A stretch of DNA of 39,256 bases from Candidatus Thorarchaeota archaeon (lineage in GTDB: Archaea > Asgardarchaeota > Thorarchaeia > Thorarchaeales > Thorarchaeaceae), in contig SDOA01000024.1 in the NCBI GenBank assembly GCA_004524595.1, positions 1 to 39,256 of the forward strand, written 5' to 3'. A program made the translations under genes and the position numbers. Positions within the stretch are counted from its first letter, which is position 1. Each line of letters opens with the position of its first letter. The notes below the pieces were generated by a model. That model did no database searches. It saw only the letters and a list, made by a program, of their open reading frames with translations, and was not told the DNA's origin. This document shows, one piece after another, positions 1 to 39,256 of the stretch.

Positions 1-1
1 A

Positions 2-121
2 AATTATGGCATGACTATAGAATGGCTCGTCCAACTTCAGTCATTCAGGGAATCATTAAACGAGATAACAGAGAGAGAACAACTAGCTATGAAGAGGATG
101 GATAAGCAATGTATTAATTGA
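2..121 (+). CDS. C-terminal end of an unidentified gene (partial)
   Basis: A reading frame enters from outside the window and stops with TGA at 119-121. Its 39 residues are helical and charged (for example SLNEITEREQLAMKRMD), which is more protein-like than the other open frame here, which stops at 105. It ends 54 bases before the Sec61-beta start, so the two may be co-transcribed. Too little is visible to identify the product. The choice of frame is an inference from composition only. Confidence 0.45.
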   Translation, partial: NYGMTIEWLVQLQSFRESLNEITEREQLAMKRMDKQCIN

Positions 122-175
122 ATCAATATGATTAAAAGGGAACAATATGTGATGTACCCTGTAAAGGTGAAAAAG

Positions 176-370
176 ATGCCTAAAAGTACTAAGAAGAGTC
201 GGAAGAAGAAAGGATCAGGACCCCTACCCAGTGGCGGGGCAGGGTTGATCAGATTCTTCGAAGACGAAACACCAGGCATCAAGATAGGTCCGACAACAGT
301 TGTGATACTAGCAAGTATTCTTGTTGTTTCCACCATTATTGCGCATGTACTCTACCTTGTAGGGAACTAA
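176..370 (+). CDS. secG: Preprotein translocase subunit Sec61-beta (SecG-type)
   Basis: Small tail-anchored subunit of the SecYE translocon in the cytoplasmic membrane. The 64-residue protein has a Lys/Arg-rich start, the family signature GSGPLPSGGAGLIRFFEDE at about 13-31, then TPGIKIGP and a single C-terminal membrane helix at about 40-60. Length and order match archaeal Sec61-beta. An upstream ATG at 128 would add 16 residues, but the ATG at 176 has AGGTGA at 165-170 with a 5-base spacer and restores the usual family start. A hairpin directly follows the stop, and the eL42 operon begins about 100 bases downstream with its own TATA box. Confidence 0.95.
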   Translation: MPKSTKKSRKKKGSGPLPSGGAGLIRFFEDETPGIKIGPTTVVILASILVVSTIIAHVLYLVGN

Positions 371-398
371 TCTGAACGATCTGAGTCGTTGATTCAGA
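371..398 (+). terminator. Hairpin directly after the Sec61-beta stop
   Basis: TCTGAACGA (371-379) can pair with TCGTT (386-390) and then TCAGA (394-398), with a small internal bulge. It begins immediately after the stop codon and lies before the next promoter, so it is a plausible 3' end signal. No strong T-run follows. Archaeal termination often needs only T-rich tracts, so this is tentative. Confidence 0.35.
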
Positions 399-412
399 TG
401 AACATGCCCCAA

Positions 413-423
413 GTATTATAAGA
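413..423 (+). promoter_or_regulatory. TATA box for the eL42-eS27-aIF2alpha-Nop10 operon
   Basis: GTATTATAAGA is a good archaeal TATA-box match about 50 bases upstream of the eL42 start. Transcription would start near 443-447, giving a leader of about 20-25 bases that contains the Shine-Dalgarno-like GGTGATGA just before ATG 468. Confidence 0.5.
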
Positions 424-467
424 GACTCTATGCCGAGTCGCACAATCCAAGGACTGGTGATGATTCA

Positions 468-749
468 ATGAAAGTAAAGGGTGAACTGAATAAATACTGC
501 CCTCGATGTCACAAACATACAGAACATGCTGTATCAATTGCAAAAGCTGGCAAGAGAAGGAGTATGGCTGAAGGCGAACGTCGAATGTCTCGCAAGACAA
601 AAGGATATGGTTCATTCCCAAAGCCAATTCAGAAGCGCTTTGCAAAGACTACAAAGAAGACTGTTTTAAAACTCAAATGTAAGGAGTGTAATCATGTCAT
701 CCAGTCCCAGAGCATGCGGTTGAAAAAAGTCGAGGTTGAACGAGTATAA
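468..749 (+). CDS. rpl44e: 50S ribosomal protein eL42 (L44e)
   Basis: Zinc-binding large-subunit protein that lies near the E site and is found in archaea and eukaryotes. The 93-residue length is typical. Two zinc-ligand pairs are visible, CPRC at 11-14 and CKEC at 71-74, with the conserved HTEHAVS and the basic GYGSFPKP segment between them. GGTGATGA a few bases upstream supports the start. First gene of a conserved archaeal operon; the next gene, eS27, starts 10 bases after the stop. Confidence 0.97.
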
Positions 750-759
750 GGTGGTTATC

Positions 760-960
760 ATGACAAAGGACGAGATTGTTCAACAGCCAAACTCACGGTT
801 TCTCAAGGTAAAATGTCTTGACTGTGAGAATGAACAGATTATTTTTGGAAATGCTACGACACAGGTCAAATGTCTTAAGTGCGAAAAGATACTTGCTAAA
901 CCTAGCGGAGGGAAGGCTAAACTAGAGCCTATTGCCAGAGAAATAGAAGTCCTTCCGTGA
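760..960 (+). CDS. rps27e: 30S ribosomal protein eS27
   Basis: Small zinc-ribbon protein of the small ribosomal subunit. The 66 residues contain [17 protein letters not shown] followed by VKCLKCEK, so four cysteines in two CxxC knuckles, as expected. The frame is open back to an ATG at 736 inside eL42, but the ATG at 760 has GGTGG at 750-754 with a 5-base spacer and gives the normal family length. It sits between eL42 and aIF2-alpha in the usual archaeal order. Confidence 0.96.
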
Positions 961-972
961 GGCGAATAAGAC

Positions 973-1767
973 ATGGTCCTGAAACGTGCTAATTGGCCAA
1001 CTCCTGATGATTATGCAATTGCTGTGGCAACCAAAGTCACTACATATGGTGCTTATGTCACATTGCCAGAATATAGTGACAAGGAGGGGTTCATCCATAT
1101 ATCGGAGGTTAGTAGTACATGGGTCAGGAATATCCGGAATCATATCCACGAGAACCAACGTGTAGTAGTAAAGATACTCAAAGTAGACGAAGAGAAGATG
1201 CATATTGACTGTTCTCTCCGCCGGGTCTCTAATGAGTCAAAGAGAGCAAAGAACAACGAATGGAAACGTGCCCAGAAAGCACAGAAACTCCTTGAGTTGG
1301 TGGCAAAAGAGAACGGGATGACCATTGAAGAGATCTATGAGAAGATTGGCTGGCCAATAGAAGACTTATTCGGTGAAATCTATGCAGGACTAGAAAGAGC
1401 TGCTGATGGTGATGTCGATGTCTTTGAAGAAGTCCAAGCAACCAAGAAACTCAAAAAACAGGTTGCAGACTTGGCTAAGCTACGAATAGAGATACCCTCT
1501 GTTGAGATTGATGGAGAGATGACAATTGCAGTTCCAGGACCAAATGGTGTTGAGGTTATTAAAGAGGCACTATCAGAAGGTCTTGTAAAAGGAAAAACCC
1601 ATGACAAGTCAACAACGGAGATCTACACTCTGGGATCGCCAAGATATAAGCTAAGAATTGTGAGCCCCGACTATAAAGAGGCTGAAGAGATACTCTCGGA
1701 TGTATATGGTCACATTGCCAAACAAATAGAGAGCAACTCTGGTACTATTACTTTTGTGAGAAAGTAG
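973..1767 (+). CDS. eif2a: Translation initiation factor aIF2 alpha subunit
   Basis: Alpha subunit of the heterotrimeric factor that brings Met-tRNAi to the small ribosomal subunit. The 264 residues show an N-terminal S1-type OB domain at about 10-85 (GAYVTLPEY, GFIHISEVSS), a helical middle domain and a C-terminal alpha/beta domain ending in GHIAKQIESNSG. The loop holding the regulated serine of eukaryotic eIF2-alpha corresponds to S47-S48 here, without the eukaryotic RRRIRS context; whether it is phosphorylated cannot be judged. It starts 12 bases after eS27 and is followed 13 bases later by Nop10. Confidence 0.96.
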   Translation: MVLKRANWPTPDDYAIAVATKVTTYGAYVTLPEYSDKEGFIHISEVSSTWVRNIRNHIHENQRVVVKILKVDEEKMHIDCSLRRVSNESKRAKNNEWKRAQKAQKLLELVAKENGMTIEEIYEKIGWPIEDLFGEIYAGLERAADGDVDVFEEVQATKKLKKQVADLAKLRIEIPSVEIDGEMTIAVPGPNGVEVIKEALSEGLVKGKTHDKSTTEIYTLGSPRYKLRIVSPDYKEAEEILSDVYGHIAKQIESNSGTITFVRK

Positions 1768-1780
1768 GAGATGTTGCGTG

Positions 1781-1957
1781 ATGGCGCATCTCTACAAATG
1801 TCTGAAATGCGATGAATACACACTTTGTGAGAAATACTGTCCAAAATGTGGTGGTCCTGTAATAGATCCCAAACCTCCCAAATACAGCCCACAGGATAAA
1901 TATGGTGAGTATCGAAGGAAAGCAAAACGTATAACTCAACGAAAGAACACAAATTAG
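1781..1957 (+). CDS. nop10: H/ACA ribonucleoprotein protein Nop10
   Basis: Core protein of H/ACA RNPs, which binds Cbf5 in RNA-guided pseudouridylation of rRNA. The 58-residue frame reads MAHLYKCLKCDEYTL, then CPKCGG, then PVIDPKPPKYSPQDKYGEYR. This is the archaeal Nop10 pattern of an N-terminal zinc ribbon (four cysteines) and the conserved PPKYSPxDKYxxYR linker. AGGAG at 1766-1770, overlapping the end of aIF2-alpha, serves as ribosome binding site. Last gene of the operon; a strong inverted repeat lies 20 bases downstream. Confidence 0.95.
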   Translation: MAHLYKCLKCDEYTLCEKYCPKCGGPVIDPKPPKYSPQDKYGEYRRKAKRITQRKNTN

Positions 1958-1977
1958 TTATTAAAAAGAGGAAACAA

Positions 1978-2003
1978 GGCAACTGATTCTAAGACCAGTT
2001 GCC
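1978..2003. terminator. Bidirectional hairpin between Nop10 and AglB
   Basis: GGCAACTG (1978-1985) and CAGTTGCC (1996-2003) form a perfect 8-bp stem with a 10-base loop. It lies exactly between the convergent stops of nop10 (1957) and aglB (2016). Read from the aglB side it is followed by a T-rich tract, including five Ts at about 1963-1968, so it could terminate the aglB transcript and perhaps nop10 too. Confidence 0.5.
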
Positions 2004-2015
2004 ATGATATTGTCA

Positions 2016-4742
2016 CTAGTACAGTTGGATTGGTACCCAGAACGTAGTCCAATCGCTATCAAAGGTTGGTTCGCCTGTGATAATGTTATTCCACCAGAGG
2101 AATTTCAATTGATAGTTCATTCCTTGACGCATTATCACATCTTGAGAGTCAGTAGATTTCAGAGGAATGAGAAACTCTATCACTCTATCTCCAGTTGCAA
2201 ACTCAGCCGAATTTGTACCTGTTGAATCCTCACCCCAAGTGCCGTCAAAGCGAATGTGACCATCATAGTTTTGACCATTGTAGTTCACTATTCGTATATC
2301 TGACTTAAGAGGTTGATTTAGAGGGGCAAATTGTATTCCAAACGCATCTTCGCCTATGGTATAGTTGTCCATTCGTATCCCATAGTACATATGGGTTGAA
2401 TTCGACTGAGCGTAAACACGAGCAGTATAACCTCCACCGAATGCAATATTGTAGTTCCTCAGTGAGAGTTCATTGCTTGTCAATGATCCATCAATGAGAC
2501 CGTCGAGGTTTCCAGACTTCAAAGACGGATACCAAGCAGCATTTGTTCGATTCAGATATTGATGGTACATGGTGTAGTCAATTTCATAGATCTTAACAGT
2601 GCCATATGATGAACTGATGAAAGGCGTCTTGAAGGCACCTCGGAGATTCACAGGCATATGCGATACCCAGGCTTCGTCACTCCAGAAGAAATTATCAATT
2701 TGCTTCCGTATGTTGGAAAGTCCAAGTGTGTCTGCTTCATCTTGATTTCTGGGTTCGCCATATGACAAGAGCTTGTAGAGTGTTGAACTATAAAACGGTT
2801 CAAGTGTTTGATCGTTGACTCCCAAGTATGTAGCATCATCAATAAGAGACGTACCAAATCTGTCTTCAGCAATACGTACCATCCAAGGCCATTTGCCATC
2901 ATCTCCACCAAACCCTGAGTATCTATGGCCCCAGTAGACGAGGACATGAGTTGCGTCCCAAAGTTTGAATGTTTTCAATGACTCAGTAAGATTTAGTGCC
3001 ATTAATGCATAACCCATGAGCGCTATCTGTGTACTGTTAAACGTTGCATTATCGACAATAGTATTAGCGTCAGATGCGCTGTTTATCCAATATCCATAGT
3101 CCCACCAACTAGCTATTATAGAATCAGGAGGTAAGACATTTCGGATATATGTCATTGCAACTTGCCAATCTGTTGCTTGGCTTGTAGATGATAACGGAGA
3201 GTTTGCAAATTCAGAATTACCCACTTGCACTGATACATATTGTACTCCAAGAATAATGTTGACTGATAGCAATAAGCCTACAAATGCAAAAGCGGTAAGT
3301 GAATGTTCAGAGGTCAATGATGAACTCATCCTGAACCGCCGACGCTCAAAGACAGAACGTTGTGTGACGACTTTTGCATATGGCTCAAGGATATTGTAAG
3401 TGGCTACAGCTGCAAGAATTGCAACTCCTGGTGCAAGTATCAATGATATGCGGATCATACTTCCTGCAAAGTAGACAGATGTTAGACCATAGAGAAATAT
3501 CAACCAGTCTTCATCCCGACCTCTCTTGAATAAGAAATACATTCCAAGTGGAAAGAAGAATATCAGTACTAGAAGCGTATTGTAGAAACTACCCCAAGGT
3601 GTTGGAAGATGCTCTGCAACAGATGCTAGAATTCTTTGATCCAATCTTACAAAGGGGTTAATTACTGTAAGAAATTTTGCCCCAATCTTTAGAATTGGGT
3701 TAGAACTGTATGGAGAGATTGTAAGAGATGTGGTACCTGCGTATATGAGATAGGAAACTACTCCAACAACGGGAGTGATCAACCCGAAAAGAATTGGTTT
3801 CATATGAGGTGCTAAAACAGAAGCAGTAGCTTCACGATAACCACCGATACGAAGCCAAATCTCATATAGGACAAGTAAGCCAGCAACTCCAATTGGCGCA
3901 AGAATAGCAAATTGAGTGAGATTTCCAAATCCATTTCGAGGGACAAGATCTCCAATGAATATACCTAAAGAAATCGTGATTAAGTAAGTGGAGAGTAACC
4001 GTCGACTATAACGACCCATCGCAAGCATGAGGAAACCGTAGAGTGCCAATAAACCAAGCATAAATTCAGCAGCACCCCAAGATATTAAGAGATATCCCAA
4101 GGAAAGACCAGATCCAACAGAGGATACAAGAGAGCTACGTTTGAGACCCCTCATGAATAGGAATGTAGTAAGAACAATGGCAAATACGCCAATACACTCG
4201 TTGTCATAGAATCCTCCAACAGTTCTCTGGAGGAATGCTGGGATAAATGCTGTAAATACTCCAGTGAAGAGGCCAACAGTATTGTTGTAGAGCTCTTTTC
4301 CAAGGAAGAAGGCGACAATTGCAGTGAGAGCACCCATGAAGGCTGGGAGGGCTAATGATACAGCAGTAACACTTACCTTGATACCAAAACCATTCAAGAG
4401 GAAATAGAAGAATGCGCTTGTGAATGGAACTCCGACATAGGTGGTGCGTGCCATATCACGACCAAAAGGGACCCATGTTGAGTCATCGTACCAAGTAAAG
4501 AACGCAGAAAATCCATTCTCTGCGATATAATCGGTTACTTTTAGCTGAAACCAAGGGTCAAAAGCACGTACGATAGGTTGAGCGTCGAATAGTGGCGCCA
4601 AACGCAGCAACAGAGCAGTTGTGAATATGATCAACAGTGCTAATACAAGCATCACTGAGCCGCGCGAAATCTTTGATTTTGGTCTATGGAATACCTGTCT
4701 TAGGAATCTTCCGCTGGACCGTTTGAATTTACCAAATGACAT
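2016..4742 (-). CDS. aglB: Oligosaccharyltransferase catalytic subunit AglB/STT3
   Basis: Membrane enzyme that transfers a lipid-linked oligosaccharide to Asn in N-x-S/T sequons on the outer face of the membrane. The 908 residues have a short basic N-terminus, about a dozen hydrophobic helices up to about residue 500, then a soluble C-terminal domain. The hallmark WWDYG is at 546-550 (SWWDYGYWINS). The first external loop holds FDPWFQ, the acidic metal-binding motif of this family. It converges on nop10, and a TATA-like ATAAAATC lies about 40 bases upstream of the start. An OSTC-like candidate partner subunit is encoded at 8208-8630. Confidence 0.96.
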   Translation of the reverse strand: MSFGKFKRSSGRFLRQVFHRPKSKISRGSVMLVLALLIIFTTALLLRLAPLFDAQPIVRAFDPWFQLKVTDYIAENGFSAFFTWYDDSTWVPFGRDMARTTYVGVPFTSAFFYFLLNGFGIKVSVTAVSLALPAFMGALTAIVAFFLGKELYNNTVGLFTGVFTAFIPAFLQRTVGGFYDNECIGVFAIVLTTFLFMRGLKRSSLVSSVGSGLSLGYLLISWGAAEFMLGLLALYGFLMLAMGRYSRRLLSTYLITISLGIFIGDLVPRNGFGNLTQFAILAPIGVAGLLVLYEIWLRIGGYREATASVLAPHMKPILFGLITPVVGVVSYLIYAGTTSLTISPYSSNPILKIGAKFLTVINPFVRLDQRILASVAEHLPTPWGSFYNTLLVLIFFFPLGMYFLFKRGRDEDWLIFLYGLTSVYFAGSMIRISLILAPGVAILAAVATYNILEPYAKVVTQRSVFERRRFRMSSSLTSEHSLTAFAFVGLLLSVNIILGVQYVSVQVGNSEFANSPLSSTSQATDWQVAMTYIRNVLPPDSIIASWWDYGYWINSASDANTIVDNATFNSTQIALMGYALMALNLTESLKTFKLWDATHVLVYWGHRYSGFGGDDGKWPWMVRIAEDRFGTSLIDDATYLGVNDQTLEPFYSSTLYKLLSYGEPRNQDEADTLGLSNIRKQIDNFFWSDEAWVSHMPVNLRGAFKTPFISSSYGTVKIYEIDYTMYHQYLNRTNAAWYPSLKSGNLDGLIDGSLTSNELSLRNYNIAFGGGYTARVYAQSNSTHMYYGIRMDNYTIGEDAFGIQFAPLNQPLKSDIRIVNYNGQNYDGHIRFDGTWGEDSTGTNSAEFATGDRVIEFLIPLKSTDSQDVIMRQGMNYQLKFLWWNNIITGEPTFDSDWTTFWVPIQLY

Positions 4743-4782
4743 GTGGAGTGCTCTCTCCGTGTTCTCTCGAACTTGCAGCAGC

Positions 4783-4790
4783 GATTTTAT
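4783..4790 (-). promoter_or_regulatory. TATA-like element upstream of aglB
   Basis: On the minus strand ATAAAATC lies about 40-48 bases upstream of the aglB ATG, which would give a leader of roughly 20 bases. The 172-base gap between aglB and gcvH holds this element and the gcvH-side hairpin; nothing else was recognised. Confidence 0.35.
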
Positions 4791-4869
4791 GATGTGCTAA
4801 AAAGGTTGCTGTTAATAATAAAGTCGTCCTAATGAGAAATCGTAAAATTCGTTGTGAAATAAAATTAGT

Positions 4870-4896
4870 ATGGTGGGATTCTATCACGCCCACCAT
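4870..4896 (-). terminator. Hairpin after gcvH
   Basis: ATGGTGGG and CCCACCAT form a perfect 8-bp stem with an 11-base loop, starting 18 bases past the gcvH stop. On the minus strand a T-rich stretch (TACTAATTTTATTTC) follows, so this is a plausible terminator of the gcvT-gcvH transcript. Confidence 0.45.
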
Positions 4897-4914
4897 GTTT
4901 TGGATAATAGTATA

Positions 4915-5310
4915 TTATTGCGATTCAATAAAGGATTTGTAGGCTGCCGCGTCCATCAATACAGCAAGATCTTTATCAAGATTTGATGGTCGGACCTTAA
5001 ACATCCACCCTTTGCCATAACAGTCTTCGTTGACAATCTCTGGTGCATCTTCTAGTTCTGTATTTACTTCAACAATCTCACCGGTAATAGGAGAGAAGAT
5101 ATCAGAAGATGCTTTCATGGACTCGACAAGCCCACACTCATCGCCGGCTTTGAGAACTGTGCCAGCTTCAGAGATTTCAACGAAAGTAATCTCATGTAGG
5201 GAATTCTGAGCATAATCAGTTATTCCAATTACTGCCAAATCTCCTTCGATTCTGACATATTCATGTTCAGAGCTATAATATAATCCATCTTTGACTTCGG
5301 TGCCACCCAT
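4915..5310 (-). CDS. gcvH: Glycine cleavage system H protein (lipoyl carrier)
   Basis: Lipoylated carrier that shuttles the aminomethyl group from the P to the T protein in glycine cleavage. The 131 residues match the family: KDGLYYSSEHEYVRIEG, then GITDYAQ, then the lipoylation site VESMKASSD with K66 as acceptor, then GEIVEVN and the C-terminal GWMFKV. The ATG at 5310 has GGTGG about 6 bases upstream. It lies 54 bases downstream of gcvT on the same strand. The P protein (gcvPA/PB) and L protein are not in this window. Confidence 0.96.
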   Translation of the reverse strand: MGGTEVKDGLYYSSEHEYVRIEGDLAVIGITDYAQNSLHEITFVEISEAGTVLKAGDECGLVESMKASSDIFSPITGEIVEVNTELEDAPEIVNEDCYGKGWMFKVRPSNLDKDLAVLMDAAAYKSFIESQ

Positions 5311-5364
5311 TGTAGTCCACCAACACTTTCAGGTTGCAGTACTCGGTTTAAATGAGTTTGGATG

Positions 5365-6510
5365 TTACACAGAACGTGTTCCACCATACTTCTCAGGATC
5401 ATAGAAAGGCCATTCAGCAACCTGAGCCTTTCTATAACGACCTTTTATGTCGATTTCAATGATGTCATCTACACTAACTGTATCAGGGGGAACATAACCC
5501 AGACCAATCCCTTTTCCTAAGATGGGAGATATGCCTCCACTTGTGGTTTTCCCTATGACTCGACTATCAAGTAAAATTGGGTACTCTTCTCTAGGAATCC
5601 CTCTATCAATCATAATATAACCAATTCGTATCTTCTTGACACCTTCCTCTTTATGACGTTTAACAACTTCATACCCGATATAGATCGGATCAACTTTAAA
5701 TTTCACAGCATAGGGTATTTTTGCTTCAATAGGAGAAGTATTTTCATCAAGTTCATGACCATATAGAACAAAACCCGCTTCTAGACGGGTAGAATCTCTG
5801 GCGCCTAGACCACATGGTTTGATTCCAAACTCTGCACCATCCTTGAGCAGCTTCTCCCAAAATCCTATTGCCCTCTTCTTTCCTTCATCAGTAAAAGGAC
5901 AGTTCAAAACAAGGATTTCAGCACCCTCTTCCCCGGTATAACCAGTTCTACACAAGTAGCAATCGTATCCAGCAATGTCAAGGCGGTTACATGTAAATCG
6001 ACCAAATTCATTCATATCTCTTCCAGACATATTTTCTAAAAGCTTGAGTGCTTTTGGCCCTTGTACTGCAATCATTGCAATTTCCTTAGAATTATCGACA
6101 ACTTGAGCATCGAAACGTTTCGATTGCTCTTTGAGGTGTTTGTATATTTTCGGACCGTTCGCAGCATTTGTAACCCAGATGAATTCATCCTCTTCAATTC
6201 GATAGAGCATCAAATCATCATGGATTCCGCCCCTCTCGTTCAGACAAGTGGTATAATGTCCGCCACTGACAGAGAGCTTGCTGACATTGTTTGTTGTGAC
6301 CGTCTGGAGAAAGTCGATGGCCTGTGGACCATTGACAAAGAAGCGGAACATGTTTGAAGTATCAAATATTCCTACTGCTTCTCTCACAACCATATGTTCT
6401 TCTCGTATGTCTGAGAATCTAACTGGCATTTCCCAGCCTACAAAATCAACTAGGTCGCCATGTTCTTTATGCCAATCATAGAGCTGAGTTCTTTCAAGCT
6501 TGTCATTCAT
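5365..6510 (-). CDS. gcvT: Aminomethyltransferase, glycine cleavage T protein
   Basis: Transfers the methylene group from H-protein-bound aminomethyl-lipoate to a tetrahydropterin, releasing ammonia. The 381-residue protein has the usual T-fold signatures: VGWEMPVRFSDIREEH near the start, NERGGIHDDLMLYR with the conserved acidic residue, RTGYTGEEGAE, and GLGARDSTRLEAGF. The usual SHM triplet is SNM here (FDTSNMFRF). GGTGA 8 bases before ATG 6510 supports the start. It is divergent from a dihydropteroate synthase gene across 85 bases, which fits a one-carbon/pterin neighbourhood. Whether the acceptor is tetrahydrofolate or tetrahydromethanopterin cannot be read from the sequence. Confidence 0.94.
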   Translation of the reverse strand: MNDKLERTQLYDWHKEHGDLVDFVGWEMPVRFSDIREEHMVVREAVGIFDTSNMFRFFVNGPQAIDFLQTVTTNNVSKLSVSGGHYTTCLNERGGIHDDLMLYRIEEDEFIWVTNAANGPKIYKHLKEQSKRFDAQVVDNSKEIAMIAVQGPKALKLLENMSGRDMNEFGRFTCNRLDIAGYDCYLCRTGYTGEEGAEILVLNCPFTDEGKKRAIGFWEKLLKDGAEFGIKPCGLGARDSTRLEAGFVLYGHELDENTSPIEAKIPYAVKFKVDPIYIGYEVVKRHKEEGVKKIRIGYIMIDRGIPREEYPILLDSRVIGKTTSGGISPILGKGIGLGYVPPDTVSVDDIIEIDIKGRYRKAQVAEWPFYDPEKYGGTRSV

Positions 6511-6595
6511 TCAGAATCACCATCTTGACTTGGTTGAAGTCTAAATCGGCTACATTTTATGTTCTTCTATCTAGTCTACATTTGGAGATAATTAA

Positions 6596-7465
6596 ATGAG
6601 AAGTCACCATGTTGATATAGCCGGTCTGCGGATTGGAGAAGGATACCCGGTTAGAACAATGGGTGTGATAAATCTGTCATCAGAATCATTCTACAAAGGT
6701 TCTGTAGCAATAGAAAAAAATGACCTTCAACAATCTGTTGATAAAATGGAGTCCGATGGTGCAGATATTATCGATATCGGGGGAGCATCTACTGCGCCAA
6801 AGAACGTGTATAATACCCCAGATATTTCAGAGGACAAAGAGATACAACGTGTAAATACAGCCTTGAAGATTATCACAGACAGGTCAAATATTCCCATTTC
6901 AATTGATACTGTTTCATCGCGTGTAGCTGCAGTAGCATTAGATCTCGGAGCAAATATCATCAATGACACATCCGGTTTGAAAGCGGATGCGAATATGGCA
7001 AAACTCGCTTCATCTAGAGAGAGCCCGATAGTCCTAATGGCTAATTGCTTGACACCTTGTCAGAGCTTACGGACAACCTTAGAATCACTGAGTGTGAGTC
7101 TTACCTTAGCAAGAAAATATGGTATAAACAATGAAAGAATTATTGTAGATCCTGGAATTGGGTTTGGTAAACCTCCTGAAATTGATTGTATGATTCTAGG
7201 AGAACTTGACCATTTTCTGGAACTGAACCATCCAGTCTTGGTGGGCATTTCAAGAAAAGCTTTCATTGGCAGCATTTTGGAACAACCGGACCCATCAGAG
7301 AGACTGATTGGTTCTTTGGCAGCAACTTCTATTGCAGTATACCAAGGAGTAAGTGTCATTCGAACACATGATGTGAGAGAAACACGAATGGCAATCAAAA
7401 TTGGAGAATCCATTAGAGGGAAGAAGATAATATCCCAAGATAGGTATGTAAGTGATGAAGAATGA
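6596..7465 (+). CDS. folP: Dihydropteroate synthase family protein
   Basis: Predicted to couple the hydroxymethyl-dihydropterin diphosphate unit to an aryl amine in folate or methanopterin synthesis. The 289 residues carry the family blocks in order: GVINLSSESFYKG (about 23-35, archaeal version of NVTPDSF), GADIIDIGGAST, ISIDTVSS, GANIINDTSG, IIVDPGIGFGK, VGISRKAFIG and IRTHDVRETR. The core binding residues appear intact. ATG 6596 follows GGAGA with a 7-base spacer. The stop overlaps the next gene, mptE, by an ATGA, giving a two-gene pterin operon. In methanogens the aryl-coupling step uses a different enzyme, so the exact substrate here is inferred. Confidence 0.85.
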   Translation: MRSHHVDIAGLRIGEGYPVRTMGVINLSSESFYKGSVAIEKNDLQQSVDKMESDGADIIDIGGASTAPKNVYNTPDISEDKEIQRVNTALKIITDRSNIPISIDTVSSRVAAVALDLGANIINDTSGLKADANMAKLASSRESPIVLMANCLTPCQSLRTTLESLSVSLTLARKYGINNERIIVDPGIGFGKPPEIDCMILGELDHFLELNHPVLVGISRKAFIGSILEQPDPSERLIGSLAATSIAVYQGVSVIRTHDVRETRMAIKIGESIRGKKIISQDRYVSDEE

Positions 7466-8175
7466 ATTGGAAAGACTGGGAGCCAATCTACCTCACGATT
7501 GTTGATAGACTTCATTTGGATCCATATCAGGACCGAAAAGCGACAGAGTTACTTACTGAGATGTTAAGTCCTGTTGATCCCACACCTCTCATTGCTCAAT
7601 TATATGAGATGATTAATGACAAAACAATTGTTATTTGTGGTGCAGGACCTTCCCTTGAGAGACACATTCAGGAAATGATAGAGAGAAAGGAATGTCGAGA
7701 TGCCATATATGTAGCTGCTGATGGTGCAGTATCAGTATTGTTGGATAATAATTGCCAGTGTGGTATAATAGCAACTGATCTAGATGGTGATTTAGACCAT
7801 ATCAAAGAAGCGGCTGAGAGAGGAGCACAGCTAATAGTACATGGGCATGGAGATAATATCGAGAAAATTAGTGACATAGTACCAACCCTTGAACAAGTAT
7901 TAGGGAGTACTCAAGTTGAGCCTACTTACCGAACATTTCTCTGGGGAGGTTTCACTGATGGCGATAGAGCATGTCATATTGTATCCGACTATTCTCCAAA
8001 GCAGATGATACTTGCAGGTATGGATTTTGGTAGAATTGTAGGAAAGTGGTCTAAACCCAATCAAGATTCACATTTCCCAGCGACTGAAAGAAAGATGATC
8101 AAGTTAGGGATTGCTCAGGACCTCATATCTTCTCTCTTCAGACGTGTGAATATACCCTATGTCATTCTTGAATAA
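7462..8175 (+). CDS. mptE: 6-hydroxymethyl-7,8-dihydropterin pyrophosphokinase, archaeal type (MptE)
   Basis: Archaeal DUF115-family enzyme that makes the pterin diphosphate used by dihydropteroate synthase; unrelated to bacterial FolK. The 237 residues show VICGAGPSLERHI, AADGAVSVLL, ATDLDGDLDHI, VHGHGDN, WGGFTDGDRA and LAGMDFGRIVGKWSKP, the thiamin-pyrophosphokinase-like pattern of MptE. The start ATG overlaps the TGA of the upstream synthase gene, and the two products act in consecutive steps, which supports both calls. Confidence 0.9.
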   Translation: MNWKDWEPIYLTIVDRLHLDPYQDRKATELLTEMLSPVDPTPLIAQLYEMINDKTIVICGAGPSLERHIQEMIERKECRDAIYVAADGAVSVLLDNNCQCGIIATDLDGDLDHIKEAAERGAQLIVHGHGDNIEKISDIVPTLEQVLGSTQVEPTYRTFLWGGFTDGDRACHIVSDYSPKQMILAGMDFGRIVGKWSKPNQDSHFPATERKMIKLGIAQDLISSLFRRVNIPYVILE

Positions 8176-8198
8176 GATTCTACAAAGTTGAAGCAATT

Positions 8199-8217
8199 TG
8201 CAATCTTTTAGATTGCA
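8199..8217. terminator. Inverted repeat at the mptE / OSTC-like convergence
   Basis: TGCAATCT and AGATTGCA form a perfect 8-bp stem around a TTT loop. It includes the stop codon of the minus-strand gene (8208-8210) and lies 24 bases after the mptE stop. The position between convergent genes suggests a shared 3' end signal, but no long T-run follows in either direction. Confidence 0.35.
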
Positions 8218-8630
8218 CCAGTCTTGATTCCCCATAGATAGCTGAAGATTAAGAATGAAACACCAGCTAGTATCATGCCGAGAATCATCAATCTAGTTGC
8301 ATAACCAGGTTGAAAGACGTATTTTGAACCATAATAGACCAAACCAAGTCCCAATACTCCAACCAGAATGACTACGGACGCAGCAATACCTTCCATACCA
8401 AGCTGTTGATCAATGCCTGGAGCTATCAGAATTGGAGTTCCACCAGACCCTCCTGCGATTGCAGGCGGCGTTCGTACTAGTGTGTAGATATTACCACCAA
8501 GGACAAAGAGAACTACAATGAAAACAAGTCCAAAGAGGACTATATCGGGAGGTCGGGTTGGCATACCAAACCTAGGTCTTGTAAAGCGGACTCGTGGTTT
8601 AACAATTATCCTTGGCCACCAGGGCTGCAT
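8208..8630 (-). CDS. OSTC/Ost3-Ost6-like oligosaccharyltransferase membrane subunit
   Basis: A 140-residue protein with a basic, Trp/Pro-rich N-terminus and three membrane helices at about 30-52, 78-100 and 112-133. Spacing and motifs follow eukaryotic OSTC/DC2 and the membrane part of Ost3/Ost6, recalled from memory: helix 1 ends in GGNIYTLVRTPPAI (GGIIYDVIVEPPSV in human OSTC). Helix 2 begins MEGIAASVVILVGVLGLGLV (MEGLASSFLFTMGGLGFII), and helix 3 is followed by a short tail. Family members dock on STT3; the catalytic homologue AglB is encoded about 3.5 kb away. No thioredoxin domain is present, so it resembles OSTC rather than full Ost3/6. The role is inferred. A TATA-like CTTAAAAG lies about 35-40 bases upstream on this strand. 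Confidence 0.72.
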   Translation of the reverse strand: MQPWWPRIIVKPRVRFTRPRFGMPTRPPDIVLFGLVFIVVLFVLGGNIYTLVRTPPAIAGGSGGTPILIAPGIDQQLGMEGIAASVVILVGVLGLGLVYYGSKYVFQPGYATRLMILGMILAGVSFLIFSYLWGIKTGAI

Positions 8631-8805
8631 GGTGATACCTCAGCGGTTTCGAATTTATGTCTGCTTTTAAGAGTATCGAGAAATGCAGTGCTGTACTATT
8701 TAAACCAATACACAAACAATGGTTGGAGAACACAACGCGTGTATTTAAGAACTACAACTATTGAGATAACAATAATCAGAAGAGAGGGAATAAGCTCTGT
8801 CCAAG

Positions 8806-10923
8806 ATGATGCTCATCACTGAGAAACCATCAGCCGCAAAAAAGATTGCCAATGCACTCGACGATGAAAAAAAGCCAAGAGAAATAAAAAAAGGAAAAAT
8901 AAGTTATTTCGAGTGTACAAAGGGAAACAATGACCTCGTCGTGGTCTATGCGTTAGGACATCTATATGAACTCAAACAATCAGAAAAGGGCTGGATATAT
9001 CCACGTTTTGAGAATAAATGGGTACCAAAATATGAAGTGGATAAGAAAGCAACCAATATCAAACCTCTGATTAATCTGATAACGAAACTTGCTAAAGAGG
9101 TGGATGACTTTGTTGTGGCTACCGATTATGATATTGAGGGTAGCCTTATTGGATATCTCACACTGAAATATGCATGTAAAGCAAATCCGGAGAAGGCTAA
9201 GAGAATGAGGTTCTCATCACTAACGGATTTGGACTTGCAATGTGCTTTTGAAAGAATGACTAATCTTGATTTTCCCATGATAGAATCAGGACAAGTTCGA
9301 CATGAGGTAGATTGGCTCTATGGTATTAATCTGACTAGAGCACTGACATTATCTATCAAGAAGACAGCAGGCTGGTTTAAAGTAGTTTCAACTGGACGCG
9401 TTCAGGGTCCTACTCTATCATTTGTAGCTGAAAAGGAGAAGGAGATCAATTTGTTTGTCCCTTTACCTTTCTGGTCTATTTCAATTATTGGAGAGAGAGA
9501 AGGAGAGAAAATAGAACTTGAGTATTTCAAAAGACAAATCCAGTCTAAAGAAGAAGCAAATAATATCGTTAGAGAGTTATATGACCAGATTTCGGTGGTG
9601 AAATCAATCAATAAACGAACAGTGGAACAAAATCCCAATCCACCTTTCAACCTAAGTAGCCTACAATCCGAAGCCTACAGATATTTTGGGTTCAAACCCA
9701 GTCGGACCTTGGACATTGCACAGTCATTGTACCTTGATGCACTCATTTCATATCCAAGGACAAGTAGTGAGCAACTACCTGAAACACTAGATGTCAAAGC
9801 TATCTTGACCGGATTGGTAAGTATGAGAGAATACGCTTTGATGGCCAAAGAGGTACTAAAGGGGCGATTGGAACCAGTTCAGGGTAAAAAAACAGACCCG
9901 GCGCACCCGGCTATTCATCCCACAGGAGAGAAGCCTACAAAGCGACTCACAACAAATGAGAAAAACTTGTACGATTTGATAGTCAAAAGATTTCTCTCGC
10001 TCTTTGGAGAACCTCTTGTAAAAGATCATCTTCGAGCGGATATTAAATGCAATAAGCATATTCTGTATTTGAGAGGGCTCCAGATTCTAAAAAGAGGATG
10101 GACTGAATATTATGAACCTTACTTCAAAGCAAATGAGAGAGCACTTCCAAACATTGAGGAGGGAGAGTCTATCAGAATTGATACTGTTGATTTTGAGGAG
10201 AAATATACTCAACCTCCTGCTCGTTTCAATCCCTCAAGTCTTCTGAAATTATTAGAAAGAGAAAATCTAGGAACTAAAACCACTAGATCACGAATTGTTG
10301 ATTCAGTGAAATCACGAGGATATACAGTCGGAGAACGTTTCGAACTCTCGACTCTTGGATATGCACTCTATGACACACTAGGACAATATGTGCCAATCAT
10401 GCTCTCGACAGAGATGACAAGGCAATTAGAGAAAGAAATGGATGCAATACAAAATAGAGAATCGAATCGAGAGTATGTTCTCGAACATACTAAATCAAAC
10501 CTGTTAGAGATACTAGAGAAATTCAAAGAGCAGGAAGATAAGATTGGAGAAGGCTTGGTGAAGGGTCTACAAAGATATTGGAAAGACACTGAAGAACTTG
10601 GTCCTTGTCCAAGATGCGTTGATGGTATCCTAAGAATTGTTCAGTCGCCAAAGACTGGAAAACGATTTATTGGATGTTCAAACTATAAGGATGGTAAATG
10701 TGACCAGACATTTCCACTTCCACAAAAAGGAACCATTTCGCCTCTTGATAAGATGTGTCCTTTCTGTGACCATCGTATGATTAGAGTGGTTTCTGGAAGG
10801 AGAGCATGGGAAACATGCATTAACTGGACACAGTGCCCCGGAAGACAGGAGGAACTTAAATCTCTTGAACAGAGAAGAGAGAGGCAGACTTCAAGGGATA
10901 AAGGAGAAAAAGATAATGATTGA
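8806..10923 (+). CDS. topA: DNA topoisomerase I (type IA, archaeal)
   Basis: Relaxes negatively supercoiled DNA by a single-strand 5'-phosphotyrosine mechanism. The 705 residues contain an N-terminal Toprim domain (LITEKPSAAKKIANAL; acidic metal motif DYDIEGSLIG at 108-117) and the catalytic tyrosine Y316 in ISYPRTSSEQLP. The C-terminus has zinc-finger modules (CPRCVDG; CSNYKDGKC; CPFCDH; then two further cysteines). Two ATGs lie in tandem at 8806 and 8809; either could start translation. GTATTTAAG at about 8740-8748 is a likely TATA element. The stop overlaps the following small gene by 8 bases, so they are co-translated. Confidence 0.95.
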   Translation: MMLITEKPSAAKKIANALDDEKKPREIKKGKISYFECTKGNNDLVVVYALGHLYELKQSEKGWIYPRFENKWVPKYEVDKKATNIKPLINLITKLAKEVDDFVVATDYDIEGSLIGYLTLKYACKANPEKAKRMRFSSLTDLDLQCAFERMTNLDFPMIESGQVRHEVDWLYGINLTRALTLSIKKTAGWFKVVSTGRVQGPTLSFVAEKEKEINLFVPLPFWSISIIGEREGEKIELEYFKRQIQSKEEANNIVRELYDQISVVKSINKRTVEQNPNPPFNLSSLQSEAYRYFGFKPSRTLDIAQSLYLDALISYPRTSSEQLPETLDVKAILTGLVSMREYALMAKEVLKGRLEPVQGKKTDPAHPAIHPTGEKPTKRLTTNEKNLYDLIVKRFLSLFGEPLVKDHLRADIKCNKHILYLRGLQILKRGWTEYYEPYFKANERALPNIEEGESIRIDTVDFEEKYTQPPARFNPSSLLKLLERENLGTKTTRSRIVDSVKSRGYTVGERFELSTLGYALYDTLGQYVPIMLSTEMTRQLEKEMDAIQNRESNREYVLEHTKSNLLEILEKFKEQEDKIGEGLVKGLQRYWKDTEELGPCPRCVDGILRIVQSPKTGKRFIGCSNYKDGKCDQTFPLPQKGTISPLDKMCPFCDHRMIRVVSGRRAWETCINWTQCPGRQEELKSLEQRRERQTSRDKGEKDND

Positions 10924-11134
10924 ATGCCTAATTTGTGGTCGAAACTTGAGTAGTACAAAGTTCTGTGAATATCATGAAACTGCATATTTGAATCTAAAAT
11001 CAGCATTCAATGATTGGAAGTCAAAGGCTGGGATAACATGGGCTGAATATCTTGACAAGGTGATTCATCTTGAGGGAACTGGACAGTGGATTATTGAAGT
11101 GATCGAGTATATCAAGACAGAAGATGATTTTTGA
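10916..11134 (+). CDS. Small zinc-ribbon protein coupled to topA
   Basis: A 72-residue protein beginning MIECLICGRNLSSTKFCEYHE, with CxxC then CxxH that could bind one zinc, followed by a helical part containing NDWKSKAGITWAEYLD. The ATG at 10916 lies inside the end of topA and follows AAGGAGA, so translation is coupled to topA. Its 3' end overlaps the convergent gene at 11112-11465 by 23 bases. I do not recognise a named family. The zinc site and the coupling suggest a role with the topoisomerase or DNA, but this is inference. Confidence 0.72.
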   Translation: MIECLICGRNLSSTKFCEYHETAYLNLKSAFNDWKSKAGITWAEYLDKVIHLEGTGQWIIEVIEYIKTEDDF

Positions 11135-11465
11135 GAACTAGGAGAAGCTCTATCATTACTTCACGAGTTAATTGCGAGATACCTATTATGACCATACAGG
11201 TAGTATTTGTCCATGCTGCAACTCTTTCTGCAAGAGTGCGTACTAATGTAATATCAATGCCCATTGAGAATAGTGAGGCCGATGTTGGCTCAGAACTTCC
11301 TTGGCCTGGAGGGATTGCGACGGCAGAGACGCCTAGACGATATTGATCTTTATCGGAGATTAGAAGGAGGTGTCCATTGGCAAGGTTGAGAATGCGGAAT
11401 CGAATCACACCAATGGAAGTTTCTGAGGTGAACTCAGATATATCATCAAATCCCATAGGAGCCAC
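11112..11465 (-). CDS. Probable PAC3-like proteasome assembly chaperone
   Basis: A 117-residue protein of alternating strands and helices: FRILNLANGHLLLISDK, then a strand-rich middle with AVAIPP, then LVRTLAERVAAWTN, a hydrophobic strand CMVIIGIS and a final helix EVMIELLLVLKN. Length and strand/helix order resemble eukaryotic PSMG3/PAC3, which helps assemble proteasome alpha rings, with a similar GxxV...HLLxx core and C-terminal helix. No catalytic motif is visible. The start is GTG 11465 or ATG 11456. Identification is by remembered pattern only; a roadblock-like or other small alpha/beta protein remains possible. Confidence 0.45.
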   Translation of the reverse strand: MAPMGFDDISEFTSETSIGVIRFRILNLANGHLLLISDKDQYRLGVSAVAIPPGQGSSEPTSASLFSMGIDITLVRTLAERVAAWTNTTCMVIIGISQLTREVMIELLLVLKNHLLS

Positions 11466-11468
11466 GGA

Positions 11469-11474
11469 TTATAA
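11469..11474 (+). promoter_or_regulatory. TATA-like element ahead of XPD
   Basis: TTATAA lies in the divergent region between the PAC3-like gene and XPD. For the plus strand it would place the transcript start near 11498. That makes an XPD start at 11480 unlikely and favours ATG 11582. Confidence 0.3.
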
Positions 11475-11581
11475 GTCAATTGAACCAGCATAAAGAAGTA
11501 CCGACGAAGAAGAACATCCTAATCAGTACTCCTAATCAACATGATTATCAGGGATTGTGTTTGGGTGTTCTCGGTAATCTC

Positions 11582-13519
11582 ATGACTGATAATTCGCCTG
11601 TCTATAAAGAGTTCTTTCCTTATGTAGAACCCAGACAGGGTCAAAATGAAATGATGTCAGAGATTGAAAATGCAGTAAGATCTTCCGTAAACATCTGTGC
11701 AGAGGCACCAAATGGTTTTGGAAAGACTTGTGTTACTCTGAGTGGAATTCTTCCATGGATTAAGAAGAATGACGGTAAAATCCTTTATTGTGCAAGAACG
11801 CATAGACAACTGGATCGTGCAATGGAGGAAATGAGTGAGATTTCTAAAAAACAAGACGTTTCAGGGGTTTCCTTTCGTGGCAGAAATCATATGTGTTTGA
11901 ACCCGTTTGTGATTGAAAATGCAGACTTTGTCGCACCTATCAGTGAAGTATGCGGACAGCTCAAGGCTACAGGAAGATGTTCATACTATGAGAAATTGAA
12001 GAGAGCGGGAGAACCAGAAGACCTGTTAGCAGAATGTCCAAAAAAAGTGTTAACAGCGCCTGAAATAGTAAAGATTGCAGAGAGTAGGGGCATTTGTCCA
12101 TATGAGATGGCAAAGCGTCTTGCTAAAGTAGTAGATGTTGTTGCGCTCTCTTACCTCTATGTATTTGACCCATGGATTCTGGAAGTATTTGTACCAGATT
12201 TGGGAACTCCGCCTTCAAAGATGGTTCTGGTGCAAGATGAAGCTCACAATGTTCCAACAACAGCACTAGACTCAGCAAGTGATTCTCTGACTATCCGAGT
12301 TGTTAGACAGGCAACGAGAGAAGCAAGTACAGGACCATATAAAGATGGCACGTCATTTGAATTCTGTAAAGCATTTACAAAGAAATTACTTGATTTCTCT
12401 TCAGAGTTGAGAGAACATGATGAGAGGATAGTAGATCCCCAGGAAATTGTGGAATTATCAGTAAAAGCGGCGCGTCTAGATTCAGCAGATAGAGTCCTTC
12501 ACCATATGCTGGACCATGGTACAAAGATAAGAAAAGGATTATTAAAATCTGGCAAATTTCCTCGGTCAGCGATACATAGAGTGAGTGAGTTTCTCCTCAG
12601 ATGGTTGCGATGTTCAAAACGTGATGATTACTCGTTCTTAATTGCATCGTCTCGTAGTAGTGGTGGAGTAAAAAGAGTTTCATTGGACCTTGTAGCACTA
12701 AATCCAACTTCTGTCACAGCACCTATCCTTAAGATGGTACATAGTTCAGTAGCAATCTCTGGGACAATATCACCATTGGATGCATACACTGAGATGTTAG
12801 GATTTGGACAAGATTCAATCAAAGTCACTTATCAAAGTCCATTTGCAATTAGGAATAGACTAGGACTGATTGTGAACGGACTTGATACATCATTCGAGAA
12901 TAGAAATGATATGATGTTTGAAAGACTTGTAAATCATTGTCTAGCAGTTGCAAATGCGACACCTGGAAATACGGGGATATTCACCTCTAGCTACTCGATA
13001 GCACGGTCTCTAGTTGATGCAGGATTAGAACGACGACTAAAGAGAAAACTGTTCGTTGAACGACCTGGAATGAAGGGAACAGATAATGATAAGATGATTG
13101 AAGAGTTCAAAGCTCAAGGTGAGAAGAGGGGTGCAGTATTGTTAGGAGTACAGGGAGGACGCAATTCAGAGGGAGGGGATTTTCCAGGAGCAACAATGGA
13201 GAGTGTCGTTGTTGTGGGGGTTCCCTACGCAAAACCCACCCCTCGTATGGAGGCTCTTATCAAATACTATGATGTCACATTCAATCAAAAGGGTAGAGAC
13301 TATGCGTATGTGCTTCCAGCCATGACTAGGGCAATTCAGGCTGCTGGACGACCTGTTCGAAGATTGGATGATAGAGGCGCAATTGTATTACTTGACCAGA
13401 GATTTTCAACACCATATCTATCAAGATTCATACCATCATGGTTACGAGAGGTGCTCCAAATAGTACCTGAGGATCCTGATGTGATTTCACATCATGTTGA
13501 GAGTTTCTTTATGACTTGA
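11582..13519 (+). CDS. xpd: XPD/Rad3-family Fe-S DNA helicase
   Basis: 5'-3' superfamily 2 helicase homologous to the TFIIH subunit XPD, acting in repair or replication-fork processing. From ATG 11582 it is 645 residues. It shows PRQGQNEMM, Walker A APNGFGKT (42-49), a cysteine-bearing insert (CLNP, CGQLKATGRC, CP, then GICPYEMAK) for the 4Fe-4S domain, the DEAH box QDEAHN, and C-terminal motif VI (QAAGRPVRR). The frame is open back to a TTG at 11480, but that would leave only 14 bases to the divergent gene. The 3' end overlaps the convergent RNase H-like gene by 11 bases. Confidence 0.93.
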   Translation: MTDNSPVYKEFFPYVEPRQGQNEMMSEIENAVRSSVNICAEAPNGFGKTCVTLSGILPWIKKNDGKILYCARTHRQLDRAMEEMSEISKKQDVSGVSFRGRNHMCLNPFVIENADFVAPISEVCGQLKATGRCSYYEKLKRAGEPEDLLAECPKKVLTAPEIVKIAESRGICPYEMAKRLAKVVDVVALSYLYVFDPWILEVFVPDLGTPPSKMVLVQDEAHNVPTTALDSASDSLTIRVVRQATREASTGPYKDGTSFEFCKAFTKKLLDFSSELREHDERIVDPQEIVELSVKAARLDSADRVLHHMLDHGTKIRKGLLKSGKFPRSAIHRVSEFLLRWLRCSKRDDYSFLIASSRSSGGVKRVSLDLVALNPTSVTAPILKMVHSSVAISGTISPLDAYTEMLGFGQDSIKVTYQSPFAIRNRLGLIVNGLDTSFENRNDMMFERLVNHCLAVANATPGNTGIFTSSYSIARSLVDAGLERRLKRKLFVERPGMKGTDNDKMIEEFKAQGEKRGAVLLGVQGGRNSEGGDFPGATMESVVVVGVPYAKPTPRMEALIKYYDVTFNQKGRDYAYVLPAMTRAIQAAGRPVRRLDDRGAIVLLDQRFSTPYLSRFIPSWLREVLQIVPEDPDVISHHVESFFMT

Positions 13520-14279
13520 GAACCTTCAGTGTTTCTTCTATTGTTTTATTCTTTGTAAGTATCTCACGAGCATCATAGGAGGATATTGTCTGTTGTCCAC
13601 GAGTCAACTTTTTCACAAACTGCTTTAGAGACCGTATATACCCTTCTTTGGGTTCAAGGATAATGTCTTGAGCGGTTATATCTCGTCCAGTTCTACCAGC
13701 TATGAGAATTGCAGAAGACTCGTCAGATTTAGCACCACCAATAATTGTCGTGCATTTCTCATTCACAAGTTCTATTGTAAGACTAGAAGTGGATTTGTTA
13801 ATTGAACGTAGTAAAAGTGCTGTATATAGTTTAAATCCAGTTCCAATTCGAACTATTTTTTGACAGTCAGGAAATAGTTTCCCTGCATAGAGCGTCAAGC
13901 GTTCACAGAGATTGGCAATCATCTCAGGAGAGATTAGAGAGTTCTTGTACACAACTATTCCATCGATGACCATAGCAATGCCAGAGGTCATACCAGGATC
14001 TATTCCTATAATGGCACGATAAGGATATTTGATTCTGTTTAATTTAGATATTATTTCTATTTGTACAAGATCAACATCAAAATCCTCTTGAACTGCAACT
14101 CTTCCATCGTGATGTTCATGGCCGTCCTCAATTCCTGTGATTATAACATGTGATTGGTCACATCGGGTGTCTGCAGGTGAGCAGATAATGAATTTGATAC
14201 CAAGTTTCTTCAGAAGCTGAACCGTACGGTAAAGAATTCTGGGGTTTTGGGTGGCAACTGCAGCATCCCATTTTGGCAT
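13509..14279 (-). CDS. Archaeal protein with RuvC/RNase H-like core, function unknown
   Basis: A 256-residue protein. The N-terminal part (about 1-60, KWDAAVATQNPRILYRTVQ, LGIKFIICSP) looks like a small alpha/beta domain. From about 88 it has IIGIDPGMTSGIAMVIDG, the first strand pair of a RuvC/YqgF-type RNase H fold with Asp94 as candidate metal ligand. Later ELVNEKCTT and SDESSAILIAGRTG follow, with acidic residues that could complete the site. The C-terminus is basic. It lies between XPD and RadB, so a nucleic-acid role, possibly a nuclease, is plausible but unproven. It overlaps XPD tail to tail by 11 bases. Confidence 0.72.
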   Translation of the reverse strand: MPKWDAAVATQNPRILYRTVQLLKKLGIKFIICSPADTRCDQSHVIITGIEDGHEHHDGRVAVQEDFDVDLVQIEIISKLNRIKYPYRAIIGIDPGMTSGIAMVIDGIVVYKNSLISPEMIANLCERLTLYAGKLFPDCQKIVRIGTGFKLYTALLLRSINKSTSSLTIELVNEKCTTIIGGAKSDESSAILIAGRTGRDITAQDIILEPKEGYIRSLKQFVKKLTRGQQTISSYDAREILTKNKTIEETLKVLKS

Positions 14280-14342
14280 CGACTAATCCTTCTAGATATG
14301 CTTATCACTGGAGGTGTGTATTAATGAAGTTGTGAGGTATTT

Positions 14343-15032
14343 TTGATTCTTCCGTCAGGTGTTTTTCTTCTGGATCGCATCATGAATGGCGGTCTCAACA
14401 CAGGAGTATTTACTCATGTTTATGGTGAGGCAGCATCAGGAAAGACCACCTTTGGTCTACAATTTGTCGGAGCTATATGTAGACAGGAATTCGGTACTGT
14501 ATATATCAACTCTGAGGGAACGTCGCCCCTTGAACGCCTTGAACAGATGACTGAGAAAAGGTTCAATGATATTCAGACCTTGGTCAAGATATTGAAACCT
14601 CGAGATTTTAGTGAACAAGGTATTCTCATTGATGACATTGACTTGTATATTTTGAAAGATACACGATTAGTGATAATAGACACACTAACAAAACATTACC
14701 GACTTGCATTGGAAGATAAGAAGACCAATTATTCAAATCATAGAGAATTAAATAGACAAGCGGGAGTCTTGAAAGGATTGGCTCATAATAGAGATGTTGC
14801 GGTACTTGTGTTAAATCAAGTTACTGCAAAAATGGATGCGATTGATAGTATCGAGCCGGTCGCTGGAAATATCATGGATTACTGGTCAGATTATATTATC
14901 GAGTTGAGAATAGGAAGGAAACCTGGAGAACGTATAATGAGGCGGCTGAGGCCAGAAGGAGATAAAAGTGAGGAGAAAATGACACTCACATCGACTGGAT
15001 TTGTGTCTAATACTACCATTGAGAAAGAGTGA
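14343..15032 (+). CDS. radB: DNA repair and recombination protein RadB
   Basis: RecA-superfamily paralogue of RadA that assists homologous recombination. The 229 residues comprise just the ATPase core: SGVFLLDRIMNGGLNTGVFTHVYG, Walker A GEAASGKT at 28-35, Walker B LVIIDT, an AVLVLNQVT strand and a C-terminal RLRPEGD. There is no N-terminal HhH domain, as expected for RadB rather than RadA. The start is TTG at 14343, with GAGGT at 14334-14338 and a 4-base spacer; the first in-frame ATG would remove conserved residues. It is divergent from the RNase H-like gene, and CarS follows 37 bases later. A KaiC-like ATPase is the alternative. Confidence 0.85.
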   Translation: MILPSGVFLLDRIMNGGLNTGVFTHVYGEAASGKTTFGLQFVGAICRQEFGTVYINSEGTSPLERLEQMTEKRFNDIQTLVKILKPRDFSEQGILIDDIDLYILKDTRLVIIDTLTKHYRLALEDKKTNYSNHRELNRQAGVLKGLAHNRDVAVLVLNQVTAKMDAIDSIEPVAGNIMDYWSDYIIELRIGRKPGERIMRRLRPEGDKSEEKMTLTSTGFVSNTTIEKE

Positions 15033-15069
15033 AATTACTTTTTTAGAAGGGTTGGTTGGAGTATAGCTG

Positions 15070-15630
15070 ATGTATGAAGAGCTGGCCATTATTGAACTGG
15101 CGATTTGGTTAGGATTGCCTGCATGGATTGCAAATGCCACCCCGGTCCTTGGAGGCGGAGGGCGAACAATTGATGGTGGTCGTACCTATCGAGATGGGCG
15201 TCGGATTCTTGGAGATGGCAAAACCATACGAGGATTCATCGTGGGTATAATCTTTGGTACTTTGACGGGACTTGGTCAGATGTTAGCTGCTCCAGTTCTA
15301 TTGCCCATTCTTGCACAGTTTGTAACAGTGACTCCAGTCATGGAATTGGTGCTATTCATGCAGTTACCAGTGGCGTTCTTGATGTCTTTAGGAGCGTTAA
15401 CTGGAGATATCATTGGATCTTTCATCAAACGACGAGTCGACGTGAAGAGCGGCGATCCTTCCCCCATGATGGACCAACTTGGATTTATCATAATGGCACT
15501 CATTTTTGTTTCTCCACTCATTCAGCCCAGTCCAGTTTTCGTTGGCATTTTGATACTTATTACACTTGGAATCCACTGGATAAGTAATGCTGTAGGATAT
15601 CTTCTTGGACTCAAGAAACATCCATGGTAA
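15070..15630 (+). CDS. carS: CDP-archaeol synthase
   Basis: Integral membrane CTP:digeranylgeranylglyceryl-phosphate cytidylyltransferase, which makes the activated archaeal lipid precursor. The 186 residues include IANATPVLGGG and IDGGRTYRDGRRILGDGKTIRGF at about 20-56, the DUF46/CarS signature. Around this lie four to five membrane helices, with GALTGDIIGSFIKRR and GDPSPMMDQLGF in later loops. ATG 15070 lies 37 bases after RadB, probably in the same transcript. It complements the mevalonate cluster at the right of the window, which supplies the isoprenoid chains. Confidence 0.95.
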   Translation: MYEELAIIELAIWLGLPAWIANATPVLGGGGRTIDGGRTYRDGRRILGDGKTIRGFIVGIIFGTLTGLGQMLAAPVLLPILAQFVTVTPVMELVLFMQLPVAFLMSLGALTGDIIGSFIKRRVDVKSGDPSPMMDQLGFIIMALIFVSPLIQPSPVFVGILILITLGIHWISNAVGYLLGLKKHPW

Positions 15631-15777
15631 AGATTCTAAAACAAAATAGTCGTTTAAGGATAAACATAAAAGGTATCTCAGGATTTTACTTCACAGTAAC
15701 AGATTTAGCTGAATAGCTGTAAGTCTATCAATCTGTACGAATCTTCGAGTTTCTATAGAGCCGGAGTGATCTTAACA

Positions 15778-16635
15778 ATGATGGTCAAAGACTGTATGCA
15801 AACGGACGTAATTTACGTTTCAGTGCCAGGCACTAGAGAAGATGTGCTCCAATTGATGGCTGAAAAGCAGGTCAATGGGCTTCCAGTAGTCAAAAAAGGG
15901 ACAAAGACACTTGTAGGTATTGTCACTAGAACAGACCTTCTGAAAAAGGCAGATGAAAATCAATTAGCTATGCTTATGGTTCGAGACCCTGAATCTGTCA
16001 CTCCAAGAACGGATCTTAAGACAGCTACAAAAGTCATGCTTGAAAAGAATTACAGAAGACTTCCTGTTGTTGAAAAAGGAGAACTTGTTGGTCTGATCTC
16101 AATTCCAGATATCTTAGGAGCAACTCTAGAAGATAATGAAGAAATAGGATCAAAGGAGATTGCAGATTATGTCACAAGAGAGGTGGCTGCAGTCTGGGAG
16201 AAGACGCCACTTCCTCTAACATATATGATAATGGATATGGCGGGTAAGAACGCTCTTGTTCTAGTTAACGAGAGTGGTGGTGTTACTGGCATGATTACAG
16301 TGAGTGATTACATTAGTCTTTCAGAGGAAACAGTGGAAGATAATATTTCAAAGACTTTCAGTGGACAAGAAAGCTCTGTGGAATGGGGGTGGACCTCGAA
16401 AGACTTTCTTGTAGTCACTAAAAAACTTCTCAAGTTACATAATATTCAAGTAGCTGATGCAATGACAAAGAATCTCATCACTTTGAGTGAGATATCTACG
16501 ATTTCTGAATGTGTACAGACTATGCGAAAAGAGGATATCGATCAGGCACCTGTACTATCAGTGACAGGGGACTTAGTAGGAATGATTGAAGACCAAAGCC
16601 TCTTAGAACTAGCATTAGAAGTTCAATCAGACTAA
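15778..16635 (+). CDS. Four-CBS-domain protein
   Basis: Soluble 285-residue protein made only of CBS modules, arranged as two Bateman pairs at about 1-55, 60-115, 125-180 and 220-280. Clear signatures are VKDCMQTDVIYV..NGLPVV..LVGIVTRTDLL, VTPRTDL..YRRLPVV..LVGLISIPDIL, VTGMITVSDYISL and VADAMTKNLITL..APVL..LVGMIEDQSL. Such proteins bind adenine nucleotides and regulate partners; the partner is unknown. ATG 15778 follows GGAGTGAT with a good spacer, whereas a GTG at 15766 sits within that signal. The 3' end overlaps the convergent PolD gene by 4 bases. Confidence 0.9.
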   Translation: MMVKDCMQTDVIYVSVPGTREDVLQLMAEKQVNGLPVVKKGTKTLVGIVTRTDLLKKADENQLAMLMVRDPESVTPRTDLKTATKVMLEKNYRRLPVVEKGELVGLISIPDILGATLEDNEEIGSKEIADYVTREVAAVWEKTPLPLTYMIMDMAGKNALVLVNESGGVTGMITVSDYISLSEETVEDNISKTFSGQESSVEWGWTSKDFLVVTKKLLKLHNIQVADAMTKNLITLSEISTISECVQTMRKEDIDQAPVLSVTGDLVGMIEDQSLLELALEVQSD

Positions 16636-19600
16636 TCATCAAAGAAATCTGTCAGTGAGGTCTGCTCGGATACAAAGAGAGAGTCCATGGAGGAGTTGAT
16701 CAATTTTAGTCGTTCGTGCATATATTGGTCAAGATGATGTTCACAGATGATTTTCTCAGTGACTTGGAGGTATTTCGAGATGTTCCTCTGTCGCACAGTC
16801 AGAGATAGTTTTGATTCACCACAGACACATTTTCCAGAGATTGGGATCCTTCGATATATTCTATTACACTTTAAACATCGGAATTTCTGTGTAGAATAAG
16901 CTCTTAGGTTTCCTCGAATATCTCTGAAGAAATGCGTTGAGAGAACACGTTGTGCAACATCCTGTGAGTCTACTGCACTAATGAGTGTGGCAAGTCGAAG
17001 TTGAGCATCCAATTTTTCATCCATTGTTTCCAGTATCTTGTACCTTGAGTTTTTGGGACCACTATCAAAAGAACTAGTATTATGGGTGAAACCGAATCCT
17101 TCGTATTGTGCTGGAGAATTGAGTCTTGATGCTATAATGTCAACAAGATTTTCTACCTCTTTTGGAGGACGAGCATTAGCAACCATTTCATAAAATTGTG
17201 AGGGATATCTTCTGCAGACCTCCATATTATGACTCTCATCATCTACCTCTGTAGGGTTCAGAATTACTGAGAGAACAAGAGGAGCATCCATAAGACCACC
17301 ACGTCCTGCAGGAAGGTAACTCTTTGAGAAATTTAATAGAGCATCAAGAACAAGAATAAGAGCGTCTTCATCACCATCACAGTTCCTCCGTTTTGCAGCA
17401 TGCCAATATGGATGAGCATAGCATACACTAGCATTCGTAAACCCAATTAACCGACCAATAATTCCTGCAGATGTGTGAGGGGCAAGCCCCACTACAAGTT
17501 GTCCAATTACATCTTCATGGGTGTTAAATAAGTAATATCTAGGAAGACCGTAGATTTTCTCTAAACAATCATCGACGAATCTACCTACATGAAGTAGATA
17601 ATCTGCACAGTTCTCGGATATTATAATGTCTTGGACCTTTAGCTCAACAATCTGATCATCTGAAACTAATGACTGCCCGTTGTAATCTATCAAATATCCT
17701 AAGTTTCTAAGACGGCCGACTGGAACCCCAATCTCCTTTGGTGTAAAATGTGTCAAAGGAGCATCAGTTGCATCGAATCTAGCTGTACCGTCCCTGTAAC
17801 AATATACATCATGTTTGGCCCTAAGAATGCCTTTACCTAGGTACTCTGGTATTTTATAATCACTTGTCAATCCTAAGACGCCACGAATACCATGTGCCTC
17901 AAACTCGCCAACTTCTTTTTTGACTCGTTCAAGAAGCTTCTTCAGGTCCACTGAAACCAATCGTGTCACACGGATTTTGTTCATATCATGACTTACTGGG
18001 CACATCCCAGTTGCAGGATTTACTAGACGACCACACCTCTCTTCTCCACACCATGGTTGGATATCTGTATGTGTTGCACAGTCAGGACACCTTGACTCAA
18101 ATGTATCAAGACCACATTTTGGACATTTTCGAGCTACAAGTTCAACTTCAACACCAGACGTTTCAGAGATTCTATCGTTAGATCTACTACTATCAAAGGA
18201 CTCCAACGTGGTGATATATTGAACGTTCTTTGCTACTTCCTCAATTCGCCTCTCAGTGCCTTTTGCACGACCTACAGGAAATAAAGATTGAACAGGAGGC
18301 CTCATTTTTCTTGCTTCGGCCTTTTCGGGACGCCCCATCCTTGCACCTATAGAAAAGCCAGCCTTATCTCTGAGGATAACTTCAGAAACTGAGTTCAATA
18401 TCTCAAGAGAGCTCTGACCTTTAGGAGCCTTTGTATTATCACCTATTTGTGCAAGAATAGTTTCTGGAGCGTCAGATAAAATCATTGTCTTTCGATCTTT
18501 TGAGTATCTATGGGGAATGCCAACTCGCTCTAGAAGAGATTTGTATTTCTTATCTGATGGTAAGATTATGTTAGCTCTTTCTCCATCTTTGTCTATCTTA
18601 TAATTGGAAACAATCCAATCCATTAGGTTTCGAGCTTCATCACCTGTGAGAACTGCCCACCTGTAGAGATAATAGGGATGTAGCGGGATTTTTAATTTCT
18701 TAGAGAGAAATACAGCTTGGTCAGCAAGCGGAATTCTTCTGAGCGGATATTCAATGATTTCATTGATCATGCTTGGGGTCAGAGTAGACCCTTTCAGTCT
18801 ATTCGTAACCTGTATGACGGTGAGATTGGATATTGCGTATTCTAGGTCATGAGACCACCACTCCTCGCAATATCCGGACGGAACTAATGGATGATTATTT
18901 TCAAGGAATTCGCCCAATGCAACAAGAATGTCTCCAACGAAAAGTACTCTTTTTACCTTCCCTTCCAATCTGCGTGCATCGTCAGAGTTTGTAACTCGAA
19001 TTACTGAACCATCCTTTAGCAAGACTATTGGGCCTTCGATACTATCCACAGGAGCAACAATAGACCCTTTTCCAGGTCGTTCAGTGCGAATATGCGTTCC
19101 TGTAGCAAGAAATTCCTCTAATATATACATAGTTGCTGGATGAATACCCACACCTGCAAGACCAGTATTCCGAGACCTACCATATCTTAATCGAAACCCA
19201 CCCGCGCGCTGTGGATGTGAAAATACAGGGCGTCCTCCTATGACATCTGCCAGGTAGTCGTACTTGGGTTCAAGTTTTTTATCATCCGAGTCCTCTTCTT
19301 TTTTCGCAGCCTTCGATGTCCTTGCAGCTAAGTCATCCAGCCATTCCCAACCCTTGATACTAGTCTGATCCACGATTTTGGCTAGCTTTGCAGCTCTTCC
19401 TACAACACCATCATTTAGAACTAGTACAGCTCCACCACGAACACGATTTGTTTCTATACGATCAAGGTCTCTCCCACCTGATACTTCAAATTCTTCAGTT
19501 GGTTCACCAGTGAGCATTATGGGTAATCGTTCTGCTGCAAAAGTTACGAGCTCAGGATGAACAGGATACTGAAGATGGACATTTCGAGCATAAAGCTCTA

Positions 19601-20180
19601 CTTCTTCCAATGCACGCTCGGTTTCTTCTTTTGTTGACTTAAAGGAAGGCAGACCTAATACTTGACGGACATAATCAGCAACAAGAACGGTCATTGCAGC
19701 CTCAGTTCCACCAGCTGCACGAATGGGTCCTGCAAGGTAAAGAGCAAGATAACGGTCGTCACCAAAACCTCTGATTCGGACCTTTGCAATTCCTTCAAGA
19801 GGTGCTGCAGTGATGCTCTCGGTAAGTACACTTAGTGCAACACGTACAGCTTTATCAGCTGCTTTCTCAGGATCCTTAATGTCACCAAGAGAGCCCTCTG
19901 CAATCTCCTTGGCTACTGCAAAAGCAACCTCCTCGCGAGTGAGGTCTTTCTGTAATTCGCGTATTCGCTCTGCAACACCAATTGGACCTTCAAGAGTGGC
20001 TTCGACACGTGCAGCAACATCATGTGCTGGAGGTATTTCTACTCTTGTTGTTGGATCGAATCCTTTCAATCGTGCTTCTTTTGCTATCACATAGATAGTT
20101 TCTACTTCTTTACTTAGAGATTCAAAATACTGTTCGTAGCTAATACTATGCGCTGGGAGATTATGGTCGGATTCTGTCAC
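16632..20180 (-). CDS. polC: DNA polymerase D large subunit DP2
   Basis: Catalytic subunit of archaeal replicative polymerase D, working with the DP1 exonuclease subunit (not in this window). The 1182 residues carry the active-site motif NCDGDED at 933-939, followed by LPAGRGGLMDAPLVLS. Zinc-binding clusters lie before it (CPKCGLDTFESRCPDC, WCGEERCGRL) and near the C-terminus (CLKCNR, CVCGE). The N-terminal AGPIRAAGGTEAA and QRAGGFRLRYGRSRN regions are typical. The length is slightly under the roughly 1260 residues of Pyrococcus, and no intein interrupts the active-site region. The start is GTG 20180; a TATA-like ATAAAATAC lies about 30 bases upstream. Confidence 0.97.
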   Translation of the reverse strand: MTESDHNLPAHSISYEQYFESLSKEVETIYVIAKEARLKGFDPTTRVEIPPAHDVAARVEATLEGPIGVAERIRELQKDLTREEVAFAVAKEIAEGSLGDIKDPEKAADKAVRVALSVLTESITAAPLEGIAKVRIRGFGDDRYLALYLAGPIRAAGGTEAAMTVLVADYVRQVLGLPSFKSTKEETERALEEVELYARNVHLQYPVHPELVTFAAERLPIMLTGEPTEEFEVSGGRDLDRIETNRVRGGAVLVLNDGVVGRAAKLAKIVDQTSIKGWEWLDDLAARTSKAAKKEEDSDDKKLEPKYDYLADVIGGRPVFSHPQRAGGFRLRYGRSRNTGLAGVGIHPATMYILEEFLATGTHIRTERPGKGSIVAPVDSIEGPIVLLKDGSVIRVTNSDDARRLEGKVKRVLFVGDILVALGEFLENNHPLVPSGYCEEWWSHDLEYAISNLTVIQVTNRLKGSTLTPSMINEIIEYPLRRIPLADQAVFLSKKLKIPLHPYYLYRWAVLTGDEARNLMDWIVSNYKIDKDGERANIILPSDKKYKSLLERVGIPHRYSKDRKTMILSDAPETILAQIGDNTKAPKGQSSLEILNSVSEVILRDKAGFSIGARMGRPEKAEARKMRPPVQSLFPVGRAKGTERRIEEVAKNVQYITTLESFDSSRSNDRISETSGVEVELVARKCPKCGLDTFESRCPDCATHTDIQPWCGEERCGRLVNPATGMCPVSHDMNKIRVTRLVSVDLKKLLERVKKEVGEFEAHGIRGVLGLTSDYKIPEYLGKGILRAKHDVYCYRDGTARFDATDAPLTHFTPKEIGVPVGRLRNLGYLIDYNGQSLVSDDQIVELKVQDIIISENCADYLLHVGRFVDDCLEKIYGLPRYYLFNTHEDVIGQLVVGLAPHTSAGIIGRLIGFTNASVCYAHPYWHAAKRRNCDGDEDALILVLDALLNFSKSYLPAGRGGLMDAPLVLSVILNPTEVDDESHNMEVCRRYPSQFYEMVANARPPKEVENLVDIIASRLNSPAQYEGFGFTHNTSSFDSGPKNSRYKILETMDEKLDAQLRLATLISAVDSQDVAQRVLSTHFFRDIRGNLRAYSTQKFRCLKCNRIYRRIPISGKCVCGESKLSLTVRQRNISKYLQVTEKIICEHHLDQYMHERLKLINSSMDSLFVSEQTSLTDFFDD

Positions 20181-20334
20181 AAATAGTCACATTGAGTCTA
20201 CTATGCAACGTATTTTATGTTTCGCTTTGTGAATTATTGAAATTCTCCTAGCTCGTCAATGCTGAGCAGATTACTTTAAAGCATCTAAGAAGGCATGATT
20301 AATTGATAAGACACCACCAAACAATCGGAGGAAG

Positions 20335-22134
20335 GTGACCGATTTGCTCACTCTTGAAGAAACAATAGAATTGATTTTGAAACACAAATCGGACTTTGAG
20401 CGAAACGACATTCTCAAAATGATTGAAGAAAAACGCCAAGAATTAGGTCCTGAAGTTATCAATGATGAATCTGCTGCTATGATAGTTGCTAGAGAACTCG
20501 GTGTAGATCTCCACAAGATGGCACCTAGTGCACGCCAAAGAATTGAAGATATTACCGAGTCGACTCGAAATATTGCAGGGCTAGTAGGTAGAGTTGATAG
20601 TATTGGTACGGTGAGAACATTTCAGCGAAAGGATGGAGGAGAAGGAAGAGTTGCAAATATTTTCATCTCCGATGAAACAGGAAGCATCAGGGTTGCTCTA
20701 TGGGATGAGATGACACAGGCGATAACTGATGAGGAAATTACCGTTGGAAGTATAATTCAAATACGAGGCGCCTATGTCAAAACCGGGCTTGGCGATACAC
20801 TGGAATTAAATCTTGGTAGAATGGGAGGTATAAGAATTCTTGAAAAAGATGAGGTAGATGAACTAGACATAGACTTCGCAGGAGCATCTACATCAGAAGA
20901 GATGAAAATTAGCGACCTTCAAGAGAACATGTTTGACATAACTCTCAAAGCAAAAATACAGAGAGTGTTCAGAACTTCAACATTTTCTAGAAAAGATGGT
21001 TCAGATGGAAAGGTACTGGCTATGATTGTGTCTGATGAATCTGGAAGTACACGATTTGTCTTTTGGGATGATAAAGCCGATGAGATGGAGGGAGCAGAAC
21101 CAGACGAAATCATCAGACTCTCTAGAGCTTATACCCGTCCTAGTAGAGATGGTAATGAAATTGAGGTCCATGCAGGTCGGTCAACGATAATCGAGAGAGC
21201 ATTAAAAGGTAAGATGGACGCAGTTGAATCTACTTTTGAAAAAGCTACTAGTTCGGAACCTCTAGGAATGAAGAACATAGAGGACCTTACTACAGAGATG
21301 TGGGATGTAGACATCGAGGGCAAAGTAATGACTGCCTATGATGTAAAGACATTTACAAGGAAAGATGGTAGTGAGGGAAAATTGAGAAACATTGTCATTG
21401 CCGATCAAACAAATAAGATACGAGTCACATTCTGGGATGACCATGTTGATATTATTTCAAAGATTAAGGAAGGGGATGTACTTAGAATTCTTCATGGCTA
21501 TGTCAAAGAAGGATTCCGTGGAGGCATTGAATATCAGGTAGGTCGTAAAAGTGAAATTATCCTGAACCCAAAGGACTCAGATTTGAAGCAAATCGACCTT
21601 TCAGATATCACGTTTGAAACAGTCACATCAAAAGCAGCTCGGTTTCTCATTGGTGAGATCGATGAAAATGCAGAGGGAAAAAATGTAGAGGTCTGTGGTA
21701 TTATTGTAGGTATAGGAACAACTAGTGTGTTGTATCAAGCCTGTCCAACATGTAATAAGAAGCTGGATTCAGTTAACGGAGAATTCACGTGTAAGTCATG
21801 TGGAAAAGTTGAAAGTCCAGAACCTAGAATGCTTTACAAAATTACCGTCGACGATGGATCTGGATCGATTAAGGCAACTCTCTTTGGTACGATAGGTGAG
21901 AAGCTGCTAGAAATGACAGCAAAAGAAGCACACAAAATAATCAGTAAGTCGGGAAAGGAAGACGAACCCATTCGTATTTCTTCAGATAAAATACTTGGAA
22001 GATATATTGCGATGTATGGGCGCGTCAAGAAATTTCGAGATTCTATAGAAATATCTACGAACGGATTTGAGTTTGCAGATCCTGTTGAAGAGATTAAACG
22101 ACTAAAGGAAACTATCAAAAAAGAGGTCAGATAG
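20335..22134 (+). CDS. rpa: Replication protein A, multi-OB single-stranded DNA-binding protein
   Basis: Binds single-stranded DNA in replication and repair. The 599 residues contain three tandem OB folds at about 75-170, 190-285 and 310-405. Each has the repeated pattern (T/S)FxRKDG..G(R/K)(V/L)xxI..D(E/Q)(T/S)..IR(V/F)xxWD. A fourth domain follows with a zinc finger: CPTC at 470-473 and CKSC at 486-489, flanked by an OB-like fold. This matches RPA1-type archaeal proteins. The start is GTG 20335 just after GGAGG; a TTG three codons on is also possible. ACTTTAAAG about 55 bases upstream is a likely TATA element. It is divergent from the PolD gene, fitting joint use at the replication fork. 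Confidence 0.93.
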   Translation: MTDLLTLEETIELILKHKSDFERNDILKMIEEKRQELGPEVINDESAAMIVARELGVDLHKMAPSARQRIEDITESTRNIAGLVGRVDSIGTVRTFQRKDGGEGRVANIFISDETGSIRVALWDEMTQAITDEEITVGSIIQIRGAYVKTGLGDTLELNLGRMGGIRILEKDEVDELDIDFAGASTSEEMKISDLQENMFDITLKAKIQRVFRTSTFSRKDGSDGKVLAMIVSDESGSTRFVFWDDKADEMEGAEPDEIIRLSRAYTRPSRDGNEIEVHAGRSTIIERALKGKMDAVESTFEKATSSEPLGMKNIEDLTTEMWDVDIEGKVMTAYDVKTFTRKDGSEGKLRNIVIADQTNKIRVTFWDDHVDIISKIKEGDVLRILHGYVKEGFRGGIEYQVGRKSEIILNPKDSDLKQIDLSDITFETVTSKAARFLIGEIDENAEGKNVEVCGIIVGIGTTSVLYQACPTCNKKLDSVNGEFTCKSCGKVESPEPRMLYKITVDDGSGSIKATLFGTIGEKLLEMTAKEAHKIISKSGKEDEPIRISSDKILGRYIAMYGRVKKFRDSIEISTNGFEFADPVEEIKRLKETIKKEVR

Positions 22135-22184
22135 AACAGGATCAGTACAAAGTCAGATCCAATTAGGATTAGACTCAATTTGCT

Positions 22185-23426
22185 TCATGAACTTGCCTCT
22201 ATCAATGTATCAAGGCCGTCTAAGAATGCTTTTACATCATCCATATTATTATAGATGTAGAAGCTTGCTCGAGCTGTTCCTTTCTTGGGGTCGATATTCA
22301 TTTGATAGTGGAATGGTCCCACACAATGCCATCCACTCCGTATCATGATATTGAATTCATCATTAAGGAAGGTAGCTACATCATGAGCAGAGGGAACTGT
22401 ATCAACACTAAAAGTGACCAATCCTGTCTTGATACTAATATTATCGGTTCCAAGGATGTGGACATGGTCCATTTCGAGCAATCGTTTTACTGCAACCTCA
22501 AGAAGGGCACGTTCATGGGTTTCAATTTCATTCATTCCAATTGATTGAAGGTATTCTGCAGCAGCTCCTGCACCTATTGCCCCAGCATAATTTTGTAAAC
22601 CAGCTTCAAACTTCTCAGGAGGTGGCAGGTATTTGGGGATTATCTTCCCATTCTCAAACCGCACATCACTTACTGTATCACCTCCATAGAAGCACATATT
22701 CATTGATTTTAGGTGTTCCATCTTGCCATAGAGAACCCCCATACCTGATGGACCACACATTTTGTGAACAGAGATTGCTGAAAAGTCAACATCTTCTTTC
22801 TGAACATCTAACGGATGATGGGGCGCATATTGTGCATCATCGGATATTACTAATGCACCTCGATCATGAGCGATTTCTATAATCTCTTTTAGAGGTGCAA
22901 CTGTACCAGTCACATTAGATGAATGTACAACAGAGATTAGGCTTGTATTGTTATCAATGATATTTTTCCAATCTTCAATATCAAAAGTACCATCATTTTT
23001 TGCCTTTACAATCTCAATGTTGAGACCATCCCTCTTAGCCCTTTCAACGAACGGGAGTGAACCACTATGATGTTCAAGAGAGGTTGTAATGATTTTGGTC
23101 CCTTTTGGTAGATGTACTGAACTTGCTACGATGTTAAGGGATTCCGTAGCGTTTCGAGTCCAGATGCACTCAGCCTCTTCAGCAGCATTTACAAATCTGG
23201 CAAATTTGCCGCGAGCTGCAGAATATGCATTTGATGCCTCCTCACCAAATTTGTGAATACTTCGACCACCACATGCAGGATATTTCTCGTAGTATTCATT
23301 CATGGCGTCAATGACTTGTCGTGGCTTTAGTGCCATACAAGCACTGTCAAGATATACTACTGGTCGACCATTAATTATACGTTCAAGAGCTGGAAAATCT
23401 TTGCGAACTCGTGCCCAGTCGGTCAT
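22185..23426 (-). CDS. sufS: Cysteine desulfurase, SufS/CsdA type
   Basis: PLP enzyme that removes sulfur from cysteine as persulfide for Fe-S cluster and thio-modification pathways. The 413 residues show YLDSAC near the start, TRNATESLN, LEHHSGSLPF, the cofactor aspartate region SDDAQYAPH and the PLP lysine K222 in SVHKMCGPSGMGVLYG. The catalytic cysteine is C368 in RSGWHCVGP. The family's usual YLDNAA is YLDSAC here. It starts 4 bases after the upstream winged-helix gene, so the two share an operon; no scaffold gene is adjacent. Confidence 0.92.
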   Translation of the reverse strand: MTDWARVRKDFPALERIINGRPVVYLDSACMALKPRQVIDAMNEYYEKYPACGGRSIHKFGEEASNAYSAARGKFARFVNAAEEAECIWTRNATESLNIVASSVHLPKGTKIITTSLEHHSGSLPFVERAKRDGLNIEIVKAKNDGTFDIEDWKNIIDNNTSLISVVHSSNVTGTVAPLKEIIEIAHDRGALVISDDAQYAPHHPLDVQKEDVDFSAISVHKMCGPSGMGVLYGKMEHLKSMNMCFYGGDTVSDVRFENGKIIPKYLPPPEKFEAGLQNYAGAIGAGAAAEYLQSIGMNEIETHERALLEVAVKRLLEMDHVHILGTDNISIKTGLVTFSVDTVPSAHDVATFLNDEFNIMIRSGWHCVGPFHYQMNIDPKKGTARASFYIYNNMDDVKAFLDGLDTLIEASS

Positions 23427-23430
23427 TGAT

Positions 23431-23664
23431 TCATTTCCTCACAAGTTGCCATCGATATCCACCTTTCCCAAATTGTCTAGTTACAAATCCTCTTTCAACC
23501 AAGTGATTGGCTGTTGCTGCTATAGTATCGCCACCAACACAATCGGTACAAAGGTCAGCAAAATCCTCTGTACGAGCAATTTCAAGAATTTCTGTTGTTG
23601 TCAGAGCACCAACAGTTTCCAGAATCTTGAGAACACATTGAGCGTTTCTAGAAAGGGTAGACAT
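23431..23664 (-). CDS. Small winged-helix protein upstream of the cysteine desulfurase
   Basis: A 77-residue protein with a winged-helix pattern: SRNAQCVLKILETVGALTTTEIL (helices 1-2), then recognition-helix-like TIAATANHLVERGFVTRQF and a wing with GKGGYRWQL. Three cysteines occur, one near residue 9 and two in LCTDCVGGDT. The frame is open to an ATG at 23730, but an A/T-rich TATA-like AAATTTAA lies immediately upstream of that codon, so ATG 23664 is preferred. Its stop is 4 bases before the desulfurase start. It could be a transcription regulator; Fe-S sensing by the cysteines is speculative. Confidence 0.65.
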   Translation of the reverse strand: MSTLSRNAQCVLKILETVGALTTTEILEIARTEDFADLCTDCVGGDTIAATANHLVERGFVTRQFGKGGYRWQLVRK

Positions 23665-23824
23665 CGTTATTCGAGCCGTAACATCCTCCAATAAGAAAGC
23701 TTCGTATTGGATGTGGCTTTCACTTAACAAAATGCTTAAATTTACACTTGAGAGGTGGACTTTGCTCTATTTCTTTCGGGGCTCATGTCATTAATATGTG
23801 TGAAATAGGAATAGGTGAATCATA

Positions 23825-24076
23825 ATGGGAAGAAGACGAAGACAGAAAGTACGTCGACGACCACAGAGACGAATTCCAGATGTATATCCATGTCCGGACT
23901 GTGGGAATACCGCCATCAAGATTGAACTATATCGAGATAATGCAATGGCTACCGTAAGATGTGGGTCTTGTGGTCTTGAGATGACTATTGATGAAGTCAA
24001 TCCTTTAACAGAACCTGTTGATATCTACGGATCCTTTATAGACAAGTTCTATGAGGGACGTTCCATCAGCAGCTGA
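23825..24076 (+). CDS. elf1: Transcription elongation factor Elf1 homologue
   Basis: Zinc-ribbon elongation factor of the Elf1/ELOF1 family, which binds RNA polymerase. The 83 residues match the family layout: a very basic start GRRRRQKVRRRP, CPDCGN and CGSCG as the two zinc knuckles (about 23-26 and 46-49), then the hallmark tail LTEPVDIYGSFID, equivalent to LSEPVDVYSDWID of eukaryotes. AGGTGA about 8 bases upstream supports ATG 23825. It stands alone, divergent from the winged-helix/desulfurase pair. Confidence 0.9.
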   Translation: MGRRRRQKVRRRPQRRIPDVYPCPDCGNTAIKIELYRDNAMATVRCGSCGLEMTIDEVNPLTEPVDIYGSFIDKFYEGRSISS

Positions 24077-24105
24077 TGTGTACAGGTGTTAATATTCAGC
24101 AATGG

Positions 24106-24112
24106 TTATAAG
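24106..24112 (+). promoter_or_regulatory. TATA box for the 37-aa membrane peptide
   Basis: TTATAAG lies 30-36 bases upstream of ATG 24142, the spacing for a nearly leaderless transcript. It may also drive the downstream coiled-coil and Lhr genes. Confidence 0.45.
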
Positions 24113-24141
24113 CGGACTCAATCCGAGGGCACGAGATTCCG

Positions 24142-24255
24142 ATGCAGATAGATACCATTACTGTAATCATGTTCATCCTGTTAGCAGCACTTGGCATTTT
24201 TGCTCTTTTGTTGACAATGGGATACATGGTATATGGTGAACAGGAAGAAGACTAG
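24142..24255 (+). CDS. 37-residue single-span membrane peptide
   Basis: A short frame with a polar start (MQIDTI), one strongly hydrophobic helix at about 7-29 (IMFILLAALGIFALLL) and an acidic tail EQEED. The well-placed TATA element and ordered topology suggest a real small protein rather than chance. The coiled-coil gene begins 20 bases downstream. I do not recognise a family. With this charge pattern the N-terminus could be outside or inside; topology is undecided. Confidence 0.5.
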   Translation: MQIDTITVIMFILLAALGIFALLLTMGYMVYGEQEED

Positions 24256-24275
24256 TCCACGGGAAGTTGTTCCCT

Positions 24276-24506
24276 ATGACAGGTTCAATATTAAAAACTG
24301 CTTTTGACAACGTTGCAGGACACCTCTCAAATTTAGAGGAGATGATAGACCTGATAGAGGATATGGAAACCAATGAGAAATCTATCGATTCTGTCATCAT
24401 ATCACTAGAAGAAAAAAGCAAAGAAGCTGAAGTCACTCTTAAGACAGACATCCGTATCTTAATCAACGAATGTCGACATCTGAAGAGTAGGATGGCTAGC
24501 AAATGA
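24276..24506 (+). CDS. Small coiled-coil protein coupled to Lhr
   Basis: A 76-residue, almost fully helical protein with heptad-like spacing (NLEEMIDLIEDMETNEKSIDSVI, then EEKSKEAEVTLKTDIRIL). The ATG at 24276 follows GGAAG with a 9-base spacer; a TTG at 24267 is less likely. Its stop overlaps the Lhr start as ATGA, so translation is coupled. No family is recognised. The coupling suggests it may work with the helicase. Confidence 0.65.
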   Translation: MTGSILKTAFDNVAGHLSNLEEMIDLIEDMETNEKSIDSVIISLEEKSKEAEVTLKTDIRILINECRHLKSRMASK

Positions 24507-27343
24507 GTGATGTCAACCCCCTAAACAAAGAGATAATACAATTTCTTAGAGGGCGGGGAATAGTCAAACCGACTCCGATACAAGAACGCGCAATTCCATT
24601 ATTGCTTAGAAGAGATCAGAATATCCTTCTACTTGCACCTACTGGTAGTGGAAAGACTGAGGCAGCTCTCTTACCTTTGCTAAATAGGCTCCATCAGATG
24701 AGTAAAGATAAGGAGCTCTTTGGATTTTATATAATCTATATCACTCCTCTGAAAGCTCTTAATCGTGATGTATTCAAGAGAGTGACAGAGCTTTGTGAGT
24801 TTCTTGGTCTAACAGTGGAAGTACGACATGGGGATACGACCCAATATGCCAGAAGAAAACAGGCTATCAAACCGCCCAATTTGTTGATTACAACACCTGA
24901 ATCATTACAAGCAATTTTGCCGGGTAATAGACTCAGGTACCACCTACGAACAGTATTCGCAGTCATTGTTGATGAAGTTCATGATCTTGCTAGTAGCAAG
25001 AGAGGTGCCCAGCTCTCTTTGGGATTGGCAAGACTTGAACACATAGTCGGCTCAAAGATTCTACGTGTTGGACTCTCTGCTACTGTAGGAAATCCTCATG
25101 AGGTCGCACAGCTTCTTGGAGGAAAGGATAGAATAAGTACTATCTGGGCGGGATATGATGAGAGAAGGATTGATTTAAAGGTAGAGATGCCAGAACCAAC
25201 ATCTACGCATAAGCAATTAGCTAACAAAATTTCATACCCTCTGTATTCGATGGCCAGACTAGCAACTATTGTGGATCTTATTACCAATCATCAATCAACC
25301 CTTGTCTTCACAAATACTCGTTCGTTTGCAGAAGTACTCGGAGCAAAGATGAGAGCCATTAATCCCTCCTATGATTTTGATGTCCATCATGGATCATTAT
25401 CTAAGGATGTTCGGCTGTCTGCAGAAGACCGATTGAAAACGGGTGTTTCAAAGGCTATTATTGCAACCTCAAGTCTTGAATTAGGTATAGATATAGGACA
25501 AGCGGATCTAGTCATCCAATATTCGTCGCCTCGTGAAGTATCACGATTGCTACAAAGAGTTGGAAGGTCTGGGCATGGCGTTGGGCGGACATCCAAAGGT
25601 ATTGTAATTTCCACGATAAATCTAGATGACCTCACAGAGTCTGGAGTTATTATTCGACGCGCAAAGGCGAATAAGGTCGAAGCAGCGAGAATTCCAATGA
25701 AAGCATGGGATGTACTGAGCCATCAAATTGCAGGAATATTGCTTGATAATGACGAGATCAATAGAAACAGACTCCAAGAGATAGTGACTTCTGCATATCC
25801 ATTCAGAACAGTAAATTCGGCCGAGCTTGAAATGCTACTTCAGTTTATGCAGGGGAGAGAACTCCTTGAACTTGATGAATTTAGAGTATGTAAAGGAAGG
25901 CGGACACGCATATTCTATTATGATAGACTCAGTACCATCCCCGACATTAAACAGGTCAATGCCATAGATATCACCACTAGATCGTCAATTGGAGTCCTAG
26001 ATGAGGACTATGTATCTGCTAATGTTGAAACAGGTTCGGTATTTGTGATTCGAGGAAGACCGTGGAATGTTGTTAGCATAGATGATGAGAGCGGCGAAGT
26101 AATGTGTGTACCTGTTACAAGCACTGACACAGATGCCCCACGCTGGATAGGTGAGATGATTCCTGTACCATATGAAGTAGCAACAGAGGCAGCTAAGGTC
26201 TGGAATGCCGTTATTAACAAGAACAGGGATGATACTAAATCATGGCTTAATCATGAGTATGGAATCCCTGATAACGCTCAAGAGCATATGATAAAAACGT
26301 TAGAGCAAAGTAAAGAAGTGCTGGGAGACCTTCCAACTGATAGTTACTTCATCTTAGAGTCATTTGGCACAGGACTAGTATTGCACGCACCACTTGGAAC
26401 AAGAACAAATGAAACCCTTGGTATAGTGATTGCAGCTCTCTTAACAACGCGACTGGGATTTTCAGTTGCTGTAGAAACTGATCCCTATCGAATTCTCTTC
26501 ACAGCAACTGAAGAGCTAAACCCACATCATGTAGTAGAAGTCTTACGAGAATATTCAGGAGCACAAGTTTCTCATATCTTAAGATTGGCGATAAGACATA
26601 CTCAGAATTTTGCATCAAGATTTGTTCATGTTGGTCGTCGGATGGACATAATCAGAAAAGATGCAAAGTCAAAGCAAATACCGGTAAAATGGTTAATCAA
26701 ATCCTTTGAAGGAACACCTGTATTTGATGAGGCATTGAGAGAAGTCCTAGAGGAAAAGATGGACGAAGCAAGAGTGAGGAATATCTTTGACCAATTCTCA
26801 AAAGGAATCATAGAAGTCAAGGTAGTCATAATAGATGCACCATCTCCCTTAGCGCGATTAATTGTAGAAGAGAAAACACGTTTTGAGGTCATAGGGGAGA
26901 TAACAGAAGAAGATGAAGTTCTAAGAATGATGGAAGAACGACTTATGTCGAAACAATTCAGATTGTTCTGTATGGCTAATAATCATTGGAACTCAATTAG
27001 AACTATTTCTACACTTGATGAACAAGTAACGTGTCCAATTTGTGGTTCTAAAATGATAGCAGTATTACAGGTTTCAAATAGTGATTTTGGAAAGACTCTT
27101 GCCAAACATATCCGGGGAGAATCTCTTTCAAAAAAAGAGGAGAAAACATTCAAGGATGCAGCTTTGACGGCAGAGCTAGTATCTAGATATGGAAAGACGG
27201 CTCTTCTTGTACTAGCAGGGAGGGGAATTGGAGCTAGAACAGCATCTCGGATTCTGACACCAGCACTAAAGGAAAGACTTGAAATCTTAAGACAGATTGC
27301 TAAAGGAGAGCTTGAATATGAAAGAACGCGACCCTACTGGTAA
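24503..27343 (+). CDS. lhr: Lhr-family superfamily 2 helicase
   Basis: 3'-5' helicase of the Lhr (large helicase-related) family, linked to DNA or RNA repair and processing. The 946 residues show the Q-motif TPIQERA, Walker A APTGSGKT (45-52), DEVH at 157-160, SAT (GLSATVGN), motif V SSLELGIDIG and motif VI QRVGRSGH. A winged-helix/Lhr core follows. Near the C-terminus CPICG (C844, C847) forms half of a possible zinc site. The length fits the archaeal Lhr core. Its 3' end overlaps the EngB start by 26 bases, and a COG1407-type phosphoesterase, a family known beside Lhr in bacteria, lies about 2.2 kb downstream. Confidence 0.93.
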   Translation: MSDVNPLNKEIIQFLRGRGIVKPTPIQERAIPLLLRRDQNILLLAPTGSGKTEAALLPLLNRLHQMSKDKELFGFYIIYITPLKALNRDVFKRVTELCEFLGLTVEVRHGDTTQYARRKQAIKPPNLLITTPESLQAILPGNRLRYHLRTVFAVIVDEVHDLASSKRGAQLSLGLARLEHIVGSKILRVGLSATVGNPHEVAQLLGGKDRISTIWAGYDERRIDLKVEMPEPTSTHKQLANKISYPLYSMARLATIVDLITNHQSTLVFTNTRSFAEVLGAKMRAINPSYDFDVHHGSLSKDVRLSAEDRLKTGVSKAIIATSSLELGIDIGQADLVIQYSSPREVSRLLQRVGRSGHGVGRTSKGIVISTINLDDLTESGVIIRRAKANKVEAARIPMKAWDVLSHQIAGILLDNDEINRNRLQEIVTSAYPFRTVNSAELEMLLQFMQGRELLELDEFRVCKGRRTRIFYYDRLSTIPDIKQVNAIDITTRSSIGVLDEDYVSANVETGSVFVIRGRPWNVVSIDDESGEVMCVPVTSTDTDAPRWIGEMIPVPYEVATEAAKVWNAVINKNRDDTKSWLNHEYGIPDNAQEHMIKTLEQSKEVLGDLPTDSYFILESFGTGLVLHAPLGTRTNETLGIVIAALLTTRLGFSVAVETDPYRILFTATEELNPHHVVEVLREYSGAQVSHILRLAIRHTQNFASRFVHVGRRMDIIRKDAKSKQIPVKWLIKSFEGTPVFDEALREVLEEKMDEARVRNIFDQFSKGIIEVKVVIIDAPSPLARLIVEEKTRFEVIGEITEEDEVLRMMEERLMSKQFRLFCMANNHWNSIRTISTLDEQVTCPICGSKMIAVLQVSNSDFGKTLAKHIRGESLSKKEEKTFKDAALTAELVSRYGKTALLVLAGRGIGARTASRILTPALKERLEILRQIAKGELEYERTRPYW

Positions 27344-27941
27344 GACAAAACCGATTATAGTATTTACAGGAAGAAGTAATGTAGGTAAAAGCAGTACCAT
27401 TCGAGCCCTTACTGGTAGGAAGGTGAGAATAGGGAAACACCCTGGAAGTACTCGTTGGGAGCAAATGATTGATTATGGACCAGTAACGATTGTCGATATT
27501 CCTGGCTTTGGATACATGGCAGGAAAAAGTAAGGTAACTATAGAGAAGACGAAAAGCCATATCATCCAATCACTTGAGAATTGGAGTAATAGAATCTTAG
27601 TGGCGGTACATATTGTCGATCTGTCTCTTTTCAGGGAAATCCATGAACGATGGACTTTACGGGGAGAGATACCAGTGGATGTGGAATTCTACTCGTTTCT
27701 TTGCGAGATTGCACCACGGGTCATAGTGGTGGCTAATAAAATAGACAAGGTAAAGAAACATCTTATTGATGTCGAATATGACTTTCTTGTATTTCATCTA
27801 AGAGAAGCAGTTACTGAAAGAGAGCCCACGATTATTCTCGCATCATCTCTAAAGAAAGAAGGTTTCATTGAGTTAAGAAACATGATAAACGAGATTCTAG
27901 ATGAGGAAGGCTTGGAGAGACCCATATGGGCTCTCATCTAA
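27318..27941 (+). CDS. engB: EngB-type GTP-binding protein
   Basis: P-loop GTPase of the EngB/YihA family, in bacteria needed for large-subunit ribosome assembly. The 207 residues carry G1 GRSNVGKSS (18-26), a G2-region threonine in GSTRWEQ, G3 DIPGFG, G4 NKID and a G5-like ASS. ATG 27318 lies within the end of lhr behind AAGGAGAG, a strong ribosome binding site; the TTG at 27297 is unlikely. It overlaps the convergent secreted-protein gene by 8 bases. Archaeal EngB function is not established. Confidence 0.9.
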   Translation: MKERDPTGKTKPIIVFTGRSNVGKSSTIRALTGRKVRIGKHPGSTRWEQMIDYGPVTIVDIPGFGYMAGKSKVTIEKTKSHIIQSLENWSNRILVAVHIVDLSLFREIHERWTLRGEIPVDVEFYSFLCEIAPRVIVVANKIDKVKKHLIDVEYDFLVFHLREAVTEREPTIILASSLKKEGFIELRNMINEILDEEGLERPIWALI

Positions 27942-29028
27942 GCTTCTTCATCAAATAGAAAGCAACACCAACAATTAGGAAAACGGAGGATATGATTAGC
28001 ATTGGTACTATCGCACTTGGAGCTGTAACAAACTCATCTGATAACCAAGATATTATGTTCATGAATAGACGAGCGTTGTCACCCATATAGAACCAATTGA
28101 GATTTGTATCAGGGATATCTATTGGTCGTCCAGTAAACATTATGGTCGATCCTGAGATGACCACTCTTGCATCACCGAATTCAAAAGCGGAGAGCCATGA
28201 TGGAAATGTACCATTCACTGCAGAATACGAGAGGGGATTCAGTTCGTATTTGGTCATGTTGGGCATGGACCAATTTGCCCATGTATTAGAGTTCACTCGA
28301 TATTGTGCAAATGAACTTTCATAGCTTTTTCCAATACCGCTTGCCAAAGAGAGTGGTTTTAATGTTGCAGTCATTGTATATATATCGTTGATATTTCTGA
28401 AAATGGGATGTGTCGTATCCCAAGTAGTAGCGCCTAAATGTATGACCCACGGTATTGTATCATTCAAGGCATTTTCGTAATCAAACATGATATCAGCGTA
28501 GTCATCTACGGATGTTGTATTTATACTGAAACGAGGACCTGTCATATTAATGCCATCAAGGAGCTTGTTGAGAGCGATATTGTCACCTGTATCCTGAAGT
28601 AGGTTCTCAGTCCAATATGTGGACTTCTGGGATAAGACTGGGTCGCCGAGAACAAACAATGAACTACCATTAATCATCATCTCAGTAATTCCAGCTAGTT
28701 CTTCGCTGCTGAATGGTGAACTATCATCAGGACTTGCAATTATCAAGATGTCAACATCATTAAGAATGTCATCTGTCAACGAGTCATCATTATTGATATG
28801 CACAATATAACGAGTTGATGCGTTTACCATATCAAGTATTAATTTTAAACCGAGGTCTTCACTATCAGCTGCGAATTGTTGCGAATGGCTGGCATCGTAC
28901 AAAACAACGACAGGATCTAAGCCAGCTTGAGCATGAACAGTAGCCTGAAAACTCGATAGAAGTATAATGGCTGTTAATATTGCTGCAATTAGTCTGGGAG
29001 CGTGGTTGAGCTGATTCATGAGTCGCAT
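27934..29028 (-). CDS. Secreted/membrane-anchored protein with IFT52/GldG-like domain
   Basis: A 364-residue protein with an N-terminal signal peptide (about 11-34, LIAAILTAIILLSSFQATVHAQ) and an alpha/beta domain at about 36-290. That domain starts with PVVVLYDASHSQ and contains DVDILIIASP and SSEELAGITEMMINGSSLFVLGDP. This is the pattern of the GATase-like IFT52/GldG/DUF4350 group. A C-terminal membrane helix follows with a basic end, MKKLR. Eight N-x-S/T sequons are visible (for example NASTR, NGSS, NMTK), consistent with AglB glycosylation. The start could be ATG 29028 or 29019. No catalytic residues are evident; the role is unknown. Confidence 0.75.
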   Translation of the reverse strand: MRLMNQLNHAPRLIAAILTAIILLSSFQATVHAQAGLDPVVVLYDASHSQQFAADSEDLGLKLILDMVNASTRYIVHINNDDSLTDDILNDVDILIIASPDDSSPFSSEELAGITEMMINGSSLFVLGDPVLSQKSTYWTENLLQDTGDNIALNKLLDGINMTGPRFSINTTSVDDYADIMFDYENALNDTIPWVIHLGATTWDTTHPIFRNINDIYTMTATLKPLSLASGIGKSYESSFAQYRVNSNTWANWSMPNMTKYELNPLSYSAVNGTFPSWLSAFEFGDARVVISGSTIMFTGRPIDIPDTNLNWFYMGDNARLFMNIISWLSDEFVTAPSAIVPMLIISSVFLIVGVAFYLMKKLR

Positions 29029-29119
29029 CCGACCTTGTTGGGCTATCAACGTGCGAGACCTGAGCCATTGTTTTAAAGTTATCTTCAGTACGAAAGTCGA
29101 CTTATTCTAATTCCTATCA

Positions 29120-29509
29120 CTAATCGGTTCTACGCCATTCAACATACATCTTTCTTCGTTCTTTGTCTGTAGATTTAATTTCCTCGTACAAGCCTCTGAG
29201 TTCTGCAATCTGTTGGGCTAATAAGTGATAACACATATTGCTCTCGCGAGAGATAACGACTTCCTGATAGAAACTTCTACATGTACAATATATTTTTGGA
29301 ATTATCATATACTGACGCTGACGACCTCGTACAATCCAAATGGATGAGCCACTTGGTTGAAATATGTATTTTTTCACTTTCTTCTCTTCAACGACTCTAA
29401 GTGCTCTGATGAATTTCTTACCATATTTATTTCGAAAATAATCTATATCACTCTGGGTAAGACTTTCTTTGGAGAGTTTTTTTGCCTCTATTAATGAGAG
29501 AGCCATCAT
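29120..29509 (-). CDS. SWIM zinc-finger protein
   Basis: About 129 residues (from ATG 29509) with a basic N-terminal region and a clear SWIM motif CTCRSF...NMCYH, i.e. CxC-x15-CxH. It is preceded by the typical strand segment IWIVRGRQRQYMIIPKIYCTC and followed by HLLAQQIAEL. SWIM proteins bind DNA or partner proteins; eukaryotic SWS1 with a Rad51 paralogue promotes recombination, and archaeal SWIM proteins have been compared with it. RadB is encoded elsewhere in this window, but a functional link is speculative. A GTG at 29515 is an alternative start. Confidence 0.75.
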   Translation of the reverse strand: MMALSLIEAKKLSKESLTQSDIDYFRNKYGKKFIRALRVVEEKKVKKYIFQPSGSSIWIVRGRQRQYMIIPKIYCTCRSFYQEVVISRESNMCYHLLAQQIAELRGLYEEIKSTDKERRKMYVEWRRTD

Positions 29510-29569
29510 CCTCACTGAGATTCATGTATAACGAAGTTAAAATGTTGTACCTTTGAACTATAATCAACC

Positions 29570-30421
29570 ATGGAGATTGTATTTGATGACAGAGGAATGA
29601 TAATACGGAGTGATAATAATTCAGTCCTAATCATTTCAGATATGCATCTAGGATTAGAGGAGGAGATTTCAGAAGAAAAGGGAGTCCACTTTCCATTTCA
29701 GCATGTCAATATCCTAGAACGGGTGAAGACTATTGTTAGCAAATACGATGTATCAAAACTGTATATCATTGGAGATGTAAAGCACACAATTTTGACTGAT
29801 ATTCCATATAATTGGGAGATTTTACCTGAATTTATGACGGAGTTAAACAATATTGTGAAAACTATTATCATTCCTGGAAATCATGATGGAGACCTAGAAG
29901 CATTACTCCCACGTAGTGTTACAGTCAAGGATGTCCGTGGGATTATAATCGGTGAAGGTAATGACAGAGTTGGATTGCTTCACGGTCATTCTTGGCCAGA
30001 TCCCAAACTTCTTGATGTGCCACGAATAGTCATAGGGCATAGTCATCCATCTGTGAGTAGATTTAGAGTTGTATCTAGTCCTAAACTAGGGCGAACAGAA
30101 AGGAAAAGGTTTGCTGGATCAATACCAGTAATTATACAATCTCAACTAAATAAGAACTGTGTTCGACAACAAATGGGACTTTTAGAAATTGACGGCGATG
30201 AGGGAGCTATTCTTGTTACTCTTCCAAGCTTCAACCAACTCATTTCTGGATTGGCAATCAATTCTCCACACTCAGAGATGCAGGGTCCCTTCTTTGAGAA
30301 TTCATGTGCAAGCCTTATTGATTCCGAGGTATTCAGTACAGATGGGTTATTTCTCGGAACAGTTGGATGGATGAGAGAACGGTTTAACGAAATGATTAAA
30401 TCCAATCCAACAGGGAACTGA
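29570..30421 (+). CDS. ICC-like metallophosphoesterase (COG1407 type)
   Basis: Calcineurin-like two-metal phosphoesterase of 283 residues. The ligand motifs appear in order: DMHLG (24-28), GDVKH (68-72), GNHDG (103-107), HGHS (138-141) and GHSHP (156-160). The GDVKH form and the layout fit COG1407, whose bacterial members sit with Lhr and DNA ligase in repair operons. Here Lhr lies upstream with EngB, the IFT52-like and SWIM genes between. The substrate is unknown. ATG 29570 is divergent from the SWIM gene, and a tRNA gene follows 10 bases after the stop. Confidence 0.87.
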   Translation: MEIVFDDRGMIIRSDNNSVLIISDMHLGLEEEISEEKGVHFPFQHVNILERVKTIVSKYDVSKLYIIGDVKHTILTDIPYNWEILPEFMTELNNIVKTIIIPGNHDGDLEALLPRSVTVKDVRGIIIGEGNDRVGLLHGHSWPDPKLLDVPRIVIGHSHPSVSRFRVVSSPKLGRTERKRFAGSIPVIIQSQLNKNCVRQQMGLLEIDGDEGAILVTLPSFNQLISGLAINSPHSEMQGPFFENSCASLIDSEVFSTDGLFLGTVGWMRERFNEMIKSNPTGN

Positions 30422-30431
30422 TTTTAGTAAT

Positions 30432-30508
30432 GGGTCGGTGGTCTAGCTTGGTATGATTCGTGGTTCGGATCCACGGGATCGGGCGTTCAAATCGCCCCCG
30501 GCCCACCA
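30432..30508 (+). tRNA. tRNA-Pro (anticodon CGG)
   Basis: A full cloverleaf can be drawn. The acceptor GGGTCGG pairs with CCGGCCC. The D arm (GTCT...TGAT) is slightly weak. The anticodon stem CGTGG/CCACG has loop TTCGGAT, giving anticodon CGG at 30466-30468. The variable loop is GGATC, and the T arm is GGGCG-TTCAAAT-CGCCC. The discriminator A is followed by an encoded CCA (30506-30508). No intron is present. It reads proline codon CCG and lies just after the phosphoesterase gene. Confidence 0.95.
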
Positions 30509-30538
30509 TTCTATTCAAATAATTGTTGCATCTTTTCC

Positions 30539-31126
30539 TCAAGAATTTCGGTTATGAACAGTCTGTATAGAGGGATGCAATGTAATCAGTAAAACAACCA
30601 ATCCTCCAAGAGGATAGACTGTGTTCCCTATGATGTATAGATAAATCATTAGTGTGATGAGAGTAAATTGCAGAAAGATTATCAAAAAAGATGACACTCT
30701 TAGTTTCTTTCTTGAAATTGTACATCTTCTATCAATGAAAAAGAGTATGCCTACGAAAATTGTCATCCCTAGAAGAAGCAACAATCCCAGATTAAGACCG
30801 GAGAGATAATGCTGCTCATGAATGAATTCTGATTGGTCATCTCGTAGGGCAAACCGTAGTAAAGGGATTCCTTCTGGCCAACCAAAACATACAGCATTAC
30901 TGAAGAGCTGTGCACCGTAATCATGATACTGTTGAATACAAAATGGAAACGCAACCGGTGAAAAGACTCTTAGAGCTTCATTTGCGCTAAGTGAGATTTC
31001 TGTAATAGGTGGCAGACTTGCCATCACTGCAATTATGTAAGAAAAGACGAGTCCAATAGATAGAAGAATAACTGTCTTCTCAATGCCAGTTTCATCTATC
31101 AATAGCCAATGTGATAATAACAACAA
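30539..31126 (-). CDS. Multi-pass membrane protein, start uncertain
   Basis: A frame of 195 residues with about four hydrophobic helices: near 18-36, 110-130 (GLNLGLLLLLGMTIFVGILFF), 140-163 and 165-180. Between the first two is an external-looking loop of about 70 residues with three cysteines. The only start in frame near the 5' end is a run of TTG codons directly after an in-frame TAG at 31133-31135, and no Shine-Dalgarno signal precedes it. Protein-like sequence continues upstream in other frames (see the adjacent entry), so this is probably the main part of a frame-broken gene. The family was not recognised. Confidence 0.5.
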   Translation of the reverse strand: MLLLSHWLLIDETGIEKTVILLSIGLVFSYIIAVMASLPPITEISLSANEALRVFSPVAFPFCIQQYHDYGAQLFSNAVCFGWPEGIPLLRFALRDDQSEFIHEQHYLSGLNLGLLLLLGMTIFVGILFFIDRRCTISRKKLRVSSFLIIFLQFTLITLMIYLYIIGNTVYPLGGLVVLLITLHPSIQTVHNRNS

Positions 31127-31272
31127 TAAGTACTACGAGCGAACAAATCCACGCTTCATGAATTCTTTTCCATAATATCTTGCTCTTGAAGAAATGTCTT
31201 TCGACTCGTTGTACAGGTTCCTTCTATGAGGTCTAGAATTCCTTTTACAAGATATAAGGACTGGACACATCA
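31092..31272 (-). pseudogene. Frame-shifted 5' remnant of the membrane-protein gene
   Basis: Upstream of the 195-aa frame, two other minus-strand frames look like its lost N-terminus. One (31269-31156) reads LYLVKGILDLIEGT; the next (31223-31092) reads VQRVERHFFKSKILWKR, then a membrane helix SLVVLIVVIITLAID before its stop. Each frame picks up where the previous loses protein character, as expected after two small indels. Neither has a usable start codon. A sequencing or assembly error would give the same picture. Confidence 0.4.
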
Positions 31273-31378
31273 ATAATTCTGTGTTATTAAAACAAATACA
31301 AAAATGTCGAAGGAAGACTTCAAAAGCACCGATTATCTACGGCGATTTCATTAATCCATAAAGTGAGTGAGTAAGAAC

Positions 31379-32320
31379 ATGGGAACAGGTTCTGGTAAAG
31401 GAAAGACCATCCTTTTTGGAGAGCATTTTGTTGTATATGGACTTCCTGCATTGGCTGCTGGAATTGCCTCTGAAACGACTGCAAAACTGACTCGTGTGCG
31501 ATCTTTTGGACATACTCTTGTTGATAATAGGCCAGCAATGCCAGGGTATAAGAAAAAGAAGTATGATGAGCAGAAAGCCTCACTAGATAATATTCTGAAA
31601 TTTCTTAATATTGATACTACCAGAATTGGATTTCAGATAGACCTTGGGGGAGATCTGGTCTGTGCGTCAGGAATTGGAGCTAGTGCAGCTAGTTGTGTTG
31701 CTATTGTAAGAGCTCTGAATGATGAATTCAAACTAGGGCTTAGTGACGAACAGGTCAATGAAGCTGCCTATGAAGGAGAGAAAGGATATCATGGTACACC
31801 TTCAGGACTAGATAATACAGTATCGACTTATGGAGGATTGATATGGTTTGAGAGAGAGTTGAGTGGTGGACCTCCAAAGTTCAAGAAGCTTAAGCTCGAC
31901 AAGGCTATGCATCTTGTCATAGCATCAACTGGTATCACTGCAAGTACAAAGGGGGTTGTAGGAGATGTCAAGGCAAAGAAAGACACAGACGCAGACTGGT
32001 TTGACTCAATCGCAGAGGAGTATACTCAACTTGTTTACGATGGAAAAGAGGCCTTGATTAAATTAGATACCGTCAAAGTTGGGAAATTAATGAATAGAAA
32101 TCATGAGTTGCTTCAACAAATGACTGTTTCTTGTCAAGAACTTGACAAATTAGTGAAAGTTGCACGCGAAAATGGCGCACTTGGAGCAAAAATGACTGGG
32201 ACTGGGCGAGGCGGGAATATGATTGCATTGGCGCCTGATGAACCAATAGCAACGAAGATTGCAGCAGCTCTTGAGAAGGCTAGAGCTGCAGGGGTCTGGA
32301 CAACAACATTTGGTCTATGA
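31379..32320 (+). CDS. mvk: Mevalonate kinase
   Basis: GHMP kinase that makes 5-phosphomevalonate, the entry to isoprenoid synthesis. The 313 residues (from ATG 31379) start GTGSGKGKTILFGEHFVVYG. They contain the ATP-binding ASGIGASAA (96-104), the EKGYHGTPSGLDNTVSTYGG block and the C-terminal GALGAKMTGTGRGG. GTGAG a few bases before the ATG supports this start over the GTG at 31367. First gene of a four-gene operon for the archaeal mevalonate pathway; UbiD starts 10 bases after its stop. Confidence 0.95.
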   Translation: MGTGSGKGKTILFGEHFVVYGLPALAAGIASETTAKLTRVRSFGHTLVDNRPAMPGYKKKKYDEQKASLDNILKFLNIDTTRIGFQIDLGGDLVCASGIGASAASCVAIVRALNDEFKLGLSDEQVNEAAYEGEKGYHGTPSGLDNTVSTYGGLIWFERELSGGPPKFKKLKLDKAMHLVIASTGITASTKGVVGDVKAKKDTDADWFDSIAEEYTQLVYDGKEALIKLDTVKVGKLMNRNHELLQQMTVSCQELDKLVKVARENGALGAKMTGTGRGGNMIALAPDEPIATKIAAALEKARAAGVWTTTFGL

Positions 32321-32330
32321 GGTGAACTTG

Positions 32331-33638
32331 GTGATACTTGAGAATTATATTAAGGCGTTACAAGAACAAGAAAGAATTACAACTATCAAGAAAGAGATAT
32401 CAAAACATCTCGAAATAGCGGGTGTATTGAAGACACTTGAACCAACGCCAGTATTATTTGAGAATGTCAAAGAGAGTGAGTTCCGAGTTGCTGGAAACCT
32501 GTTCTGTAATAAGAAACAGATTGCAGATTATTTTGGAATCAAGACAGAAGAGATTATCCCAACACTAACACAAGCAATTGAAAATCGTAGTCCTCCTGAA
32601 AGGACTACAAATGCAGCCTGTCAAGAGGTGGTGGAGAACACTGTTGATCTAGATAGGCTTCCAATCTTATTCCATAACAAAGTTGATGGGGGGCCATACA
32701 TTTCCTCCGGGGTTGTAGTGGCTACAGACCCTGAATATGGCCAGAATTTGGATTTTCATAGGGCAATGCAAATTGGGAAAGATAAGATGGTGGCAAGAGT
32801 AGTCAGTGGGAGAGATTTCTTTAATTTTCTGAAACGAAATGGCGAAGTCGATGTTGCATTCTGTATTGGTAATACTCCTGAAGTGCTTATTGCAGCCGCT
32901 ACTTCTGTTGATACAGGCATAGATGAGTTAGAGATTGCTAATGCCCTTAGAAATATCAAGGTGACCAAGGCAAAGTCAGTAGATCTTATGATACCAGCAG
33001 ATAGTGAGTTTGTGTTAGAAGGTCGTGTCTTCTTGGAAGAGAGGCATGAAGAGGGACCATTCATAGACCTCACGGAAACTGTTGATGTAATTAGAGAAGA
33101 ACCAGTCTTTGAAGTCAAGAAGATAACACATAGAAAAACTGCAATTTGGCAAGGACTGCTTCCTGGTAGATCGGAACACAAGATATTGATGGGGATGCCC
33201 AGAGAGCCGACAGTCTTTAAGAAAGTGAAGGATAGAGGTATTGATGTTCTTGATGTGTATATCACACCAGGTGGTGCAAGCTGGTTACATGTTGCAGTAA
33301 AGATTCGAAAGAAAAACGAAGACGACGGAATCAAGACCTTGGAGGCTGCATTTGTAGGTCATAAGAGTGCAAAACACATCTGGGTCTATGATGAAGATAT
33401 TGACATATACTCAGATGAGGAGAGAGAATGGGCTATGGCTACAAGATTTCAGGCTGATGATGATCTACTCATAAAGGACCGAGAGCCGGGTAGTTCACTA
33501 GACCCAAGCGCAGAACTAGGTACTAAGATGACGACCAAGTGCGGTTTTGATTGTACCAAAGTATTAGATACTAAGGGCAAGGGATTCGAGAAGGCAAGAT
33601 TCCCCGAAGTAGATCTAAAGAAGTTTCTTGGTGATTGA
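32331..33638 (+). CDS. UbiD-family decarboxylase, probable anhydromevalonate phosphate decarboxylase
   Basis: Prenylated-FMN-dependent decarboxylase; in the archaeal mevalonate pathway this family converts trans-anhydromevalonate phosphate to isopentenyl phosphate. The 435 residues show UbiD features: DLDRLPILFHNKVDGGPYISSGVVVATDPEYG, FHRAMQIGKDKMVAR, AFCIGNTPEVLIAAA and EGPFIDLTETVD. A GTG start at 32331 follows AGGTGA, which overlaps the mvk stop; the open frame upstream lies inside mvk. The substrate call rests on its place between mevalonate kinase and both phosphomevalonate dehydratase subunits. The UbiX flavin prenyltransferase it needs is not in this window. Confidence 0.9.
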   Translation: MILENYIKALQEQERITTIKKEISKHLEIAGVLKTLEPTPVLFENVKESEFRVAGNLFCNKKQIADYFGIKTEEIIPTLTQAIENRSPPERTTNAACQEVVENTVDLDRLPILFHNKVDGGPYISSGVVVATDPEYGQNLDFHRAMQIGKDKMVARVVSGRDFFNFLKRNGEVDVAFCIGNTPEVLIAAATSVDTGIDELEIANALRNIKVTKAKSVDLMIPADSEFVLEGRVFLEERHEEGPFIDLTETVDVIREEPVFEVKKITHRKTAIWQGLLPGRSEHKILMGMPREPTVFKKVKDRGIDVLDVYITPGGASWLHVAVKIRKKNEDDGIKTLEAAFVGHKSAKHIWVYDEDIDIYSDEEREWAMATRFQADDDLLIKDREPGSSLDPSAELGTKMTTKCGFDCTKVLDTKGKGFEKARFPEVDLKKFLGD

Positions 33639-33639
33639 G

Positions 33640-34827
33640 ATGGTACTTGAATTAACAATTGAAGAAAAAGAGATGCTTGATGGTAAACATGGTAAAGCCA
33701 CACGAAAAGCAATGGAGATTATTACAACCTTAGGTGAAATCTATGGAGCTAGGAGGTTAATCCCAGTTTCTAGCGTACAGATTGCAGGAGTGTCCTACGA
33801 CAACCTTGGTGAGTCAGGCCTTGAATATCTCTCCGAGATGGCAGAAGATGGACAGACAAGAGTTCTGACAACTCTCAATCCAGCTGGAATGGACATGATA
33901 GAATGGAAGAAGCATGGAATCAACTCAGAGTTTGCAGAAAAACAACAGCGTGTCGTTGATGCTTTCGAGAAGATGGGGGTTGTTACAACGTGTACCTGTA
34001 CACCATATCTTATCGGGAACTTACCTCATTTTGGAGAGCATATAGCATGGGCTGAATCATCAGCAGTTTGTTTTGCAAACTCTGTTATTGGTGCATTTAC
34101 AAACAGAGAGGGAGGACCAAGCGCAATCGCTGCGGCGCTCACAGGAAGAACTGCAGAATATGGACTACATTTCGAAGAGAATAGAACAGCCCAAGTCAAG
34201 TACGAAGTCAGAGTTACACTGAAGGATACGAATGATTTTGGCCTCTTGGGGCAAGTTATTGGAACTCGGACAGGGAAGACGATTCCATATATTGCAGGGG
34301 TATCTAGGGCGTCTTCAGAGGAGTTGAAGTCGTTCTGTGCTTCAATTGCAACCTATGGTGGAGTGGCTATCTTCCATATGGAGGGAATAACTCCAAATCG
34401 TACGACCATTCCTGACAAGATTGAGATAATCACAGAAGAAGACCTACAGTCAGCCAGAATGCAACTTGATGATGAAGATGCAGAGATTGACTTCATTAGT
34501 GTTGGATGTCCACATGCAAGTATCAAAGAGATTGCACAAATTGCCAAGATGCTTGATGGAAAGACCGTCACAGAGGGAAAAACTGTATGGATTACCACCG
34601 CCAAACCAACAAAGGATTTGGCAGTCAAGATGGGGTATTATGATACCATTGAGAGAGCTGGGGCATTTCTTGTTGCAGATGCTTGTTGTGCTGTTGCACC
34701 ACTAAAAGGGAGGTTCAAAGGGCTGATGACCGACTCTGCAAAGGCCTGTTTCTATGCACGTGGAAAGAACAAATTCAAGACGGAGATACGAACAGTTGAA
34801 GAGTGTATCAAGGAGGCTTTGACATAA
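33640..34827 (+). CDS. Phosphomevalonate dehydratase large subunit (aconitase X type)
   Basis: Large subunit of the AcnX-type Fe-S enzyme that dehydrates 5-phosphomevalonate to trans-anhydromevalonate phosphate. The 395 residues include KATRKAMEIITTLGEIYGA, VSSVQIAGVSYDNLGESGLE, TLNPAGMD and NREGGPSAIAAALTGRT. Cysteine-containing motifs CTCTPYL, SVGCPHAS and CFYARG probably hold the cluster. ATG 33640 is one base after the UbiD stop, with GGTGA upstream. The small-subunit gene begins on its stop codon (TAATG), consistent with a two-subunit enzyme. Confidence 0.93.
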   Translation: MVLELTIEEKEMLDGKHGKATRKAMEIITTLGEIYGARRLIPVSSVQIAGVSYDNLGESGLEYLSEMAEDGQTRVLTTLNPAGMDMIEWKKHGINSEFAEKQQRVVDAFEKMGVVTTCTCTPYLIGNLPHFGEHIAWAESSAVCFANSVIGAFTNREGGPSAIAAALTGRTAEYGLHFEENRTAQVKYEVRVTLKDTNDFGLLGQVIGTRTGKTIPYIAGVSRASSEELKSFCASIATYGGVAIFHMEGITPNRTTIPDKIEIITEEDLQSARMQLDDEDAEIDFISVGCPHASIKEIAQIAKMLDGKTVTEGKTVWITTAKPTKDLAVKMGYYDTIERAGAFLVADACCAVAPLKGRFKGLMTDSAKACFYARGKNKFKTEIRTVEECIKEALT

Positions 34828-35216
34828 TGCAAGGCAGGAAAATATTCAGAGGAAAAGTGATTGGTGAGGCATTGGTTACCGGAGATAATATCTCGTTCTA
34901 TGGGGGGTGTGACCCTGAAACGGGTGAGATAGTGGAGAAAGGACATCATCTAGAGGGAAAATCAATTACGGGGAAAATCCTTGTCTTCCCTAGTGGAAAA
35001 GGGTCCACCGTAGGCTCTTACGTTCTCTATGCACTGAGTAAAGTTGGAAAAGCACCTCTAGCAATTGTCAACAAGGTAATGGATCCTGTTGTTGCAGTAG
35101 GATGTATAATCTCAGAGATACCAGCAGTGGACCAGATTGAGATTGATAGGATTAAGACAGGACAAAAAATAGAGGTGGACGCCGATAGCGGCGTCGTAAC
35201 TATAATTGAAGATTAA
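34827..35216 (+). CDS. Phosphomevalonate dehydratase small subunit (DUF126)
   Basis: Swivelling-domain subunit that pairs with the AcnX large subunit. The 129 residues show FRGKVIGEALVTGDNISFYGGCDPETGEI, then GKSITGKILVFPSGKGSTVGSYVLYAL and a C-terminal VVTIIED, the DUF126 pattern including the conserved SGKGS loop. The start ATG overlaps the upstream stop by one base, and AGGAGG at 34811-34816 is a strong ribosome binding site. Last gene of the operon; its stop abuts the convergent rps2 stop with no spacer. Confidence 0.94.
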   Translation: MQGRKIFRGKVIGEALVTGDNISFYGGCDPETGEIVEKGHHLEGKSITGKILVFPSGKGSTVGSYVLYALSKVGKAPLAIVNKVMDPVVAVGCIISEIPAVDQIEIDRIKTGQKIEVDADSGVVTIIED

Positions 35217-35852
35217 TCAGAATCTTTGTACTTGTGGCTCGAAGTCATCAGGAGTATATGCAGGTTCACCATCTTCTGGGATATCACCCCGCTCCTTTAG
35301 GACTTGAGTTGTCAGGAGATAGTATACTAAGGCAAGAGACTTGCGGCCTCTATTGTTAGTGGGAATCACAAGGTCTACGTTTGTAGTCACGTTATCTGTA
35401 TCACATAGTGCTACAACAGGAACGCCAATTCTGGCGGCTTCATTTAGAGCCTGTTGGTCAGTACGGGGGTCAGTTAGTATGACCACATCAGGTTCAATGT
35501 ATTTCCTGGGACCTGCAATATTTGGGTTGGTCAAAGTTCCAGGAACGAACCTCTCAGTGAAGGCACTAGCACCAATATAGTGACAAAAGGTTTCAACAGG
35601 ACGCTTTCCATACACACGTCCAGAAACAACTACTATCTTTGATGGATCGAATCTAGCAAGGAACTTGCCAGCCTGTCTGATACGTTCATCAGTCTTACGA
35701 ACATCGAGAACATATAGACCAATAGGACGCTGCCTATACACAAAAGGCTCCATATCTTGGGTCTTGACTTGGGTCCCGATGTGTGCTCCCGCAGCTAAAA
35801 ATCGGTCCATGCTAATGAGTAATTCAAGATCAGATTCGGGAATCTCACTCAT
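35217..35852 (-). CDS. rps2: 30S ribosomal protein uS2
   Basis: Small-subunit ribosomal protein S2/SA family. The 211 residues start [28 protein letters not shown] when read in two parts, and carry [30 protein letters not shown] and [44 protein letters not shown] and [17 protein letters not shown] follow, all typical of archaeal uS2. GGAGGCAAA precedes the ATG. A TATA-like TAAATATG lies about 45 bases upstream, giving it its own promoter. A truncated copy of its 5' end lies 3.4 kb away at the right edge of the window, in the same orientation. In many archaea rps2 neighbours mvk, as here. Confidence 0.97.
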
Positions 35853-35865
35853 TCTAATTTGCCTC
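35841..35865. repeat. Left copy of a 25-bp direct repeat at the rps2 start
   Basis: This stretch covers the first four codons of rps2 and 13 bases upstream of the ATG. It matches 39232-39256 in the same orientation at 23 of 25 positions (the first 16 are identical). Because the match runs into non-coding bases, it points to DNA duplication rather than protein constraint alone. Candidate left boundary of the cassette at 35866-39231. Confidence 0.75.
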
Positions 35866-35892
35866 CGGTAATTGTGCTATGATAGACAACAG

Positions 35893-35900
35893 CATATTTA
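35893..35900 (-). promoter_or_regulatory. TATA-like element for rps2
   Basis: On the minus strand TAAATATG lies about 41-48 bases upstream of the rps2 ATG, between rps2 and the HNH gene. It would give a leader of roughly 20 bases with the GGAGG signal. Confidence 0.4.
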
Positions 35901-35984
35901 GTAATCACAGCCTAGAAATTATCACTCTGATTGATATTCACCCCGAACCCTTTGGCAGTGCTTAAAACCATTTCGACAGGGCAA

Positions 35985-37280
35985 TTATGATGCTCCATTT
36001 CTAGCAAGTTCTTTTAGTGCTATTTCTATCTTACTCCACTCACATCGATAGTTCTTCATTAATGAATGAGTTATCCGATGGCAGGGTTTGCATAGAGCAG
36101 CCCAATCTTCAGGATTGAGTGTAAGTAAATCTTTTTTTCGCCAAAGGATTTCTACAGGATGCGGAACTCCATCCTTTTTATGGATGACTGCTCTTGGTTT
36201 ACCGCAGGTTACACACATTTTGCCAAAAATCCTATCGCGAAGTTCTCGGATGGAAGCTTTATCTCTTATTTCTAGTCCATGTTCTTCGCGAAATCTGCAG
36301 AGTGTTGTTATGGATACTTCTAGCTGTTTAGATATATCATCCAAAGTAAGTTCTTCATCATAGTACAATCGCTTGAACTCATCAAGATCAATCTCCAAGG
36401 ATTGGAATCCAACAGGTCTTGCGTCCCATCCCTGCTCTTCTAAAATACGGTCAAAAGGTTTCTTCGAAATACCTAGACGATTACAGACTTCATCTTTTGG
36501 TAGTCTCTTCTCAAAGTACAGAAAACGTATAATCTCAGGGTCGATTTGAATCTCCTGACCATACGGTTTATCATGTTCCTTGAAAATCTGACGTATGGGA
36601 TGGTAAGACACTCCGAAATGTTCTCCAATCTTTCTCAAACTCAATCCTTCTTCATTGTAGAGTCTGAAGACTTCTTCGGGGTCTATCACTTTTTCATAGG
36701 TTTCCTGATACCGTGTCTTCCACCCATGTTCTTCAAAGACCCGGCGGAGGGAAGTTGTTGTCTTACAACCAAAATGAGCTGCGACATCCTTAAGGTCCCA
36801 TTTTTCATCAAAATATAATCTATAGGCTTCTTCTGGGTCTATCTCTATCGCTTGAAACCCAACTGGACGAATCTCAATCCCCTTAGCCTTAAGAATGCGC
36901 TTGATGGGCTTGCCACTCTTAAAGCCATACTTATCTCCTATCTTTTTTAGACTCAATCCATCCTCTAGGTAGAGTCTTCGTACCTCTTCAGAATCAACGT
37001 CCATCTGAGATTCAGCTTTATCAGATATCTTCAGTTTTTCAGAATGCTCAGCATTGTACTTCCGAATAATATGACCTCGGTCTTCTCTAGGTAGTTTTTC
37101 TTCGGACTTGAGTTCGACTGTATCTGAATCTCTCGGTTTTTCATAATGTTCAGAATTGTAACTGCGAATAATCTCATCACGTTCGTCAGTAGTTAAGAGA
37201 TGCTTTTCAGTATCTTTTATCTCTGTCTTTCTCTCCTCAAGACGATATTCCTCATCTGAGAATTCATCGCTCTCTCTCAT
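35985..37280 (-). CDS. Five tandem HTH-like repeats plus HNH nuclease-like domain
   Basis: From ATG 37280 the protein has 431 residues. The first 90 are charged and contain two copies of a short repeat (DERDEIIRSYN, EDRGHIIRKYN). Then five HTH-like units of about 45-52 residues begin near 95, 146, 199, 246 and 297, each like IDPEEVFRLYNEEGLSLRKI followed by GEHFGVSYHPIRQIFKEH. Units 1 and 4 share the tail RPVGFQ. The C-terminal domain has C356xxC359, H374, C397xxC400-H401 and H405, an HNH-type zinc/nuclease pattern. The ATG overlaps the preceding stop (ATGA) behind GGAGG. Probable DNA-binding nuclease, homing- or defence-like; target unknown. Confidence 0.8.
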   Translation of the reverse strand: MRESDEFSDEEYRLEERKTEIKDTEKHLLTTDERDEIIRSYNSEHYEKPRDSDTVELKSEEKLPREDRGHIIRKYNAEHSEKLKISDKAESQMDVDSEEVRRLYLEDGLSLKKIGDKYGFKSGKPIKRILKAKGIEIRPVGFQAIEIDPEEAYRLYFDEKWDLKDVAAHFGCKTTTSLRRVFEEHGWKTRYQETYEKVIDPEEVFRLYNEEGLSLRKIGEHFGVSYHPIRQIFKEHDKPYGQEIQIDPEIIRFLYFEKRLPKDEVCNRLGISKKPFDRILEEQGWDARPVGFQSLEIDLDEFKRLYYDEELTLDDISKQLEVSITTLCRFREEHGLEIRDKASIRELRDRIFGKMCVTCGKPRAVIHKKDGVPHPVEILWRKKDLLTLNPEDWAALCKPCHRITHSLMKNYRCEWSKIEIALKELARNGAS

Positions 37281-37543
37281 GTTATGCAGCCCCTCCAATA
37301 GTATGGTGATTCAGTACGTGAACCAATTATTCTCCGATGTTCAGCTGTTCTATCGGTAGTATCAGAACTTTCAGATTGGATTGAATACCCTGCGTTATAT
37401 TCACGAAGAATTTCATCATGTTCCTCAGGAGCTAGAGTGTGTGACTTATAGTCGTCTGCCTTGATGGATCTCTCTTCAAGACTGATGCGTTTGGACAACC
37501 GCCCTTCACACTCATCAAGAGAGGATTGAATACCTTCATCCAC
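37277..37543 (-). CDS. 88-residue repeat protein, middle gene of the cassette operon
   Basis: Charged, soluble 88-residue protein. Its central part, LEERSIKADDY then HTLAPEEHDEILREYN, closely matches the first repeat of the downstream HNH protein, LEERKTEIKDT then HLLTTDERDEIIRSYN. The two therefore share an ancestral repeat that continues across the gene boundary. The start is GTG 37543 behind a strong GAGGAGG in the end of the upstream gene. The stop overlaps the next start as ATGA. No known family. It may be a split-off N-terminal module of the HNH protein. Confidence 0.7.
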   Translation of the reverse strand: MDEGIQSSLDECEGRLSKRISLEERSIKADDYKSHTLAPEEHDEILREYNAGYSIQSESSDTTDRTAEHRRIIGSRTESPYYWRGCIT

Positions 37544-38516
37544 TACTACCTACCTCCTCAAGATGATCAATTAGGTAGTTACAGTAGTGTGTAGCCTTTG
37601 TGAAATCAGGAACTAATTTCTGTACAAGTCCCATCACATAAGCATCAGCGTGTTCCTTACTTTGACTAAGGCATTTAGAAAATACCTCTCTGAAATCTGG
37701 CGATTCTGTCAGAAAGATGAGATTGTCGAGAACAACGGAATCGGGCTCCCAGCGCTTGATGAATGGAAGGTTCTGACTGCATAGATGTGGATTCAAGATG
37801 AAAAAGGGCGCCATCAAGTCAGCCACTTGTTGGTCTGACGGGGGTCTAATCCGTTCACTTCGTTGAAAATCAATAACCCGAACATTCACAGGCGGACCTG
37901 TGAATCCCTGATGGAGGACAGCCTCACCACAGTTCATAGAACCAATATACAACAATTGTTCATCGTTCAAGTTTGCCTGTCCTCCCAACAAGACTCTCTC
38001 TCGTGCATCCTTGAGCGAGTGAATTATCGTGATTCCCGGGAGCTTCACAGCAGCATCAGCCAGACAGACATAAAACTTCAGGTCTTCAGGATAGAGGGAC
38101 CATGCCTGAGAGAACTCGAGCCGTAATTCAATATCATTGAATCTGTGAGCATAGACAGCCGAAGCAGTCCTAAAACGAAGATCCATGCGGAAGTTGGAAC
38201 CATCATACTCCTCAGTCAGTGTACAGAATGATGAATCATCATATGCTAGATTTGACGGAGTATCAGCTGTTCCATATACCTCGTTGTATAGATTTGTGGT
38301 GGGAACCCAGTACCAGCTGGTGTCTGCGGGTGTAGTACACTCATTCGGATCTAGAGAATCATTAACGTCCCAAGTAGAATCATCGCCATTCTGTTCAACT
38401 GATTCTATCGATGTGTCAGTATTATCAGTATCCAAGAGAGAAGTTGGTATGTTACCAAGTACTAGGACTATAAGAGTTACAATTACGACCATTCGTATGG
38501 CAGTTCTTCGTTTCAA
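37536..38516 (-). CDS. Signal-anchored domain fused to the tail of a HerA/VirB4-like ATPase
   Basis: A 326-residue protein with two dissimilar halves. Residues 1-26 form a basic, hydrophobic signal or anchor (AIRMVVIVTLIVLVLG). Residues 27-150 are acidic, Asp/Ser/Thr-rich and extracytoplasmic in style. From about 151 it reads LADAAVKLPGITIIHSLKDARERVLLGGQ, then ANLNDEQLLYIGSMNCGEAVLHQG and PPVNVRVIDF. This resembles the C-terminal end of DUF87/HerA or VirB4-type ATPases (HRLxDxxxR..LG..xNLxxEQ...I..L..GEAVV). The Walker A and B region is missing, so ATPase activity is not expected. The fusion may be a rearrangement product. The stop overlaps the 88-aa gene by 8 bases. Confidence 0.6.
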   Translation of the reverse strand: MKRRTAIRMVVIVTLIVLVLGNIPTSLLDTDNTDTSIESVEQNGDDSTWDVNDSLDPNECTTPADTSWYWVPTTNLYNEVYGTADTPSNLAYDDSSFCTLTEEYDGSNFRMDLRFRTASAVYAHRFNDIELRLEFSQAWSLYPEDLKFYVCLADAAVKLPGITIIHSLKDARERVLLGGQANLNDEQLLYIGSMNCGEAVLHQGFTGPPVNVRVIDFQRSERIRPPSDQQVADLMAPFFILNPHLCSQNLPFIKRWEPDSVVLDNLIFLTESPDFREVFSKCLSQSKEHADAYVMGLVQKLVPDFTKATHYCNYLIDHLEEVGSSG

Positions 38517-38901
38517 TTTTTCATTTCTCTAGTAGTTTGTTAGACTAGTACAACGAGTGAATACCTGTGATCACCCAAGATACTATTCTACGCGTACCTT
38601 TTGTACTCACATATTTTCACATGATAGTTTGTTGAGAGATTATTGACAGAATTCATTATTGATAGTTTGTTTCTTCATTGAAACGTTACAATAGCCCTCT
38701 AAATAGAGATATCACTGATATTAGAGGTCCAAGTTGCTACATTCACGATAATAAAAGAGAGAATCGTAAAAAGAACGTCATTGTCTGGTTTCTGGATACT
38801 ATAAAAGTACCAAACTGCAAAATCAAGCAGTCTGGAATGTTTTCGAAAGAGTTGCCCATTTGAGTTTATTAAGGGACTTGATAGATAGGGAGATGATAGC
38901 A
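38517..38901. other. Divergent intergenic region of the cassette with repeats and a TATA box
   Basis: 385 A/T-rich bases between the minus-strand cassette operon and the small membrane-protein gene. TAGTTTGTT occurs three times (38533-38541, 38625-38633, 38663-38671). The last two extend to TGATAGTTTGTT and lie 38 bases apart. CTATAAAAG at 38799-38807 is a good plus-strand TATA box. The 61-codon frame at 38678-38863 crosses that box and has no protein-like features, so I do not call it. Confidence 0.5.
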
Positions 38902-39147
38902 ATGGAACAAAAAACAATCGATATGCTGACGATATTTAGTTCTCTGATTATTGTCATATGTGTAGTATTTTACATGTTGACTATCAGTCTACAAGTAATA
39001 GGATATGATAGCACATATAGATACTATAATGACCATATGACAGAATGGGCTATTCTTCAGTTCTTGGCTGCATTCTTAGTTCTTCAAATTGCAGGATATA
39101 TTCTGAAACTAAGAGAGGCATTGGCGGCATCGAGTGATAAGCAGTAG
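38902..39147 (+). CDS. Small two-helix membrane protein
   Basis: From ATG 38902 an 81-residue protein with a polar start (MEQKTIDM) and two membrane helices at about 9-32 (IFSSLIIVICVVFYMLTISL) and 48-67 (FLAAFLVLQIAGYI). A tyrosine-rich loop (YDSTYRYYNDH) lies between, and the tail LKLREALAASSDKQ is charged. AGGGAG 9 bases upstream supports this start over the ATG at 38893 or the TTG at 38860. It is the only plus-strand gene in the cassette. No family recognised. Confidence 0.68.
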   Translation: MEQKTIDMLTIFSSLIIVICVVFYMLTISLQVIGYDSTYRYYNDHMTEWAILQFLAAFLVLQIAGYILKLREALAASSDKQ

Positions 39148-39180
39148 TGAAGTAGTCAGTGAAGTTTGGTGTCTTTTCGG

Positions 39181-39243
39181 TTAGGTCATCCACTTGTCCA
39201 TAGGTGTCAGGAGTTCTAGGTCTCCAACTTCAATCTCACTCAT
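39181..39243 (-). pseudogene. Truncated copy of the rps2 5' end
   Basis: The frame encodes MSEIEVGDLELLTPMDKWMT and then stops. It aligns with the uS2 start: MSEI, DLELL and MD are shared, with two residues between DLELL and MD in both. GAGGTAAAATAGA precedes the ATG, matching the GGAGGCAAATTAGA ahead of rps2. Homology fades after the stop. It is in the same orientation as rps2, 3.4 kb away, with the accessory cassette between. Confidence 0.7.
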
Positions 39244-39256
39244 TCTATTTTACCTC
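39232..39256. repeat. Right copy of the 25-bp direct repeat
   Basis: Matches 35841-35865 at 23 of 25 positions in the same orientation and runs to the last base of the window, so the repeat may extend further. Candidate right boundary of the cassette. Confidence 0.75.

Follow-up and report, generated by a model that had tools for sequence, protein, structure and literature searches.

What lies between the two rps2 starts carried by this Thorarchaeota contig, and how did one gene come to have two beginnings? The window, meaning the whole stretch of DNA analysed here (39256 bases, apparently the whole contig, as judged from the listing of its own protein), ends inside a partial copy of the 5′ end of rps2 and carries the full-length gene in the same orientation, with accessory genes in between. 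The interval quite probably represents a homing-type mobile element, reduced by internal deletion, that sits in the 5′ coding end of rps2 directly after ATGGACAAGT and whose cleavage, homing and splicing are putative.

The full-length rps2 occupies positions 35217 to 35852 on the minus strand, and its 5′ end (about codons 1 to 18, extent approximate) was recognized by sequence comparison as the second copy of the start. The direct repeat of 23 in 25 bases given in a preliminary description of this DNA is real: positions 35841-35865 and 39232-39256, both on the minus strand, form a 25-base match with two mismatches that was absent from all 100 dinucleotide shuffles. At the window edge, the frame 39181-39243 (minus strand) reads MSEIEVGDLELLTPMDKWMT followed by a stop; it was compared with the start of the full-length rps2 (18 residues), and up to MDK it agrees with the rps2 start MSEIEVADLELLTPMDKYLAAG of relatives (L008, L009, L010 and L014 among them), excluding the possibility, raised earlier, that it is a conserved peptide unrelated to rps2. 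The edge copy is a stub of codons 1 to 17 plus one nucleotide (MSEIEVGDLELLTPMDK; 39192-39243, minus strand), broken after ATGGACAAGT at a position identical in two related genomes, G001 and G002. Its leader (39244-39256, minus strand), with a Shine-Dalgarno-like GAGG, is truncated by the contig end and is similar to the rpoN-rps2 leader of relatives; readable sequence stops at 39256, inside the edge copy, and rpoN beside the stub is known from relatives, not from the window. A simple target-site duplication was ruled out, as the edge copy diverges and matches native starts.

Empty sites are common among relatives. In 32 of 35 related loci rpoN is the gene immediately upstream of rps2, which excludes the possibility that the same gene order occurs everywhere with no empty site; two of the three loci without an adjoining rpoN carry HTH-repeat/HNH genes there, and the third appears to do so when read across contigs. 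The far end of the element can be followed in G001 and G002, where rpoN is succeeded by a stub of rps2 whose break coincides to the base with that of the window edge copy, and in G022 the start of an rps2 stub lies at a contig end. The same kind of cassette is found at rps2 in other genomes, with an HTH/HNH gene directly upstream of the gene in L003, L035 and L116. By sequence comparison, then, rps2 is interrupted at ATGGACAAGT in several genomes and intact in others; the stub lies on the promoter side, and the last gene of the element is endonuclease-like, and after it comes a second 5′ end that completes rps2. Related elements, compared in the same way, treat other conserved genes alike. The core of the earlier reading, in which an element enters the 5′ end of rps2 and supplies a replacement start, is supported.

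The accessory genes reported between the repeats are all present. Next to the full-length rps2 lies an HTH-repeat/HNH endonuclease-like gene (35985-37280, minus strand) whose 431-aa product has an N-terminal tag, five predicted tandem HTH units and a C-terminal HNH-like domain, and is proposed as the candidate homing enzyme. The motif reads CxxC-HKKDG-CxxCH; the Pfam HNH score is 14.1 bits, below the cut-off of 21.4. The predicted structure of the protein has a pTM of 0.29, and a PDB fold search with this model gave no matches at E<=0.001; a search of viral contigs with the protein and its alignment found no relative. Its repeat partner is an 88-aa ORF (37277-37543, minus strand), a fragment; over residues 22-73 it aligns with the N-terminal tag shared by the HNH proteins of G001 and the window and by an ORF in the G030 rpoA1 element (37-38% identity, E 1e-6 to 6e-9). 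The supposed chimeric protein can be refined to a fusion: in the 326-aa ORF (37536-38516, minus strand), residues 1-155 correspond to the N-terminus of a secreted protein whose gene in G001 lies near the left end of the element (46% identity), and residues 152-326 to the C-terminus of a HerA/VirB4-like ATPase whose gene lies near the right end (68% identity). On these matches the ORF reads as the scar of an internal deletion and the window element as an internal-deletion derivative. A 95-aa membrane protein (38860-39147, plus strand), near the left end of the element, shares 56% identity over 80 aa with an ORF product from the left-end region of the G001 rps2 element. At the opposite end of the window, the C-terminal 34 codons of a LAGLIDADG-family gene (1-105, plus strand; 59% over 27 aa to the G001 protein, E=1.5e-8) belong to a second element directly upstream of the Sec61beta gene, which was recognized by sequence comparison (176-370, plus strand). 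In G001, Sec61beta showed no stub.

A reading of the replacement start in the window as simply foreign was not upheld. In L001, the nearest element-free relative, the start of rps2 resembles the full-length copy of the window, not the stub, including features (LLISMDR..AAGAH) common to the replacement copy and absent from the stub. For the same reason donor and resident starts are indistinguishable in the window. Synonymous divergence between the window rps2 and its nearest relative (91 of 166 codons) is near saturation, and hence uninformative.

The layout of stub and replacement start is encountered at seven genes in all, namely rps2, rpl2, rpoA1, rpoA2, gcvT, pycB and hutU, and most cases outside rps2 adjoin LAGLIDADG-family genes. 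Stub and replacement lie on one contig for rpl2 (G022, decayed in G011 and a scar in G002), rpoA2 (G002), gcvT, pycB and hutU (with a damaged stub), and on two contigs for rpoA1; eight stub/copy pairs are on single contigs. As expected of homing-endonuclease elements, the conserved site is intact in element-free relatives at rps2, rpl2 (uninterrupted in 25 of 30 loci), rpoA1 and rpoA2; the rpoA1 start pattern was matched in 18 of 30 loci, and in a separate comparison L227 lacked the motif. An endonuclease gene beside a divergent replacement fragment and a native stub occurs at rps2, rpl2, gcvT, pycB and hutU. A stub search in 20 fetched loci returned three convincing stubs and one weak match, and many HTH/HNH and LAGLIDADG matches have no adjoining duplicated start.

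A homing-type nuclease is indicated by the HNH-like motif of the window protein and by LAGLIDADG_3 matches of the gcvT and hutU enzymes (scores 33.0 and 24.1, both above the cut-off of 22.5). The pycB enzyme gave no match in a Pfam search and is linked to the LAGLIDADG family by sequence only (27%, E=1e-64); the family profile was built partly from sequences later found, so that its E-values are not independent and membership rests on a separate sequence comparison. In the rpl2 enzymes LAGLIDADG is visible only by eye. The replacements at rpoA1 and rpoA2 adjoin an ORF of 1198 or 1313 aa that shares only the N-terminal tag, and a search of these ORFs recognized no nuclease domain.

The rpoA1 replacement encodes the same 40 residues as its own stub, with synonymous changes in 24 of 40 codons and no nonsynonymous ones; against a close relative the count is 26/47, compared with 94/823 further down the gene (p=4e-12), and a control pair gives 5/47 and 96/823. 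At pycB recoding is weak, with 89% DNA identity between stub and copy. Four replacement copies hold inserts of 30-32 nt with stops or frameshifts, the removal of which restores a conserved reading frame or protein in all four, and these inserts are possibly mini-introns. Judged by the bulge-helix-bulge (BHB) criterion of two 3-nt bulges around a 4-bp helix, cut between bulge nucleotides 2 and 3, the rpoA1 and rpoA2 inserts fit a form with a 3-bp helix and a mismatch (as good a fit arose in 3 and 0 of 20000 shuffles); a canonical 4-bp BHB at these inserts was rejected, as it would excise 28 nt, out of frame. The fit of the hutU insert is poor (reached in 2002 and 625 of 20000 shuffles). Translational bypass of the T4 gene 60 type, which uses matched take-off and landing codons, was discarded for rpoA1 and rpoA2, where inspection revealed no matched codons.

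Taken alone, the window shows just a diverged direct repeat around accessory genes, as would be left if the 5′ end of rps2 had been duplicated locally in tandem and had then drifted and gathered genes, with no mobility. This explanation, already disfavoured, is very improbable in view of the identical break base in different genomes, the recurrence of one layout at seven genes and the homologous enzymes and ATPases that occur at different loci. An assembly artefact, in which a chimeric contig has brought a mobile element and rps2 together, might be suspected where a contig ends within the repeat and both its ends lie inside elements, yet the same rps2 join occurs in other assemblies and the eight pairs are on single contigs; a contig join within the interval, considered earlier as well, is unlikely as judged from these assemblies, and the artefact is exceedingly improbable as an account of the locus.

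A more substantial rival is an element resembling the integrative and conjugative elements (ICEs) that enters the 5′ end of rps2 by means of a site-specific recombinase that has escaped notice, with the endonuclease-like gene as cargo and the duplication as an att repeat. The larger relatives of the window element do encode a HerA/TraG/TrwB-like ATPase and membrane proteins (DUF87 above the cut-off, with TraG/TrwB-like matches near the cut-off in two relatives), and, like the Thorarchaeota elements at their targets, the SXT/R391 ICE inserts into the 5′ end of a gene, prfC, and provides it with a new start. SXT/R391, however, uses a tyrosine integrase, whereas no integrase or recombinase family was detected at E<=0.01 in any of the 36 listed ORFs of at least 60 aa in the G001 and G002 rps2 elements, a scan that covered their sequenced parts (contigs C134, C132 and C67), the gaps between contigs being unseen. 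No relaxase was seen among the scanned ORFs. Furthermore, at pycB and hutU the interval from stub to copy holds hardly more than the enzyme gene, and the rpoA1 repeats, unlike att repeats, differ at 24 of 40 codons. The recombinase explanation is thus unlikely.

Under the preferred homing-type reading, the HTH array of the HNH protein would recognize conserved DNA of the uninterrupted rps2, the HNH domain would break it, and repair from an element-bearing chromosome would copy the element in. The recoded start would keep the host gene working and remove the recognition site, rendering the occupied allele immune; at other genes the small hairpin insert perhaps helps to remove that site. The HerA/VirB4-like ATPase and membrane proteins of larger relatives may transfer DNA between cells. 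Extended to all targets, Thorarchaeota may harbour a family of natural, multi-target "cleave and rescue" homing elements at rps2, rpl2, rpoA1, rpoA2, gcvT, pycB, hutU and upstream of Sec61beta, with recoded starts, some protected by a mini-intron of 30-32 nt that would be spliced out of the mRNA, and with HTH-array/HNH proteins, LAGLIDADG proteins and a third, unrecognized kind at the RNA polymerase genes. This wider proposal is tentative, with a probability slightly short of even, lowered in view of the negative nuclease-domain search at rpoA1 and rpoA2.

Among known systems the closest are the fungal mitochondrial mORFs, in mirror image, described for Allomyces atp6 and Glomus atp6, atp9, cox2 and nad3 (PMC3630166). 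There an endonuclease ORF lies beside a second, diverged copy of part of the host gene, which takes the place of the resident part, and the displaced native piece stays (PMC3630166). The mORFs replace the 3′ (C-terminal) end of mitochondrial genes, whereas the Thorarchaeota elements replace the 5′ end on archaeal contigs; some of the latter reach a large size and encode a HerA-like ATPase, and HTH-array/HNH proteins occur among them. HeimM2 of Heimdallarchaeum, also a mobile element of Asgard archaea, carries a homing-endonuclease-like gene with a proposed role in site-specific integration, but it sits between a 16S rRNA gene and a tRNA gene, and gene-start replacement is not described in the pertinent sections (PMC8813620). 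The free-standing mob and seg genes of phage T4 offer intron-less homing, with HNH enzymes at or in conserved genes, split genes included (mobA, gene 60); a recoded replacement 5′ copy is not described in the excerpted account (PMC2988022). Archaeal BHB introns such as that of cbf5 are also short inserts in protein genes with a proposed bulge-helix-bulge fold (PMC2738675), whereas the Thorarchaeota inserts are 30-32 nt long, lie at the junction of an endonuclease-type element and have an only partly canonical fold and putative splicing.

If the wider proposal is true, archaea would possess a multi-target cleave-and-rescue system, parallel to engineered homing systems with recoded rescue, and mRNA splicing in Asgard housekeeping genes would be implied, with mini-introns predicted in Asgard RNA polymerase genes. 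The HTH-repeat arrays are possible modular DNA readers, a route from homing elements to large mobile elements becomes testable, and the proposal may account for contig breaks and unusual gene starts in Asgard genomes. A selfish element could thus inhabit conserved and in some cases indispensable genes, needing neither a self-splicing intron nor an intein, by breaking the gene start and replacing it.

The start region of rps2 (window 35841-35865) and the window edge (39232-39256), both on the minus strand and in direct orientation, match at 23 of 25 bases with two mismatches, exactly as the preliminary description had stated, and 100 shuffles gave no comparable match. The edge frame (39181-39243, minus) translates as MSEIEVGDLELLTPMDKWMT followed by a stop, and the rps2 start in relatives such as L008, L009, L010 and L014 (L-numbers being loci from database genomes) reads MSEIEVADLELLTPMDKYLAAGCHIGTQ; the edge copy is therefore an rps2 start that agrees with this pattern as far as MDK and breaks off thereafter. 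Below, the interrupted start left on the promoter side is called the stub, and the second start carried by the element (35841..39256) the replacement.

Scanning genomes of bacteria and archaea for rps2 gave 109 confirmed loci, from which the best 80 were taken; 35 of these best 80 (L001-L035) are titled Thorarchaeota or lie close to them, L026 being titled Lokiarchaeota and L029 and L030 only 'archaeon'. The expectation that rps2 would be contiguous with its upstream operon in relatives lacking the cassette was borne out, as rpoN lies at most 330 nt upstream in 32 of the 35 loci. The exceptions are L003 and L035, with an HTH-repeat/HNH gene directly upstream of rps2, and L032, which begins inside rps2. 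In relative genome G022, one contig (L116) has at its end genes for a HerA-like ATPase and an HTH/HNH protein and about 145 bases from the start of rps2. This contig overlaps L032, and we infer that the two belong together. The far side of the break was located by searching element-bearing genomes for rps9: rpoN is followed by MSEIEVSDDMLVDMDR and the break in G001, by LIGEGEISEADLLIPMDR and the break in G002, and by an rps2 start truncated by the contig end in G022. DNA alignment places a common break in the window, G001 and G002 after ATGGAYMRNT, that is, after the first base of the codon following MDK/MDR, with one extra base in G002 that agrees with relative L021. Since the break is identical in all three, insertion is site-specific.

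The window replacement resembles the uninterrupted rps2 of the nearest relative, L001 (MSEIDVSDLDLLISMDRYLAAGAH), and the stub resembles the start pattern of relatives other than L001; either an element was lost from L001 with the recoded start left behind, or another lineage was the source of the stub side. The otherwise conserved LLTPMDKYLAAGCH site varies in the uninterrupted rps2 of L001, L004 and L005, near element-bearing lineages, and these starts are possibly resistant or cured alleles. Adjoining rps2, window 31367-35216 holds a row of GHMP-kinase-like, UbiD-like and aconitase-X-like genes, presumably of the archaeal mevalonate route.

The HTH-repeat/HNH gene (35985..37280, minus) encodes a 431-aa protein modelled by AlphaFold (pLDDT 74, pTM 0.29) with an N-terminal tag shared with other element proteins, a predicted tandem array of five three-helix HTH units (residues 97-132, 149-184, 201-235, 248-283 and 299-333) and a C-terminal HNH-like domain. 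Among 31 aligned sequences there is no variation at C397, C400 or H401, and conservation is ≥90% at C356, C359, H367, K369, D370 and G371. The Pfam HNH score fell under the cut-off and a PDB fold search with the model gave no match at E ≤ 0.001, so that the HNH assignment rests on motif and position. A total of 45 related proteins were found, the window's included; the source name gives an organism for seven, Thorarchaeota in five of these, and 16 of 47 class genomes have a match. Other HTH-repeat/HNH genes (L164-L174, L119 and L125) lie between genes, and no duplicated gene start was noticed there.

The rps2 element of G001 extends over at least 6.7 kb on the rpoN side and at least 17.7 kb on the rps2 side, on two contigs that we infer to carry one single element. 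The 326-aa ORF of the window, earlier described as a chimera, matches two separate G001 proteins: residues 1-155 share 46% identity with the beginning of a secreted protein on the left part of the element, and residues 152-326 share 68% identity with the end of the HerA-like ATPase on the right part. A homologue of the 95-aa membrane protein, 56% identical, is encoded on the left part in G001, and the N-terminal tag of the enzymes recurs in the 88-aa ORF. The window element is a deletion derivative, its interior gone and the endonuclease-like gene and both ends kept. The sequenced parts of the G001 and G002 rps2 elements have 36 listed ORFs of ≥60 aa, and no recombinase family was recognised in any of them. 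A core of ATPase and membrane-type genes that closely resembles the G001 rps2 element is found in G030 on another contig (L362). In G022 (L363 7456-12430) another tagged ORF, of 754 aa, has as neighbours a HerA-like ATPase and small genes of membrane type.

The window and seven genomes yielded 12 stub/replacement pairs at seven genes, with four at rps2, three at rpl2 and a single pair at every other gene; in eight of the pairs both copies lie on one contig. The rpl23 stop is directly upstream of rpl2 in 25 of the 30 loci read. Three of the remaining five (G019, G022 and G030) have directly upstream an HTH-repeat gene with a LAGLIDADG motif recognised by eye; a Pfam search of two of these proteins gave no LAGLIDADG match. 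A short stub (ATGGGTAGAAG) follows rpl23 on the same contig in G022, and in G011 the stub is accompanied by a decayed element, of which only a remnant resembling the enzyme's C-terminus is left. The G002 locus (L197, reverse complement ~7930-8010, G002:C231), in which about 60 nt separate a stub (ATGGGTAGACG) from a new start, is the scar of a nearly deleted element. In G011 the stub (L196 ~7840-7860) passes straight into its own inverted copy (ATGGGTAGACGTCTACCCAT), possibly a repair footprint.

The rpoA1 stub of G030 follows rpoB, with the replacement on a different contig, and rpoA2 of G002 has a stub, a 1313-aa tagged ORF and a replacement on one contig. The large ORFs at these two genes have only the tag in common with the other proteins, and no nuclease domain was recognised in them. 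Inside the G002 rpoA2 element lies a transposase-like ORF (L118 5081-6397, minus), which we take to be IS110-like, and beyond the interrupted rpoA2 a second HTH/HNH gene (493 aa, L118 13358-14839), with one further ORF to the contig end.

At gcvT (G002), pycB (G039) and hutU (G047), stub, LAGLIDADG-family gene and replacement share one contig each, the hutU stub being damaged. The three enzymes are 34%, 27% and 27% identical to the Sec61beta-side protein of G001 (E 6e-103, 1e-64 and 2e-50); Pfam LAGLIDADG_3 scores above the cut-off for the gcvT and hutU enzymes, and the pycB enzyme has no Pfam match. Family genes also lie directly upstream of pycB in G022 and hutU in G019, where a search found no stub. 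The next same-strand gene upstream of Sec61beta is of this family in 5 of 30 loci read, and also in G006; in G001 it lies about 0.45 kb from Sec61beta with an opposite-strand ORF between, and no Sec61beta stub was found there. The window appears to be an entire contig, and its left end (1-105) encodes the last 34 residues of a family gene directly upstream of Sec61beta (59% over 27 aa); the contig therefore has an element at both of its ends. Family genes without a visible stub lie directly upstream of other genes in G034 and G011 (L312, L320 and L318), presumably carboxyltransferase-like (G034, G011) and CoA-transferase-like (G011).

The rpoA1 stub and replacement of G030 encode the same 40 residues with 24 synonymous codon changes and no others. 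Compared with close relatives L224 and L221, the stub has two and three differing codons, and is therefore the resident copy. Against L224 the replacement shows synonymous differences at 26/47 codons versus 94/823 over the remainder of the gene (p=4e-12), with a weaker contrast against the more distant L212 (25/47 versus 280/823, p=0.01); the control pair L224/L221 gives 5/47 versus 96/823. Approximately the first 47 codons have therefore been replaced with the protein unchanged. Synonymous and other differences number 36 and 13 in the 78 codons before the rpoA2 junction, 19 and 11 of 51 codons in gcvT, and 20 and 5 of 89 in pycB; at the rps2 starts the protein sequence has diverged as well. 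In G001 rps2, the stretch of 24 codons beginning at the site differs more strongly from two relatives than the remaining codons do (9/24 versus 23/166 and 10/24 versus 25/166; p=0.008 and 0.004); the relatives compared with each other give 4/24 versus 21/166.

Apart from the replacement copies, no body of rpoA1 was found in G030 and none of rpoA2 in G002, and each of these two copies has a 30-nt insert bearing an in-frame stop; the hutU copies have frame-shifting inserts of 32 nt (G047) and 31 nt (G019). Removal of the insert restores the conserved protein in all four. The insert is absent from 28 of 29 rpoA1 loci showing the motif and from all 30 rpoA2 relatives. Three inserts share the loop ATTTC, and those of rpoA1 and rpoA2 fold alike, with a 9-position stem, 3-nt bulges and a 3-bp helix plus a mismatch, in a register chosen to yield the native protein. 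Cutting between bulge nucleotides 2 and 3, the rule reported in PMC2738675, would remove exactly 30 nt; 3 (rpoA1) and 0 (rpoA2) of 20000 shuffled inserts score equally well. Against this stands the energy fold of rpoA1, which favours a 4-bp helix and with it the out-of-frame removal of 28 nt. For the hutU inserts, too, agreement with the model is poor, 2002 and 625 of 20000 shuffles being as good. The inserts may possibly be mini-introns that also split the target site.

Among known systems, fungal mitochondrial mORFs combine an endonuclease with a duplicated C-terminal end of atp6, atp9, cox2 or nad3, the native gene end staying in place (PMC3630166); the present system looks like their mirror image, at gene starts and in archaea. 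HeimM2 of Heimdallarchaeum carries a homing-type enzyme adjoining 16S rRNA (PMC8813620), and T4 mob/seg enzymes show intron-less homing (PMC2988022). Titles and abstract openings in the open literature on homing, LAGLIDADG and integrative or mobile elements in Asgard archaea and Thorarchaeota, a body outside which most subscription journals and bioRxiv lie, showed no account of the system. Of the phylum's 227 genomes, 25 have HerA-like ATPase matches; many of the matches are distant, and these may or may not lie in such elements.

The loci demonstrate site-specific interruption, a stub, a replacement start and an endonuclease-like gene beside most targets, at several target genes. The element enzyme would cut empty alleles, the element would be copied in by repair and the occupied allele would be immune; ATPase-bearing forms may in addition spread between cells.
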